Positions 1-64,000 of a stretch of DNA of 64,000 nt are shown here, one piece after another; position 1 is the first letter of the stretch, and each line of letters begins with the position of its first letter. A program made the position numbers and the translations under genes. The DNA lies in NCBI GenBank assembly GCA_027488755.1, contig JAIYAZ010000135.1, positions 54,028 through 118,027 on the forward strand. The letters run 5' to 3'. Source of the stretch: Verrucomicrobiaceae bacterium. GTDB lineage: Bacteria > Verrucomicrobiota > Verrucomicrobiia > Chthoniobacterales > JAATET01. The notes beneath the pieces are model-generated. The model was given only the letters and a program-made list of their open reading frames with translations. It was not told where the DNA came from and searched no databases.

Positions 1-635
1 ACAACGCCGCGGCCGTGACCGGTGCCGATGTCGTGCTGCTGTGCGTGAAGCCCGGGGACGTGCCTGCCGCGCTGGCTTCCGCGGGCGGCGCGCTGAACGG
101 GACGCTGCTCATTTCGATTGTGGCCGGCCTGTCGCTGGCACGGCTCACGGCCCTCGCGCCGGGGGCGCGCATCGTGCGCGCAATGCCGAACACCCCCGCT
201 CAGGTCGGGGCCGGAGCCACGGCCTACGCGGGGGGCGACACGGCCAGCGCCGAAGACCTCGCGCTGGCGGGCCGCATTCTGGGCGCGGTCGGACTTGCCT
301 TTGCCACGCCGGAGAAATCCCTCGACGCCGTCACCGGGCTCAGCGGGAGCGGGCCGGCCTACGTGTTTCTCGTGATCGAGGCGCTCTCGGACGGCGGCGT
401 GGCGGCGGGCCTGCCGCGTCCGCTCGCCACGCAGCTTGCGGTGCAAACCGTCCTCGGCGCCGCCCGGCTCGCGGCGGAATCGGGCGAACACCCCGCGCTC
501 CTGCGCGAAGCGGTCACCAGCCCGGGTGGCACCACCGCGGCCGCGCTGGGCGTGCTCGAAAGTTCCGCCGTCCGCGCGGCGTTCATCGACGCGGTCGCCG
601 CCGCCGCCGAACGCAGCCGCGAGCTCGGCCAATGA
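1..635 (+). CDS. proC: Pyrroline-5-carboxylate reductase, 5' end outside window
   Basis: ORF continues from the window edge; RAMPNTPAQVGAGATA and LSGSGPAYVFLVIEAL...AGLPR motifs typical of ProC. Confidence 0.93.
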   Translation, partial: NAAAVTGADVVLLCVKPGDVPAALASAGGALNGTLLISIVAGLSLARLTALAPGARIVRAMPNTPAQVGAGATAYAGGDTASAEDLALAGRILGAVGLAFATPEKSLDAVTGLSGSGPAYVFLVIEALSDGGVAAGLPRPLATQLAVQTVLGAARLAAESGEHPALLREAVTSPGGTTAAALGVLESSAVRAAFIDAVAAAAERSRELGQ

Positions 636-1297
636 GGCGCCTGCTCCCCGTCCTGCTGGCGCTGGCCGGCGCCGTGCCCACCGCCGCCCGCGCGGAGGAC
701 GCGCCCGACCCGGCGACCTACGTGCCGATTGAGGCCCGCGCCGCCGCGGCCGACGGCAACACCGCCTTTGAAAAGGGCGACTACGAGGCCGCGCGCAAGG
801 CCTACCGCCGCGTGCTCGATATCTCGCCCGACAACCTCGTTGGCCTCGTCAATCTCGGGCTCGTCGAGTTCCGCGCGAGCAACGCCGCCGAGGCCGAGAA
901 GCTCCTCAAGCGCGCCGTGCAGATCCGCCTGGAAACCGGGGCCGCGTGGCTCACCCTCGGCATGCTCTGCTACGAGCAGGGCCGGCTCGACGAGGCCCAC
1001 GCCGCGCTGGCGCAGGCCGTGCTTTACGATCCCGGTAACGCCCGCACGCACAACTTCCTCGGCGTCACCCTCGGGCGGAAGGGCTGGCTCGACGGCGCCG
1101 AGGCCGAGCTTCGGCGCGCCGTCGAGATTGATCCGAGCGCCCGCGATTCGCACTACAACCTCGCCGTGATCTACCTTCAGCGAAAGCCGCCCGCCATCGA
1201 GCTCGCCCGCCGGCACTACTTCCGCGCCGTTGAGCTCGGCGCCTCGCCCGACCCCGCCATCGAAAAGACCCTCCGCGAAAACGCCCCGAAACCGTGA
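632..1297 (+). CDS. Secreted TPR-repeat protein
   Basis: Signal-like N-terminus MRRLLPVLLALAGAVPTAARA; several TPR units; ATGA overlap with proC. Confidence 0.85.
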   Translation: MRRLLPVLLALAGAVPTAARAEDAPDPATYVPIEARAAAADGNTAFEKGDYEAARKAYRRVLDISPDNLVGLVNLGLVEFRASNAAEAEKLLKRAVQIRLETGAAWLTLGMLCYEQGRLDEAHAALAQAVLYDPGNARTHNFLGVTLGRKGWLDGAEAELRRAVEIDPSARDSHYNLAVIYLQRKPPAIELARRHYFRAVELGASPDPAIEKTLRENAPKP

Positions 1298-2130
1298 CCC
1301 GCCTCCCGCGCATTCTCCTCCTTCTTGCCGTCCTGTTTGTTCCCGGGCTCGCGCCCGGCGCCCCGGCCGTGCCGCCGATCTTTGGCCGTTGCGCGATCCT
1401 CTTCGACGCCAACACCGGCGAAGTCCTCTACAAAAAGAACGACAACCTGCGCATCCCCATTGCCAGCACGCAAAAGCTCCTCACCGCCCTGCTCGTCGCC
1501 CGCGCGGGCAACCTCGAGGGCTTTCTCACCGTGCCGCCCGAGGCCCCGCTCGCCGAGCCGACCAAGCTCGGGCTCAAGGCCGGCGATCGCTACCCGCGCC
1601 TCACCCTGCTCACAGCCCTGCTGGTCAAAAGCGCGAACGACACGGCCGTCTCGCTCGCCGTGGACAACGCCGGCAGCGTGCCCGCCTTTGCCGCCCGAAT
1701 GAACGCGGAGGCCCGCCGCCTTGGAGCCCGCAACTCGAATTTCGTCAACCCGAACGGCCTCCCCAACCCCGCGCAATACTCCACCGCCCGCGACCTCGCC
1801 TGCATCGCGCGCGCCGCCTACCGCAACCCCGTGATCCGCGACATCGTCGACCGCAAGACCTACCTTTTCCCCTACGCGAACGGTCGCACGACGCTGCTCA
1901 CCAACACCAACCGCGTCCTGCGCACCTACTCGTTCTGCAATGGCATGAAGACCGGCTACACCGACCTCGCCGGCCATTGCCTCGTTGCGAGCGGCTCCTA
2001 CGGCGGGCGCGACATGATCGCCGTCGTGCTCAAGAGCAACAAGGCCCAGGTATGGGATGACTGCGCGAAACTGCTCGCCTACGGCCTCGGCATCGACCGG
2101 GAGCAGTTCCGCGTGAAGGACGGCGGGTAA
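1294..2130 (+). CDS. D-alanyl-D-alanine carboxypeptidase, PBP5/6-like (S11)
   Basis: STQK (SxxK), SAND (SxN) and KTG motifs; signal peptide. Confidence 0.92.
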   Translation: MTRLPRILLLLAVLFVPGLAPGAPAVPPIFGRCAILFDANTGEVLYKKNDNLRIPIASTQKLLTALLVARAGNLEGFLTVPPEAPLAEPTKLGLKAGDRYPRLTLLTALLVKSANDTAVSLAVDNAGSVPAFAARMNAEARRLGARNSNFVNPNGLPNPAQYSTARDLACIARAAYRNPVIRDIVDRKTYLFPYANGRTTLLTNTNRVLRTYSFCNGMKTGYTDLAGHCLVASGSYGGRDMIAVVLKSNKAQVWDDCAKLLAYGLGIDREQFRVKDGG

Positions 2131-2132
2131 CC

Positions 2133-4172
2133 ATGTCGCGCCACTACACGCTTCACTCCGCCGCTTCGCCGGTCGGGCGCATTGACTATGCGGCCGAGCT
2201 CAACGCGCAGCAGCTTGCCGCCGTGCAGGCTGCGCCCGGGCCGGCGCTCGTGATCGCCGGGGCGGGCAGCGGGAAGACGCGCACGCTCACCTACCGCGTG
2301 GCCTGGCTGCTCGAGCAGGGCGTGGCCCCGGCGTCCATCCTGCTGCTGACCTTCACCAACAAGGCCGCGCGCGAGATGCTCGAACGCGTTGCCGCCGTGG
2401 TGCCGGGCGGGGCGGACGAAATCTGGGGCGGCACGTTCCACTCGATCGGCAACCGCATCCTGCGTCGGCACCCGGAGGCGGTCGGGTTTCGCCCGGGCTT
2501 TTCCATCATGGACCGCGAGGACCAGGAGGACATGATCGAGGCCGTCGTCGCCCGCGAAGGGCTGCGCACGCCGGACCGCCGTTTTCCCAAGGGCGGCGTG
2601 CTCGCCGAGATCTTCGGGCTCGCGATCAATTGCGGGCAGACCATCCCGGCCATCCTCGCGGAGCGCTACCCGTATTTTCTGCCCGTCGAGGAGCAGATCC
2701 ACCGCGTGGCGATGACCTACGAGGGCCGCAAAAAGGAGGCGAACTCGATGGACTTCGACGACCTCCTCGCGAAGACGCTTGAGCTTTTCACCACGAACGC
2801 GGAGATCGCCGCGCGCTACCAGCGGCAGTTTCAGCACGTCCTCGTCGACGAATACCAGGACACGAACCGCCTGCAGGCCGAGCTGGTCGAAGCCATCGCC
2901 GCGCAGCACGGAAACGTGATGGTCGTGGGCGACGACGCGCAGTCGATCTACTCGTGGCGCGGGGCGAACTTCGAAAACATCCTGCGCTTTCCCGAGCGCC
3001 ACCCCGACGCGGAGGTGCACAAGATCGAGACGAACTACCGCAGCGTGCCCGAGGTGCTTGAGCTGGCGAACGCGGCGATTCTCGGCAACGAGCGGCAGTT
3101 CCCGAAGGCGCTGCGGGCCGTGCGGCCGGCGAGCGGGTTGAAGCCCGCGCTCGTGCCGCTGGCGACGAACAACGCTCAGGCGGCCTTTGTCGCGCAGCGG
3201 ATTCTTGAGCTCAACGAGGAGGGCGTGGACTTCCGCGAGATCGCCGTGCTCTACCGCGCGCACTACCAGTCGCTCGAGGTGCAGCTGGAATTCACGCGGC
3301 GCGGCATTCCCTTCGCGATCACGAGCGGCCTGCGCTTCTTCGAGCAGGCGCACATCAAGGACGTGGCCGCGTTCATGAAATTCTCGGTGAACCCGCGCGA
3401 CGAGGTCGCCTTCAAGCGCATGGTCAAACTTCTGCCCGGCATCGGCGCGAAGTCGGCCGAAACGCTGTGGAGCCTGGCGGCCAGCGGAAAGACCGAGGAT
3501 CTGCGCCGCGCCAAGGTGCCCGCCAAGGCGCAGAAGGCGTGGGATCAACTCGTGCACACCCTCGCCGAGCTGCGGCCGGGAGAGGCTGCGCTGCCGCCCG
3601 CGGCGATGATCGAGAGCGTGCTCTTCGCGGTTTACGACGACTACATGCGCACGAAGTTTCCGAACTACGACGCGCGCCGCGAGGACCTCAACACACTCCA
3701 GAATTACGCGAAGCAGTTTGCCTCCACCGAGGAATTCCTCGCCCAGCTTGCGCTGCTCGGCGCGGTGGAAACCGGCGACGCGCTCGCCGCGGGCCGCGAC
3801 GACGACGACAAGGTCACGCTCTCGAGTGTCCATCAGGCCAAGGGGCTTGAGTGGCGCGCGGTGTTTGTCGTGTGGCTGGCCGACGGCATGTTCCCCACCT
3901 CGCGCTCGCTTGAGCGGGACGAGGACGTCGAGGAGGAGCGGCGGCTGTTCTACGTGGCGGTCACCCGCTGCAAGGACGAGCTTTACCTCACCTATCCCGA
4001 ACTGCGGCTCAACGCGGGCTACGGCGAGGCCTTCCAGCGGCCGTCGCGGTTTTTGAACGAGCTGCCCGAGGAGCTTTACGAGGCGTGGGAGGTGAGCGCG
4101 GGGCCGACGGAGTATTCGCCGCGCCCCGGGGGTTCCCCGCGCATCGAGGGCCAGGCCGACGAGCCGTGGTGA
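2133..4172 (+). CDS. ATP-dependent DNA helicase, UvrD/PcrA/Rep family
   Basis: LNAQQLAAVQ, GAGSGKTRTLTYR, VDEYQDTNRLQ, GDDAQSIYSWRGA, VHQAKGLEW motifs. Confidence 0.95.
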   Translation: MSRHYTLHSAASPVGRIDYAAELNAQQLAAVQAAPGPALVIAGAGSGKTRTLTYRVAWLLEQGVAPASILLLTFTNKAAREMLERVAAVVPGGADEIWGGTFHSIGNRILRRHPEAVGFRPGFSIMDREDQEDMIEAVVAREGLRTPDRRFPKGGVLAEIFGLAINCGQTIPAILAERYPYFLPVEEQIHRVAMTYEGRKKEANSMDFDDLLAKTLELFTTNAEIAARYQRQFQHVLVDEYQDTNRLQAELVEAIAAQHGNVMVVGDDAQSIYSWRGANFENILRFPERHPDAEVHKIETNYRSVPEVLELANAAILGNERQFPKALRAVRPASGLKPALVPLATNNAQAAFVAQRILELNEEGVDFREIAVLYRAHYQSLEVQLEFTRRGIPFAITSGLRFFEQAHIKDVAAFMKFSVNPRDEVAFKRMVKLLPGIGAKSAETLWSLAASGKTEDLRRAKVPAKAQKAWDQLVHTLAELRPGEAALPPAAMIESVLFAVYDDYMRTKFPNYDARREDLNTLQNYAKQFASTEEFLAQLALLGAVETGDALAAGRDDDDKVTLSSVHQAKGLEWRAVFVVWLADGMFPTSRSLERDEDVEEERRLFYVAVTRCKDELYLTYPELRLNAGYGEAFQRPSRFLNELPEELYEAWEVSAGPTEYSPRPGGSPRIEGQADEPW

Positions 4173-4190
4173 GCGGCCGTCGCGTGCGGG

Positions 4191-6452
4191 TTACGGGAAA
4201 TTGACGCGCACGGGGCGGCCGACCTGGAGTGCGCTGCCCAATTCGCGGCGGAGGTCCGCGGCGCTGATCTGGATTTGCACGCGCGGGCGCTCGGCCTCGT
4301 TGCCGAGGGCGACGGCGCTCGCGCTTTCCGGGCCGGCCTCGGCCGCGGCGGCCCGCAGGGCGGTGACGACGCCGGTGAGCGGGCGCTCGGCTCCGTCGAT
4401 GAGGATATCGGCGTTCTGACCGATCTTGAGGCGGGCAAAGACGTCGTCGGAAACAAAGGCTTCGACGTAGGGCTGGTCGCTGTTTACGACCGTGCAGAGC
4501 ACGGAGCCGCGGGCGACTTCGCCGCCGCGGCCGACGCGGATGTCGCGCACGACGCCGGCGGAGGGGGCGCGCACGGTGGCGCGGGCGGTGCGTTCGAAGA
4601 GCGAGCGCTCGGTGTCGACCCGGGTGAGGGCGACTTGGAGTTCGGCCTTAGCGGTGTCGAGGCGGAGGGCGGCCTCGGCAAGTTTGCCGGCGAGATCCTC
4701 GCGTTTTTCCCGGCCGTCGGTCTCGGCGAGGAAGTTGCCGCCGATGACGAGCGGGGCCCGGGTGCCGGGGGCCTCGGGGAAGGCCTTCGCGCGACCGGCG
4801 GCGGGGGCCTCGGGACCGAGGTTCGCGTAGAGGGATTCGAGGTAGCGGCGGGAATTTTCGAGCGTGGTGATCTCCTCGCGCTTGGCGACGAGCGCGGCCT
4901 CGGCCTCGCGGATGCCGCGGTCGCCGTCGCGGAGGTTTTCGATTTCGAAGAGGGCGGCGCCTGCGCTGACGGCTTCGCCGGACTGCGCGCTGAGCGTGGT
5001 GACGGTGCCGTCGAGCGGGGAGGTAAGGGTGAGGAGCGGGGCGTTGATGACGCCTTCGATGCTGCGGGGCCAGAGCAGGAAAGGGAGGACGAAGAGCGCG
5101 GCGAGCGCGGGCAGCACGGTCGCGGCGATGAGGACGGGGTGGCGGCCGACGATGGGCGGGAGGGGCAGGGCGCGGAGGCGGTCGCGGAGGACGCGGGCGG
5201 GGCTCGGCGGCGCGGGCAGCTCGACGTCGCGGGGCGAGGGGGCGGCGAGCTGGGTGCGGAGGGTGGCGAGTTCGCGGCCGGCGAGGTCGAGTTCCTCGCG
5301 GAGGTGGAGGCGTTCGTCGGCGGCGCGGCGGGCGGCTTCGCGGGAGGCGTCGAGGTCGGCTTCCAGCGCGGCGTTGCGGGTGCGGAGCAGGGCGAGGTTG
5401 TCGCGGAGGGTGACTTCGAGGGCCTGGAGGGTGTCGAGATCGGAGCGGGTGCGCTCGAGTTCGCGGAGCGTTTGCTGGTGGTCGCTGAGTTCGGCCTGAA
5501 GGGCGCGGAGCTGGTGCTCGTTGGCGGCGACGTTGGCGAGGGCGCTGGTGGCGGACTGGCGGGCGTCGTCGCGTTCGCGTTCCAGGGCGTCGACGGTGCG
5601 GCGGAGGGCGGCGCTTTCGGCGGCTTCGGCGCGGAGGGCTTCGCGGGATTGGGCGAGATCGGCCTGGGTTTCCTCGCGACGTGTGAGTTCGTCGCGGTGC
5701 TCGGCTTCGCGGCGGGCGAGCTGGCGCTGGAGGTCGGCGGCGGTTTCGGCCCGGGCGGCGGCGTCGTCGCGCTGGGCGGTGAGCTCGCGCATGAGGCCGG
5801 CGAGGCGGTCGAGCTCGATGCGTTTGGCGTCGATCTCGGCGGTGAGGGCGCCGATACGGGCGACCTCGGCGGCGGTGCGGGTGAGTTCGACGGTGAGGGT
5901 TTCCTCCCGGTGGCGGGCGGTGGCGAGTTCGGTCTCGAGTTCGCTCAGGCGGGCGTGGGAGCGTTCGAGTTCCGACTGCGCGCGGGTGGCGGCGGTCTCG
6001 TGCTCGGTGAGCTGGCGGGTGACTTCGTCGAGCCGGGTTTGGAGGGTGGATTCGGCGGCGACGAGGCGGTCGATGCGTTCCTCGAGTTGCTGTTCGCGCA
6101 GACGGGAGGCGGCCTCGCGGTTGCGGGCGGCGATCAATTCCGTGGCGTAGGGGCCATGGGTGGCCCGGTAAATCCCGGCCTGGGCGGCGGGCGGGGGTTC
6201 CAGGTCGGGCGCGGAGAGGGGGACGGCGTCGGCGGAAGCCGGCGGCGCGGGGGGCGGGGTCGGGTCGGACGGGCTTTCGGTGCGCGCGGCGTGGACCTCT
6301 TTTTCCAGGAGGCTGACGGTGGGTTTGTGGCCGAGACGGCGCACGGACTCGAGGGCGTCCATGAACTCGGTGATGCTGAGCTTCGGACTGCTGACGGGGG
6401 CGGGACGCGGGGACGAACGGATGCCTTCGGGAAGGGGCGAAGAGGATTTCAT
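4191..6452 (-). CDS. HlyD-type membrane-fusion/secretion protein with very long N-terminal coiled coil
   Basis: About 350-residue heptad-rich coiled coil, one TM helix (PVLIAATVLPALAALFVLPFLLW), then biotinyl-lipoyl/HlyD-like region ending RVNFP. Confidence 0.75.
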   Translation of the reverse strand: MKSSSPLPEGIRSSPRPAPVSSPKLSITEFMDALESVRRLGHKPTVSLLEKEVHAARTESPSDPTPPPAPPASADAVPLSAPDLEPPPAAQAGIYRATHGPYATELIAARNREAASRLREQQLEERIDRLVAAESTLQTRLDEVTRQLTEHETAATRAQSELERSHARLSELETELATARHREETLTVELTRTAAEVARIGALTAEIDAKRIELDRLAGLMRELTAQRDDAAARAETAADLQRQLARREAEHRDELTRREETQADLAQSREALRAEAAESAALRRTVDALERERDDARQSATSALANVAANEHQLRALQAELSDHQQTLRELERTRSDLDTLQALEVTLRDNLALLRTRNAALEADLDASREAARRAADERLHLREELDLAGRELATLRTQLAAPSPRDVELPAPPSPARVLRDRLRALPLPPIVGRHPVLIAATVLPALAALFVLPFLLWPRSIEGVINAPLLTLTSPLDGTVTTLSAQSGEAVSAGAALFEIENLRDGDRGIREAEAALVAKREEITTLENSRRYLESLYANLGPEAPAAGRAKAFPEAPGTRAPLVIGGNFLAETDGREKREDLAGKLAEAALRLDTAKAELQVALTRVDTERSLFERTARATVRAPSAGVVRDIRVGRGGEVARGSVLCTVVNSDQPYVEAFVSDDVFARLKIGQNADILIDGAERPLTGVVTALRAAAAEAGPESASAVALGNEAERPRVQIQISAADLRRELGSALQVGRPVRVNFP

Positions 6453-6529
6453 GAAAGCACCGTTGTGTCTTTCATGTGGCAAAAAAGCGACAGACGCAAG
6501 GGGAAGTTTTCGCCTTGCGAGAATTTTTT

Positions 6530-6570
6530 GGGGCAAAAAGCGTCGGGCCGGCGCGTGGGCCGGCCCGGAT
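6530..6570 (-). terminator. Rho-independent terminator downstream of glutaredoxin gene
   Basis: Perfect 9-bp stem CGGGCCGGC (6544-6552) / GCCGGCCCG (6559-6567) followed on the minus strand by ACGCTTTTTG. Confidence 0.65.
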
Positions 6571-6615
6571 CGGGTTGCAGGCGGCCTTTGGAGAGGTCGC
6601 CGGAAAGGGGTGGGA

Positions 6616-6954
6616 TTAGAGCTTCATGCGCACGGCCATTGCGGCGTGCTCTTCGTCGGTGCAGGCGGCATTGAGTGGGACGTTGGTGGTTTTGTCGGTG
6701 TTGCCGACGAGGCTCTGGGAGAGCATCCACTGTTCGAGCTCCTCGCCGCTGATGTCGGCGAGCATGGTGCCGTTGACCTCCACGCAGGGGGAAAGGGGCT
6801 GGCCGCTGCGCTGTTCCATTTCCCAACGGAAGGCGGGGTTTTTGATGATGTCCTTCTCCTCGTAGGGCAGGTCGTATTTCGCGAGCACGGCGCGCACGCC
6901 ATTGCTCCAGCCGCATTGAGTCTTGAGGTAGGCGGTGATCGTGGGCTTGGACAT
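6616..6954 (-). CDS. Glutaredoxin-family protein with CGWS active site
   Basis: MSKPTITAYLKTQCGWSNGVRAVLAKYDLPYEEKDI; thioredoxin-fold glutaredoxin pattern, PCVEVNG cis-Pro region. Confidence 0.82.
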   Translation of the reverse strand: MSKPTITAYLKTQCGWSNGVRAVLAKYDLPYEEKDIIKNPAFRWEMEQRSGQPLSPCVEVNGTMLADISGEELEQWMLSQSLVGNTDKTTNVPLNAACTDEEHAAMAVRMKL

Positions 6955-7004
6955 AAGGGGGATATTAGCACAGGGGCGGACGGGGGGCCAAAGGGGATTT
7001 TGCC

Positions 7005-7041
7005 CCAAAAAGAAAGCGCCGGCGGTTTCCCGCCGGCGCTT
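7005..7041 (-). terminator. Rho-independent terminator downstream of rpsA
   Basis: Perfect 12-bp stem AAGCGCCGGCGG/CCGCCGGCGCTT with 4-nt loop, followed on the minus strand by a T-rich tract (TCTTTTTGGGG). Confidence 0.8.
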
Positions 7042-7068
7042 CGTGAGAGGTTGGAAGGAGGAGAAGGG

Positions 7069-8763
7069 TTACTTCTTCTTCTTGCTTTCGCCGGGGCGGT
7101 ATTCCTCCTGGGCGAACTGGAAGGCCTGCGCGAGGCCGACCATGTCTTCGCCGGGTCGAACGCTGTTCTCGAAGGCTTCGCTTTCCTTCTTGAGGTCTTC
7201 CATGGAGTAGTTCGCGGCCTTGATCGAGAGACCGATGCGGCGCTCGGCCTTGTCGATCTTGATGACGCGGGCTTCGACTTCCTGGCCGACCTTGAGGGCG
7301 TCCTTGACCTTCTCGACGTGGTCTTCGCTGATCTGCGAGATGTGGACGAGGCCGTCGATTTCGCCGTCGAGCTGGATGAAGGCGCCGAAGTTGGCGAGCT
7401 TGCTGACCTGGCCCTTGACGAGGTCGCCGATTTTGAAGCGGGTTTCGATGTCCTTCCAGGGGTCGTTCTCGAGCTGCTTGACGCCGAGGCTGATGCGCTG
7501 GTTGGCCTTGTCGATGTCGATAACCACGGCTTCGACGTCGTCGCCCTTCTTGAGCATTTCGCTCGGGTGGTTGATCTTGCGGGTCCAGCTCAGGTCGGAG
7601 ACGTGGACCATGCCGTCGATGCCTTCTTCGAGTTCGACGAAGGCGCCGTAGGCGGTCATGTTGCGGACCTTGCCGCTGACCTGCTTGCCGATCATGTAGC
7701 GCTGCTCGATCTCATCCCACGGATTGGCTTCGAGCTGGCGGACGCCGAGCGAGATTTTCTGCTCGTCCTTGTTGACGCCGAGAACCACGGCTTCGATTTC
7801 CTGGCCGAGGGTGAGGACGTCGGACGGGCGGGCGATGCGCTTGGTCCAGCTGAGTTCGGAGACGTGGATGAGGCCTTCGACGCCGCGCTCGATTTCGACG
7901 AACGCGCCGTAGGGCATGAGGTTCGTGACCTTGCCGCGGACGGTCTGGCCGACGGGGAAGCGCTCCTCGATCTTGTCCCACGGGTTGTCCTGCATCTGCT
8001 TGAGGCCGAGGGAGACGCGCTCCTTGTCCTTGTTGATGTCGAGGATGACGACGTCGAGCTGGTCGCCGATTTTGACCATTTCGCTCGGGTGATTGAGGCG
8101 GGCCCACGACATGTCGGTGATGTGGAGGAGGCCGTCGATGCCGTCGAGATCGATGAAGGCACCGAAGTCGGTGATGTTCTTCACGGCGCCGGAGACCTTG
8201 TCGCCGATCTTGACGCTGCCGAGGAAGGACGAGCGCTTCGCGGCGCGTTCGGCTTCGATGATTTCGCGGCGGCTGAGGACGACGTTTTTGCGGTCGTCGT
8301 TGATCTTTACGATCTTGAAGTCGTAGGTGTTGCCGACGAACTGGGTGAGGTCGCGCGGCGGGATGATGTCGATCTGCGAGGCGGGCAGGAAGGATTCGAC
8401 GCCGACGTTGACGGTGAGGCCGCCCTTGACCACGGCTTTGACCTTGCCCTTGATGAGGCCGCCTTCCTTGAACACGGCGACGATTTTCTCCCAGTTCTGG
8501 CGCTGGGCGGCCTTTTCCTTCGAGAGGACGACCATGCCCTCGTCGTTTTCGAGGCGGACGAGGAGGACTTCGACTTCGTCGCCGACTTCGACTTCCTCGG
8601 GATCTTCAAACTCGTCGGCGCGGACGACGCCTTCGGATTTGTAACCGATATCGATGAGAAATTCGCGGGAACGGATTTCGAGGACATGTCCCTTGACGAT
8701 GCTGCCCTCGCGGTAGTTTTTCGTGGATTTGGCGAGGAGTTCCGCCAGATTGGCTTCGGCCAT
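7069..8763 (-). CDS. rpsA: 30S ribosomal protein S1
   Basis: Six S1 domains visible (GAFVEIERGVEGLIHVSELSW etc.). Confidence 0.95.
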   Translation of the reverse strand: MAEANLAELLAKSTKNYREGSIVKGHVLEIRSREFLIDIGYKSEGVVRADEFEDPEEVEVGDEVEVLLVRLENDEGMVVLSKEKAAQRQNWEKIVAVFKEGGLIKGKVKAVVKGGLTVNVGVESFLPASQIDIIPPRDLTQFVGNTYDFKIVKINDDRKNVVLSRREIIEAERAAKRSSFLGSVKIGDKVSGAVKNITDFGAFIDLDGIDGLLHITDMSWARLNHPSEMVKIGDQLDVVILDINKDKERVSLGLKQMQDNPWDKIEERFPVGQTVRGKVTNLMPYGAFVEIERGVEGLIHVSELSWTKRIARPSDVLTLGQEIEAVVLGVNKDEQKISLGVRQLEANPWDEIEQRYMIGKQVSGKVRNMTAYGAFVELEEGIDGMVHVSDLSWTRKINHPSEMLKKGDDVEAVVIDIDKANQRISLGVKQLENDPWKDIETRFKIGDLVKGQVSKLANFGAFIQLDGEIDGLVHISQISEDHVEKVKDALKVGQEVEARVIKIDKAERRIGLSIKAANYSMEDLKKESEAFENSVRPGEDMVGLAQAFQFAQEEYRPGESKKKK

Positions 8764-8917
8764 AAAGGTGGCTTTGGTTGGTTGAGGTTTAGGTTCGATG
8801 CCGCACGACCTTGTCAGGAAGCCACCCGGCACTCGGCGGGGTGGAGGTTGCGGTAAAGAGTTTGGCAGAATACAAACTGTCCGGGGGCTGGCAAGGACTT
8901 TGTTGCCCGCGGGGCGG

Positions 8918-9277
8918 TCACGCAAGGTAGGTGTCGGCGTGGTCGTAGGGCGGGGCGCAGCAGCAGAGAAACACGAGATCGGTCGTGGCGGTGATCTCGT
9001 GCCACGCGCCGGGCGGAATGAGAATGGCGTCTCCGGGGCCGACCGGTCGGGTCGCGCCGTCGATCTCCATGGTGCCGGTTCCTTCGAGGAGAAAGTAGAT
9101 TTCCTCGGCAAGCCGGTGGTAGTGCCGCTGCGTCGCGGTGCCGGCGGGCACGCGGGCCTCGGCGAGGCTTTGGTTCTGCACGGGGGCGTTGGTGCGGTCG
9201 AGGAGGCTGCGGATGGTCGAGCCGTCCTTGGTGGTAAAGGGTTTTTGGCTGGAAAGGTTCTGGATGGTCATGGACAT
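8918..9277 (-). CDS. Cupin-domain protein
   Basis: HYHRLAEEIYFLLEGTGTMEIDG...VGPGDAILIPPGAWHEI double cupin motif. Confidence 0.88.
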   Translation of the reverse strand: MSMTIQNLSSQKPFTTKDGSTIRSLLDRTNAPVQNQSLAEARVPAGTATQRHYHRLAEEIYFLLEGTGTMEIDGATRPVGPGDAILIPPGAWHEITATTDLVFLCCCAPPYDHADTYLA

Positions 9278-9286
9278 TGCCGACCT

Positions 9287-10099
9287 ATGAAATTTTTCGC
9301 GGGTTGCACAGCGCTGATCACCGGGGCCTCTTCCGGGCTGGGGGCGGAGTTTGCCCGCCAGCTCGCCCCGCAGGCGCAGTCGCTTGTGCTGGTGGCCCGT
9401 CGGCACGACCGCCTTGAGGCCCTCCGGGCCGAGCTCTCCGGGGCCTATCCCGGTCTGGCCGTATTTACCTACGTCCTTGATCTCGCGGATGCCGAGGCGC
9501 GTCTGGGCTTCGTGCGTTGGCTCAACGAGCAGGGCATCGTCGTGGATTTTCTCGTGAACAACGCGGGCCTTGGTGACCACGGCCCGTTTGAAAGCAGTGA
9601 GTGGGACCGGGTGCGCGCCATGCTCGACGTGAACGTTGCGGCCCTCACCCACCTCACGCACGCGCTCCTGCCCATGCTGCACGGGGCGGGCCGCGCGGCC
9701 ATTCTCAACGTGAGCTCGGTCGCCAGCTTTTTCCCGCTGCCGAATCTGGCCGTCTACGCGGCGACGAAGGCCTACGTGACGAGTTTCTCCGAGGCGCTGC
9801 GCATGGAACTGCGCGACACGGGCGTCTCGGTCACGGCGTTGTGCCCGGGGCCGGTGCACACCGAGTTTTTTGACGTGGCCACCCGGCCCGGCGATGAGGG
9901 CAATGCCGCGCACTACGAGACCATGCCCGCGTTTCGGGTGACCCCCGAAGAGGCGGTGGCCGAGGGATTGGCCGCGGTGGCGAGGGATCGCGCCCGGGTG
10001 ATTCCGGGCCCGCTCCTGGCGGCCGCGGTGGCCGTGGCGGCGCTGGTGCCTTTTTTTTTGGTTCGACAGATTCTTCAGGCCAGTCGCGCGCGTATCTAA
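9287..10099 (+). CDS. Short-chain dehydrogenase/reductase
   Basis: TALITGASSGLGAEFA, NNAGLG, YAATKAYVTSFSEAL (YxxxK). Confidence 0.9.
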   Translation: MKFFAGCTALITGASSGLGAEFARQLAPQAQSLVLVARRHDRLEALRAELSGAYPGLAVFTYVLDLADAEARLGFVRWLNEQGIVVDFLVNNAGLGDHGPFESSEWDRVRAMLDVNVAALTHLTHALLPMLHGAGRAAILNVSSVASFFPLPNLAVYAATKAYVTSFSEALRMELRDTGVSVTALCPGPVHTEFFDVATRPGDEGNAAHYETMPAFRVTPEEAVAEGLAAVARDRARVIPGPLLAAAVAVAALVPFFLVRQILQASRARI

Positions 10100-10141
10100 G
10101 ATATCAAACCGCTCGAACACTCCAACTTTGACCATTCTCTG

Positions 10142-11167
10142 GTGAAAAACCTTCCCAAGCTTCGCAACCTTGCCAGCGGCCTCGAGGCCGGGGTGACGTT
10201 CAAGCAGACCTTCGACCTCATCAACCCGCATCTCTACAGCGTGGAGGAGCGCATCCGCCAGCAGGCGCGGGCGTTCGATCCGGCGGTGGAGGGCTACGTG
10301 GCCTACGCGGTGAATTCCGGCGGCAAACGGCTGCGGCCGGCGCTGGCCCTGCTCGCGGGCGGTGCCACGGGGAAGATCACCACGGGGCATGTCGACGTGG
10401 CGGTCATTCTGGAGCTCATCCACGTCGCCACCCTCGTCCACGACGACATCATGGACGGCGCGGAAACCCGCCGCGACCAGCCCACGGCCAACGCGAAGTG
10501 GGGCAACTCCCTCAGCGTGCTGCTGGGCGACTGCCTCTTCGCCCACGCGCTGCGGCTTTCCACGAATTTTTCGAACAACGAGATTTGCCGCATCGTCTCC
10601 GAGGCCTCCGCGGAGGTTTGCTCGGGCGAGATCATCCAGACCCAGCGTCGCTTCGACCTCAATCTCTCGCTGCCGGACTACTACAAGATCATCGAGATGA
10701 AGACGGCGGCCCTTTTTGCGGCGGCCTGCGAGCTCGGCGCCTTCATCAGCGAGGCCAGCCCGGAGATCATCAGCGCGCTGAAAACCTTCGGCTCCCGCCT
10801 GGGGGTGGCCTACCAGATTTACGACGACATTCTCGACATCGCGGGTGACGAGGAGGAGGTCGGCAAAACCCTCGGCACCGACCTGGAAAAGGGCAAGCTC
10901 ACCCTGCCCGTGCTGCTGCTCCTGCAGTCCTCCGACGAGGCCGCCCGCACGCGGGCCCGCGAGCTCATTCTCAACGAAAACCACTCCGGCCACGAGGAGT
11001 TCGCCGCCCTGCTCAAGTCCAGCGGCGCGATGCGGGCCGCGGTGGAAACCGCCCGTCGCATGGCTCGCGAAGCCCGCGAAGTCCTGAATCCGGTGCCGGC
11101 GAACAAATACCGCAACGGCCTCGTCGCCATCGCGGCGCATCTCGAAACGCTGCTCAGCAAATTCTAG
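10142..11167 (+). CDS. Polyprenyl diphosphate synthase (long chain, IspB-type)
   Basis: GKRLRPAL, LVHDDIMD (first Asp motif), YQIYDDILD (second Asp motif); GTG start. Confidence 0.9.
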   Translation: MKNLPKLRNLASGLEAGVTFKQTFDLINPHLYSVEERIRQQARAFDPAVEGYVAYAVNSGGKRLRPALALLAGGATGKITTGHVDVAVILELIHVATLVHDDIMDGAETRRDQPTANAKWGNSLSVLLGDCLFAHALRLSTNFSNNEICRIVSEASAEVCSGEIIQTQRRFDLNLSLPDYYKIIEMKTAALFAAACELGAFISEASPEIISALKTFGSRLGVAYQIYDDILDIAGDEEEVGKTLGTDLEKGKLTLPVLLLLQSSDEAARTRARELILNENHSGHEEFAALLKSSGAMRAAVETARRMAREAREVLNPVPANKYRNGLVAIAAHLETLLSKF

Positions 11168-11212
11168 GCACGCGGGGTTTCGCCCGCGGCCCGGAGGGGG
11201 TAGCGTGTTTGC

Positions 11213-12166
11213 GTGAGGATGCTTTTCGCCCGCCTGCCGGCCGTCGTCGCGGGGCTTCTTTTCCCCGGCGTGGCCCTGGCGGCGCCGTGGCTTTATCAAT
11301 TGCAGAATCCCGAGCCCGCGCAGGTGGCCGCCTCGGGGTTTCGGGCGGCGGTGCTGGATTATTCGCGCGACGGCACGGAGGCCGGTCGGCTCCCGGCGGA
11401 GGGCGTGCGGGGTTTGGCGCAGGCGGGGATTCGCCCCCTGGCGTATCTCTCGATCGGCGAGGCGGAGAATTACCGCTTTTACTGGCGCACCGCGTGGGAG
11501 CAGCAGCCGCCGGCCTGGCTGGGACGAACGAATCCCGACTGGGCGGGGAATTTTAAGGTGCGCTACTGGGATGCCGCCTGGCGAACGACCGTGCTGCGGC
11601 CTTATCTACGCCGCATTGTCGCACAGGGGTTCCGGGGCGTTTACCTCGATATCATCGACGCCTTTGAATACTGGGCCGACCCCGCCAGCTATGGTCCCGG
11701 GCGAGAGACGTATCGGGCCGGGGATCCCCGCGGCGACCGCGCGGAGGCCGCACGGCGCATGGTCGACCTCGTGCGGTGGATTGCCCGGGAGACGCGGGCA
11801 ACGGCCGGGCAGCACTTTTGGATCGTCCCGCAGAACGGCGAGGAAATCCTACGCTTTGACGCCGCCGGTCGGTATCGGCGCGTGATCAACGGGCTCGGCG
11901 TGGAGGATCTGTTTTTTAACGAAACCCGGCGGAAGTCCGCGGCGGAAACCTCCTATCGGCTCGGCCTCCTCCGACCCCTGCGGGCGGCGGGCAAACGTAT
12001 CCTTTGCGTGGACTACGTGGATACGGGGGACCGCAGTGATCCGGCCAACGCGGCGCGCATCCGGGAGTTTGTGCGGCGCTGCGACGCGGAGGGCTTCGAT
12101 TTCTACGCCGGCCGGAGTGACCGGGCGCTGGATCGCATCAATGCCATCCCCGGGGTGCAGCCGTAG
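11213..12166 (+). CDS. Secreted TM1410/GH114-like putative glycoside hydrolase
   Basis: Signal peptide; YLSIGEAENYRFYW, GRTNPDWAGNFKVRYWDAAW, GVYLDIIDAFEYW typical of the family. Confidence 0.8.
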   Translation: MRMLFARLPAVVAGLLFPGVALAAPWLYQLQNPEPAQVAASGFRAAVLDYSRDGTEAGRLPAEGVRGLAQAGIRPLAYLSIGEAENYRFYWRTAWEQQPPAWLGRTNPDWAGNFKVRYWDAAWRTTVLRPYLRRIVAQGFRGVYLDIIDAFEYWADPASYGPGRETYRAGDPRGDRAEAARRMVDLVRWIARETRATAGQHFWIVPQNGEEILRFDAAGRYRRVINGLGVEDLFFNETRRKSAAETSYRLGLLRPLRAAGKRILCVDYVDTGDRSDPANAARIREFVRRCDAEGFDFYAGRSDRALDRINAIPGVQP

Positions 12167-12175
12167 GGCGCGCGC

Positions 12176-12406
12176 TTACTCGAGGATCTCGAGGGCAATG
12201 TGCTGGCCCTTTTTCTGGGCGGAGGCGTGCATCAACGTGCGCAGCGCTTGGATGGTGTGACCGCCCTTGCCGATGATTTTCGGGAGGTCGGATTTGCGGG
12301 CCGCGAGGAGGAAAACGGTTTTGTCGCCCTCCTCCTTGCGCGTGACCACGATCTCGTCGGGGTATTCGACGAGCTTCCCAACGACGTAGTGAAGAAATTC
12401 CTCCAC
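12176..12406 (-). CDS. khpA: KH-domain RNA-binding protein (KhpA-like)
   Basis: GKGGHTIQALRTLM KH loop; 76 aa; next to rpsP. Confidence 0.85.
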   Translation of the reverse strand: MEEFLHYVVGKLVEYPDEIVVTRKEEGDKTVFLLAARKSDLPKIIGKGGHTIQALRTLMHASAQKKGQHIALEILE

Positions 12407-12426
12407 GGGTCGAGGGGCGGGGCGCC

Positions 12427-12684
12427 TTAAGCGGCGACCTCGGCCTTTTTGCGGGCCTTGGTGATGATGCTGCCGACGGTCTGCGAAGGGCGGGCGCCGA
12501 CGCCGACCCAGTAGTTCGCGCGGTCGAGCTCGAGCGAGAAGTTCTCGCCTTCCTTCTTCGGATCGTAGGTGCCGATGATCTCGATGAAACGTCCGTCGCG
12601 CGGCATGCGCTGATCGGCCACCACGATCTTGTAATACGGGTGGTTGCGGGCGCCTTCGCGCTTGAGTCGGATTGCTACGGCCAT
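12427..12684 (-). CDS. rpsP: 30S ribosomal protein S16
   Basis: MAVAIRLKREGARNHPYYKIVVADQRMPRDGRFIEIIGTYDP. Confidence 0.97.
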   Translation of the reverse strand: MAVAIRLKREGARNHPYYKIVVADQRMPRDGRFIEIIGTYDPKKEGENFSLELDRANYWVGVGARPSQTVGSIITKARKKAEVAA

Positions 12685-12691
12685 TGTGCTG

Positions 12692-12720
12692 GTTGAGAGT
12701 TTGGAGTTGAGAGTTGAGAG
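12692..12720. repeat. Degenerate heptamer repeat (GTTGAGA)n between ffh and rpsP
   Basis: GTTGAGA GTTTGGA GTTGAGA GTTGAGA G, 7-bp period read directly. Confidence 0.85.
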
Positions 12721-12745
12721 GAAAATGGGTGACCGCGTCGAGCGG

Positions 12746-14077
12746 CTATTTCATTCCCGGTAGTCCGGCCCGGCGGGCTTGGGCCATCATTTTTTTCATG
12801 TTGCCCGCCTTTTTCATCATCTTCCTCATCTGGTCGAACCGCAGAAGAAGATTGTTTACCTCGGTGACGCTGGTGCCGCTGCCACGGGCGATCCGCTGGC
12901 GTCGGCGCGCATTCAGCATCTCGGGCCGTGCGCGCTCGCCGGGGGTCATGGAGAGAATGATCGCCTCCACCCGTTTGAGCTGCCCCTCGTCAATCGAGGA
13001 ATCCTTGAGATTAGCCATCCCGGGCATCATGCCAAGCAGATTTTCCAGGGGGCCCATGCGTTTGAGCATCTTGAACTGCTGGAGGAAGTCCTCGAGGTCG
13101 AATCCGCCGCTCTGCAGTTTTTTCTGCATGCGCACGGCGTCCTCCTCGGAGATGGCCTCGGCGGCCTTTTCGACGAGACTGACGACGTCGCCCATGCCGA
13201 GGATGCGGCCGGCGAGCCGATCGGGGTGAAAGGGTTCGAACTGATCGAGCTTTTCGCCGACGCCGGCGAATTTGATCGGCCGCTGCGTGACGGCGCGCAG
13301 CGAGAGCGCCGCACCGCCGCGGGCGTCGCCGTCGAGCTTGGTGAGGATGATGCCGGTGAGGCCGAGGGCGGCATGAAAATGCTCCGCGACCGAGACCGCC
13401 TGCTGACCGGTGGCAGCGTCGCAGACGAGCAGCACCTCCTGCGGCTGGAGGAATTCCTTCAGTCGCTTGAGTTCCTGGACGAGCGGTTCGTCGATTTCCT
13501 GGCGGCCGGCGGTGTCGAAGATCTGGACGTTGCCGCCGGTTTCCTCGGCCCACGTGAGGGCGCGGCGGGCGACGGCGAGGACGTCCTTTTCGGCGGGGTC
13601 GGGGGTGAAGACGTTCGCGTTGATCTGCCGGCCAAGGGTGGCGAGCTGCTCGATGGCGGCGGGGCGCAGAAGGTCGCAGGCGATGAGGTTGGGCGTGCGG
13701 CCCTGGGTCTTCAGCCAGCGGGCGAGTTTGGCGGAGGAGGTCGTCTTGCCGGCGCCGTTGAGGCCGACGACGAGGATGCGCGCGGGCTTGTCGAGATTGA
13801 GCGGCTCGGCGTCGCCGCCGAGGAGGGCGATGAGTTCATCGTGAAAGATTTTCACGATCTGCTGCCCGGGCGTGATGCTGCGCAGGACGTCCTCGCCGAG
13901 CGATTTTTCCTTCACGCGGGCGATAAAGTCCTTCGCGACCTGGAAGTGGACGTCAGCGTCGAGCAGGGCGAGGCGGACCTCGCGCATGGCGTCGGTGACG
14001 TTGGCCTCGCTGATGCGTCCGTGGCCGCGCAGGTCCTTGAAGACGTCCTGCAGTTTATCGGAAAGGCGGCTGAACAT
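12746..14077 (-). CDS. ffh: Signal recognition particle protein Ffh
   Basis: GLNGAGKTTSSAKLA, DTAGRQEIDEPL, TKLDGDARGGAALS, C-terminal M domain. Confidence 0.97.
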   Translation of the reverse strand: MFSRLSDKLQDVFKDLRGHGRISEANVTDAMREVRLALLDADVHFQVAKDFIARVKEKSLGEDVLRSITPGQQIVKIFHDELIALLGGDAEPLNLDKPARILVVGLNGAGKTTSSAKLARWLKTQGRTPNLIACDLLRPAAIEQLATLGRQINANVFTPDPAEKDVLAVARRALTWAEETGGNVQIFDTAGRQEIDEPLVQELKRLKEFLQPQEVLLVCDAATGQQAVSVAEHFHAALGLTGIILTKLDGDARGGAALSLRAVTQRPIKFAGVGEKLDQFEPFHPDRLAGRILGMGDVVSLVEKAAEAISEEDAVRMQKKLQSGGFDLEDFLQQFKMLKRMGPLENLLGMMPGMANLKDSSIDEGQLKRVEAIILSMTPGERARPEMLNARRRQRIARGSGTSVTEVNNLLLRFDQMRKMMKKAGNMKKMMAQARRAGLPGMK

Positions 14078-14082
14078 GCTTG

Positions 14083-14117
14083 GGTCTAAGGTCTAGGGTT
14101 TCGGGTCCAAAGTCGAA
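14083..14117. repeat. Degenerate heptamer repeat (GGTCTAA)n upstream of ffh
   Basis: GGTCTAA GGTCTAG GGTTTCG GGTCCAA AGTCGAA, five 7-mers. Confidence 0.75.
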
Positions 14118-14119
14118 TG

Positions 14120-14320
14120 TTACCCGCCGGCGACGACGCGCAGGAGCTCGATGCGGTCGCCTTCGGCCAGCGGGCGGGCGGGCCACTCCGAGCGGTGGAG
14201 GGCGGTGCCGTTGTGCTCGATGAGGAGGGTGGGGGCGGGCAGCGCGAGCTCGGTGACCATGTCGGCCACGGTGCGGGCGGTGGGGAGTTCGCGGGTTTCG
14301 CCGTTGACGAGGATCTGCAC
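14120..14320 (-). CDS. thiS: ThiS/MoaD-family sulfur carrier
   Basis: 66-aa beta-grasp protein MQILVNGETRELPTARTVADMVTEL... ending in the diagnostic C-terminal GG. Confidence 0.85.
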   Translation of the reverse strand: MQILVNGETRELPTARTVADMVTELALPAPTLLIEHNGTALHRSEWPARPLAEGDRIELLRVVAGG

Positions 14321-14321
14321 G

Positions 14322-14804
14322 TCAGAATCCCTGGGCGCGGGCGAGGCGTTGCAGCTCGACCTGGAAGGCGAGCACGTCGCGCTCGGCGGGGCGGTAGCCG
14401 AGGGTGGTGGGGTCGAGGCCGAGGCGGCCCATTTGGTCGAGATACCACGCGGCGGTTTCGCCGTCGGAGAACGTGACCCGGCCGCTGATGAGCGCGCTGG
14501 GTTTGGTGATCTGGTCGATGGTGACGTTCACCTTCCCGCCGGCGGGAGGAAGGGGTAGGTCGTCGTCCGCGGGGAGGGGGGCCTCGCCGGGCAGCGGCTC
14601 CGGTGCGGCCTCGGCGGCGGGCTCGGGCGCGGGAGGCTCCGGCTCCTTGAGGGAAAGTTTGAGGTCGTCGACGAGCAGGCGGGTGTCGAGGTAGGTGAGC
14701 GTGAGCTGAAAGTCCTCGCGCAGGCGGCGCTGAACGTCGGAGAGGCTCGCGCCGTCGGCGAGCCATTGGGCGACGGCGGTGGTTTGGGCGTCGGTCAATG
14801 TCAT
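14322..14804 (-). CDS. Hypothetical protein
   Basis: ORF start MTLTDAQTTAVAQWL directly upstream of thiS; Pro/Ala/Glu-rich middle. Confidence 0.6.
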   Translation of the reverse strand: MTLTDAQTTAVAQWLADGASLSDVQRRLREDFQLTLTYLDTRLLVDDLKLSLKEPEPPAPEPAAEAAPEPLPGEAPLPADDDLPLPPAGGKVNVTIDQITKPSALISGRVTFSDGETAAWYLDQMGRLGLDPTTLGYRPAERDVLAFQVELQRLARAQGF

Positions 14805-14918
14805 GGCAGAGGCCAATGGTTACGGATTCCGGCGGGCGGTGTCCCGCAAAAATCTCCCGCCGCCCGGCGCGCAAAAAGCATTGCCGGCCCCCGCGGGACC
14901 CGCTTCACAATTCCCAGT

Positions 14919-15572
14919 GTGAGGCGTTTGCTCCCCCTTCTGCTGCTGATCCTCGTCGGAGCGCCGCCGTTGCTGCGCGCGGATTTGATGCGTGATCTCT
15001 CCGCGGCGGATCAGAAGAAGGTGCTGGCGGGCGGGCAGGTGATGACGACGCAGGACGTGCCCGGTTATCCCTGGCCGAAAACGCAGGTGTATCAGCTCGT
15101 GCGCGCCACGCCCGCGCAGGTGATGGCTGTCTTCTTCGATTACGACAACGCCCGCCGCTACATCCCGAACTGCCTCGAGTCGAAGATCACGCGGCGCCTC
15201 TCGCTCCGCTCCGTCGAGGTGAGTTACCTCATCGCGGTGCCGATTCTGGCTGACGAGGCCTACACCGCGCTCAACACGCTCTCCACCGGACCGAATGGTT
15301 CGCTGCGGGTCGACTGGAAGCTGCTGAAGGCCACGAGCATCCTCGAAAGCCATGGCAGCCTCGTGGTCGAGCCGCACGGCCAGGGCGCGATCCTCCGTTA
15401 TTCCAACCTGGTGAAACCCTCCTCCGCCGCGGCGGGCCTGCTGCGGGGCGTCGCGCTGGGGCAGATGCGCGAGACGGTGCAGGCAATCGTGAATCAGGCC
15501 GAGAAACTGTGCCCCGCCGCCGGGTCACCCGACATGAAACGACTGGATGCCGCCCTTGAAGACCGAAGCTGA
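14919..15572 (+). CDS. Secreted SRPBCC/START-like lipid-binding protein
   Basis: Signal peptide; QVYQLVRATPAQVMAVFFDYDNARRYIPNCLESKI pattern of SRPBCC proteins; GTG start. Confidence 0.65.
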   Translation: MRRLLPLLLLILVGAPPLLRADLMRDLSAADQKKVLAGGQVMTTQDVPGYPWPKTQVYQLVRATPAQVMAVFFDYDNARRYIPNCLESKITRRLSLRSVEVSYLIAVPILADEAYTALNTLSTGPNGSLRVDWKLLKATSILESHGSLVVEPHGQGAILRYSNLVKPSSAAAGLLRGVALGQMRETVQAIVNQAEKLCPAAGSPDMKRLDAALEDRS

Positions 15573-16461
15573 ACGTTGGTGGGGCCGGGCGTTCGCCGCG
15601 GCGTTGGTTGTCGGCCTGGCGGCGTCGGCGTTCGCGCAGGCGGTGCCGGTGCGTATCGTGGCGGCGAACCTTACCTCCGGAAACCACCAGACCTACTCGC
15701 CGGACAACGGCAACCATTCCAACCCCGAGGGCGCCGGCGCACGCATTCTCCGCGGACTGCGGCCCGATGTCGTGCTGCTGCAGGAGTTCAATACCACGGT
15801 GCCCATGCGCCAGTGGGTGAACGCGACGTTCGGGCCGGAGTTTTCCTTTTTCGTAGAATCCGGCGCGGGCATTCCGAATGGCATCGTGAGCCGCTGGCCG
15901 ATCGTGGAAAGCGGGGAGTGGGACGACGTGGCGATGGACAACCGGGACTTTGCGTGGGCGAAGATCGCGCTGCCCGGCGGAAGGAAGCTGTGGGCCATCA
16001 GCGTGCACTGGTATTCCAAAAAGGCGGCCGTGCGGGCGGAGCAGGCGCGGGCCGTGGCGGCGCTCGTGCGGGAGCGCATTCCGGCGGAGGATCTCGTCGT
16101 GCTGGGCGGGGACTTCAACACCCGCGGAAGCGACGAGGCGGCCTTCGCGGAAGTGGCTCCGCTTTTTGACGTGCACGCGGAGCCGCCCGCGGATGCCCAT
16201 GGCAACGTGAACACCAACTCGCCGCGTAACCGGCCCTACGATTGGGTGCTGGCCGACGCGGAGCTTGCGGCCTGCGCGGTGCCGACGCGAATCGGCGCGG
16301 CGTCCTTTGCCCACGGGCTGGTGTTCGACAGTCGGGTCTTTACGTCCCTGGCGGACGTGCCGCCCGTGCAGCGCGGGGACAGCGCCGCGCCGCAGATGCA
16401 GCACATGGCGGTGGTGCGGGATTTTGCCGTGCCCGCGCCTTCGCCCGCGACGGCCCGCTGA
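15547..16461 (+). CDS. Endonuclease/exonuclease/phosphatase family protein
   Basis: VRIVAANLTSGN, DVVLLQEF, LVVLGGDFNTRGSDEAAF, RPYDWVLAD motifs. Confidence 0.88.
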   Translation: MPPLKTEAERWWGRAFAAALVVGLAASAFAQAVPVRIVAANLTSGNHQTYSPDNGNHSNPEGAGARILRGLRPDVVLLQEFNTTVPMRQWVNATFGPEFSFFVESGAGIPNGIVSRWPIVESGEWDDVAMDNRDFAWAKIALPGGRKLWAISVHWYSKKAAVRAEQARAVAALVRERIPAEDLVVLGGDFNTRGSDEAAFAEVAPLFDVHAEPPADAHGNVNTNSPRNRPYDWVLADAELAACAVPTRIGAASFAHGLVFDSRVFTSLADVPPVQRGDSAAPQMQHMAVVRDFAVPAPSPATAR

Positions 16462-16465
16462 GTTG

Positions 16466-17281
16466 TCAGCGAGGGCGTGAAGGCGTCGCGGGGTGAAGCG
16501 TGAGGGCGGACATGCCGTAGAGCCCGGTTTCCGGGCCGCGGAAGCCGAAGCGTTCGTAGAACGAGCCGCGGGCGTGGCCGGTGTAAAGGCCCACGAGGGC
16601 CTTGGGCGGGGCGGCGCGGTGGAGGTAGGCGATGACCTCGTTCATGAGCGCGGTGCCGATGCCGCGGCCTTGATGGTCGGGATGCACGGCGACGTCCATG
16701 ATGTAAAAGAACTGCTGGCCGTCGCCGATGACCCGGGCCATGCCCACGCAGGCTCCGGCGGCATCAAGCGCGACGACGCCGTAGAGGGATTGCGGGAGCG
16801 AGGCGGCGGCGGCCTCGAAGTTCGTGAAGGCCGTCCAGTCCACGGCGGTGGCGAGTTCGCGATGCTCGGCGGCGGTGGGCGTCCGTGGTTCGAGGCGAAG
16901 GCCGGCGAGGGGTTCGCGGTCCGGGAGCGTAAACGCCCGCGACGGCTGGGAAATCCGCAGGCGGTGTCCGTTCAAATCCTGCGCGGTGAATTCGCGGATG
17001 CCCCACGGCATGTTTTCCGGCGGGGCGAGGATCAGCGCGCCGCGGGCGAGCCAGTCGGCGTGCAGGGCGTCCACGTCGCCGACGTGGAGGACGAGCGTGA
17101 CGGGGGCGGTGGGCGCCGCGGTGGCGCAGAGGTAGAGGATCGCTTCGTCCCGGGACACGGATCCGTATTCGTTTTGTCCCCACGTCCAATCGATCGTGAA
17201 TCCGAGCACGTCGTGATAATGGCGCTGCGCCGCCTCGACGTTTGCGACCGGGAGTTGCGCAATCGGGCGGGAGAATTTCAC
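16466..17281 (-). CDS. VOC (glyoxalase-like) and GNAT acetyltransferase fusion
   Basis: N-term VANVEAAQRHYHDVLGF...GHRLRI; C-term MDVAVHPDHQGRGIGTALMNEVIAYL...YERFGF; GTG start. Confidence 0.85.
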   Translation of the reverse strand: MKFSRPIAQLPVANVEAAQRHYHDVLGFTIDWTWGQNEYGSVSRDEAILYLCATAAPTAPVTLVLHVGDVDALHADWLARGALILAPPENMPWGIREFTAQDLNGHRLRISQPSRAFTLPDREPLAGLRLEPRTPTAAEHRELATAVDWTAFTNFEAAAASLPQSLYGVVALDAAGACVGMARVIGDGQQFFYIMDVAVHPDHQGRGIGTALMNEVIAYLHRAAPPKALVGLYTGHARGSFYERFGFRGPETGLYGMSALTLHPATPSRPR

Positions 17282-17292
17282 GGGCCGAGCGC

Positions 17293-17640
17293 CTAGTGGC
17301 GTCGTTGGGTCATCATGAACTCGTTCCCCTCGGGATCGATGGCCATGGCGAGGTGCAGGGGATCCTCGGGCGTGTCGTTCGGCTCGCTGGCGAGCTGACC
17401 GCCGCAGGCGAGCAGGCGGACAATGCCTTCGCGAAGATCATCGACCTGGAAGGTGAGGCCCGTCCAGGTGCGTTTGCCTTCGCCGCCGCCGTGGATGCCG
17501 ATCGTCGCGCCGGCGATTTGAACCTCACTCCAGACCTCGGAGCGCATCGTGACTGTGCCGCCGAAGAGATCGGCGTAGAAACGCACGCAACGTTCCCAGT
17601 CCGCGGCCCAGAGGGCGTATTTGACCTTGGTGACCTGCAT
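17293..17640 (-). CDS. VOC-family protein
   Basis: VKYALWAADWERCVRFYADLFG...LAMAIDPEGNEFMMTQ. Confidence 0.85.
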   Translation of the reverse strand: MQVTKVKYALWAADWERCVRFYADLFGGTVTMRSEVWSEVQIAGATIGIHGGGEGKRTWTGLTFQVDDLREGIVRLLACGGQLASEPNDTPEDPLHLAMAIDPEGNEFMMTQRRH

Positions 17641-19088
17641 TACAGCGCGGGTGCGGCGAGGTGCCAGTCGGTGGATTGTTCGTAGGCGTGGGCGATCTGG
17701 AGGAGGCGGGCCTCGTCGAACGGTTGGCCGAGGAACTGGAGCCCGACGGGGAGCTTTTTCCCGTCGGCCTCGCCGAAGCCGCAGGGGACGCTGAGGCCGC
17801 AGATGCCGGCGAGGTTGGCGGCGATGGTGAAGATGTCGGCGAGATACATGCGGAGCGGGTCGTCGGTGCGTTCGCCGAGCTTGAAGGCGAGGTCGGGCGA
17901 GGTGGGGCAAACGAGGGCGTCGCACTGCGCGAAGGCGTTGGTGAAATCCTGCCGGATGAGGGTGCGGACCTTTTGGGCGCGGAGGTAGTAGGCGTCGTAG
18001 TAGCCGCTGGAGAGGACGTAGGTGCCGAGGATGATGCGGCGTTTGACCTCGCTGCCGAAGCCTTCCTCGCGGGTGCGCTTGTAGTGGTCGAGGAGGTCCT
18101 TCGGCGCGTCGGCGCGGTGGCCGTAGCGCACGCCGTCGAAGCGGGCGAGGTTTGCGGAGGCTTCGGCGGTGGCGATGATGTAATAGACGCCGACGGCGAA
18201 CTCGGTGTGCGGCAGCGAGACCTCGACGAGTTCGGCGCCGAGGGATTCGCATTGCTTGATGGCGGTTTCGACGGCGGTGCGGACCTGGGGGTCCATGCCG
18301 TCGACGAAGTATTCCTTCGGGATGCCGAGGCGCACCCCCTTGAGGTCGCGGCCGAGGAGGGCGGTCGCGTCGTTCACGGGCTGGTCGAGCGAGGTGGAGT
18401 CGCGCGGGTCGCGGCCGGCGATGGCGTTGAGCATGAGGCCGGCGTCGCGCGTGGTGCGGGTGAAGGGGCCGATCTGGTCGAGCGAGGAGGCGAAGGCGAT
18501 GAGGCCGTAGCGGGAGACGCGGCCGTAGGTGGGCTTGAGGCCGACGCAGCCGCAGAGGGCGGCGGGCTGGCGGATGGAGCCGCCGGTGTCGGAGCCGAGG
18601 GTGGCGAAGGCTTCGCGGGCGGCGACGGCGGCGGCGCTGCCACCGGAGGAACCGCCGGGGATGCGGGTGAGGTCCCAAGGGTTGCGGGTGGGCTGGTAGG
18701 CGGAGTTCTCCGTGGAAGAGCCCATGGCGAACTCGTCGAGGTTCAGCCGGCCGAAGGGGACGGCGCCGGCGGCGCGGAGCTTCGCGATGACGGTGGCGTC
18801 GTAGGGGGCGCGGTAGGGGGCGAGGATTTTCGACGCGGCGGTGCAGGGCTGGCCGGTGACGTTGATGACGTCCTTGATGCCGATGGGCACGCCGCCGAGG
18901 GGCAGGGAGACGTCGGCCTGGGCGGCCTCGGCGCGGGCGGTTTCGAGGTCGCGGGAGAGGTAGGCCTGGACCTGGGGATCGACGGCGGCGATGCGAGCCT
19001 CGAGGGCGTCGAGGGCGTCGAGCGGGGTGAGTTCACGGGCCCGGAGCTTGGCCTGAAGCTCGGCGACGGAGAGGTCGGGAAGGGACAT
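17640..19088 (-). CDS. gatA: Asp/Glu-tRNA amidotransferase subunit A
   Basis: Amidase signature GGSSGGSAAAVAAREAFATLGSDTGGSIRQPAALCG. Confidence 0.97.
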   Translation of the reverse strand: MSLPDLSVAELQAKLRARELTPLDALDALEARIAAVDPQVQAYLSRDLETARAEAAQADVSLPLGGVPIGIKDVINVTGQPCTAASKILAPYRAPYDATVIAKLRAAGAVPFGRLNLDEFAMGSSTENSAYQPTRNPWDLTRIPGGSSGGSAAAVAAREAFATLGSDTGGSIRQPAALCGCVGLKPTYGRVSRYGLIAFASSLDQIGPFTRTTRDAGLMLNAIAGRDPRDSTSLDQPVNDATALLGRDLKGVRLGIPKEYFVDGMDPQVRTAVETAIKQCESLGAELVEVSLPHTEFAVGVYYIIATAEASANLARFDGVRYGHRADAPKDLLDHYKRTREEGFGSEVKRRIILGTYVLSSGYYDAYYLRAQKVRTLIRQDFTNAFAQCDALVCPTSPDLAFKLGERTDDPLRMYLADIFTIAANLAGICGLSVPCGFGEADGKKLPVGLQFLGQPFDEARLLQIAHAYEQSTDWHLAAPAL

Positions 19089-19093
19089 TTCTT

Positions 19094-19133
19094 GAAATGC
19101 GGAAATTCTGAAAGGCGGAAAGGCTGAAAGCAG
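19094..19133. repeat. Degenerate 8-bp repeat (GAAAGGCG)n between gatC and gatA
   Basis: GAAATGCG GAAATTCT GAAAGGCG GAAAGGCT GAAAGCAG. Confidence 0.75.
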
Positions 19134-19421
19134 TTATTCGACGACTTTGGTGACGGTGATGAGGCCGTTGGCCTGGCGTGGGGCGTTGGCGAGGGCGGCG
19201 GATTTTTCCAGGCTGGGGAGGGGTTCGTCGGCGCGGAAGACGTTGTAGACGGCGTTGGCGTGCGCGGTGGGTTCGACGGCGGAGACATCGACCTGTTTGA
19301 GCTGCTCGACGTATTCCAGCACGCGGCCGAGCTGGGATTGGAACTGGGTGATCTCCGCGTCGCTCAGGTCGATGCGGGCGAGGTGGGCGACGTAGCGGAC
19401 GTCGAGTTCGGGGCTGCTCAT
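19134..19421 (-). CDS. gatC: Asp/Glu-tRNA amidotransferase subunit C
   Basis: VRYVAHLARIDLSDAEITQFQSQLGRVLEYVEQL. Confidence 0.95.
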   Translation of the reverse strand: MSSPELDVRYVAHLARIDLSDAEITQFQSQLGRVLEYVEQLKQVDVSAVEPTAHANAVYNVFRADEPLPSLEKSAALANAPRQANGLITVTKVVE

Positions 19422-19467
19422 GGGGCGAAGTTAGTGGAAGGGTGCGCGGAAGAGAAAGCGCAAGATT

Positions 19468-20601
19468 TCACGCGCCGAAGAGGGCGCGGTGCTGCTCGAG
19501 GCAATAGCGGTCGGTCATGCCGGAGAGGTAGTCGGCGACGGTGCGGGGGAGGCCTTCGCGTTTGATGCGGCGGGCGGCCTTGGTGCCGATGAGGGAGGGT
19601 TTTTCCACGTAGCGGTGGAAGAGGGATTCGAGCAGGGCGCAGCCGCGCTGGTTGGCCTCGGCGACCTCGGGGTTGTAGTAAAGATTGCGGTAGAGGAATT
19701 TCCGGAGGGCGGCGTTGCCGCGGCGGGTTTCCGGGCTGAAGCCGATGAGGCGGCGCTTGTTTTTGCGGACGTCGGCGGGGGTTTTGACGCGGGCGTCGCG
19801 GATGGCGCGGGCGCTGGTGATGACGAGGTCCTCGACCTGGCGGTTGACGATGCAGCGGATGATGTAGCCGCGGCGTTCGGTGGGGTCGAGCCGGCGGAAC
19901 TCGCGTTCCGCGAACATGCGGGCTTCGGCCCAGAGGGGGAGTTCGTCGAGGGCGGCGGGATCGAGGAGGCCGGAGTCGAGGCCGTCGTCGAGGTCGTGGC
20001 TGGAGTAGGTGATCTCGTCGGCGAAGTCGGCGACCTGCGCTTCGAGGGAGGGGGAGTGGTAGGTGCCGCCGTCGGGGGCGGTGTAGCTGACGTTGTGTTT
20101 CTGGAGGCCCTCGATGACTTCGTGCGTGAGGTTGAGGCCGGGGTGGCGGGGGTATTTGGATTCGAGGAGCGTGACGACGCGGAGGCTCTGGTCGTTGTGG
20201 TCGAAGCCGCCGTGGGCCTTCATGAGGCGGTCGAGCGCGGCCTCACCGCTGTGGCCGAAGGGGGAGTGGCCGAGGTCGTGCGCGAGGGCGATGGCCTCGG
20301 TGAGGTCCTCGTTGAGGGCGAGGGCGCGGGCGATGGTGCGGGCGATGGATGCGACCTCGATGGTGTGGGTGAGGCGGGTGCGGTAGTGGTCGCCGGTGCC
20401 GTTGAGGAAGACCTGGGTTTTGCCGTCGAGGCGGCGGAAGGCGGCGCTGTGGATGATGCGGGCCCGGTCGCGCTGGAAGCAGGTGCGGTAGGGGTGCTGG
20501 GTTTCGCGGTGGATGCGGCCGAGGGATTCCGCCGCCTTGCAGGCGTAGGGGGCGAGCGTAGTGAGCTCGTCGGCTTCGATGCGTTCGCGGGATTTAAACA
20601 T
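19468..20601 (-). CDS. dgt: dGTPase-like HD-domain triphosphohydrolase
   Basis: FQRDRARIIHSAAFRRLDGKTQVF, TRLTHTIEVASIARTIA, LAHDLGHSPFGHSGE. Confidence 0.93.
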   Translation of the reverse strand: MFKSRERIEADELTTLAPYACKAAESLGRIHRETQHPYRTCFQRDRARIIHSAAFRRLDGKTQVFLNGTGDHYRTRLTHTIEVASIARTIARALALNEDLTEAIALAHDLGHSPFGHSGEAALDRLMKAHGGFDHNDQSLRVVTLLESKYPRHPGLNLTHEVIEGLQKHNVSYTAPDGGTYHSPSLEAQVADFADEITYSSHDLDDGLDSGLLDPAALDELPLWAEARMFAEREFRRLDPTERRGYIIRCIVNRQVEDLVITSARAIRDARVKTPADVRKNKRRLIGFSPETRRGNAALRKFLYRNLYYNPEVAEANQRGCALLESLFHRYVEKPSLIGTKAARRIKREGLPRTVADYLSGMTDRYCLEQHRALFGA

Positions 20602-20905
20602 GGGGATCGTCGGTTCCGAAGATTTCGCGGCGGGCGGCGCGGCGTTCCTCGCGGCCGCGGCGGATGACCATCAGCAGATCGTAGGCGGCGAGGAGGGCAA
20701 CGCAAACCGTGAGTGCGCCGCAGGCGAGCCAGTAGAGCGCGAAGAAAAGCGGGTGGGTGGCGAAGGTGTCCCACAGCGCGAAGACGCCGAGGGCGAAGAG
20801 CGCGAGGACGAGTAGCAGGAGGGCGGAGATGACCTGGCGGCGGGCGGTGAGGTCGCGGGCGATGCCGGCGGCGAGGGCGAGAACGAGGCCGGCGAAGCGT
20901 TTCAC
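20594..20905 (-). CDS. Small membrane protein
   Basis: 103 aa with two hydrophobic segments; overlaps the adjacent starts/stops. Confidence 0.6.
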   Translation of the reverse strand: MKRFAGLVLALAAGIARDLTARRQVISALLLLVLALFALGVFALWDTFATHPLFFALYWLACGALTVCVALLAAYDLLMVIRRGREERRAARREIFGTDDPHV

Positions 20906-21996
20906 GCGATGCGCTGGGTGGTGGCGGGGTCGAAGAGGTGGACGCGCGCGGGATCGAGCCGGAAGCGGCCTCGGCGGCCGGCTTCGCGGGGGTCGACGAG
21001 GTGTGGGGAGCGGCTGATGAGGGCGTGCGCGCCGGTCTGGGCGTGGAAGAAGGCGGTGCCTTCGCGGATTTCCACGAAGTCGACGAGGGCCTGGAAGAGG
21101 CCCGGGGCGTTGGGGGCCTCGGCGGGCACGGGCGGGCAGTCCTCGGGGCGGACGCCGAGGAGGATGTCGCGGCCGACGTAGGCGCGGGCGGCGGGGTGTT
21201 CGTCGAGGCGGAGTTCGACCACGCCGCCGTCGCTTTCCTTGAAGGTGAGCTGGCCGTCGGTGGACTTGAGGGCGCCGCGGAGGAAGTTCATGCCGGGGCG
21301 GCCGAGGCTGGCGGCGGCGCAGACGTTGACGGGTTCGCGGTGGATGGCGAGGGGTGCGCCCTGCTGGACGATGGCGCCGTGGCGGAGCAGGACGAGGTGG
21401 CTGGCGAGGGTGAGGGCTTCGCCGGGGTCCTCGGTCGTGGCGACGATGGTGGCGCGGAGCTGGTGGTGGAGGCGGGCGAGGTCGGCGCGGAGGTGGGCGC
21501 GGGCGGAGTCCTCCAGGCCGGCGAGGGGATGGTCGAGCAGGATGACCTTGGGCTGGGGGGCGAGGGCGCGGGCGATTTCGGCGCGGCGGAGGTCGGCCGG
21601 GCTGAGCGCGGCGGGGCGGTGTTCCAGGAGGGGTTCGAGGCCGAGGAGGGCGGCGGTTTCGCGCACGCGGCGGGCGGCGAGGTCGGTGGTGAGGCGCTGC
21701 GGGCGCAGGGCGGCGAGGAGGTTTTCGGCGACGGTGCGGTGGGGGAGAAGCGGGGCGGAGGGGGTGGCGAGGGTGACGTCGCGGCGGCCGGCCGGGAGGG
21801 GATTGACGACGCGGTCGGCGACGCGGATCTCACCGCTGGTGGGGCGTTCCAGCCCGGCGGCAAGGCGCAGGAGGGCGGAGCCGCCGGCGTCGGCGGGGCC
21901 GAGCAGGATGGTGTAACCGCGGTCGGGGCATTCCAACGAAAGGTCGCGCAGGCCGGCCGCCGGGGCGGCGAGGTTTTGGAAGGCGAGGGAGGCCAT
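20902..21996 (-). CDS. MalK/UgpC-like ABC ATPase homologue with degenerate catalytic motifs
   Basis: Fold retained (GYTILLGPADAGGSALLRLAAGLERP..., C-terminal GVRPED TOBE-like) but Walker A Lys, Walker B Glu, LSGGQ and H-loop His are absent. Confidence 0.85.
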   Translation of the reverse strand: MASLAFQNLAAPAAGLRDLSLECPDRGYTILLGPADAGGSALLRLAAGLERPTSGEIRVADRVVNPLPAGRRDVTLATPSAPLLPHRTVAENLLAALRPQRLTTDLAARRVRETAALLGLEPLLEHRPAALSPADLRRAEIARALAPQPKVILLDHPLAGLEDSARAHLRADLARLHHQLRATIVATTEDPGEALTLASHLVLLRHGAIVQQGAPLAIHREPVNVCAAASLGRPGMNFLRGALKSTDGQLTFKESDGGVVELRLDEHPAARAYVGRDILLGVRPEDCPPVPAEAPNAPGLFQALVDFVEIREGTAFFHAQTGAHALISRSPHLVDPREAGRRGRFRLDPARVHLFDPATTQRIA

Positions 21997-22062
21997 GGAA
22001 AGGCGGGCAGTTTAGGCGCTCCGGCGCAAGGTCCAAGGCCGAAAGCGGGCCGGGGGGGCGGT

Positions 22063-22401
22063 TTAACCGGGGGGCCAGGCGAGGGGGCGTCCGCCGAGCA
22101 GGTGGATGTGAAGGTGGGGGACGGTTTCGCCGCCGTCGGGGCCGTGGTTGATGACGACGCGGAAGCCGGTGGCGTCGAGGCCGAGGGCGCGGGCGACGTC
22201 GCCGGCCTTGAGGAGGAGGTGGCCGAGCAGGGCGTGGTCGGCGGGAGTGGCCGCGCCGAGCCGGGGGATGGGGCGCTTCGGGACGAGGAGGACGTGAGTG
22301 GGGGCCTGCGGGTGGATGTCGCGGAAGGCGAGGCAGTGTTCGTCCTCGAAGACGATGTCGGCCGGGATTTCGCGGGCGATGATTTTTTCGAAGAGGGTCA
22401 T
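22063..22401 (-). CDS. HIT-family (HinT-like) protein
   Basis: MTLFEKIIAREIPADIVFEDE...HLHIHLLGG. Confidence 0.94.
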   Translation of the reverse strand: MTLFEKIIAREIPADIVFEDEHCLAFRDIHPQAPTHVLLVPKRPIPRLGAATPADHALLGHLLLKAGDVARALGLDATGFRVVINHGPDGGETVPHLHIHLLGGRPLAWPPG

Positions 22402-22407
22402 GGGAAG

Positions 22408-22483
22408 TTAAACAGGAGGGCGCGGAGGGAACGGAGAAACAGGCCGGGGCGGAAATTTCCTTCGCTCCGTTTCCTCCGGTTAA
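22408..22483. repeat. Imperfect long inverted repeat (stem-loop) between HIT gene and ATP-cone-like gene
   Basis: TTAAACAGGAGGGCGCGGAGGGAACGGAG vs reverse complement of TTCGCTCCGTTTCCTCCGGTTAA. Confidence 0.65.
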
Positions 22484-22485
22484 AC

Positions 22486-23046
22486 TCAGGAGAGCTGGAG
22501 GTGGAGCTCGGCGGCGCGGGGGCTGGAGTCGAGTTCCTCGCGGATGAAGCGGACGATTTCGGAGCGGAGGCCGGCGCAGTCGGTGCGCCAGTTTTTCGCG
22601 CTGCGGAGGAGCTTCACGCAGGGCTGGAGGTCGAAGAGTTCGACGCGGAGGGAGGGCGAGTCGGCGATGGTGCGGAGTTCGTCCTGGAGGAGGCGGAAGA
22701 AGAGGAGTTCGTAGCCGGTGCCGGCCTCGCGGGCGAGGCGGGCGAGGGAGAGCCGGAAGGGCGGGGGGAGGGGCTCGAAGTGGGTGGCGACGTCGGCGTA
22801 GCCGATGACCTGGAGGACGGATTGGACGGTGGTGCGGAGCTGGCCGAGGGCGAGGACGGGTTCGTCGAAGTCGTTGCGTAGGTAGGTGGCGACGGTTTCG
22901 GTGACGTGTTCGGCGAGCCACCATTTCTGGTAACCGGCGCGCTGGGCGGCGCGGGCGAGGCCCTCGGCGAGCCAGGGGGTCTCGAAGTCCATGATGCGGC
23001 CGTCGTCGAAACGGACGGCGGGGAGGAGGTTTTTGAACGCGATCAT
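22486..23046 (-). CDS. Uncharacterised protein with ATP-cone-like N-terminus, coupled to nrdR
   Basis: VRFDDGRIMDFETPWLAEGLARAAQRAG...LGQLRTTVQSVLQVIGYADVATHF resembles the ATP-cone layout; 4-bp overlap with nrdR. Confidence 0.6.
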   Translation of the reverse strand: MIAFKNLLPAVRFDDGRIMDFETPWLAEGLARAAQRAGYQKWWLAEHVTETVATYLRNDFDEPVLALGQLRTTVQSVLQVIGYADVATHFEPLPPPFRLSLARLAREAGTGYELLFFRLLQDELRTIADSPSLRVELFDLQPCVKLLRSAKNWRTDCAGLRSEIVRFIREELDSSPRAAELHLQLS

Positions 23047-23537
23047 TTGGCGGAGAAGAGTTCGGGCTGGGCCGGGGTTTTCACCCCGCGGCGCTCGAAG
23101 GACTGGATTTCCTCGATGAAGTCGCCGATTTCCTGAAATTCGCGGTAGACGGAGGCGTAGCGGACGTAGGCGACGGGGTCGAGGGCGTGGAGTTTTTCCA
23201 TGACCTTGAGGCCGATCTGGCGGGTAGGCACTTCGCGTTCGTTGCCGGCTTCGAGTTCGTTGATGATTTCCTCCACGCTGCGCTCGATTTCGTCCATGCC
23301 GATCGGGCGTTTTTCGGAGGCTTTGACGAAGCTGTTGAGGAGCTTGTGGCGGTCGAAGGGTTCGTGCCGGCCGTCACGCTTGATGGCGCGGAGTTCCAGG
23401 CGCTCGATCTCTTCGTAGGTGGTGAATCGGGTTTCGCACTGGAGGCATTCCCGCCGGCGTCGGATGGACGTGCCCTCTTTCGAGAGCCGGGAATCGATGA
23501 CTTTGTCCTCCAGGGAACCGCACTTGGGGCAACGCAT
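23043..23537 (-). CDS. nrdR: Transcriptional repressor NrdR
   Basis: MRCPKCGSLEDKVIDSRLSKEGTSIRRRRECLQCETRFTTYE. Confidence 0.97.
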   Translation of the reverse strand: MRCPKCGSLEDKVIDSRLSKEGTSIRRRRECLQCETRFTTYEEIERLELRAIKRDGRHEPFDRHKLLNSFVKASEKRPIGMDEIERSVEEIINELEAGNEREVPTRQIGLKVMEKLHALDPVAYVRYASVYREFQEIGDFIEEIQSFERRGVKTPAQPELFSAK

Positions 23538-23568
23538 TGTGTCGCGCGGGAAATTTCATCGGAGATTG

Positions 23569-23584
23569 ACTCAATATCTTGTGG
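23569..23584 (-). promoter_or_regulatory. Candidate NrdR box upstream of nrdR
   Basis: ACTCAATATCTTGTGG matches 13 of 16 positions of the recalled ACACWATATATWGTGT consensus, about 32 bp upstream of the nrdR start. Confidence 0.5.
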
Positions 23585-23636
23585 TGTCAACGTGAATTCC
23601 CCGGATTTTTCACCCGTCCGTGGCGGGGGCGGACGG

Positions 23637-24272
23637 TCAGGGGGAGCGGCCCTGGCGCTCGGCGGCGATGCCGCGGGCGATGGCGTCGGCGATGCGCTGG
23701 CGGCCGGAGGCGCTTTGGAGGACGGCGTTTTCGGAGGGATTCGAGACGAAGCCGCCTTCGACGAGGATGGCGGGGCGGCGGTTTTTGCGGAGGACGTAGA
23801 AGCCGCGTTGCTTCACGCCGCGGTTGCGGGTGGCGTAGGCGCGGGCGAGCTGGCCGTTGACGTTGGCGGCGAGGCGGGCGGCGCGGGGGAGGTAGTAGTA
23901 GGTCTCGACGCCGTGGCCGGAGGAGCCGCGGTCCCAGTTGTAGTGGACGCTGACGAAGATGCTGTCGGGGGTGGCGTGGGAGACGGCGACGCGCTGGCCG
24001 AGGGTGATGAAGTAGTCGCCGTTGCGGGTCATGATGACGCGGAAGCCCTTGCGGCGGAGGCTGGAGGCGAGGCGTTTGGCGGTGTCGAGGGCGAGGTCTT
24101 TTTCGTAGCGACCGGCGCGGGGGCGGCCGCCGTTGTCATGTCCGCCGTGCCCGGCATCGACGACGACCGTTCCGAAGGAGCCGGCGCCGAGGGTGCCGTA
24201 GGAGCTGCAGCCGGCGCCGGCGCATCCCGCGAGAAGGGCAAGGCAGGCGGAAAGGCGAAGGTGGCGGAACAT
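23637..24272 (-). CDS. N-acetylmuramoyl-L-alanine amidase (Amidase_3)
   Basis: Lipoprotein-like signal; [33 protein letters not shown]. Confidence 0.92.
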
Positions 24273-24379
24273 GCGGGGCTGCTTGGGAAATGCTTGCGCA
24301 GGGTAAGGAAGAAGCGTGCCAACGCAACGTTTTTAGACTCGATTTCCCGGGACCCGGACGCATGGTGGGCGGGATAGTC

Positions 24380-25141
24380 ATGCTTGCAAAGCGCATCATT
24401 CCCTGTCTGGACGTGACCGATGGTCGCGTGGTGAAAGGCACGAAGTTTTTGAATCTGCGGGATGCCGGGGATCCGGTGGAATGCGCGAAGGCCTACGATG
24501 CGCAGGGCGCGGATGAGTTGGTGTTCCTGGACATCACCGCCTCGAGCGACGGGCGGGCGACCATGGTGGATGTGGTCGAGCGCACCGCGGAGCAATGCTT
24601 CATGCCGCTGACGGTGGGCGGGGGGATTCGTTCGGTGGAGGACATGCGCACGATGCTGCTGGCGGGCGCGGACAAGGTGAGCGTGAACACGGCGGCGATC
24701 CGGGACCCGGAGCTGGTGCGCGCGGGTTTTGACGCGTTCGGGGCGCAGTGCATCGTGGTGGCCATTGACGCGAAGCGGAATGAGCGGGGGGGGTGGACGG
24801 TTTACACCCACGGCGGCCGCAACCCGACGGATCTGGATGCCGTGGCGTGGGCCGAGCGGGTCGCGGAGCTCGGCGCGGGGGAGATTTTGCTCACGAGCAT
24901 GGATGCGGATGGCACCTGCGCGGGTTATGACCTTGGCCTGACCGCGGCGGTGAGCGGGGCGGTGCCGATTCCGGTGATCGCCAGCGGCGGGGCGGGCAAC
25001 CTCGCGCATCTCGCGGAGGTGCTCGATGCGGGGCGCGCGGATGCGGTGCTCGCGGCAAGCATTTTTCACTTCGGGGACTTTACGATTTCGGAGGCGAAGG
25101 ATTTCCTGGCGAACCGAGGAATTGAGGTGCGAAATTCCTAA
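24380..25141 (+). CDS. hisF: Imidazole glycerol phosphate synthase subunit HisF
   Basis: [34 protein letters not shown]...[12 protein letters not shown]. Confidence 0.97.
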
Positions 25142-25147
25142 TTCGAT

Positions 25148-25171
25148 ATAGGGGAAAACCCCGTATTTTTT
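25148..25171 (+). terminator. Possible terminator after hisF
   Basis: GGGG-AAAA-CCCC hairpin followed by GTATTTTTT. Confidence 0.4.
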
Positions 25172-25221
25172 GCTTGCATATCGATTGTCCAAATGGCTTC
25201 CTGCGGAGAAATCTAACTCAA

Positions 25222-25737
25222 GTGACTGCTCCGACCGAATTCTCCCCCGATGGCATCCTCTCCTATCTCCGTGGCCGCGGCCTTCGCATTACCCGAAGCC
25301 GACGCGGAATCATTCAAGCTCTCTTCAAGGCGACGCAGCCGTTGTCGTTGACGGAGATTCAGGCCAAGGCGCTGGCTGAGGGAGGCATCCTGCCGGATTA
25401 CGCGACGGTGTTTCGCATGATGGTCCTGCTGGAGAGTCTGAACATTGCGCACAAGGTGAACTTGCGCCGTTCGTGCAGTTACTACGAACTCACCTATCCC
25501 GGTCGCCAGAACTACCACCTCGTTTGCACCCGAACGGGCGCGGTGACCCGGCTGGAAATCCCCTGCCCGGTGGCGGAGGTGGAGCGTTTCATCAAGGAAA
25601 AGTTTGGCTACACCGGCCTGCATCATTCCCTCGAGTTTTTCGGCCTTTCGCCCGAAGGCGCGGCGTTGCCGCCGGTCGAGGTGGCTACGGTGGAAGCCGC
25701 CGTGGTCCCGGTCGCGCCCACAGCACCACTGCCGTAA
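25222..25737 (+). CDS. Fur-family transcriptional regulator (start uncertain)
   Basis: LRGRGLRITRSRRGIIQALF...SLTEIQAKA...DYATVFRMMVLLESLNIAHKV...YHLVCTRTGAV. Confidence 0.85.
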   Translation: MTAPTEFSPDGILSYLRGRGLRITRSRRGIIQALFKATQPLSLTEIQAKALAEGGILPDYATVFRMMVLLESLNIAHKVNLRRSCSYYELTYPGRQNYHLVCTRTGAVTRLEIPCPVAEVERFIKEKFGYTGLHHSLEFFGLSPEGAALPPVEVATVEAAVVPVAPTAPLP

Positions 25738-26113
25738 ATCCGAGCAGGACGACGTCCCGCCCGAGGGCGAAAAGCATTTTCCCCCGGGACGGGGACGGGT
25801 CTTCCCCGAAGCAGCCGCAGTCGACGATCAGGCCCTGCTGCAGGGCCCAGGCGAGGGCGGCGATAAAGAGGAGCAGCAGGCCGGCGGCGAGGGCCGCGCC
25901 GATGCGTTTCGTGCGGGACACGAGCAGCAGGCCGCCCGTGGCGATTTCGATCCAGCCGAGGCTGGCGGCGAGCAGACCGATGAGCACCGGGGGAACGAAC
26001 GTGAACTGCGCGACGGTGATCGCGAAGCGTTCGCTGGGGCCCATTTTGACAAAGCCCGCGTAGAGGAAGACGCCGGCGAGCGTGAGCCGGAGGATCCAAT
26101 CCAGCGCCTTCAC
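25685..26113 (-). CDS. DoxX/MauE-family membrane protein
   Basis: LDWILRLTLAGVFLYAGFVKM...VDCGCFGEDPS four-TM pattern; GTG start. Confidence 0.75.
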   Translation of the reverse strand: MKALDWILRLTLAGVFLYAGFVKMGPSERFAITVAQFTFVPPVLIGLLAASLGWIEIATGGLLLVSRTKRIGAALAAGLLLLFIAALAWALQQGLIVDCGCFGEDPSPSRGKMLFALGRDVVLLGFTAVVLWARPGPRRLPP

Positions 26114-26979
26114 GCGGCGGCCTCCACGGCGCAGAGGGTGCACAGCGCCTGGTGGGTGGCGCGGACGTTGTGCACGCGGAAAATGGCGGCCCCGCGGAGG
26201 AATCCCGCGACGAGGCTGGCCATCGTGCCGGGGTCGCGGTCGCGGGGATCGGGGAGATTCAGGACGTCGCCGATGACGGATTTGCGGGAGACGGGCAGGA
26301 GGATCGGGCGGTCGAATTCGTGCAGCGCGGGGAGTTCGCGGTAGACGCGCAGGTTGTCGTCGCGCTGTTTCGCGAAGTCGATGCCGGGGTCGAGCACGAG
26401 GGCCTCGCGCGGAAGGCCGGCGGCTTCCGCGCGGGCGATGCGTTCGGCGAAGAACGCGCGCATTTCGCCGATGACATCGCGCCAAGCAACGTGGGTGTGG
26501 GGGACCTTGGGTTCCCCGACGGTGTGCATGAGGAGGAGGGCGGCGCCGGTTTGCGCGCAGATCGCGGCGTTCTCCGGCGTGGGGAGGCCGCCCATGTCGT
26601 TGAGCAGATCGCCGCCGAGGGGCAGAATGGCGCGGGCCACCTCGGGGCGCCACGTGTTGATGGAAAGCAGGGGCGGGAAGACTTGCTCGCCGTTCGCCGG
26701 GGTGGCGCCCGCGACGGCCTCGGCGTAGCGCGCGAGGTAGGGGCGGAGGCGCGCGATCTCGGCTTCGGCGGGGATGGCGGCGCGGTTCGTGCGCGCGCTT
26801 TCGGCGCCGATGTCGATGATGTCCGCGCCTTCGGCGATGAGCTCGCGCGTGCGGCGCAGGGCCCATTCGACGTCGAGCGAACCGTCGCCCGAGAAGGAAT
26901 CATCGTTCAAATTCAGGATGCCCATCACGAGCGGGCGGCGGGGGAAGGTGATGAGGCGGGCGCGGGCGCGAAGAATCAT
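26110..26979 (-). CDS. folP: Dihydropteroate synthase-like protein (divergent)
   Basis: LVMGILNLNDDSFSGDG, ADIIDIGAES, LVLDPGIDFAKQRDDNL, SRKSVIGD, RVHNV. Confidence 0.8.
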   Translation of the reverse strand: MILRARARLITFPRRPLVMGILNLNDDSFSGDGSLDVEWALRRTRELIAEGADIIDIGAESARTNRAAIPAEAEIARLRPYLARYAEAVAGATPANGEQVFPPLLSINTWRPEVARAILPLGGDLLNDMGGLPTPENAAICAQTGAALLLMHTVGEPKVPHTHVAWRDVIGEMRAFFAERIARAEAAGLPREALVLDPGIDFAKQRDDNLRVYRELPALHEFDRPILLPVSRKSVIGDVLNLPDPRDRDPGTMASLVAGFLRGAAIFRVHNVRATHQALCTLCAVEAAA

Positions 26980-27042
26980 GCGGTGGGTTCCTGCTTGTTC
27001 TGGCGCGCATTCTCCCGCAGCCTCGCCGTCAGCGCAATCGTC

Positions 27043-28086
27043 ATGAAGTTCATCGAATCCGTTTACGAGAAACTCCGGCGCCACCCGAAACGCATCGTTT
27101 TTCCCGAGGGGGATGACCCCCGCGTCCTGCGGGCCGCCCAGACCTTTTACGAGAACCAGCTCGGCATTCCCGTGCTGCTCGGTGACCGAGCCGTGATCGA
27201 GCGGGTCGCGACCGTGGAGAAGGTCGATCTCGACCACGTGGCCATCGTCAATCCCGAGACCTCCTCCGATCTGCCGGTCTTCTGCGAGCGGCTCGAAAAG
27301 CTCGACCGCTACAAAAAGTTCGGCGTGCGCGACAGCCGGGCGCTGATGGTGAACCGGAATTATTTCGCCGCGATGATGCTTCAATACGGGCTCGTGGACG
27401 GCCTCGTCGGCGGCGTGAACAGCTACGGCGGCTCGCTCCTGCGTCCGCTCCTGCAGATCGTGAAGCGGTTTCCGCACGCGGACGTGATCGCCAGCGCGAT
27501 GATCGTTGCGCTGCCGAATTCGACGCACGGCGACGACGGCGTGCTGTTTTTCAGCGACACGGGCGTCGTGCCCGAGCCGACGATGCAGCAGCTCGGCTCC
27601 ATCGCGGTGCAGACCGGGCTGCTGGCCCGCCAGGTCTTCGGGCACAAGCCCCGCGTGGCCCTGCTGAGCTTTTCCACCAAGGGCAGCGCGAAAACGCCCG
27701 CGACCGAAAAGGTCGCCGGAGCCACGGTCCTCGCCCGCGAACTCGCCACCCGCCTCGGCTTCGAAATGGCGGTGGATGGCGAGCTCCAGGCCGACACCGC
27801 GCTCGTGGCCGAGATCGCCGAGACCAAACAGGTCGGCGGCCTCGTGGCGGGCAAGGCGAACGTGCTCGTGTTCCCGGATCTGAACTCCGGGAACATCGCG
27901 GTGAAGCTCGTGCAGTATCTCGGCGGGGCCCGCGTTTACGGTCAGATTCTCCTCGGGCTCACGCGGCCCGCGGCCGAGCTTTCCCGTGGCACGCACCCCG
28001 ACGAAATCGCCGCCGTGGCCGCGCTCGTAGGCCTGCAGGCCATCGAGTATCGCAAACTCTACCCGACCGAGGAGTCGCTCGGTTGA
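27043..28086 (+). CDS. pta: Phosphate acetyltransferase (catalytic PTA_PTB domain)
   Basis: RIVFPEGDDPRVLRAA, VGGVNSYGGSLLRPLLQIV, KPRVALLSFSTKGSAKTP. Confidence 0.93.
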   Translation: MKFIESVYEKLRRHPKRIVFPEGDDPRVLRAAQTFYENQLGIPVLLGDRAVIERVATVEKVDLDHVAIVNPETSSDLPVFCERLEKLDRYKKFGVRDSRALMVNRNYFAAMMLQYGLVDGLVGGVNSYGGSLLRPLLQIVKRFPHADVIASAMIVALPNSTHGDDGVLFFSDTGVVPEPTMQQLGSIAVQTGLLARQVFGHKPRVALLSFSTKGSAKTPATEKVAGATVLARELATRLGFEMAVDGELQADTALVAEIAETKQVGGLVAGKANVLVFPDLNSGNIAVKLVQYLGGARVYGQILLGLTRPAAELSRGTHPDEIAAVAALVGLQAIEYRKLYPTEESLG

Positions 28087-28102
28087 CGTCCCGTCGAGCG
28101 CC

Positions 28103-29212
28103 GTGAACTCCGTCACCCCCCGCGTCTTCGTTGCCGCAACCGAGCAGAACGTCGGCAAGACGACGACCTCGATCGGGCTCTACGCCACGCTGCGCGACCG
28201 TTTAGGCGCCATTGGATTCATCAAGCCCGTGGGCCAGCGCTTCATCGAGGTCGACGGCAAGCGCATCGATGAGGACAGCGTGCTCATCCGCGACACGTTC
28301 GACACGCAGATCCCCATCGAGGACATGTCGCCCATTGCGGTGGAGCCCGACTTCACGCGCCGTTACATCGAGGCGTCGAACAGCGAGCAGCTCGTGCGCC
28401 GCATCCGTCACTCGTTCGACCGCGCCTGCTGGGAAAAGGAATTCGCCATCATTGAAGGCACCGGCCACGCCGGAGTGGGCAGCGTGTTCGACCTCTCGAA
28501 CGCCCGCGTGGCCCAGTTGCTGGAGAGTAAGGTCATCCTGGTTACGACGGGCGGGATTGGCCGGCCGATCGACGAGGCGGCCGTGAATCACGCGCTCTTC
28601 CAGCGCCAGGGCGTCGAGGTCATCGGCGTCATCATGAACAAGGTGCTCCCGAGCAAATACGACTACATCTCCGAGTTCGCGCGGCGCGGATTTGCGCGGC
28701 TCGGGCTCGAGCTGCTCGGCGTGATGCCGCAGGAGCGTATGCTCTCCGAGCCCACGCTCGTCGATGTCTGCGGCGCGATTCGCGGCGACGTGCTCTGCGG
28801 CGAGGACGCGATGCGCAGCCGCGCCGGCACGGTGATGATCGGCGCGATGTCGCCCGACAACGTCCTCGCGCGGCTGGAGGAGCGCACGCTGCTCATCTGC
28901 CCAGGCGACCGCGAAAACGTGCTGCTCGCCGCCCTCGACCGCGCGCGGGAGCTGGAGCCGGAGACCGAGCGCGGGATTGTGGCCATCGTGCTCTCGGAGT
29001 CGCTGCTGCCGAGTGCGTCCACGTTGAACCGGCTGCGCGGCGCGCCGTGGCCCGTGATTGTTTCGCCGATGGACAGCTACACCATCGCGAGCCGAATCCA
29101 TTCGATGACGGTGAAAACGCTCCCCGGCGACTCGGAAAAAATCGACCGCATCCAGAGCCTTGTGAGCGACCACGTGGACGTGGACCGCATCCTTGAGAAG
29201 ATCGGGGCCTAG
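28103..29212 (+). CDS. BioD-like P-loop plus DRTGG domain protein (Pta N-terminal-domain homologue)
   Basis: RVFVAATEQNVGKTTTSIGL P-loop; ...RSRAGTVMIGAMSPDNVL DRTGG-like region; adjacent to pta. Confidence 0.82.
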   Translation: MNSVTPRVFVAATEQNVGKTTTSIGLYATLRDRLGAIGFIKPVGQRFIEVDGKRIDEDSVLIRDTFDTQIPIEDMSPIAVEPDFTRRYIEASNSEQLVRRIRHSFDRACWEKEFAIIEGTGHAGVGSVFDLSNARVAQLLESKVILVTTGGIGRPIDEAAVNHALFQRQGVEVIGVIMNKVLPSKYDYISEFARRGFARLGLELLGVMPQERMLSEPTLVDVCGAIRGDVLCGEDAMRSRAGTVMIGAMSPDNVLARLEERTLLICPGDRENVLLAALDRARELEPETERGIVAIVLSESLLPSASTLNRLRGAPWPVIVSPMDSYTIASRIHSMTVKTLPGDSEKIDRIQSLVSDHVDVDRILEKIGA

Positions 29213-29287
29213 CGGGGGGTGCCCGGGTTTCCTGAAAGCGCGGCTTGCGCCGGGGGCGCGGCGGCTTACACTACGCCGGTCTTGAAC

Positions 29288-30037
29288 ATGGGCAGCAAAT
29301 TCCTTCTCGGCGGTGTCGGCCTGGCCGGCTTTGCCCCTTCCGCCTGGGCGCAGGCGGCTCCCGTCCCCGGGCTCGGCGGTCACCTTGACCTCTGGCATTT
29401 TGTGCAGGCCGGCGGCTGGGTGATGATTCCGCTGGCGTTGCTGTCGGTGATCGCGCTGATGCTGATCGTGATCTACCTCTTCACGCTGCGCCGCGGGGCC
29501 GTGGTGAGCGGACGTTACATGACCACCGCGGACGCGCTGCTGCGCAAGGGCGATTATTACGGTCTCCTTGCGGTCTCGAACCGCCACGGCGAGGCGGTGG
29601 CGCGCATCCTCCGCCGCACGCTGGATTTCCTCATCAAAAACCCGAAGGCCACCCTGGCCGAGGCGCGCGAAATCGCGGAGACCGAGGGCACGCGGCAGGC
29701 CTCCGCCATGCAGCAGCAGATTGTGTATCTGGCCGACATCGGCAACATCGCGCCGATGGTCGGGCTTTTCGGCACGGTGGTCGGCATGATCAAGGCGTTC
29801 GCCGTCGTGGCGGCCGATATGTCGGTGAAGAATCCCAGCATGCTCGCCGCGGGGGTTTCCGAGGCGCTGGTCGCCACGGCGGGCGGTTTGCTCGTGGGCA
29901 TCCCCGCGATGGCCGCCTACGCCTACTTCCGGGGTCGCACGCAGCGGCTCGTGTCCGAAATGGAAGCCGCGACCACGCAGCTCATCGCGCAGCTTGGGGT
30001 GCATTACAAACCCGGGGCCTTTCGCCCCCCGGAGTAG
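29288..30037 (+). CDS. MotA/TolQ/ExbB proton-channel family protein
   Basis: GGWVMIPLALLSVIALMLIVIYLF; NIAPMVGLFGTVVGMIKAF; ATAGGLLVGIPAMAAYAYF. Confidence 0.9.
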   Translation: MGSKFLLGGVGLAGFAPSAWAQAAPVPGLGGHLDLWHFVQAGGWVMIPLALLSVIALMLIVIYLFTLRRGAVVSGRYMTTADALLRKGDYYGLLAVSNRHGEAVARILRRTLDFLIKNPKATLAEAREIAETEGTRQASAMQQQIVYLADIGNIAPMVGLFGTVVGMIKAFAVVAADMSVKNPSMLAAGVSEALVATAGGLLVGIPAMAAYAYFRGRTQRLVSEMEAATTQLIAQLGVHYKPGAFRPPE

Positions 30038-30083
30038 CCTCCGGGCCTCCCGTCCCCCGCCCGCGGTGCCGCTCGCCCCATCC

Positions 30084-32699
30084 ATGAGGATTCTTTTTGT
30101 TTCCGCGCTCGCGTTGGCCATCCCGTCGCTGGTCTCCGCCCAGGAGGTGCGCCGCGCCCTGCCCGCCAACGCTCCGGACGGCACGCCCCCGCCGGTGCGC
30201 CGCGCGGAGGCGGTGACGCCCGAGACCTACGAAAATCCCGCGTGGATGGAGCGCGTTCGCCCCGCCCAGCCCGTGCCGGTCCAACGAGCTGAGCCCGTGG
30301 CGACACCGATTCCCGTGGCCACGCCGATCCCGGTGGCGACGCCGATTCCGGTGGCGACGCCAATCCCGCTGGCCCCCGAGCCGACCGCGGAGCCCGCCGC
30401 TGCGCCGGGCGCGGAGGCGACGCCGGATCCCGTGGACGTTCCCGCGCCCGCGGAGGCCGTGCCGAGCCAGAGCCGGGCGCTCACGGCGGCCAACGGCTTC
30501 TTCCGCCGCCGCATGTATGACATGGCGGTTTACGAATACGAAAAATTCCTCATCGCCGAGCCGAATGCGTCCGGGCGCGACGCGGCGTTGTTCCGCCTCG
30601 GGGAAAGTCATCGCTTTCTCGGCAACGAGCGGGCGGCCCGCGAAGCCTACCAGCGCCTGCTGCTGGAGGCGCGGGAGGGCGAGTTTGCGGGCGCGGGCGC
30701 GTATCGCCTCGGCGAGATTCTTTACACCGAGGGCAAATACGCGGAGGCCGCCGATCTTTTCGACCGGGCCGAAGCGAACGCCCGTGAGGATGCGGTGAAG
30801 CTCAGCGCCGCCTTCTTCCAGGCGAGCGCCTACGAACGGCTCAACCGGCGCGCCCAGGCCGCCGAGAAGTATCGCGCGATCCTGAAGTTCCCCGGCGAGA
30901 ATCCCTACCGCGAGTCGGCCCTGTTTTTCCTCGCCGAGGAGGATGCCCGCAACGGACGGAAGGCCGAGGCCTTTGCGGCCTACGAGACGCTGGCCACCAC
31001 CTCGCCCAAGCCGGAGGTGAAGGTCGAGGCCGCGGTGAAGGCCGCGGCGCTGGCCTCGGAGCTCGGCCGCAATGACCGCGCGCGCGCCCTCTTCGAGCAG
31101 GTGATCTCCTCGCCCGACGCCGGAAGCTGGAGCGGTGTGGCCTGGCTCGGCGTGATGCGGTTGGCCTACGAAAGCGGGCGTTACCAGGAGGCGATCGACG
31201 CCGCCGACAAGGGCATGGCGAAACTGCCGCGCGACGCCGCGCCGGAGGCGATCCTGATCGTGGCGAATTCCCGCCGCCAGCTCGGCCAGACCGAAAAGGC
31301 ACTGGCGTTCTACGATCAGATTCTCCGCGAGCATCCCGGCACTGACGCGGCGCGGCAGGCGCAGTTTCAGCGCCTCGTGTGCCTTGAGGCCACCGGCGCA
31401 AAGGACCTGCCCGCGCAGCTCGACGAATTTTTGAAGGTCAGCACCGACCCCGTGCAGCGGGCGCAGGCCACGCTGCTAAAGGCGGAGACGCTCTTCAAGG
31501 CGGGCGACTACGCCGGCGCCGCTCCGCTTTATCAGGGCGTGATCCGCTCGCCGCTGCCGGCGCGGCTGCGCACGGCCGCGCGTTACAAGCTCGGCTGGTG
31601 CCAGCTCCAGCTTGGGCAGGCGACCGATGCCGCGCAGACCTTCACGCTTTTCATCGACCAGAATCCGAAGAGCGAGTTGCTCCCGGCGGCGATCACCCAG
31701 CGGGCGCTCGCGATGCAGCAGGCGAAGGCCTACGAGGCGGCGTTGCGGGACTTCGACCGCGTGATCGCGGATTTTCCCAAGGCGAAGGAGCGGGAGATTG
31801 CGCTGCTGCAGCGGGCGCTCGTCCTGGGTCAACTCGAGCGCTACGACGACATGGCGAAGACGTTCGCGCAGCTGCTTGCGGAGTATCCGAAGAGCCGGGC
31901 GGCGGCGCAGGCCGAGTATTGGCTGGGCTGGCAGGCGTTCGAGAAGAAGGACTACGCGGGCGCGATCACGCACCTCACGCGGGCGCGGGAGCTTGATGCG
32001 AAGACCTTCGGCGACCGCGCAGCGCTGCGCATCGTGCTGGCGCACTACTACGCGGGGAACCGCGAGGCCGTGGCCGCGGAGGCGGCGAAGGCCGATCTCG
32101 CCACGCTCCCGGCGGAGGTGCTGGCCTGGCTGGGGACGCAGTTTTACGACGCGGGGGATTACGCCCGCGCCGAGAAGTTTCTTCTCCCGATCGTCGCGCG
32201 GGGCAGCACCGGCAACGGCAGCCCCGATGTGCTGCTAGCGCTGGCGCGGGCCCAGCTGGCGCAGGAGAAGTTCGAGGCGGCGCGCGATCCCATCCGCCAG
32301 TATCTCACCGCGGCGCGGGACCCGCTGAGCCGCGCGAAGGGCCTGCTGGCCTCGGCCGAGGTTTCGCTCGGCACGGGGAATTACGAGGACGCCAACAAGC
32401 TCGTCGAGGAGGCAATGCTCCTCCAGCCCGAGGGCACGGTGAACGCCGAGGCGCGCCTGCTCGGCGGCGAGGTCCAGATGCAGCGCGGCGACTACGCCGG
32501 GGCGGCCCGGGCGTTCATGACGATTTCCGTGCTCCACGACGATCCGAAGATCACGCCGCGGGCCCTCACGCGCGCCGCGGCCGCCTACCGCCGGGCGGGG
32601 GACGCCGCGGCTGCCAATCGTGCCTTGGCGGAGCGCGACCAGCGTTACCCCGCGGGGGCGGCGGCCTCGCCGAGCCCGAAACCCGCCCGCGACGAATGA
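30084..32699 (+). CDS. Large secreted TPR protein (872 aa)
   Basis: Signal peptide, VATPIP repeat linker, many TPR units. Confidence 0.88.
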   Translation: MRILFVSALALAIPSLVSAQEVRRALPANAPDGTPPPVRRAEAVTPETYENPAWMERVRPAQPVPVQRAEPVATPIPVATPIPVATPIPVATPIPLAPEPTAEPAAAPGAEATPDPVDVPAPAEAVPSQSRALTAANGFFRRRMYDMAVYEYEKFLIAEPNASGRDAALFRLGESHRFLGNERAAREAYQRLLLEAREGEFAGAGAYRLGEILYTEGKYAEAADLFDRAEANAREDAVKLSAAFFQASAYERLNRRAQAAEKYRAILKFPGENPYRESALFFLAEEDARNGRKAEAFAAYETLATTSPKPEVKVEAAVKAAALASELGRNDRARALFEQVISSPDAGSWSGVAWLGVMRLAYESGRYQEAIDAADKGMAKLPRDAAPEAILIVANSRRQLGQTEKALAFYDQILREHPGTDAARQAQFQRLVCLEATGAKDLPAQLDEFLKVSTDPVQRAQATLLKAETLFKAGDYAGAAPLYQGVIRSPLPARLRTAARYKLGWCQLQLGQATDAAQTFTLFIDQNPKSELLPAAITQRALAMQQAKAYEAALRDFDRVIADFPKAKEREIALLQRALVLGQLERYDDMAKTFAQLLAEYPKSRAAAQAEYWLGWQAFEKKDYAGAITHLTRARELDAKTFGDRAALRIVLAHYYAGNREAVAAEAAKADLATLPAEVLAWLGTQFYDAGDYARAEKFLLPIVARGSTGNGSPDVLLALARAQLAQEKFEAARDPIRQYLTAARDPLSRAKGLLASAEVSLGTGNYEDANKLVEEAMLLQPEGTVNAEARLLGGEVQMQRGDYAGAARAFMTISVLHDDPKITPRALTRAAAAYRRAGDAAAANRALAERDQRYPAGAAASPSPKPARDE
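30297..30368 (+). repeat. 18-bp tandem repeat x4 encoding VATPIP
   Basis: Four consecutive units GTGGCGACRCCGATTCCS; seen as VATPIPVATPIPVATPIPVATPIP. Confidence 0.97.
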
Positions 32700-33844
32700 C
32701 GCCGGAACCCTCCGCCCCCAGCGCCGGGATGCGCAGCCTGCTGCGGTTCCTGGGTTTTGTCGGCCTGGCCGTGCTGGCGGTGGGGATTTTTTATTTCGCC
32801 CGCCGCGATGGGGCACGCGACGCCATCAAGCAGGGCGGGGCGGCGGTGGCGGGGCGTCTGCCGGGGCTGGCGGCGCTGGATGCCGAGGTCACCGCGCTGG
32901 TCGATCAGGTCGTGCCTTCGGTGGTGAGCATTTCGGCCCGCATGGACAATCCCGCCATGGAACGCATGCGCCAGATTCGGCGCCTGCTGGGTCTCGGTGA
33001 AAACGGCGAGCCCGACGCCGGGGACGAAAAGCCGGAACTCGGCTCGGGGGCGATCGTTTCGGCCGAGGGGCACATCCTGACGAACTTCCACGTGATCGCC
33101 CGCGCGAACCGCGTGGACGTGCGGATGAGCGACGGCCGGGTGATGCCGGCGCGGTTTCTCGGCGCGGACCAGCAGGCGGACATCGCCGTGCTGAAGATCG
33201 AGGCGGCCGGATTGAAGCCGCTGACGTTTGCGGACTCAAACGCCGTGCGCGTGGGCCAGGTGGTTTTTGCGGTAGGCAACCCGCTGGGGCTCGAGGAGAC
33301 GGTCACGCAGGGCATCATCAGCGGCAAGGGACGGCGCGCGGTGAGCGGGCAGGCGACGGAATTTTTCCAGACCGACGCGGCGATCAATCCGGGTAACTCC
33401 GGCGGGCCGCTGATCAACGTGCGCGGCCAGATCGTGGGCATCAACAACGCCGTGCTGCTCGGAAGTTCGGGCATCAGTTTTGCCATTCCGGCTAACGTGG
33501 CGCAGCGCGTTTATGACGATGTGGTCAAGCGCGGGCGCATTTCGCGGCCGTGGTTTGGGGCGAACACGTGGCCGTTGAACGCGCAGATTGCCGCGGAGCT
33601 CAACCTGGGCACGGACACGGGAAATCTTGTCGTTTCCGTGGTGCCGAATTCGCCGGCGGCTCGCGCCGGCATCCTGGCGGGGGACGTGCTGCAGGAGTTT
33701 GACGGGCGTCCCGTGCGGGATTCCGTCGACATCATCAACCGGCTTTCCGAACTCAAGGAAGGCGACCGCGTGGCCGTCACGCTCTGGCGCGCGGGCGCGG
33801 TGCGGCGGGTCAACGTGACCGTGGAGGGGCAGCCGTGGCGCTGA
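32696..33844 (+). CDS. HtrA/Deg-type serine protease with PDZ domain
   Basis: GHILTNFHVIA (His), ADIAVLKI (Asp), NPGNSGGPL (Ser), C-terminal PDZ; N-terminal TM. Confidence 0.94.
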   Translation: MTPEPSAPSAGMRSLLRFLGFVGLAVLAVGIFYFARRDGARDAIKQGGAAVAGRLPGLAALDAEVTALVDQVVPSVVSISARMDNPAMERMRQIRRLLGLGENGEPDAGDEKPELGSGAIVSAEGHILTNFHVIARANRVDVRMSDGRVMPARFLGADQQADIAVLKIEAAGLKPLTFADSNAVRVGQVVFAVGNPLGLEETVTQGIISGKGRRAVSGQATEFFQTDAAINPGNSGGPLINVRGQIVGINNAVLLGSSGISFAIPANVAQRVYDDVVKRGRISRPWFGANTWPLNAQIAAELNLGTDTGNLVVSVVPNSPAARAGILAGDVLQEFDGRPVRDSVDIINRLSELKEGDRVAVTLWRAGAVRRVNVTVEGQPWR

Positions 33845-33898
33845 TGCCGCGGCGTTGCGGGTTTGACAGAAACAGGCGACGGTTCTAACCAATCCTCG

Positions 33899-34894
33899 AT
33901 GGCCCCCACCGCCACCCCCCCGAATCTGCGCCCGCCGGCCGAGCGGACCTTTGTTGTTGCCGCGATTGTGCTAGGTGCCTTCGCGCTCGTGCAGGTCATC
34001 GCTGCGGTGCTCGTGCTCGCGGCCAAGCTCGATCTCGATGAAATCGGCCGCCGGCTCGCGGCGCGGAATGCCGCCGCGCCGGCCGCCCCCGCCGCCCCGG
34101 TCGCGCCCGATGCCGCCAGCGCGCAAAAGGCGAACTCGCTCATGGCGGAGGCCGACGAGTTTCGCGCCAAGGGAAATTTCCGCGGGGCGCTCGAGGCCGT
34201 GACCGAGGCCGACCGCCTTGTTCCCAACCGGCCGGGCATTCTTCTCCAGATGGCCTCCGATCAGGCCTCGCTCGGCGCGACGGCCGAGGCGACCGCGCTG
34301 CTCAAGCGGATTGTCGCCCTGCCTGCTCCGGCCGATCCCGCCGAGGCCGGCTTCGTGGCGCAGGCGCGGGCGGCCCTCGCGCAGATCAGCAACGCGGACG
34401 CTCCGCCCACGACGGCGGATGCCCCGCCGACGGTCACGCCCGACAAGGCGGGGGCCGGCGTGCGCGACGAGGTCGGGATTCCGATTGGTTCCGTCATGGG
34501 CATCGTGAGCGTGCAGCTCGTCGAGCCGAAGCCGGGGCAGAAGAGCCTGCGCGTGGCGACGAAGGCCTCGACGGAGGAGAAGATCGATCCGATGAAATTT
34601 TCGGCCACGGTCGATTTCTACGAGCAGGACGACTCCGGGCAGATTCAGCACGCGGACGCCCGGCAGACGGAATGGATGTCCCGCCCGGTGAACTGGGCCA
34701 AGGGTGAGCCGGAGCTTTTCCAGACCGCCTACCAGCCGCCCGCGGCCGACCGGGGCGATCTTCCGCCGGTCCAGTATCACGGCTACGTGGTGGCGATTTA
34801 TTACAACGGCGAGCTGCAGGATTCCCGCGCGGAGCCGGTTTCGCTGCTGGAGCAGTTTCCGCCGCCTTTGACCAAGAGCGCCGTTTCGGAATGA
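33899..34894 (+). CDS. Membrane-anchored TPR-like protein
   Basis: TM helix FVVAAIVLGAFALVQVIAAVLVLAA followed by AMAEADEFRAKGNFRGALEAVTEADRL-like repeat region. Confidence 0.65.
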   Translation: MAPTATPPNLRPPAERTFVVAAIVLGAFALVQVIAAVLVLAAKLDLDEIGRRLAARNAAAPAAPAAPVAPDAASAQKANSLMAEADEFRAKGNFRGALEAVTEADRLVPNRPGILLQMASDQASLGATAEATALLKRIVALPAPADPAEAGFVAQARAALAQISNADAPPTTADAPPTVTPDKAGAGVRDEVGIPIGSVMGIVSVQLVEPKPGQKSLRVATKASTEEKIDPMKFSATVDFYEQDDSGQIQHADARQTEWMSRPVNWAKGEPELFQTAYQPPAADRGDLPPVQYHGYVVAIYYNGELQDSRAEPVSLLEQFPPPLTKSAVSE

Positions 34895-36801
34895 AGATCC
34901 TCCTCGTTGACGGCGACCTTCCGGCCGCGCAGCGATTGGGGACCGCGCTGGTGGAGGCGGGATGGGGCGAAGTGGTGGCGGTTGGTTCGGCCGGGGAGGC
35001 CGTTGACCACGTCAATCGCGAGGGCGCCGTCGACGCGCTCGTTACGCAGGTTTCCCTGCCCGACCTCGATGGGTTTGCGCTGGTCGAGGCCATGCAGCCG
35101 CATCTGCCCGGGCTGCGCGTGGTGTATCTCGCGGATGGCGAAGACGTGCCGGCCGGTCAATGGCCCGTGCTGCGGAATCCCGCCGACGGTGGTGCCCTGG
35201 CGGCGGCCCTCGCGGGGCTTTTCCCGGCGGAGGATCCCCTGGTGGGAACCACGCTCGGGGAGTATTGGATCGATGCCCGCGCGGGCGAGGATTCCCACGG
35301 GGCCTATTACGCCGCGGTGCAAACCGCGATCAACCGTCCCGTCGAACTCCACGTGCTTTTCCCGGAGCGGACCGCGGATCCCGCGGCCGGGCCGGGATTC
35401 CTCGCGGCGGCGCGGGCCAAGGCGCGCGTGCACAATCCCGCGGTGCTTTCGGTGTTCGAGGCCGGCGAAATCGGGGGCTGGTATTTCTACACCTCGGAAC
35501 CGCGCGAGGGTTCGTCGCTGGCCGAACTCGCGGCGCAGGGGAGCAGCCTGCCGGCGGCGGCTCTGCTGCAGATTCTCCACGTCGTGGCGGAGACGATGGT
35601 GCAGCTTGGCCAGTCCCGCATCGCGCACGAGCCGCTGTCCGCTCACCACGTGATGATCGACGGCCGCCGGCGCGCGCGGCTGGTGAACATTGCGACCGAC
35701 GCTGCCGCGCCGGATGCCTTTCGCGAGGAAATGCGCCGCCTCGCGGTTGCGGTGGAGGCCCTGGCCCCTGCGGACCCGTCCTCGGGCGCGCTTCGCCGGT
35801 TGCTGGGATTGATGCGGGCCGACGCGCTGACCGTGCGCTCGTGGACCGCGCTGATTTACGAGGTCAAGCGCTGCCAGGGCAGCGAGGGCGCGGAGGCCAC
35901 CTACCGGATGGACGCGAGCGGGGAGGCTGCGCTTGAGGGCGTGCGCCGCGAGCGGCGGCGGGCCCGGATTTTGCGCGGCCTCGGCTGGGCGGCGTTGGGC
36001 GTGGGCGGGTTGGCCGCCGCGGGCTGGGCGGCGTGGTTTTTTAGCGGCGGCGGCCACGCGAATCCCGCGCTTGAGCGGATGGTGGCGATCCCCGCCACCG
36101 TGGTGGTGCGGCCAGGCTCGGGCAGCGAGAGCGTCCCGCCGTTTTGGATCGACCAATACGAGGTCTCCATCGGGCAGTATGCGGATTTCCTCGCGTGGAC
36201 GCAGCGGCATCCCGGCACGGCCCGAAGCCTTCTGCCGGAGGGGACGCCGGAGAATCATTCCTTCGTGCCGGCCGGATGGGCGCCGGGGAAATCCGCGGAC
36301 GGGGAGACGCCGGGGTATTTCGCCGTCGCGAAGGCGGGCGGATCCTACGAGGGGTCGCCGCTTTCGCTGGACGCGCCCGTGTTTGGCGTCGACTGGCCCT
36401 CGGCCTACGCCTACGCGCTCTGGAAGGACCGGCGCCTGCCCTCCGACCTGGAGTGGGAGGTGGCGGCCTCGGGCGGGCTCGGTCGCAAGTATCCGTGGGG
36501 CGCCGAAGCCCGGCCCGGCGCGGCGCATCTCGCGGGTAATGCCGCGTTGCCGAAGTGGGCTCCGGTCAACGCCACGACCGAGGACCACACGCCGGAGGGC
36601 GTGATCGGCCTCGGGGGCAACGTCTCGGAATGGACCTCTTCGCTGGTCGGCACCACGGCGAGCGCGCGTCCGATTGTGCGCGGCGGGAACTGGTCGGATC
36701 GCGAACTCGACCTTCCGCGCCGCATGCTCGAGCTTGACCTTACGCAATCTTCCCCCACCGTCGGATTCCGCACCGCTTCGTCCCAGCCACCCGCCCCATG
36801 A
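34891..36801 (+). CDS. Receiver-like / Ser-Thr pseudokinase-like / TM / FGE-sulfatase fusion protein
   Basis: N-term MKILLVDGDLPAAQRLGTAL...VSLPDLDGFALVEAM; kinase-like VGTTLGEYWIDARAGEDSHGAYYAA...; TM; C-term RLPSDLEWEVAASGG...GNVSEW...RGGNW...VGFRTA. Confidence 0.8.
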   Translation: MKILLVDGDLPAAQRLGTALVEAGWGEVVAVGSAGEAVDHVNREGAVDALVTQVSLPDLDGFALVEAMQPHLPGLRVVYLADGEDVPAGQWPVLRNPADGGALAAALAGLFPAEDPLVGTTLGEYWIDARAGEDSHGAYYAAVQTAINRPVELHVLFPERTADPAAGPGFLAAARAKARVHNPAVLSVFEAGEIGGWYFYTSEPREGSSLAELAAQGSSLPAAALLQILHVVAETMVQLGQSRIAHEPLSAHHVMIDGRRRARLVNIATDAAAPDAFREEMRRLAVAVEALAPADPSSGALRRLLGLMRADALTVRSWTALIYEVKRCQGSEGAEATYRMDASGEAALEGVRRERRRARILRGLGWAALGVGGLAAAGWAAWFFSGGGHANPALERMVAIPATVVVRPGSGSESVPPFWIDQYEVSIGQYADFLAWTQRHPGTARSLLPEGTPENHSFVPAGWAPGKSADGETPGYFAVAKAGGSYEGSPLSLDAPVFGVDWPSAYAYALWKDRRLPSDLEWEVAASGGLGRKYPWGAEARPGAAHLAGNAALPKWAPVNATTEDHTPEGVIGLGGNVSEWTSSLVGTTASARPIVRGGNWSDRELDLPRRMLELDLTQSSPTVGFRTASSQPPAP

Positions 36802-37718
36802 TTCCCTTCCGTCCGTCCCGCCCGCTGCTGTTCCTTTGCCTCGGGTTTGCTTTGCTGGCCGCCGCGCCCGTCGCCTGGGCGCAGGTGCGGGTGGACCTGG
36901 CTCTGCGGCGTTCGCTCTTCGTGCGCTACGAGCCGGTGATCGCCACGGTGACGGTCACGAACCTCAGCGGCCGCGACCTGGAGTTGCGCGACGACGGCAA
37001 CCACAAATGGTTCAGCTTTAACATTGAGAGTGCCACGGGCGCGCTCGTGCCGCCGTATCACGTCGATTATTCGCTCGAGCCGCTGACGATTGGCGTCGGT
37101 GAAAGCATCAGCCGCGTGGTGAACATCACGCCGCTCTACCCGATTTCGGAGTCTGGCACCATCTACCGTCTGCGCGCCGTGATCTACGACGCGACGGTCG
37201 GCCGGTATTTCAGCTCGAATCCGCCGCTCAACGTCGAAATCACCGAGGGTCGCATGCTCTGGCAGCAGATTGTGGGCGTGCCCGGCGCGAATGGACAGGC
37301 CGGCTCGCGCACGATCACGCTGCTCTCGCACCGCCTGCCCGACCAGACGCAGCTCTACATCCGCATTGAGGACAAGGAGAACGGCCTCGTCTTTTGCACG
37401 GCCCAGCTTGGGCGCGTCATCACCTTCAACAAGCCGCAGGTGGAGCTCGACGCGAACAACGACATTTACATCCTCCAGAACACCTCGCCGAAAACCTTCC
37501 TCTTCACGAAGGTCAGCCTCGACGGAAAAATCCTGGAGCGGAAGGACTACGCCTCCACGCAGCAGAGCCGCCCGGCGCTCGTGCGCGGGCCCTCGGGGCA
37601 GCCGGAGGTCACGGGCGGGCTGTATCTCGATCCGGCCGCGGTGGCGGCGGAGAAGGCTGCGCCGAAGCCGCCGTCGGTTTCGGATCGCCCGGTGCCGCTT
37701 CCGAAGGCGAAACCCTGA
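36798..37718 (+). CDS. Secreted hypothetical protein
   Basis: Signal peptide FALLAAAPVAWAQ; ATGA overlap with the previous gene. Confidence 0.7.
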   Translation: MIPFRPSRPLLFLCLGFALLAAAPVAWAQVRVDLALRRSLFVRYEPVIATVTVTNLSGRDLELRDDGNHKWFSFNIESATGALVPPYHVDYSLEPLTIGVGESISRVVNITPLYPISESGTIYRLRAVIYDATVGRYFSSNPPLNVEITEGRMLWQQIVGVPGANGQAGSRTITLLSHRLPDQTQLYIRIEDKENGLVFCTAQLGRVITFNKPQVELDANNDIYILQNTSPKTFLFTKVSLDGKILERKDYASTQQSRPALVRGPSGQPEVTGGLYLDPAAVAAEKAAPKPPSVSDRPVPLPKAKP

Positions 37719-37725
37719 CGGGCCC

Positions 37726-38748
37726 TTACGCGGCGGGCTGACGTCCAGCCGCGGCGAGGAACGGGCGGATCGTTTCGACGAGGCGGCGGAAGCCTTCGAA
37801 GGTCACCTGCTGCTGGCCGTCGCTCCAGGCCTCGGCGGGATTCGGATGCACCTCGATGAGGAGTCCGTCGGCCCCCATGGCCACGGCGCCGGCGCAGAGG
37901 GCGATGACGAGGTCGGCCCGGCCGCAGCCCTGGCTCGGGTCGACGATGACGGGAAGGTGGGACTCGCGTTTGGCGATGGCGACCGCGCCGAGGTCGAGCG
38001 TGTTGCGCGTGTAGGTCTCGAAGGTGCGGATGCCACGCTCGCAGAGCATGACGTTCGGGTTGCCGTGGGCGAGCAGGTATTCCGAGGCGAGCAGCCATTC
38101 CTCGATGCGCTCGCTGAGCCCGCGCTTGAGCAGCACAGGCTTGCCGCTGCGGGCGCATTCGATGAGGAGCTGGAAGTTCTGCGCGTTGCGCGCGCCGATC
38201 TGGAGGATGTCGGCGGTCTCGGCGACGTGCTCGACGTCGCGTTCGCTGAGCACCTCGGTGATGATGCGCAGGCCGGTGCGGTCGCGGGCTTCGCGGAGGA
38301 GGCGCAGCCCCTCCTTGCCGAGGCCCTGGAATTCGTAGGGCGACGTGCGGGGCTTGTAGGCACCGCCGCGCAGGATGGTCGCGCCGGCGGCTTTCACCGC
38401 GTCGGCCGTGGCGAAGAGCTGTTCCGCGCTTTCGACGGAGCAGGGGCCGGCCATGAGGGTGAAGCCGGGGCCGCCCACGGGGACGCCGGCGACGTCGATC
38501 ACGGTGTCCTCCGGGTGAGATTCCCGGCTCGCGAGCTTGTAGCGTTTCTGCACGCGGATGACGCGCTCGACCTGCGGGAGGACGTTCAGGGACTCGAGCG
38601 TGTGCTGGGTGCGTTCGTCCCCGATGGCGGCGACGACGGTCTGCGCGACGCCGATGATGGGCGAGGGCTCGTAGCCGAGGGTGCGGATTTCGGTGATGAC
38701 TTCGTCGATTTGTTCACGCGAAGCGCCTGGGCGGAGAACGATAATCAT
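37726..38748 (-). CDS. aroF: 3-deoxy-7-phosphoheptulonate synthase (AroF/AroA type I-beta)
   Basis: MIIVLRPGASREQIDEV ferredoxin-like N-term; MAGPCSVESAEQLF, RGGAYKPRTSPYEFQGLG, DPSQGCGRADLV. Confidence 0.95.
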   Translation of the reverse strand: MIIVLRPGASREQIDEVITEIRTLGYEPSPIIGVAQTVVAAIGDERTQHTLESLNVLPQVERVIRVQKRYKLASRESHPEDTVIDVAGVPVGGPGFTLMAGPCSVESAEQLFATADAVKAAGATILRGGAYKPRTSPYEFQGLGKEGLRLLREARDRTGLRIITEVLSERDVEHVAETADILQIGARNAQNFQLLIECARSGKPVLLKRGLSERIEEWLLASEYLLAHGNPNVMLCERGIRTFETYTRNTLDLGAVAIAKRESHLPVIVDPSQGCGRADLVIALCAGAVAMGADGLLIEVHPNPAEAWSDGQQQVTFEGFRRLVETIRPFLAAAGRQPAA

Positions 38749-38808
38749 GGTGGGGTCGGTCCGAGGATTGCTTTATCCTACCGTCAATCCCACTGAACCA
38801 CCACCCCC

Positions 38809-39870
38809 ATGAAAGACAAGGACACCGACCCCCGCATCAAGGAACTCGCCGCCGAGGTGGCGACCGGCCGGTCGGCGGATCTCGTGGCGGAGCTGATCGA
38901 GACGGCGCTGCGGCTTGGGGGCGATCGCGCGAGCGTCGCGGACCTCAAGCTATTCAGCCGCGCGATGCGCGAGATGCGTTATGCGTCGAACGTGTTTTCG
39001 CGCTATCAGGCGCGGCGCAAAGTGGCGGTGTTCGGTTCGGCCCGCACGCGCTCGGAGGCGGATGAATTCATCATGGCGCGGGAGTTTGCGCGGCGGATCG
39101 TGCAGGAGGGATTCATGGTCATCACCGGGGGCGGCGACGGCATCATGGGCGCGGCCCAGCAGGGCGCGGGGGCGGAGCATAGCTTCGGCCTGAACATCCG
39201 GCTGCCGTTCGAGCAGAGCGCGAACGAGACGATCCAGGGCGATCCGAAGCTCATCAACTTCAATTATTTCTTCACGCGGAAGCTGAACTTCATGAAGGAG
39301 ACGCATGCCTTCGTGCTCTGCCCAGGCGGCATCGGCACGCAGGATGAGGGCTTCGAGGCGCTCACGCTGATGCAGACGGGCAAGACGCAGATCGTGCCGG
39401 TGATCCTGCTCGACAAGCCGAACGGGCATTACTGGGAGACGTGGCGCCGCTTCATCGTGAACGACCTGCTGGAGGCGGGGCTGGTCTCGGAGACGGACTT
39501 CAACCTCTTTCGTATCGTGCAGGACGTGGAGGAGGCCGTGGCGGAGATCCAGCGGTTTTATCACGTGTTCCATTCCTACCGCTGGGTGCGGGAGCGGATG
39601 GTGATCCGGCTGAACCGGCGGCTGACGCCGGCGGCGGTGGCGGCGTTGAACGAGCGGTTTGCCGCTCTGCTGGTGACCGGGAGCATCGAGCAAACGGGCG
39701 CGCTGCCGGAGGAGCGCGACGAGGTGCGGCTGGCGGCGCTGCCGCGGCTCGTGCTCACGCCGCAGAAGCGGGATTTTGGCATGATTCGCGGCCTGCTGGA
39801 CGGGATCAACGACGCGGAGACGGACGGCGAGGACTGCCCTGGGTGCGATCGTCCGGAGCCGGCGGCATAG
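38809..39870 (+). CDS. LOG-family Rossmann nucleotide-binding protein
   Basis: KVAVFGSARTRSEADE, ITGGGDGIMGAAQQGA, CPGGIGTQDEGFEALTLMQTGK. Confidence 0.88.
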   Translation: MKDKDTDPRIKELAAEVATGRSADLVAELIETALRLGGDRASVADLKLFSRAMREMRYASNVFSRYQARRKVAVFGSARTRSEADEFIMAREFARRIVQEGFMVITGGGDGIMGAAQQGAGAEHSFGLNIRLPFEQSANETIQGDPKLINFNYFFTRKLNFMKETHAFVLCPGGIGTQDEGFEALTLMQTGKTQIVPVILLDKPNGHYWETWRRFIVNDLLEAGLVSETDFNLFRIVQDVEEAVAEIQRFYHVFHSYRWVRERMVIRLNRRLTPAAVAALNERFAALLVTGSIEQTGALPEERDEVRLAALPRLVLTPQKRDFGMIRGLLDGINDAETDGEDCPGCDRPEPAA

Positions 39871-39891
39871 GGCGGGAGGGCGCGCGGAGCT

Positions 39892-40545
39892 TCAGGCGCG
39901 GGCGCGGGTTTCCTCGAGCGGCGTGGGAGTCGGGTGGATGCGCACGGGAATGCGGCCCTTCCAGAAAAGCTCCATCACGCGGAGCTCGGGCGTGAGGATC
40001 ATGGCCAGGCCGAAAAAGGGGTTGCGGTTGATGGCGCGGTGCATGCCGTGGTAGGTGCGCTCGGGGGCGCCGGCCACCCATTTCGGTTCGGCGTTGAGCA
40101 CGCCGGAGTCATCGACCCAGAAGGCCCATTTGTGCGTGGTGGTTCCGACGCTTTGCTCGAAGAGGGCGTTGGGGGTTTCGAGGTAGCCGGCGCGACCGAC
40201 GCGCTGAATCTCCGCGAGGAAAGCCTCGAGATTTTCGATGTGCTCCATGATGTGGGAGCAGAAAACGAAGTCGAAGGACTGGTCGGCAAAGGGCAGGGCG
40301 CAGGCGTCGCCCTCGATGAGAGGGCGGCCGTCGCGCTTGAGCGGGCCGCATCGTTCGGTGTCATCGAAGAGGAAGCGTTCGCAGAGGACGTTGGAGCGGA
40401 ACCATGGGTTGTGGCCGGGGCCGATCTCGAGCACGCTGGCTTTGCGGGGGAGGCGGGCGCGGAGGAAGATGCGGAAGTTCCGAGTTTTGTAATGGAGCGC
40501 GACCCAGGGCCAGGCGAGGGCGTTGAGGATCGTCGAGAGACGCAT
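39892..40545 (-). CDS. Class I SAM-dependent methyltransferase
   Basis: VLEIGPGHNPW, LPFADQSFDFVFCSHIMEHIENLEAFLAEIQRV. Confidence 0.88.
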   Translation of the reverse strand: MRLSTILNALAWPWVALHYKTRNFRIFLRARLPRKASVLEIGPGHNPWFRSNVLCERFLFDDTERCGPLKRDGRPLIEGDACALPFADQSFDFVFCSHIMEHIENLEAFLAEIQRVGRAGYLETPNALFEQSVGTTTHKWAFWVDDSGVLNAEPKWVAGAPERTYHGMHRAINRNPFFGLAMILTPELRVMELFWKGRIPVRIHPTPTPLEETRARA

Positions 40546-40583
40546 GGGCCGGGGTGGGGGCGGAGTCGGGGCGGGCCGAGTGG

Positions 40584-41291
40584 CTAGCCGCCCCAGCGGC
40601 CGTTGACGAGGACTTCGCCGGTGGTGGAGATGTGGGAGTAGTCGGTCTTGCCGATGGCGCCGATCATGCGCTTGCCGGTCGCGGCCTTGAACGCCTTGCT
40701 CATGCTTTCGCCGGTGTGGCAGCCCCAGCTTTTAATGTAGGCGTCCTTGGCGAAGATGCCGCGGTGGATGCCCTTGAGGTCATCCTGGTGGAGCCAGGCC
40801 TTCGAGCCGCTGTCGATCTCGTTGCTGTAGTCGAACATGAAGCAGCGGCTGTTTGAGTGACCGAAGAATTCGAAGCCGGAGATTTTGACCTGGTTGCGGG
40901 GCAGGCCGCCGTTGAGGTAGGCGATGACGTCCGAGCCCTGGTCGAACCAGACGAGGTTCACGCCGTATTTGTCGCGGACGGACTGGATGTTGGCGATGAC
41001 GTCGGTGTTGTCGTGGCCGCGCATCTGGGCGGCGCGGCGGGCGTAGGCGGGGCGGTAGACGAGCCAGGTGATGCGTTTGCCGGGGCCGAGTTCCTTGCGG
41101 ATTTCCTGGATGCGGAAGCGGGCGCTGCGGATGAAGTTGCCCCACCAGCGGTCATGCGGCTCGGCCTTGAATTTCTCCCACTCCATCAACGAGGGGCCCC
41201 CGCTGACGATGACGTATTCGCGATCCGTCTCGGCGCGGAGGCCGCAGATGGAAACAAACAGAAGCAGGGCGAGGAAAACGGCACGGTTCAC
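40584..41291 (-). CDS. Secreted protein, possible clan CD cysteine peptidase-like fold
   Basis: Signal peptide; FEFFGHSNSRCFMFDY and YIKSWGCHTGESMSKAF (His/Cys arrangement); GTG start. Confidence 0.5.
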   Translation of the reverse strand: MNRAVFLALLLFVSICGLRAETDREYVIVSGGPSLMEWEKFKAEPHDRWWGNFIRSARFRIQEIRKELGPGKRITWLVYRPAYARRAAQMRGHDNTDVIANIQSVRDKYGVNLVWFDQGSDVIAYLNGGLPRNQVKISGFEFFGHSNSRCFMFDYSNEIDSGSKAWLHQDDLKGIHRGIFAKDAYIKSWGCHTGESMSKAFKAATGKRMIGAIGKTDYSHISTTGEVLVNGRWGG

Positions 41292-41303
41292 GGGCGCGAA
41301 GGT

Positions 41304-41338
41304 AAATCCAAAATTGAAAATCCAAAATCTAAAATCCA
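41304..41338. repeat. Heptamer repeat (AAATCCA)x5, overlapping the glpQ stop codon
   Basis: AAATCCA AAATTGA AAATCCA AAATCTA AAATCCA = 35 bp exactly. Confidence 0.92.
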
Positions 41339-41982
41339 CCGAGCCAGCGGCGGGCGGCGGCGGGGTGGTCGGTGGTGATGCCGTCGAGGCCGAGGGCGGC
41401 GGCGCGGCGGACGGCGCGGGTGGCGTTGAGCGTGTAGGCGAGGACGGTGAGGCCGGCGGCGCGGAGGGGGGCGAGCAGGGCGGGGGTAACGGCGGGGGTG
41501 AAGTGGAGGTCGACGCCGTCCACGCCGAGTTCCTGCACCTCCCGCACGAGCCAGTCGGGGGAGGGCAGTCGGGCGTAGTCGGCAAAGAGTAAGAGGGCGC
41601 GGCAGCCGGGCAGGGCGCGTTTCGCGGTGGCGAGGGTGAAGGGGTCGAAGGCGATGAGGGTGACGCGTTCCGGCGGGAAGGCGCCGAGGTCGGGCACGAG
41701 CAGTTCCTTGAGCTCGAGGACGGCGGTTTTCCCGGGCGGGATGGTGGCGAGAATGGCGGGGAGCAGGGGGATGTGGGCGGGGAGTTGCGCGTGGGTCGCT
41801 CCGGGGGGCAGGGGGTCGTGGTGGGCGACGATCACGCCGTCGGCGGTGAGGCGCAGGTCGGTCTCGATTGCGTCCGCGCCCTGCTCCCAGGCGAGCGCGA
41901 AGGCGGCGAGGGTGTTTTCGGGTGCGTCCGCCGAGGCGCCGCGGTGGGCGATGATGAGCGGAGGTTTCTTAGGAGGGCGCAT
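41329..41982 (-). CDS. Glycerophosphodiester phosphodiesterase
   Basis: [47 protein letters not shown]. Confidence 0.95.
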
Positions 41983-42084
41983 GGCGGGGGGATGACGATG
42001 CGTCGTTTATGTTGCAATCACAGCAATGAAATGCATTGCCGGGGGCGAGGGGCGGTTGCAAGTTTGGAGGAAGAGGGACCGGCG

Positions 42085-42822
42085 ATGAACGTTTTTCGAT
42101 GGATGCTGCTTGTTTGGTCGGTGGGAATGTTTCCGGTCTTCGGAGCTCCGGTCGTTGAGTATGGTAATCTAGGGGTCGGCTACAGCATCGTGCTGGCTTC
42201 GACAACGGGTGGGGGAACCGCCAATCACATTCATGATAGCGGCGCGAACAATGGCGTCTTCATCAGCGGCAACCAGCACATCGTGGAAGGCAAAGCGATC
42301 ACCAACGGGGTGGCATCTGGTGCCGCGGCGATCACCTTCGATTCGGGCGTCACCGCCCAAGGCTTCCAGGTTTCCATCGTGGGCAACGCGACAAATTCCG
42401 GGGGAGACGGCGGGTGGGAGTCGCTGTATTCGGCCATCGGTAGCATCCGCATTACGATTGATGCACCTTATACAATGAGTTGGACGATCCAGTCTGACTA
42501 TTCGCTGTTCGGGGTGGTCACCCCGGTAGCGCCAGCATTCATCTTGAGTTCTCCCTTTTGGCAACCTTTCGCGGACAACGGGACTCTGGTGCTAAATCCA
42601 GCAACGAGTTCCGAATACAACATTTTCTTCAATATCGGTTATCCGGGTTCAAGGGGCGTGCAGGGCGTCTCCTCCGCAAGCGGCGTCAATCCCGCGTATT
42701 TTTCCAGCACTCTGAACGTGACCTTCACGCCCGTGTCCGAGCCTAGCACGCTGGCGTTGGCGGTCGGGGCGATGTTGCTGGCCGGGATGGCGTTTCGCGG
42801 GCGACGCTCCGGCGTGATCTGA
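42085..42822 (+). CDS. PEP-CTERM sorting domain protein
   Basis: Signal peptide; C-terminal SEPSTLALAVGAMLLAGMAFRGRRS. Confidence 0.88.
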   Translation: MNVFRWMLLVWSVGMFPVFGAPVVEYGNLGVGYSIVLASTTGGGTANHIHDSGANNGVFISGNQHIVEGKAITNGVASGAAAITFDSGVTAQGFQVSIVGNATNSGGDGGWESLYSAIGSIRITIDAPYTMSWTIQSDYSLFGVVTPVAPAFILSSPFWQPFADNGTLVLNPATSSEYNIFFNIGYPGSRGVQGVSSASGVNPAYFSSTLNVTFTPVSEPSTLALAVGAMLLAGMAFRGRRSGVI

Positions 42823-42848
42823 TCCTTCCCGCCGGCTGCGGGCGGGCG

Positions 42849-44246
42849 TTACGCGAAGCTGAAGAGGCGGCGTTGTTTGATGAGGGCGGCGACTTCCTCG
42901 GGGACCATGCTTTCCCAGGCGGGGTCCTTTTCCTGGATCTTCGTGAGCACCTGGGCGGAGGTGATGCCGAGGTATTCCGGGTGGTAGTTTTTCATCGGGC
43001 GGATGAACTGGTTTTCGAGCAGGTGCTGGTAGAGGTGGCGGAGGTTGGGGGCGACCTGGAGGGTGTCGGCGGTGGTGAGGGTGCCGTCGGGCGCGAGGAA
43101 GGGGTAGACGTAGAGTTTGACGCCGGTTTTAAAGAGGCGGCCGAGGCCTTCGAGGATGCCGCCTTCGAGGCCCTGGTAGTATTTTTCCTCGAAGATTTCC
43201 TGGAGGCTGGGGAGGCCCATCGGCAAGCCGATCATGCGGTCGGTGTAGCGGGAGAGGTAGTTGATGAGGCGGTAGTATTCGCCGTAGTTCGAGATGAGGA
43301 CGGTGCGGCCGAGGGCGCCGAGCATGTCCACGCGGTCGAGGAAGTCGAGGAGGTCGAGTTCGCCGCTGCGGAGGAGGTTTTGCATGGTGATCTCCATGAG
43401 CACTTCGGGCGGGGTGTCGCCGAGATTGTCCTCGGCGAGGAACATGGCCTTGGCGCAGTCGAGCATGTCGTTCGTGACGAGGGTGACGGGGCGGAAGCTG
43501 CCGCGTTCGATGAGGAGGGGCTTTTTGTAGAAGGCGTCGGCGGCATTAATGACGTCGCCGTCAGCGCGGAAGAGGGCGGCCTTGGTGAGGCCCTGGCTGA
43601 CGAGCTGGAGGGCCATGATGCGGTTGTCGACCTTTTCAAAGCTGGGGCCGGAGAAGCGGATCATGTCCACCTCGATGCGTTCGGGGGTGAGGTCGTCGAG
43701 GAGTGAGGTGATGAGGGCGTCGGGGCGGTTCGTGAGGTAGAACGCGCCGTAGATGAGGTTCACGCCGAAGATGCCGAGGGCCTCCTGCTGGGCGAGGTTG
43801 CTGGCATCGAGCATGCGGACGTGGACGATGATCTCGTTGATGGGGCCGCGGGGCTGGAGCTGAAAGCGGATGCCCATCCAGCCGTGGGATTCGTCGTGGC
43901 GGCGGAAGCTGCGGGCGGCGACGGTGTCGGCGAAGGCGAAGAACCGGCGCTGGTCCCCGAATTTGGCGTCGAGCCGTTCGACGACGAGCTGGAACTCGTG
44001 CTCGAGCATGGTGTCGAGCCGGCCGCGGCTGACGTAGCGGCCCGAGGCGCCGTAGATGGCGTCGCTGAAGGTCATGTCGTAGGCCGAGATCGTCTTGGCC
44101 ACGGTGCCGGAGGCGCCGCCGACGTGGAAGAAGCGGCGGGCGACCTCCTGGCCGGCCCCGATTTCCGCGAACGTGCCGTAGATGCGGCCGTCCATGTTGA
44201 TTTGAAAAGCCTTCTTGTTGACCTGGAGATCGAGTGTGCCGTCCAT
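42849..44246 (-). CDS. Conserved hypothetical protein (465 aa)
   Basis: Long intact ORF MDGTLDLQVNKKAFQINMDGRIYG...; no family confidently recognised. Confidence 0.7.
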   Translation of the reverse strand: MDGTLDLQVNKKAFQINMDGRIYGTFAEIGAGQEVARRFFHVGGASGTVAKTISAYDMTFSDAIYGASGRYVSRGRLDTMLEHEFQLVVERLDAKFGDQRRFFAFADTVAARSFRRHDESHGWMGIRFQLQPRGPINEIIVHVRMLDASNLAQQEALGIFGVNLIYGAFYLTNRPDALITSLLDDLTPERIEVDMIRFSGPSFEKVDNRIMALQLVSQGLTKAALFRADGDVINAADAFYKKPLLIERGSFRPVTLVTNDMLDCAKAMFLAEDNLGDTPPEVLMEITMQNLLRSGELDLLDFLDRVDMLGALGRTVLISNYGEYYRLINYLSRYTDRMIGLPMGLPSLQEIFEEKYYQGLEGGILEGLGRLFKTGVKLYVYPFLAPDGTLTTADTLQVAPNLRHLYQHLLENQFIRPMKNYHPEYLGITSAQVLTKIQEKDPAWESMVPEEVAALIKQRRLFSFA

Positions 44247-44340
44247 CGCGTCTACCGAACTAAACGGGATTGGCGGGATTTCGAGGATTAAGCGGAAAAG
44301 AAATGCGCGGGTGGCGGGGCGGGAGCCGGCCGCCTGACCG

Positions 44341-46095
44341 CTAACGTCCCGGGCGCATGATGATCACGTTGCGGGTGCTGACGCGGCCTTCGGCGTTACG
44401 GGCCTTGATGCTGAGCACGCTTGGGCGGGTGGGCATGGGACGGATCGCGAGCCGGTAGGGATTGCGTCCCGTGATGGTGACGGAGGCTTTTCCGCAGGTA
44501 GCGCTGAATTCCACGATGGGAATGCTTGAGACGACACGGACCTCCATGGTGAGGCGGTTTCCGGGGGCGGGACGAATGAAGTTGCTAGGCACAACGATGC
44601 GGGGGGGCTCCGGCGGGACCGTGGGACTGGGCTGGGGCGACGGGGTTGGTGTTGCGGTGGAGGTGGGGGCCCAGGTGTCGGGATCAATCACCGACACCTT
44701 GAAGCTTTCGATGGCAACAAGCGGCTCGGGCTGCGCCTGGGCGTTCCCGAGCGTGCCGCATGAGAGCCGGACGGAGCTCAGGTCTTCGGCGAAGAGCGGA
44801 CCTTGATGGACGGGCTCTCCATCGATGAGCACCCGCCACATATCCGTGACGAGGTTGAGGATAATCTCGACCTGATAGATGGTCTCGTCCTCGAAGTGAC
44901 CTACTTGGCCAGCGGGCGAGCGGGGATGGTAGATGGTGAAAGAGCTACTGGCACCCTCCATGATGAGGTTACGGACTTCCGGCGAGTCCACAATGAGGGC
45001 GAAGTTGATTGGGGTGTTCTGCAGGTTTTTGGTGGCCACCCGGTAGAGCAGGGAGTAGGCGGCGTATTGCCCGGAGAGATTGATTTGCACCTGGTCGTAG
45101 GTTCCGCTGCGTCCCCGGAAGACCAAGGCGCTGGGAAAGAGGCCAAGGGCGTCCTTTTGGATGCGTGGCGACCCGAATACAATGCTGGAAAACGCGTCGT
45201 CCGTCCCGGTTGGCGGCGTTTGGCCGTTGCGCTTGGGGTCGAAGGTGATGTTCTTGAGGACGAAACTGCTCTGAGCAGAGGTTGTTATCGGAAGCTCGGA
45301 GGAGGGCAAAGACAGGCCGACCTCGTTGCGGGCCGAAACGCGGTAAACATACGTGGTTTTTGGAGTCAGCAGCTTATCCGTGTATCTCGTCTCGCTTGCG
45401 CTGATTTCTGCGACGGTGGACCACGTCGAGGCGTCGAAGAGGCGACGCTCGATTAAATAGGTGGTGGCCTTGGTTCCATACCACGAGAGGGTGATCTGCC
45501 TCGCCGATCGCACGGGAGATCGGTTTATGCGCGGAACTGGTGGAACGGAAGGAGTCAGAGCCGCACCGAGGCTGTAAGCGAGGTTATCGAGAGCGACGAG
45601 GCCGGAGGTGACGGTGAGTTGAACGAGATCGGCGAACTCGGGGCCGAAATAGAATGTCTGAAAATCCTGGCCGGCGCCGGAGCCATCCATCTTGCCGTCT
45701 GTCACGAACGTTTGGGTGATGGTGCGGCCATCCGACGTGCGCCCTTCCACGATGCATGTCTGGGGGGAGGCAAAAGCCGTGCTGTATTCCGCGAGATCAA
45801 TCGATGTTACCGAGAAAAGATTTGTTTCGTGTGAAACTTCCACCGGACCGGTGAAGCCGGGAATGTTGAGGTAGAGGGAGCCGTTTTCCGGGAAAAAGCC
45901 TCCCAGAGATTCGGTGATGTAGAAATCGCCATCCCTCCCTCGCACCAGAAATTGATTTTCTGAATAGGCACGCTTGGTGGCGGCAGCTTCGTGATCGAAG
46001 CTCAGCGTCGAGGCTGAGGTCAACGAGGGAGCGAGGAGCCAGAGGAAAAGGCTTGCCATGACCGACTGCCGCGGAGCCAAGAAACGCTCAAACAT
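44341..46095 (-). CDS. Secreted protein with fibronectin type III domain
   Basis: Signal peptide; ITLSWYGTKATTYLIERRLFDASTWSTVAEISASETRYTDKLLTPKTTYVYRVSARNEVGLS; TPTPSPQPSPTVPPEPP linker. Confidence 0.8.
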   Translation of the reverse strand: MFERFLAPRQSVMASLFLWLLAPSLTSASTLSFDHEAAATKRAYSENQFLVRGRDGDFYITESLGGFFPENGSLYLNIPGFTGPVEVSHETNLFSVTSIDLAEYSTAFASPQTCIVEGRTSDGRTITQTFVTDGKMDGSGAGQDFQTFYFGPEFADLVQLTVTSGLVALDNLAYSLGAALTPSVPPVPRINRSPVRSARQITLSWYGTKATTYLIERRLFDASTWSTVAEISASETRYTDKLLTPKTTYVYRVSARNEVGLSLPSSELPITTSAQSSFVLKNITFDPKRNGQTPPTGTDDAFSSIVFGSPRIQKDALGLFPSALVFRGRSGTYDQVQINLSGQYAAYSLLYRVATKNLQNTPINFALIVDSPEVRNLIMEGASSSFTIYHPRSPAGQVGHFEDETIYQVEIILNLVTDMWRVLIDGEPVHQGPLFAEDLSSVRLSCGTLGNAQAQPEPLVAIESFKVSVIDPDTWAPTSTATPTPSPQPSPTVPPEPPRIVVPSNFIRPAPGNRLTMEVRVVSSIPIVEFSATCGKASVTITGRNPYRLAIRPMPTRPSVLSIKARNAEGRVSTRNVIIMRPGR

Positions 46096-46206
46096 TGCAG
46101 TAACAATCGAGACACGCTTACTGTTTGTCGATTCTTTTGTGAACGAAAGCAGGCGGGACGGAAGATTTCGTCGGACCCGATGTTCCGAGGGGATCGTTTC
46201 TGGGGC

Positions 46207-47322
46207 TTATTTCCCGGCGATTTCGACGAGGAGGCGGGAGAGGACGAGTTCCTCGCCGAGTTGGGTGGTGACGAGTTCCCGGTTGGCGCGGGCGCAGGCG
46301 GCGAAGGCCCGCTGGAGCTCGGCGAGCTGGTAGCGGGCGCTGTTGGCGGCGGCGATGCCGAGGGGGTAGGCGTTGAGGGTGCCGTCCTTTTTGCGGGGGA
46401 GGTGCGTGGTGGCGGCGGCGGGCAGGCGGTCGAGGCTGCCCTTGAAAAACTGCGGCTGGGCGGGCGGGCTGAGCCGGTGGGTGACCATCAGATCCTTCAC
46501 GACGAGGAGATTGCGGACGGTCGGCATGATGGCGGCAAGGAGGATGCCGACGCCGGATTCGCCCTGGCGGAGGAGTTGCCGGAGGGTGCGCAGGCAGAGG
46601 GCGAGGTCGCGTTTGGCGAGGGCGTTGCTGAGGTCGAAGATGCCGCCGGCGCGGGTGGCGGGGACCATTTCGCGGATGTTGTCGGCGGTGAGAGGGGCGT
46701 CGGGCGGGAAGGCGAGGGAGAGCTTGGCGAATTCGCTTTCGAGTTGGCGGGTCTCGGCGCCAATGCGGGCGGCGAGGACGGCGGCGGCGTCGGGTTCGAG
46801 GCGGAGGCCGGCTTCGCGGGCGCGGTCGGCGACCCAGTTGATGACGTCGGCCTCGGTGGCACCCCAGCCGAAGTCGGGTTTGTCGTGGAGGTGGACGGCG
46901 CCGAGTTTGCCGAGGGTTTTGTAGGCGGTGCGGCGTTTGTCGGGGTCGATGGCGCTGAGGAGGAAGCGGACGCCGTCGGGCAGGCCGGGCTCGAGGATGG
47001 CGAGAAGTTTGTCCATCGCCGTGGTGACGCTGTCGCTGCGGCCGGTGACGGTGTCGGCGAGGAAGGTCGCGCTTTTGAGCCAAACGAGTTTGGCTCCGCC
47101 GAAGAAGGGGACGGTTAGCAGGGCCTCGATGGTGGCGTGGATGCGGTGGACGGCTTCATCCACGGTGGGAACGGCGCCGTCGATGGTCTCCACGGCGAAG
47201 GGGTCGTCGGAGGGCGCGAGGCGCGCGGCGAGTTCCGTGGCGGCTTTTTTGACGGCGGCTTCGTCCGAGCCGGTGACGAAGTGGATGCCGGTGTCGGCCT
47301 TCGGGGCTTTTTTCGCGGGCAT
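46207..47322 (-). CDS. holA: DNA polymerase III delta subunit
   Basis: GIHFVTGSDEAAVKKAATELAARL...VPFFGGAKLVWLKSATFL...ESEFAKLSLAF; HolA pattern. Confidence 0.85.
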   Translation of the reverse strand: MPAKKAPKADTGIHFVTGSDEAAVKKAATELAARLAPSDDPFAVETIDGAVPTVDEAVHRIHATIEALLTVPFFGGAKLVWLKSATFLADTVTGRSDSVTTAMDKLLAILEPGLPDGVRFLLSAIDPDKRRTAYKTLGKLGAVHLHDKPDFGWGATEADVINWVADRAREAGLRLEPDAAAVLAARIGAETRQLESEFAKLSLAFPPDAPLTADNIREMVPATRAGGIFDLSNALAKRDLALCLRTLRQLLRQGESGVGILLAAIMPTVRNLLVVKDLMVTHRLSPPAQPQFFKGSLDRLPAAATTHLPRKKDGTLNAYPLGIAAANSARYQLAELQRAFAACARANRELVTTQLGEELVLSRLLVEIAGK

Positions 47323-47324
47323 GC

Positions 47325-47870
47325 TTAGACGCGCGGGGTGAGGCGGGTGAGGGCCACGCCGAGGGTGAGGGCGGCGGCGAGGGCGAGGACGGCGAGGGCG
47401 GCGGTGAACGGGGTGAAGCGCTGGAGGTTGCCGATGACGAGGAACCACTCGGCGGCGATGCGGGCGGCGGCGAGCAGGGCGCTGAGGGGCAGGAGGGGCC
47501 AGAGCAGTGGGAGGTCGATGCGCCAGAGGCGGGTCGGGCAGTTGTAACCGAGGAGGGCGGCGGTGTCGCGGTAGGTGGCGACGGTGCGGGCGAGGGCGAG
47601 GCGGAGCGGGAGGTAGGTGAACGGCAGGGCGGCGAGGGTGGTGGCGAGGATCCAGGCGGTGAGGCGTTCGGCGCCGAGGGCGGGGAGGAGGAGGGCGAGG
47701 TTTGCGAGGAGGGAGGCGGGAAGGAAGAGGGGGAGGACGAGGAGGGCGTCGAGGGTGAGCCAGCCGGGACCGGAGCGGGGGGCGCGGAGGGTGGCGAGGC
47801 CGAGACCGATCACGAAGGCAAGGGCGAGGGCCACGAGGGGCGGCGTGAGGAGTTCGGCGGCGGTGGGCAT
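47325..47870 (-). CDS. Orphan ModB-like ABC permease homologue (181 aa)
   Basis: LDALLVLPLFLPASLLANLALLL...ALPFTYLPLRLALARTVATYRDTAALLGYNCPTRLWRIDLPLLWPLL. Confidence 0.6.
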   Translation of the reverse strand: MPTAAELLTPPLVALALAFVIGLGLATLRAPRSGPGWLTLDALLVLPLFLPASLLANLALLLPALGAERLTAWILATTLAALPFTYLPLRLALARTVATYRDTAALLGYNCPTRLWRIDLPLLWPLLPLSALLAAARIAAEWFLVIGNLQRFTPFTAALAVLALAAALTLGVALTRLTPRV

Positions 47871-47914
47871 GGGGCGGGCGGAATGGTGCGGAATCGGGGC
47901 GGCAAAGAACAATC

Positions 47915-48076
47915 TCAATCGCCGACCTGGGGGATGAAGTGGAAGGCGATACAGGCGGTGGTCTCGGCTTCGACCGGGCAGACGGTGACGGGCCGACCGC
48001 GCAGTTCGGGGCGCTCCTGCTGCTCGACGGAGGCGAAGTAGGAGTTGAAGTCGAGGAAGAGGGTGCGCAGCGACAT
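47915..48076 (-). pseudogene. Truncated Y-family DNA polymerase (ImuB/DinB-like) N-terminus, 53 codons
   Basis: Translation MSLRTLFLDFNSYFASVEQQERPELRGRPVTVCPVEAETTACIAFHFIPQVGD*; Y-family palm motif then an immediate stop. Confidence 0.75.
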
Positions 48077-48090
48077 GGCGCGGGGCGGGG

Positions 48091-50280
48091 TTAGCGTTTC
48101 CCGGGGGTTTTGCGGCGGCTGCCCTTGCCGCCGTATTGCACGGGGCGCTGGCCGGGGCTGATTTTGTCGAGGCCGGCGCCGCTCTTGAGCTCGGCGATCT
48201 GGTCGCGGAGGAGGGCGGCGCGTTCGTATTCGAGGTTCGCGGCGGCGGTGGCCATGTCGCGCTCAAGTTCCTGGAGGAGCTCGTGGAGGTCGAGGGAGCC
48301 GGGGCCGCCCTCGGCGACGATGGAGGTTTCGAGGTCCTTCGCGTTTTTGAGGATGACGTGGAGGCTTTCCTGCACGGCGCGGACGACGCTCTTGGGCTCG
48401 ATGCCGTGTTCGCGGTTGTAGGCGATCTGGCGGTTGCGGCGGTAGTCGCTGACCTCGATGAGGGCGCGGATGCTGCCGGTGATGACGTCGGCGAAGAGAA
48501 TGACCTCGCCCTCAACGTGGCGGGCGGCGCGGCCGGCGGTCTGGATGAGCGAGGTCTGGCTGCGGAGGTAGCCTTCCTTGTCGGCGTCGAGGATGCAGAC
48601 GAGCGAGACCTCGGGCAGGTCGAGGCCTTCGCGGAGGAGGTTGATGCCGACGAGCACGTCGCATTCGCCGGCGCGGAGGCTGCGGAGGATCTCGACGCGT
48701 TCGATGGTGTCGATGTCGCTGTGGAGGTAGCGGACCTTCATGCCGACGTCGCGGAGGTAGTCGGAGAGATCCTCGGCGGTGCGCTTGGTGAGCGTGGTGA
48801 TGAGGACGCGCTGGCCCTTTTCGATCACGCGGCGGCAGCGCTCGATGGTCTCGTCGATCTGGCCCGTGAGCGGGCGGATGGTGATCTTCGGGTCGAGGAG
48901 ACCGGTGGGGCGGATGATCTGCTCGGCGATGAGCGGGGTGCCCGGCGTGTGGACGTCGAGGGGATTTTGGATTTTGGATTTTGGATTTTCGATGGCTCCC
49001 GCGATGGCGGCGGGGACGGGGGACTCGGCGAAGTTTTTGTCGGGGTTTGGGATGTAGGTGGCGTTGCCGGCGACGCTGTTGCGGAGCTCGAAGCCGCCGG
49101 GGGTGGCGCTCACGTAGACGATCTGGTGCGTCTTGGCCATGAACTCGTCGAAGTTGAGCGGGCGGTTGTCGAGGGCGCTGGGGAGGCGGAAGCCGTGCTC
49201 GACGAGCACGCTTTTGCGGGAGCGGTCGCCGGCATACATGCCGCCGACCTGGGGGATGGTCGCGTGGGATTCGTCGATGACGAGCAGGGTGTCCTCCGGC
49301 AGGAAGTCCATGAGCGTGTAGGGCGTGGAGCCGGGCGGACGGCCGGTGAGGTGGCGCGAGTAGTTCTCGATGCCGTTGCAGAAGCCCATCTCCTGCATCA
49401 TTTCGAGGTCGAACTCGGTGCGCATCTTGATGCGCTGGGCCTCGATGAGGCGGCCATGCTTTTCGAACCAGATGACGCGCTCGTCGAGCTCGGCGCGGAT
49501 GGCGCGCATGGCGGCGGTGAGCTTGTCGTAGGGGGTGACGAATTGTTTCGCCGGGAAGAGCGTGAGGTTCGTGAGGCGGGCGAAGACGTCGCCGGTGAGC
49601 GGGTCGAATTCGCTGATGCGGTCGATTTCATCGCCGAAAAACTCGACGCGGATGGCGCGGTCCTCGACCTGCGCGGGGTGGACTTCGACGGTGTCGCCGC
49701 GCACGCGGAATTTGCCGCGTTCGAAGGCGATGTCGTTCCGCTCGTAGAGCATGTCGATGAGCTTGGCGAGGAAGGCCTCGCGGGTCATTTGCTGGCCTTC
49801 GCGGATGGTGACGAGCATCTGGAGGAAGTCCTCGGGCGAGGCGAGGCCGTAGATGCAGGAAACGCTGGCCACGATGAGCACGTCGCGGCGGGAGAGCAGC
49901 GAGCTGACGGCGGAGAGGCGGAGGCGCTCGATCTCCTCGTTGATGGAGGAATCCTTCTCGATGTAGGTGTCCGACCGCGGGATGTAGGCCTCGGGCTGGT
50001 AGTAGTCGAAGTAGCTGACGAAATACTCGACGGCGTTGCGCGGGAAGAACTGCTTGAACTCGCTGTAGAGCTGGGCGGCGAGCGTCTTGTTGTGCGACAT
50101 GACGAGCGTGGGCCGGTCGAGGTCGCGGACGATATTCGCGACGGTGAAGGTTTTGCCCGAGCCGGTGACGCCGAGGAGGGTTTGGTGGCGATTGCCCGCG
50201 AGGAGGGAGCGGGTGAGTTTTTCGATGGCCTGGCCCTGGTCGCCGCGGGGGGAGTAGTTCGACGCGAGCTCAAAGGGCAT
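48091..50280 (-). CDS. uvrB: Excinuclease ABC subunit B, with in-frame insertion
   Basis: TLLGVTGSGKTFTVANI, SYFDYYQPEAYIP, IRPTGLLDP, LVGINLLREGLDLPEVSLV, C-terminal UVR motif. Confidence 0.97.
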   Translation of the reverse strand: MPFELASNYSPRGDQGQAIEKLTRSLLAGNRHQTLLGVTGSGKTFTVANIVRDLDRPTLVMSHNKTLAAQLYSEFKQFFPRNAVEYFVSYFDYYQPEAYIPRSDTYIEKDSSINEEIERLRLSAVSSLLSRRDVLIVASVSCIYGLASPEDFLQMLVTIREGQQMTREAFLAKLIDMLYERNDIAFERGKFRVRGDTVEVHPAQVEDRAIRVEFFGDEIDRISEFDPLTGDVFARLTNLTLFPAKQFVTPYDKLTAAMRAIRAELDERVIWFEKHGRLIEAQRIKMRTEFDLEMMQEMGFCNGIENYSRHLTGRPPGSTPYTLMDFLPEDTLLVIDESHATIPQVGGMYAGDRSRKSVLVEHGFRLPSALDNRPLNFDEFMAKTHQIVYVSATPGGFELRNSVAGNATYIPNPDKNFAESPVPAAIAGAIENPKSKIQNPLDVHTPGTPLIAEQIIRPTGLLDPKITIRPLTGQIDETIERCRRVIEKGQRVLITTLTKRTAEDLSDYLRDVGMKVRYLHSDIDTIERVEILRSLRAGECDVLVGINLLREGLDLPEVSLVCILDADKEGYLRSQTSLIQTAGRAARHVEGEVILFADVITGSIRALIEVSDYRRNRQIAYNREHGIEPKSVVRAVQESLHVILKNAKDLETSIVAEGGPGSLDLHELLQELERDMATAAANLEYERAALLRDQIAELKSGAGLDKISPGQRPVQYGGKGSRRKTPGKR
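48961..48995. repeat. Heptamer repeat (TTTTGGA)n inside uvrB
   Basis: GGGATTT TGGATTT TGGATTT TGGATTT TCGATGG; encodes [11 protein letters not shown] on the minus strand. Confidence 0.92.
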
Positions 50281-50340
50281 AAGCGGAGATTTTACGCCGC
50301 CGGCAGGGGGGTGCAAGACCGGCGGCGGGGGAAGGGCGGC

Positions 50341-50694
50341 CTAGTGTTCCCGGTTTTTCGGAACGGCCGGAATGCGCGAGTAGGGCAGGTAGAGAAGGAA
50401 GCCCAGGAAGGCGCCGAGGACGAAATTGACGAGGGAGACGGAGAGCAGTTGGACGCCCCAGCCGAGGGGGTTCGGGATGGCGCGCAGGGGGATGTCGAAT
50501 CCGATGACGTCGAAGAGCCAGCCGGCGGGCATGTGGAGGGCGCGCCAGAGGCCGCCGGTGCGGGAACCGCCGGCGCCGTCGCTGGCTCCGATCGCGGAGA
50601 GGACGCCGGAGAACAGGGTGAGCGCGGCGGCAAAAATCGCGCCGCGGATGAGAAACGGTGGAAGCCGGTAGGCGGGAGGCGGGGTGGGTTCCAC
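50341..50694 (-). CDS. Hypothetical membrane protein
   Basis: Two hydrophobic segments; GTG start; length 117 aa. Confidence 0.55.
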   Translation of the reverse strand: MEPTPPPAYRLPPFLIRGAIFAAALTLFSGVLSAIGASDGAGGSRTGGLWRALHMPAGWLFDVIGFDIPLRAIPNPLGWGVQLLSVSLVNFVLGAFLGFLLYLPYSRIPAVPKNREH

Positions 50695-50758
50695 GGCGGG
50701 GGGAGTTATGCTCCCGGACCCACGTGGCTGACAAGGCGGAAAGCCCCCGGGCGGCGAA

Positions 50759-51703
50759 TCAGCCGAGGTGGGCGAGGACCTGACGGGCGGTTTCCTGTCC
50801 GGTGGACCAGGCGGATTCCACGCGGGATTCCGTGAGGCTGTCGCCGGTGACAAAAAAGCCGGGCGGGAGCGGGCCGGGGTCGTTGGGGGCGAGGACGCGC
50901 GCGTAGCGCCAGCGGTGCGTGAAGGTGGCGCGGTGGAGGGCGGGATCGAGGTTCCAGCGGGCTTCGAGCCGGGCGCGCAGGGGGGCGGACCATTCGGCGG
51001 GGTCGCTTTCGAGATGGGCGGTGCTGAAGGCGGGGGAGGCCTGGGCGACAAAAACCGTGGTGCCGGGCTGGATGCGGCCGGGTTTGTGGTTTTCGCAGGC
51101 GGACCACGCGAGGTCTTCCGCCGGGGCGGCGTGGGCGTATGCGGAGGCGGAGTTGCCGGCCCAGTCGCCCGCGTAGGCGAAAAACGCGGTGAGGCAAGGC
51201 GCGAAGCTGGCGGGGTCGGGCGGGCGGCCGAGGAGCGCGAGGGTTTGCGGCCAGGGGGCGGAGCTGACGACGGCGGCGAACGTCTCGTCCCCGACGAGCC
51301 AGCCGGCGGGAAGGGGAGTGGGAGTCGTGACCGTGGCCTCCATGCGAATTGTGAGCCCCTCGGCCAGGGCGCGGCCGAGGCGGTTGTTGCCGGCGGCGTG
51401 ATACCAGCGGTTCTCCCCGGGGCGGTGGATTTCTCCGTTCGCATCGAGAATGGGGGCCGCGAGCCGGCGGAGGTCGGGGCCGCAAGTGCGCTCCAATTCG
51501 GCGCGGAAGGACTCCGCGCGGATCGTGAAATACTGGGCGCCGTGGTCGACGATGTGGCCCTCCCAGCGGCGCGTGGCGCAGCGGCCGCCGAGGCTGCGGG
51601 ATTTCTCGAAGACGGTGACCGCTAGGCCCGCGGCGGAGAGCGCGCGGGCGCAACTGAGCCCGGAGATTCCTGCCCCGATGACGGCGACGGACGGTTTGTT
51701 CAT
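50759..51703 (-). CDS. FAD/NAD(P)-dependent oxidoreductase (amine oxidase/renalase-like)
   Basis: VAVIGAGISGLSCARALSAAGLAVTVFEKSRSLGGRCATRR. Confidence 0.88.
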   Translation of the reverse strand: MNKPSVAVIGAGISGLSCARALSAAGLAVTVFEKSRSLGGRCATRRWEGHIVDHGAQYFTIRAESFRAELERTCGPDLRRLAAPILDANGEIHRPGENRWYHAAGNNRLGRALAEGLTIRMEATVTTPTPLPAGWLVGDETFAAVVSSAPWPQTLALLGRPPDPASFAPCLTAFFAYAGDWAGNSASAYAHAAPAEDLAWSACENHKPGRIQPGTTVFVAQASPAFSTAHLESDPAEWSAPLRARLEARWNLDPALHRATFTHRWRYARVLAPNDPGPLPPGFFVTGDSLTESRVESAWSTGQETARQVLAHLG

Positions 51704-51807
51704 GCCCCGACGATACGCCGAACGCGCCGCTTCGGACACCCGGGACGTGCAATCCGGCATTGCCGCGGGGGCGTAACCTTGGGAAATACTTTGCGCTTCT
51801 CCCGCTC

Positions 51808-52932
51808 ATGAATCCGCGCCTGCTTTCCAAGGACCTCCTGCCCATCCACGAAAAAGTCGTCGCGGGGGAACGGATCACCGACGCCGAGGCGATGGCGCTT
51901 TACGCGAGCCGGGATTTGAACGGCCTCGGGGCGATTGCCAACGTGGTGCGCGAGCGCAAGAACGCGAACGTCGCGACCTACATTCACAACCGCTACATCA
52001 ACTACTCGAACGTCTGCATTCTCTCGTGTCAGTTCTGCGCGTTCGGGGCGAAGAAGCGGGAGCCGCACGCGTTTGAGTCGGCGATTCCCGAGATCGCGGC
52101 GAACGTGAAGGAAGGCCTCGCCGATGGTATCACCGAGATTCACATGGTCGGCGGCCTGCATCCGTCGCTGCCGGGCGAGTGGTATCTCGACCTGCTGCGC
52201 ACGCTGCGCGGGCTGGACGCGGAGCTGTCGATCAAGGCGTTCACCGCCGTGGAAATCCGCCACCTGGCGGAGCGGGTGTTCAAAAAATCGATCCGCGAAA
52301 CGCTGGAGCTTCTCCGCGAGAACGGGCTGGGCGCCATCACGGGCGGCGGGGCGGAGATTTTCGCGCCGGAGATTCGCGAGCAGATTTGCCGCGGGAAGGA
52401 GACGGCCGAGGAGTGGGCGGAGGTGCACCGCACCTGGCACCAGATGGGCGGCCGCAGCACGTGCACGATGCTTTACGGTCACATCGAAGGGCCGGAGCAC
52501 CGGGTGGATCATTTGCGCCGGCTGCGGGAGTTGCAGGACGAGACGGGGGGCTTCACGGCGTTCATTCCGTTTGCGTTCGAGCCGGAGGGGGCGCGGCCGG
52601 GTCCGCTCAAGGGCATCGCGCACGCGACGAGCACGCAGATGCTGCGCAACCTCGCGGTGAGCCGCATCTACCTCGATAACTTCGACCACATCACCGCCTA
52701 CTGGGTGAGCATGGGGCTGCCGCTGGCGCAGATTGCGCTGGCCTACGGCGTGGACGACCTGCACGGCACGATCCACGAGGAGAAAATCTTCCACATGGCC
52801 GGCGCGCAGACGCCGAAGCAGCAGTCGGTGGCGGCGCTGGAGAAGGCGATCCGCGAGGCGGGCCGGTTTCCGATGCAGCGCAACACGTTTTACGAGCGGT
52901 TGCCGCGCGGCACGGAGCGGGAGGCGGCGTGA
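51808..52932 (+). CDS. mqnE: Aminofutalosine synthase MqnE
   Basis: Radical-SAM CILSCQFCAFG; IHMVGGLHPSLPGEWY; TCTMLYGHIEGPEHRVDHL. Confidence 0.94.
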   Translation: MNPRLLSKDLLPIHEKVVAGERITDAEAMALYASRDLNGLGAIANVVRERKNANVATYIHNRYINYSNVCILSCQFCAFGAKKREPHAFESAIPEIAANVKEGLADGITEIHMVGGLHPSLPGEWYLDLLRTLRGLDAELSIKAFTAVEIRHLAERVFKKSIRETLELLRENGLGAITGGGAEIFAPEIREQICRGKETAEEWAEVHRTWHQMGGRSTCTMLYGHIEGPEHRVDHLRRLRELQDETGGFTAFIPFAFEPEGARPGPLKGIAHATSTQMLRNLAVSRIYLDNFDHITAYWVSMGLPLAQIALAYGVDDLHGTIHEEKIFHMAGAQTPKQQSVAALEKAIREAGRFPMQRNTFYERLPRGTEREAA

Positions 52933-53699
52933 GCGGGCCGCTGGCGGGGTATCGGCTCGGGTCGGTGCCCTACCTGAACGCCCGGCCGCTCATCGAGGGG
53001 CTGGGGGACGCGGTGGCGCTGGATCTGCCGGCGCGATTGGCGGAGCGGTTTGCGGCCGGGGAGCTCGACGTTGCGCTGGTGCCGATCTTTGAAGCGGTGG
53101 AGCGGGAGCGGGCGACGCTGGTCGACGACGTTGCCATCGCGTGCCGGGGCGAGGTGTTCAGCGTGTTTCTCGCGCACCGCGAGCCGCTGGCGGAGGTGGA
53201 GACCATCGCGCTCGATCCGGCCTCGCACACGTCGAACCATCTGCTGCAGGTGCTGCTGGCGGAGTTTCACGACCTTGAGCCGCGGTATGTCGGCGCGCCG
53301 GAGGAGCCGGGGCAGGCGCGGTTGTTGATCGGCGATGCGGCGCTGGCGTTCCACCGGGCGCACGCGGAGGACGGCTGGCGGTTTCTCGATCTGGGCGCGG
53401 AGTGGCTGCGCGGCACGGGGCTGCCGTTTGTGTTTGCGGCCTGGGTGTTTCGCGAGGAGTGTCCCGACCCGCCGGCGGTGGCGGAGGCGCTGCGCGCGGT
53501 GAAGCGGCGGGGGCTGGAGGCGCGCGGGCGGATTGCGGCGGCGGAAGCAGATCCGGCGTTTGCGCGGCGGTATCTTTCGGAGTTTATCCGGTTTGATCTG
53601 GGCGAGGAGGAGAAGGCGGCGGTCGCATTGTTTGCGGCGCTGCTGCGCAAGCATGGTCTGGTGGTCTCGTCCCGGGAGGCGACAATCACCTACGTTTAG
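52929..53699 (+). CDS. mqnA: Chorismate dehydratase MqnA
   Basis: RLGSVPYLNARPLIEGL...ELDVALVPIFE; overlaps mqnE by 4 bp. Confidence 0.92.
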   Translation: MSGPLAGYRLGSVPYLNARPLIEGLGDAVALDLPARLAERFAAGELDVALVPIFEAVERERATLVDDVAIACRGEVFSVFLAHREPLAEVETIALDPASHTSNHLLQVLLAEFHDLEPRYVGAPEEPGQARLLIGDAALAFHRAHAEDGWRFLDLGAEWLRGTGLPFVFAAWVFREECPDPPAVAEALRAVKRRGLEARGRIAAAEADPAFARRYLSEFIRFDLGEEEKAAVALFAALLRKHGLVVSSREATITYV

Positions 53700-54718
53700 G
53701 CGGCGACGACCTTGGCGGTGAGGGAGCGGACGGCTTGCGGGCAGAGGCGCAGCGCGAGGGAGGCGAGGCGCGGGTGTTCGCCGGCGAGGCGGGCGAGGCG
53801 ATTGATCCAGAGGCGGCCGCGGTAGAGCGCGGCGTGTTCGCGGCGGTAGCGGGCGGGGTTGTTCGCGAGGGCGGCTTCGGCGGCGAGTTCGCCGGTGCGG
53901 AGGGCGTAGTAAATGCCTTCGCCGGTGAAGGGCTCGACGACGCGCGCGGCGTCGCCCACGAGATACAGGCCGTCCGCGACGAGTGGGCGAGCGTCGCGGC
54001 GGGAGAGCGGGGCGATGGTGCGCCATTCGGCGCGGCCGAATTCGCGTTCGGTGCGTTCGCGCAAGGCGGCGAGGGCGCGGGGTTTCGCGACGAGGCAGAC
54101 GTTGATTTCCGTGGCGTTCACCGCGGCGGTGCCGCCGTAGCCGCCGGGGTGGAAGATCATGCGGACGTCGTCGCCGTGCCAGGCGGGGCGGGGGAGGTGG
54201 CCCTGGAGGGCGGTGCGTTCGCGGCCGGCGGCGGGGAGGCGGCCGGCGAGGCGGGCGACGAGGGAGTTGCGGCCGTCGGCGGCGAAGAGGAGCGGCGCGG
54301 TGAAGGGGCCGTGGTCGGTCTCGACGGTCCAGCCTTGTGTGACGCGGATGACGGCGATACCGGGGCGGAATTCCGCGCCGAGCTCCACGGCGCGGCTGGC
54401 GAGGAGGTGGTCGAGGTCGCGGCGTTTGACGACGATCTCGTGGCGGCCGGCGACGGAGAAGCGCAGGGGCTGGCCGCGGAGGCCGTGGAAGCTGACTTCG
54501 CGGGCCACGACGTGGGGTAGGGCGAGCAGGCGCGCGCGGAGGTCGAGGCGTTCGAGCACGGGCCAGGCGGCGGGGTTGAGGCAGTCGCCGCAGACCTTGT
54601 CGCGGGGGAAGGTGGCGCGGTCGAGGAGGAGGACGCGGCGGCCGGCGCGGGCGAGGGTGGCGGCGCACACGGAGCCGGCGGGTCCGGCGCCGACGACGAT
54701 GGCGTCGTAGCGGTTCAC
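53696..54718 (-). CDS. FAD-dependent oxidoreductase, geranylgeranyl reductase family
   Basis: YDAIVVGAGPAGSVCAATLARAGRRVLLLDR...KVCGDCLNP...LVGDAARVVEPFTGEGIYYAL; GTG start. Confidence 0.88.
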   Translation of the reverse strand: MNRYDAIVVGAGPAGSVCAATLARAGRRVLLLDRATFPRDKVCGDCLNPAAWPVLERLDLRARLLALPHVVAREVSFHGLRGQPLRFSVAGRHEIVVKRRDLDHLLASRAVELGAEFRPGIAVIRVTQGWTVETDHGPFTAPLLFAADGRNSLVARLAGRLPAAGRERTALQGHLPRPAWHGDDVRMIFHPGGYGGTAAVNATEINVCLVAKPRALAALRERTEREFGRAEWRTIAPLSRRDARPLVADGLYLVGDAARVVEPFTGEGIYYALRTGELAAEAALANNPARYRREHAALYRGRLWINRLARLAGEHPRLASLALRLCPQAVRSLTAKVVAA

Positions 54719-55791
54719 ACGAGGTCGGCGGCGATGGCGTCGGCCACCATTTTGCCGGAGCGGGTGAGGACCCAGCGGTCGCCGCGGGGTTCGACGTAAC
54801 CGGCGGCGCGGAGGGGGGCGATCTCGACAGGGTCGGCGGCGATGCCGTCGGAGGTGCGGAGGGCGAAGGCGCGGCGTTCGGCGTGGCGGGTGGCGGCGTC
54901 GACGGTTTCCTCGAAGTCGGCGGCGGGTTGAGCGGCCTGGATGCGGCGGGTGTATTCGGCGGTGTCGCTGACGTTTTTCCAGCGGCGTTCGCCGACGGTG
55001 GAGAAGGCGCTGGGGCCGAGGCCGACGTAATCGGCGGCGTGCCAGTAGGCGAGGTTGTGGCGGCACTCGCGGCCGGGGCGGGCGTAGTTCGAGATCTCGT
55101 ATTGGTGGTAACCGGCGGCGCCGAGGACGTCCATGGTGAGCTCGAAGAGGGCGGCGTCGACCTCCTCGTCGGGGCGCATTTCGCCGCGCTGGAGGCGGCG
55201 GAAGAACTCGGTGTCCTCCTCGTAGGTGAGGCAGTAGGCGGAGATGTGGTCCGGAGCGAGGGCGAGGGTGCGCTCGAGGGAGGCGCGCCATTTCTCGGGC
55301 GTCTGGCCGGGGAGGCCGAAGATGAGGTCGAGGTTGACGTTGGGCACGCCGGCTTCGCGAAGGATGGCGTAGGAGCGTTCGGCCTGGGCGGCGGTGTGGA
55401 CGCGGCCGAGGGCGTGGAGTTCGTCGTCGTGCCACGATTGGACGCCCATGCTGATGCGGTTCACGCCGAGGGCGAGGAGGGCGCGGGCCTTTTCGAGCGA
55501 GACGGTGGCGGGGTTCATCTCGAGCGTCCACTCGGTGACGGCGGAGAGGTCGAGGCGTTGGCGCAGCCCGCCGAGGAGGAATTCGAGCTGCGGCGTGCTG
55601 AGGGCGCTGGGCGTGCCGCCGCCGAAGAAGATCGTGCGCGGGCGGAGGCGGGTGGCGTGGAGGTCGGCCTCGGCGAGCATGGCGTCGAGGAAGGCCTGGG
55701 TTTTGTTCCGGTCGCTGGCCTCCTTGTAGAAGCTGCAATACGGGCACACCTTCGGGCAGAAGGGGATGTGCGCGTAGAGGTGCTCGATCAC
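54715..55791 (-). CDS. hemW: HemW-like radical SAM protein
   Basis: HLYAHIPFCPKVCPYCSFYK; FGGGTPS; NLDLIFGLPGQTPEKW. Confidence 0.94.
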   Translation of the reverse strand: MIEHLYAHIPFCPKVCPYCSFYKEASDRNKTQAFLDAMLAEADLHATRLRPRTIFFGGGTPSALSTPQLEFLLGGLRQRLDLSAVTEWTLEMNPATVSLEKARALLALGVNRISMGVQSWHDDELHALGRVHTAAQAERSYAILREAGVPNVNLDLIFGLPGQTPEKWRASLERTLALAPDHISAYCLTYEEDTEFFRRLQRGEMRPDEEVDAALFELTMDVLGAAGYHQYEISNYARPGRECRHNLAYWHAADYVGLGPSAFSTVGERRWKNVSDTAEYTRRIQAAQPAADFEETVDAATRHAERRAFALRTSDGIAADPVEIAPLRAAGYVEPRGDRWVLTRSGKMVADAIAADLV

Positions 55792-55853
55792 GGGTGGGAA
55801 TTTAGGCCGGGGAGGGGGGCAAAGCCAGTCGTGACTGGGGGAGGGAGCAAGCA

Positions 55854-55937
55854 GTGGTCGGTCGCCATTCCCATGTCGTCGGGCGTCGTTTCCAAGTGGT
55901 CGGTCGTGACCTCCAGGTGGTCGGTCGCCGGGTGGCG
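55854..55937. repeat. Degenerate heptamer repeat (GTGGTCG)n between hemW and DUF362 gene
   Basis: GTGGTCGGTCG occurs at 55854, 55896 and 55917; spacings 42 and 21 are multiples of 7. Confidence 0.8.
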
Positions 55938-55988
55938 GGGGAGTTCGGTGGGTTTGACAGGCTGGGGGTGGGCGGTGAGACTTCGCGC

Positions 55989-57074
55989 GTGATTTTTCGA
56001 GTTGTTGCCGTCGTTCTGCTGGCCGGGGTTTCGGCGTGGGCGCAGGGGCCGGTTGAGGTGCCGGTGGCGCGGGCGGTGGCGGCGCGGTCGCAGGTGTTTT
56101 TTGCGTCGGATACGCGGTCGCTGGCGCCGGGGTTCCAGCCTTCGCCGCGGGTGGTGCAGGGGATGGTGGATGCGACGGTGATGGCGGCGACGGGCCGGCC
56201 GGAGATTGGCGCGGCGTGGCGCACGCTGGTGCAGCCGTCGGATGTGGTGGGCATCAAGGTGGCGGCGGCTCCGGGGGCGATGGGGGGCACGCATCCGGCG
56301 GTGGCGCGGGCGATTGCCCGGGGGCTGCGCGCGGCGGGCATTCCGCCGGAGCGGATCGTGGTGTGGGATCGCAACCGGGACGATTTGCGGGCGGCGGGTT
56401 ACCGGGAGGGCGATCCGGATTTCCGGCTGGCGTGGATTGATCCGGCGACGGGTTACGACCGGCAGGCGATGATCACGGCGCCGGTGCTGGGGCGGTTGAT
56501 CTGGGGCGACAGCAAGTTCGGCGACCGGGCGGGTTCGCGGCTGGAGGATATTCTCTCCACGGGCGATCAGCTCAGCAGCACGAGTTTTTTTGCGACGATT
56601 CTTTCGCGCACGGTGACGAAGGTGGTGAACGCGCCGTCGCTGAGCGACAACTTCATGTGCGGGCTGAACGGCGCGCTGGCCAACATGGCGCTGGGCAACG
56701 TGGACAACTGGCGGCGGTTCGTGCGGGAGCCGAATTTTGGAAATCCCTACATCGCCGAGATTTACGCGGACCCGATGATTCGGGACAAGGTGGTGCTGAC
56801 GGTGATGGACGCGCTGGCGCTGCAGTTCGCGGGCGGGCCGTTTCCGAATCCGAATTTTGTGCGCGAGGCGTTCACGATTTACACGAGCCGCGATCCGGTG
56901 GCGATCGACGCGACGGCGGTGCGGGTGATCGACGAATACCGGGCGGCGAACAAGCTGCCGCTGATCGCGCCGGTGGCGGGTCACATCGAGACGGCGGCGG
57001 CGATGGGGCTGGGCAACTCGGACCCGCAGGTGATCCAAATGATTCGCGTGGGGAGCACTCAGAGGGTGTGGTGA
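55989..57074 (+). CDS. Secreted DUF362-like protein
   Basis: Signal peptide VIFRVVAVVLLAGVSAWAQ; VVGIKVAAAPGAMGGTHPAVARAIARGLRAAGIPPERIVVWDR. Confidence 0.75.
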   Translation: MIFRVVAVVLLAGVSAWAQGPVEVPVARAVAARSQVFFASDTRSLAPGFQPSPRVVQGMVDATVMAATGRPEIGAAWRTLVQPSDVVGIKVAAAPGAMGGTHPAVARAIARGLRAAGIPPERIVVWDRNRDDLRAAGYREGDPDFRLAWIDPATGYDRQAMITAPVLGRLIWGDSKFGDRAGSRLEDILSTGDQLSSTSFFATILSRTVTKVVNAPSLSDNFMCGLNGALANMALGNVDNWRRFVREPNFGNPYIAEIYADPMIRDKVVLTVMDALALQFAGGPFPNPNFVREAFTIYTSRDPVAIDATAVRVIDEYRAANKLPLIAPVAGHIETAAAMGLGNSDPQVIQMIRVGSTQRVW

Positions 57075-57901
57075 TGAGGGACGCCGCCCTGCTGCGCGCG
57101 GTGTCGCGTTCGTTTTACCTCACGCTGCGGCTGATGCCGCGGGCGGTGCGCGGGCCGCTGGCGCTGGGGTATTTGCTGGCGCGGGCGTCGGATTCGATCG
57201 CGGATGCGAGCGGCGCGGACGTGGCGCGGCGCATTGAGGCGCTGGAGCGGTTGCGGGGCGGCGAGGTGCCGGCGGATGTGCTCGCGTTGGCGGAGTCGCA
57301 GACGAATCCGCGCGAGGCGGAGTTGTTGCGGCGGCTGCCGGCGCTGATGGAGGCGATGGCGAACTCGGACGCGCGGGATTCCCTGGCGTGGGTGTGGGGG
57401 CACATTTTGCGCGGGCAGCTTTTTGATCTCACGCGATTCGGCCCGGGCGCGGCGGCGCTTTCGGCGGAGGAACTGCACGACTACACGTATCTCGTGGCGG
57501 GCTGCGTGGGGGAATTCTGGTCGCGGCTGTGCGCGGAGCGGTTGCGGGGATTTTCGCGGCGGCCGCTCGACGAGATGGTCGCGCTGGGCGTGGATTACGG
57601 CCGGGGGTTGCAGCTCGTGAACATTCTGCGGGACCGGCGGGGGGATGCGGCGCTCGGGCGCGTTTATGCGCCGGACGCGCGGTTTGCGGAACTTAAGGCG
57701 CAGGCGGAGGAGGGGCTGCGGAGCGGCCTGGAGTGGGCCTCGGCGGTCGAGGTGCGACGCGTGCGGTATGCCTGCGTGGTGCCGGCGCGCATCGGGCAGG
57801 AGACGCTGGCGCGCATCGAACGGGACTCGGGCGCGGTGAAGGTTTCGCGGGCGGCGGTGCGGCGGATTTTGTTGGGCTCGCTGCCGAGGCTTTGGCGGTG
57901 A
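57074..57901 (+). CDS. Squalene/phytoene synthase family protein
   Basis: SRSFYLTLRLMPRAVRGPLALGYLLARASDSIAD; GRGLQLVNILRDRRGDAALGRVY. Confidence 0.92.
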   Translation: MRDAALLRAVSRSFYLTLRLMPRAVRGPLALGYLLARASDSIADASGADVARRIEALERLRGGEVPADVLALAESQTNPREAELLRRLPALMEAMANSDARDSLAWVWGHILRGQLFDLTRFGPGAAALSAEELHDYTYLVAGCVGEFWSRLCAERLRGFSRRPLDEMVALGVDYGRGLQLVNILRDRRGDAALGRVYAPDARFAELKAQAEEGLRSGLEWASAVEVRRVRYACVVPARIGQETLARIERDSGAVKVSRAAVRRILLGSLPRLWR

Positions 57902-57908
57902 GATTTTT

Positions 57909-57931
57909 GGGACGGCTGGGACCGCCGTCCC
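57909..57931. terminator. Perfect palindrome between convergent genes
   Basis: GGGACGGC-tgggacc-GCCGTCCC, 8-bp stem; no clear downstream T-run. Confidence 0.4.
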
Positions 57932-57950
57932 TCCCGGGGTGGGGAGGGGG

Positions 57951-60900
57951 TTATTCCTCGTCGAGCTCGGGGGTGACGTCCTCGGCGCGGGCGAGTTTGG
58001 CGAGGATGTTGGCGAGGTCCTCGGCGGCGGGGTCCTCCATCATTTCCGGGCCGCTGCAGGGGACCTGGTAGAAGCGGGCGTCGGTGCAGCAGGCGGTCCA
58101 GCCGGCCTGGATGGCGCGGGCGGGCGGGAATTGGTCCTCGGGGGCAAAGATGTGCGCGGTGAGGGGGACGTTGGCGGCGGAGTAGCGGCGGGCGGCTTCC
58201 TGGTTGACGTGGAGGACGGGGTGCTCGCCGGGGCCGCGGCGGCGGGCGGCGGCGGGTTCCGCGGTTTTGCGGCCGCCGAGGAAGGCGGGCAAGGCGCGGC
58301 GCCAGCCTCCGGCGAGGAGGCCGGAGGCGCTGATGCCGACGGGGGGTTCGGTGGCGAGGAGGACGAGGAGGGGGACGGTGGAGCCGGCGGCGGTGAGTTG
58401 GCGGGCCATTTCGAAGGCGACGAGGCCGCCGAAGCCGTAGCCGATGAGGCGGTGGACGCCGCTGGCGTCGAAGACGCGGAGGGCCTCGATGTAGGCGGCG
58501 GCCATGCTTTCGACGGTGGGGTGGGCGGAGCCGGCGTCCGCGAGGCCGCGGGCGCTGATGCCGTAGCAGGGCTGGTCCTCGCCGAGGCGGCTGACGAGCG
58601 AGCCGTAGATGGCGGGGGTGCCGTCGAGGTCGTGGACGAAGATGAGGGGCGGTTGTTTGCCGGAGGCGCGGAGGGGCTCGATGGGGTTCCACTGCGAGTC
58701 GGCGGCGGTTTTGCGGCCGCGGACGTTGCGGAGGAGGGAGCTGACGGAGAAGGCGGTGGTGAAGTCGGCGAGCTGGACGCGGGGTTCGACGCGGGCGACG
58801 GCCTCGTGGAAGCGCTGGGCGACGAGGGGTTTCGTGCGGCCTTCGGTGAGGACTTCGTCGAGTTCGACGGGGCGGCCGCCGAGGGCGCGGGAGAGGGCTT
58901 CGCGGACGCGTTCCTCGAGTTCGCTGCCCTTGCGGCGGGCGATGACGGGGTCGTCGGGGAGGAGTTCGTCGAGGGCGGCGAGGTCGAGGTGGCCGGCGTC
59001 GTTGAGCGGGAAGCGGGGCAGGGCGCGGATGCGGCGGGGGCTGGTGGGGAGGCGTTCGGTGAGCCAGTCGCGGAGGTCATGGGGTTCGCCGGACTCGGAG
59101 TCGCGGGGGATGATCCAGAGGCACCATTCCTGCCGGGCGGCGATGAGGCGGGTCTCGGCGTGGGCGTCGAAGACCTGGGGGTGGGCGACGGCGGCGAAGC
59201 GGAGGGCGGCGGCGCTCATTTCGGCGGGGAGTTCACCGAGGCCGGCGCGGATGGCGGGCAGGTCGAAGAACGTGCCGTCGGGGCTGGTGATGGCGGCGAG
59301 GTCGAGGGCGCGGAAGTTTTCCGGCGCGGAGGCGGGGGCGATCTCGACGTGGCCGGGGAAGCCGAAGGGCTGGGGCAGGCCGTGGTGATCGGCCACGCGG
59401 GCGAGGGTGGCGGGGCCAGGCTGGCCGAGCATGGCGGGGGCGAGGCTGCCCTCGGGGGCGGCGACGAGGCCCAGGCCGCCGGTGGCGGCGGAGGCGAAGC
59501 GGTGGCGCCAGCGGTCGGGGCCGCCGACGGTGGTCCAGGCGGCGGCGGCGTTCGGCGCGGGGAGGGAGCCGGTGGTGATGGCGAGGCGCAGGGTGGCGGG
59601 CGCGGAGAGGGAGAGCTCGGCGAGGTAGTGGGTCCACTGCGTCCAGAACGCGGTGGGCACGGCGAGGGCGGTGACGGCTTTTTCCTCGATGAATTCCTGG
59701 AAGGCGGTGCGGGTGCCCCAGGGGGCGTTCGGGCGGAGGACGAGGGTGGCTCCGCTGAGGAGGGCGGCGAGGGTTTCCTCGATGGCGGCGAATTCCGCGG
59801 GGGCGGCGAACTGGAGGACGCGGTCGGCGGGGGTGAGGCCCTGGAGGGCGGCGAGGCTTTGGAGGGCGCTCGCGAGGGTGGCGTGGTCGAAGGTGTGCCA
59901 TTCGCCGCCGGCCTGCCAGGTGAGGGCGGGGGAGGAGGGCTCGGTCTCGCTGGTGACGCCGCGGGACTTTTCGCCGGCGAGGGAGGCGGCCTCGGTGCGG
60001 AGCTGGAGGACGGGTTGCTCGCGGGTCTCGCCTTCGGGGAGTTCGTCGACGATCCAGGCGTCGGCGGTGGTTTCCGCGCCGGGGAGGACGATGACGGCGC
60101 CGGCCTTGAGCGTGCCGAGGAGGGCGGCGACCCATTGCGGGGAGCGCTCCATGGCGAGGGCGACGCGGCCGCCGGGGTTCACGCCGCGTTTGCGGAGGAG
60201 GCGGGCGATCTGGTTCGCGAGGGCGTTGAGCTGGGTGAAGGTGAGGGATTCCGCGGTGCCCTCGACGGCGGGGGTGTCGGGCGTCTCGGCGGCGGCGTCG
60301 GCGAACATCTCGTGGATGCCCTGGGTGACGAGGGAGCGGAAGGTGGGGGCGGCTTCGGCGGCGACGACGAGGGCGGGGGTGCCGGGCAGCGCGAAGTCGG
60401 CGAGGAGGAGTTCGGGCGTGGCGGCGAAAGCGGCGAGAGTGGCCTGGAAGGCAGCGAAGAGGGCGCGGGCGGCCTCGTCGGAGAGGATGGCCGGGTCGTA
60501 GTCGAGGGCGGCGGTGGGGCGGTCGTTGGCGACGAAGCGGAGGGCGAGGGGGGGCGCGGTTTTGACGAAGAGCTGGGCGTCGGCGGCCATCCAGCGGGGG
60601 AGCTCGAGGAGGAGGCGGTCGTTGAGCGCGAGGTCGCGGTAGAGCAGGGCGACGACGGCGCGGGCGTCGAGGCGCGGGGCGTGGAGCGACGGGGTTTCCT
60701 CCGCGGAGGCGCGGATGAGGTCGGCGGCGGCGGCGTGGGGCGCGAGTTCGCGGCGGCGGAGGGCGGGGAATTCGGCGCGGCCGATGCCGCCAAGGGGACG
60801 GGTGAATTCGAAGAGGAGGGCGGAGTCGGCGTCCTGAGCGCGGGCGACGACGAAGCTCCAGGCGGCGGTGACGAGGGCGCGGAGGTCGGTGCCGAGGGCT

Positions 60901-61544
60901 TCGGCGGCGGCGGCGAAGGTTTGGCGCTCGGGGCGTTCGTAGGTGTGGCTGAGCGAACGGCGGGTGCCGGCGGGGGTTTCGCCGGTGGGGAGAGGCAGGA
61001 GGAAGAGCGGGGCGGGGGCGGGGATTTCCTCGGCGGGGGCGGGTGGAGCGGCGAGGGGGGCGTCCTCAAAGACGGGGAGCTCCGCGCCGGTGCGGGCGTA
61101 GTCGTAGGCGATGAGCCAGCGGTGGAGGGCGGCGGAGACGGAGTCCTCGTCGAGAAGGGCGGTGTGGAAGCTCCAGAGCGCGTGGCCGCCGCCGTTGGGG
61201 AGGCGGAGGATGGTGAAGCGGTGGGGCTCCGCGGTGACGGGCGTGGCGCCGTCGGCGTCGAAGAGGGCCTGCCAGGCGGCGCCGAGATCCTCGGGCGGGG
61301 CGGACTGCCAGTCCTGCTCCTGCCACGCGTAGGCGGGCTCGGGAAGCTCGCGCGGGGTGTCGCCGTCCCACGCGGTGCGGAGGGCGGGATGGGCGCGGGC
61401 GACGGCCTCCCACGCGGCGCGCAGCGCGGCGGGGTCGATTTCCTCGCCGAAGCTGAGGGAGACCTGCGCGGTGTGGAACGCGGAGCCGGCGGGCTCGCTC
61501 GAGAGTTCAAGCACAAGGCGCAGGGGCGCGGGGAGGTCGCTCAT
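57951..61544 (-). CDS. NRPS-like C-A-T-TE protein with degenerate catalytic motifs in every domain
   Basis: Layout of condensation, AMP-binding, carrier and thioesterase domains (LTFTQLNALANQIARLLRKRGV; LIGYGFGGLVAFEMARQL) in one 1197-aa ORF. Confidence 0.85.
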   Translation of the reverse strand: MSDLPAPLRLVLELSSEPAGSAFHTAQVSLSFGEEIDPAALRAAWEAVARAHPALRTAWDGDTPRELPEPAYAWQEQDWQSAPPEDLGAAWQALFDADGATPVTAEPHRFTILRLPNGGGHALWSFHTALLDEDSVSAALHRWLIAYDYARTGAELPVFEDAPLAAPPAPAEEIPAPAPLFLLPLPTGETPAGTRRSLSHTYERPERQTFAAAAEALGTDLRALVTAAWSFVVARAQDADSALLFEFTRPLGGIGRAEFPALRRRELAPHAAAADLIRASAEETPSLHAPRLDARAVVALLYRDLALNDRLLLELPRWMAADAQLFVKTAPPLALRFVANDRPTAALDYDPAILSDEAARALFAAFQATLAAFAATPELLLADFALPGTPALVVAAEAAPTFRSLVTQGIHEMFADAAAETPDTPAVEGTAESLTFTQLNALANQIARLLRKRGVNPGGRVALAMERSPQWVAALLGTLKAGAVIVLPGAETTADAWIVDELPEGETREQPVLQLRTEAASLAGEKSRGVTSETEPSSPALTWQAGGEWHTFDHATLASALQSLAALQGLTPADRVLQFAAPAEFAAIEETLAALLSGATLVLRPNAPWGTRTAFQEFIEEKAVTALAVPTAFWTQWTHYLAELSLSAPATLRLAITTGSLPAPNAAAAWTTVGGPDRWRHRFASAATGGLGLVAAPEGSLAPAMLGQPGPATLARVADHHGLPQPFGFPGHVEIAPASAPENFRALDLAAITSPDGTFFDLPAIRAGLGELPAEMSAAALRFAAVAHPQVFDAHAETRLIAARQEWCLWIIPRDSESGEPHDLRDWLTERLPTSPRRIRALPRFPLNDAGHLDLAALDELLPDDPVIARRKGSELEERVREALSRALGGRPVELDEVLTEGRTKPLVAQRFHEAVARVEPRVQLADFTTAFSVSSLLRNVRGRKTAADSQWNPIEPLRASGKQPPLIFVHDLDGTPAIYGSLVSRLGEDQPCYGISARGLADAGSAHPTVESMAAAYIEALRVFDASGVHRLIGYGFGGLVAFEMARQLTAAGSTVPLLVLLATEPPVGISASGLLAGGWRRALPAFLGGRKTAEPAAARRRGPGEHPVLHVNQEAARRYSAANVPLTAHIFAPEDQFPPARAIQAGWTACCTDARFYQVPCSGPEMMEDPAAEDLANILAKLARAEDVTPELDEE

Positions 61545-61551
61545 TTTTTGG

Positions 61552-61581
61552 GGAAAGCGGAAATGTGGAAAGCGGAAAGCT
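61552..61581. repeat. Degenerate 7-8 bp repeat (GGAAAGC)n between ilvD and NRPS-like gene
   Basis: GGAAAGC GGAAATGT GGAAAGC GGAAAGC T. Confidence 0.8.
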
Positions 61582-61606
61582 GGGGGATTTTCCGTGGGTT
61601 CGCGCT

Positions 61607-63313
61607 TTAGATTTTTTCAAAGAGATCGGTCACGGCGCCCTGGGAGGCGGTGGTGACGTGGGCGGCGTATTTGGCGAGGACGCCGCGGCGGTAGCGGGGC
61701 TTGGGCTTTTTCCAGGCGGCGCGGCGGCGGGTGAGTTCGGCGGCGGAGACGCCGAGGGTGAGCGCGCGTTTGGTGGCGTCGATGGTGATGGCGTCGCCGT
61801 TTTTGATGAGGGCGATGGGGCCGCCCTCGAAGGCTTCGGGGGTGATGTGGCCGACGACGAAACCGTGGGTGCCGCCGGAGAAGCGGCCGTCGGTGATGAG
61901 GGCGACGGATTTGCCGAGACCGGCGCCCATGACGGCGCTGGTCGGCGAGAGCATTTCGCGCATGCCGGGGCCGCCGCGGGGTCCTTCGTAGCGGATGACG
62001 ATGACGTCGCCGGCCTTGATTTTGCCGGCGAGGATGGCGCCGAGGGCGGTTTCCTCGCTCTCGAACACGCGGGCCGGGCCCGAGAATTTCTCGCCTTCCT
62101 TGCCGCTGATTTTGGCGACGGCTCCCTCGGGGGCGAGGTTGCCGCGGAGCACGACGAGGTGGCTTTCCTTTTTGATGGGCTTGCTGAGCGGCTGAATGAT
62201 GGGCTGGCCCTTCGGGTAGGGTTTGAAGGGGGCGAGGTTTTGCTTAAGCGTTTTGCCGGTGACGGTGAGGCAGTCGCCGTGGAGGAGGCCGGCGGAGAGG
62301 AGGTCCTTCATCATGGGCACGATGCCGCCGATTTCGACGAGCTGGCTCATGAGGTATTTGCCGCTGGGCTTGAGGTCGGCGATGACGGGGACGCGTTTGC
62401 CGATGCGGGTGAAGTCGTCGAGCGAGAGCTTCACGCCGGCGGAGTGGGCGATGGCGAGGAGGTGGAGCACGGCGTTCGTCGAACCGCCGAGGGCGATGAC
62501 GACGGTGATGGCGTTTTCGAAGGATTCCTTGGAGAAGATTTCGGAAGGTTTGATGCCGCGGCGGAGCATTTCGATGACGGCGGCGCCGGCGCGGCGGCAG
62601 TCGTCCTTCTTCGCGGCGGAGACGGCGGCCTGGGCGGAGCTGTTCGGCAGGCTGAAGCCCATGGCTTCGATGGCGGAGGCCATGGTGTTCGCGGTATACA
62701 TGCCGCCGCAGGAGCCGGGGCCGGGGATGGCGCAGCTCTCGACGGCCTTGGCCTCGGCGGCGGAGATTTTGCCCGCGGCCTGCTGACCGACGGCCTCGAA
62801 GACGGAGACGACGTCGAGGTTGCGGCCGTTGAGGCAGCCGGGGAGGATGGTGCCGCCGTAGACGAAGACGGCGGGGCGGTTGAGCCGGGCGATGGCGAGC
62901 ATGCAGCCGGGCATGTTTTTGTCGCAGCCGCCGATGGCGACGAAGCCGTCGTAGCCCTGGCAGCCGATGACGGTTTCGATGGAGTCGGCGATGACTTCGC
63001 GGGAGACGAGGGAGTATTTCATGCCCTCGGTGCCCATCGAGATGCCGTCGGAGATGGTGATGGTGTTGAAGATCGTGGCCTTGCCCTTGGCGGCGTCGAT
63101 GCCGGTGGCGGCTTCGCGGGCGAGGAGGTCGATGTGCATGTTGCACGGGGTGACCATGCTCCAGGTGGATGCGACGCCGATCTGGGGTTTGGCGAAGTCG
63201 GCGTCGGTGAAGCCGACGGGGTAGAGCATGGCGCGGCTGGGGGCGCGGTGCGGTCCGTCGAGGACGAGCGAGGAATGCGGACGGAGGTTCGGGACGGCTT
63301 TCTTCGACTTCAT
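61607..63313 (-). CDS. ilvD: Dihydroxy-acid dehydratase
   Basis: [62 protein letters not shown]. Confidence 0.97.
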
Positions 63314-63388
63314 AAGCGGAGGGCGAGAATAAGCGGTTCGCGGCGGGCAGGGGAAGCGCGGGGCGCAAAAAAGCGCGGGGCGGGGCGG

Positions 63389-64000
63389 TCAGTCGCCGAG
63401 GTTGCCGGCGCGGGCGCGGATGGTGGCGATGGCGGTGGCGATGTCGCGTTTTTGCGGGGCGGTGAGGTGGGGGTCCCGGGCGGCGGCTTCGAATTGCTCA
63501 AGGGCGGGGCGGGCGAGTCCCTGGCGGGCGTAGCATTGGCCGAGGTAGATGCGGAAATCGACGGCGGGCAGGCCGCGGGTGGTGGCGAGCTGCACGAGGC
63601 GTTCGAGGGAATCCTGCTCGTCGCCGAAAGCGCGGGCGGCATTTGCGAGGCGGGCGTGGAGGAAGAGGACGTTCATGTCGGCGTCGCCGGCGCGGGATTT
63701 GAGATCGGAGGCGACGCGCCAGGCGGCGTCGGGGTTGCCGGCGGCGGCGAGGGTGCGGGCGAGAACGTCGAGGGCGGCGGGATCGCCGGGGCGGATTTTG
63801 AGGGCGGCGTTGGCCTCGGTGACGGCGCGCGGGTAGTCCTTCTGCGCGAGGGCGAGGGCGGCGGCGCCGACGCGGACCACCGGATTCTGCGGTTCGGCGG
63901 TGATGGCGGCGGCGGCGTATTCGCGGGCGGCGGCGCGCTGGCCGATGAGGTTGAGCAGGAGGGCGAGGCGCGAGAGGTCGAGGCCGCGGTCGCGCGGGAG
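63389..64000 (-). CDS. TPR-repeat protein, 5' end outside window
   Basis: Reading frame stays open to the window edge (LPRDRGLDLSRLALLLNLIGQRAAAREYAAAAI...); TPR pattern. Confidence 0.75.
   Translation of the reverse strand, partial: LPRDRGLDLSRLALLLNLIGQRAAAREYAAAAITAEPQNPVVRVGAAALALAQKDYPRAVTEANAALKIRPGDPAALDVLARTLAAAGNPDAAWRVASDLKSRAGDADMNVLFLHARLANAARAFGDEQDSLERLVQLATTRGLPAVDFRIYLGQCYARQGLARPALEQFEAAARDPHLTAPQKRDIATAIATIRARAGNLGD

Follow-up and report, generated by a model that had tools for sequence, protein, structure and literature searches.

Within the 64,000-nucleotide stretch of Verrucomicrobiaceae DNA analyzed here (the window), positions 29219-37718 hold a run of genes in one direction encoding an ExbB-family channel, a large TPR protein, an HtrA protease, a membrane TPR protein, a multidomain protein referred to below as the scaffold, and a secreted protein. 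The features, with the domains of the scaffold listed separately, are as follows.

29219..30037, + strand: MotA/TolQ/ExbB-family proton channel, first of the co-directional envelope genes
29994..32699, + strand: large signal-peptide TPR protein; likely start at about 30084; 4-nt overlap with htrA
32696..33844, + strand: HtrA/DegP-like S1C protease (trypsin-like and PDZ domains), same operon
33863..34894, + strand: membrane TPR protein with an N-terminal TM helix (about aa 35-53), TPR region and C-terminal domain; its stop overlaps the scaffold start by 4 nt
34891..36801, + strand: receiver–pseudokinase–TM–FGE-like protein, the scaffold, 636 aa (Pfam, ortholog profile, AlphaFold2 model, Foldseek)
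34891..35226, + strand: degenerate receiver domain, aa 1-112; DGD, Q53, no Lys (Pfam, AlphaFold2 topology, ortholog motif table)
35239..35925, + strand: pseudokinase domain, aa 117-345; retains the N-lobe and the beginning of the C-lobe but has no activation segment (ortholog profile, Pfam extent, Foldseek)
35977..36042, + strand: predicted TM helix, about aa 363-384, with a basic flank on the N side (AlphaFold2 helix 369-384, ortholog hydropathy)
36073..36786, + strand: FGE/SUMF1-like domain, aa 395-632; no Cys (Pfam, ortholog profile, Cys comparison)
36798..37718, + strand: secreted protein with a signal peptide and predicted beta-rich domains; its start overlaps the scaffold stop by 4 nt

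The scaffold gene is an intact, ATG-initiated ORF in which all strings quoted in a first-pass annotation, made from the sequence alone, were present. It is joined to both neighbors, the membrane TPR gene and the secreted protein gene, by 4-nt ATGA overlaps. That annotation had proposed translation together with the HtrA and TPR neighbors, which is supported by the overlap with the TPR gene and by the presence of HtrA in the same operon. For the membrane TPR gene, the first start codon is TTG at 33863; translation could alternatively begin at the in-frame ATG near 33899.

Domain composition of the scaffold protein

An AlphaFold2 model of the 636-aa protein (mean pLDDT 72.9, pTM 0.42, shallow alignment of 11 rows) comprises a receiver-like domain of alternating fold, an N-lobe of kinase type that includes helices C and E, a helical segment spanning residues 369-384 and an FGE-like domain; the relative placement of the domains in this model is unreliable, and the structure alignments were shallow. 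Pfam Response_reg (PF00072) matched the N-terminal domain at E = 1.2e-6, with 29.1 bits against a cut-off of 30.2. The receiver fold is present: Response_reg was matched in 43 of 53 orthologs, and the model displays alternating beta/alpha topology with pLDDT of about 80-87 over residues 1-80. The phosphorylation residues are altered in the window protein, with Q53 at the acceptor Asp position, as the first-pass annotation had read, DGD in place of DDE, VTQVSL in place of (T)DV, and RNP in place of xKP.

For the kinase-like region, Pfam on the window protein alone returned sub-threshold kinase matches only. A phmmer search against solved structures matched PknE over residues 117-281 (3.2e-5), and a profile of 53 orthologs matched StkP (7e-25), along with PknA, PknE and PknB. 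Pfam Pkinase (PF00069) was detected in 32 of the 53 orthologs, and the top-ranked Foldseek matches of the AlphaFold2 model included PknB, PknI, PknA and the Rv3910 pseudokinase (kinase-fold matches at E of about 1e-10 to 4e-12, PknB 3.7e-12; TM up to 0.65 when normalised by target length). The StkP profile match and the Foldseek matches to PknB, PknI and Rv3910 rule out the absence of a kinase fold. The catalytic residues are gone from this fold, which makes the domain a pseudokinase: the Gly loop is lost, the VAIK Lys is H154, the HRD Asp is P248 (HRD reads HEP), the Asn of DLKPxN is H253, and the DFG Asp is N266, in agreement with the losses listed in the first reading.

The same decay runs through the orthologs. 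Among 95 aligned rows, a few of which lack the kinase or receiver part, the catalytic HRD Asp is present in two (the close relatives L083 and L118, without the rest of the motif) and the DFG Asp in two (L114 and the kinase-less L115). Asn occupies the DFG Asp position in 89 of the 95 rows, within the motif R-L-x-N-[LI]-A, and Asn266, Arg263 and Ala268 are nearly invariant. Only about 50 residues separate N266 from W318 (47-57 in most members), and in every kinase-bearing member that was scanned singly the Pfam Pkinase match stops at about model position 140 of 263, indicating loss of the activation segment and of most of the C-lobe. The kinase is dead family-wide, and the simplest reading is that it had lost activity before the family diversified.

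A different explanation is that the pseudokinase domain has been repurposed and still catalyses a reaction or binds nucleotide, with the conserved Asn in the R-L-x-N-[LI]-A motif taking part. The near-invariance of this Asn, with Arg263 and Ala268, despite the loss of the canonical residues speaks for it, and the VAIK Lys is kept in 20 of 95 rows, that of L074 included, and a glycine-rich loop in several orthologs, so that nucleotide binding is possible in those lineages. The window protein, however, has no Gly loop, Lys, HRD Asp or metal-binding residues, and the VAIK state changed at least seven times on a maximum-likelihood tree inferred from the sequence outside the receiver, unlike what is expected of a catalytic residue. 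We consider a repurposed kinase unlikely.

The predicted TM helix is weakly hydrophobic in the window protein (best Kyte-Doolittle 19-mer 1.36); in the orthologs the median is 2.31, and the value exceeds 1.6 in 89 of 93. The helix is preceded by RRERRRAR, which fits an N-in/C-out orientation. The proposal of a membrane-spanning pseudokinase displaying its C-terminal domain to the outside is supported by the ortholog hydropathy and the basic N-side flank, and the FGE-like domain probably lies outside the cytoplasm.

Pfam FGE-sulfatase matched this domain at 1.7e-28, assigning it to the FGE/SUMF1 fold, and its best solved-structure match with the 53-ortholog profile was SUMF2 (5.6e-39). Its earlier description as complete-looking does not hold, since the family as a whole lacks the catalytic Cys pair: the window domain contains 0 Cys, the pair of human FGE has no counterpart in the alignment, and the RGG..GFR segment of 92 orthologs carries no Cys in 78, one in 11 and two in three. 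SUMF2, a eukaryotic protein not known to be fused to signalling domains, likewise lacks this pair at the positions aligned with FGE, and the domain resembles SUMF2 more closely than FGE. It could instead be an enzyme of another kind, with EgtB/SenA-like or other SUMF1-fold chemistry, as the models of EgtB and SenA both align to the FGE region with E-values of about 1e-12. Their scores of 45.8 and 45.3 bits are, however, about a tenth of the NCBIfam cut-offs (360 and 420, respectively), which rejects membership in either family; the match covers the shared SUMF1 fold only, and the best solved structure is SUMF2. Such an enzymatic role seems improbable.

From these features we infer that the product of 34891-36801 is a membrane-spanning protein, with the receiver and dead kinase inside the cell and a non-catalytic FGE-like domain outside. 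A search of the open-access literature found no description of the receiver/pseudokinase/TM/FGE-like architecture, and curated libraries returned no specific family at cut-off for the scaffold, the membrane TPR protein or the secreted protein.

Orthologs and repeated change of the receiver

A protein search of 213 genomes from the order gave matches at E<=1e-12 in 106, the lowest-scoring of which are partial or domain-only; the usual count is one full-length ortholog per genome. Among named relatives, the closest is a Terrimicrobiaceae MAG (L001, same contig as G002), which is full length with 53-55% identity. Full-length relatives also occur in other orders of the class, where orthology is based on sequence similarity and synteny, including genome G322, which we identify as the A. 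muciniphila ATCC BAA-835 type strain.

The architecture varies across these relatives. L074 and L078 encode receiver–DUF4388–pseudokinase–FGE, members of family f8 DUF4388–FGE, L113 DUF4388–pseudokinase without FGE, and Akkermansiaceae pseudokinase–FGE; a Methylacidiphilum relative (L002) has FGE and, judged by eye, a degenerate receiver-like stretch, with no kinase. DUF4388 is found in the cytoplasmic module of L074, L078, L110, L112, L113 and L115, and in f8 it replaces the receiver and pseudokinase. The genome search also revealed an in-frame TAG within two f10 orthologs, L109 and L116 (G094, G098).

The phosphorylation residues are all intact in 31 of the 68 orthologs with a readable receiver, and the fully canonical receivers include that of a congener of the same architecture (L001/L013). 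Over all 95 aligned rows, the acceptor position is D in 37, E in 25 and Q in three, and its state changed at least 10 times on the maximum-likelihood tree, a quick tree computed with the receiver left out, on which changes cannot be polarised. Within the window's genus, L013 keeps everything, L014 is partly decayed (DDE kept, Q53), and L015 has kept the acceptor Asp and lost the FGE domain. Receiver decay is local and not a family trait. The first-pass annotation had called the protein triple-degenerate and phosphorylation-independent: the loss of receiver and kinase residues stands for the window protein, whereas neither label extends to the family, given the canonical receivers. Orthologs of the same architecture with intact catalytic residues were thus found for the receiver, while the kinase is dead throughout. 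Sequence comparison suggests, as the simplest reading, that the receiver has been decoupled repeatedly across the family. Orthologs in Akkermansiaceae lack it altogether, so it is not essential to the core function.

Two further observations concern single positions and genes. The 25 orthologs with Glu at receiver position 53 belong to several separate clades, and this Glu is a possible built-in phospho-mimic. In L015 (G003, 1501-2721), the congener's ortholog ends just past the TM helix, with the FGE domain cleanly absent and the next gene intact; the rest of the protein is nevertheless kept, so that this congener, at least, can do without the outer domain.

The degeneracy of the window copy could also be devoid of functional meaning, the gene being on its way to a pseudogene. 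Identity to the nearest full-length congener is 46% in the receiver, lower than in the pseudokinase (54%) and the FGE domain (61%), and both the at least 10 changes of the receiver Asp and the loss of the FGE domain in L015 could be read in the same direction. Against this, the 636-aa ORF is intact with 4-nt overlaps on both sides, the FGE domain and pseudokinase are well conserved, and conserved orthologs throughout the class have a kinase that is just as dead. Decay is very unlikely, and the pseudogene was set aside on the intact ORF, the overlaps and the conservation.

Conservation of the gene cassette

The membrane TPR–scaffold–secreted protein cassette was present in nearly all order-level loci examined, both partner genes lying next to the ortholog wherever the contig extends far enough. 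The exact 4-nt overlap of the TPR stop with the scaffold start, found in the window, recurs in 17 of 20 order-level loci with both ends comparable. A locus was counted only if the stop of the TPR gene itself coincided with the scaffold start codon; Met-Lys/Arg alone yields ATGA, and an ATGA start motif is therefore not by itself evidence of overlap. At the class level, the TPR gene lies beside the scaffold in 19 of 20 loci, including G322, and 10 of the 20 have the secreted gene. No histidine kinase was present among the neighbors identified. For the secreted protein at 36798-37718, profile searches gave no recognisable family, the only resemblances being weak ones to arrestin and to bacterial Ig-like domains, and a fold search with its model (pLDDT 68.6) returned only low-TM beta-sandwich matches, the best being Spo0M (TM 0.28). 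The cassette is conserved across many Verrucomicrobiota and apparently undescribed.

HtrA genes are a less regular neighbor. They adjoin the cassette in nine order-level loci (families f1, f7 and f10), and in the three g47 (Akkermansia) loci examined two HtrA-like genes adjoin it on the other strand; both arrangements would suit a scaffold for quality control or stress that is linked to the neighboring HtrA protease, as opposed to a general envelope complex. In the remaining order-level loci that were searched, no HtrA was detected next to the cassette, and we regard such a dedicated link as improbable. In the locus taken as A. muciniphila BAA-835 (L156:8410-10190, - strand), the two HtrA-like genes are adjacent and overlapping (339 and 254 aa) and convergent to the cassette.

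Comparison with known systems and proposed role

In M. tuberculosis, the dead kinase domain of MviN/Rv3910 is described as a regulated docking site for FhaA (Gee et al. 2012, as cited in PMC3601408 and PMC11898655). MviN is membrane-bound, and its cytoplasmic kinase domain, which is catalytically dead, serves as a docking platform, as proposed here for the window protein. The AlphaFold2 model of the window protein matched 3uqc, 3otv and 3oun in Foldseek; the matches to the Rv3910 pseudokinase include its FhaA complex. In contrast to MviN, which is fused to a multi-TM lipid II flippase, the window protein has one predicted TM helix, a C-terminal FGE-like domain, a receiver in front and a deleted activation segment.

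On the outer side, the type IX secretion ring lipoprotein PorK/GldK shares a SUMF1-fold domain with a structural envelope role (PorK 3e-26 with the 53-ortholog profile; GldK model 1e-11 against the window protein), but it is a lipoprotein with no cytoplasmic part. Membership in PorK/GldK was rejected, at 44.8 bits against the NCBIfam TIGR03525 cut-off of 350. Ser/Thr kinase–FGE fusions of Anaerolineae/Chloroflexi (L004-L006, L008) also combine a kinase, a linker with a TM segment and a C-terminal FGE/SUMF1 domain; unlike the scaffold, they keep the VAIK Lys, HRD and DFG, lack a receiver and have a long low-complexity linker. Among Ser/Thr kinase-like proteins of the PVC group, Chlamydia encodes Pkn1, with a possible FGE part, and Pkn5. 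The latter is a pseudokinase (PMC5177608). Pkn5 is a secreted effector and Pkn1 is reported as active and cytoplasmic, both unlike the window scaffold. MviN/Rv3910 for the inside and SUMF2/PorK for the outside serve as working analogues, with the scaffold belonging to neither.

We hypothesize that the window protein is a non-enzymatic transmembrane adaptor that works with translationally coupled partners in an envelope complex, here as a constitutive scaffold (probability about 0.6). The cytoplasmic half, consisting of the receiver, sometimes DUF4388, and the dead pseudokinase, would act as a docking and conformational platform. The single TM helix would link this platform to the periplasmic SUMF2-like domain, which, without the FGE active site, would be a binding module. 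Together with the membrane-anchored TPR protein and, in many lineages, the secreted beta-rich protein, the scaffold would form an envelope complex, a physical association suggested by gene order and coupling. In members with an intact receiver, phosphorylation would probably gate the complex; in the window species, the loss of phosphorylation input would leave a constitutive scaffold.

More tentatively, the family as a whole may be a previously undescribed Verrucomicrobiota transmembrane signalling module in which receiver phosphorylation, acting via a dead pseudokinase, controls a periplasmic complex of SUMF2-like domain, TPR protein and beta-protein. Such a module would couple two-component input to a structural, non-transcriptional output on the far side of the inner membrane, with the input cut or fixed in some lineages, such as the window species and Akkermansia; we regard this extension as possible though doubtful.

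To our knowledge, few bacterial pseudokinases are well supported with conserved partners. A pseudokinase that died early and was kept across many species, with a replacement motif and fixed neighbors, would serve as a natural test case for the role of a kinase fold after the loss of catalysis. The receiver, intact in some members, Glu-substituted in others and absent in Akkermansiaceae, would similarly offer a natural experiment on unhooking phosphorylation from output, and an ortholog lies within a well-studied type strain, that of the gut bacterium A. muciniphila BAA-835, as identified here.
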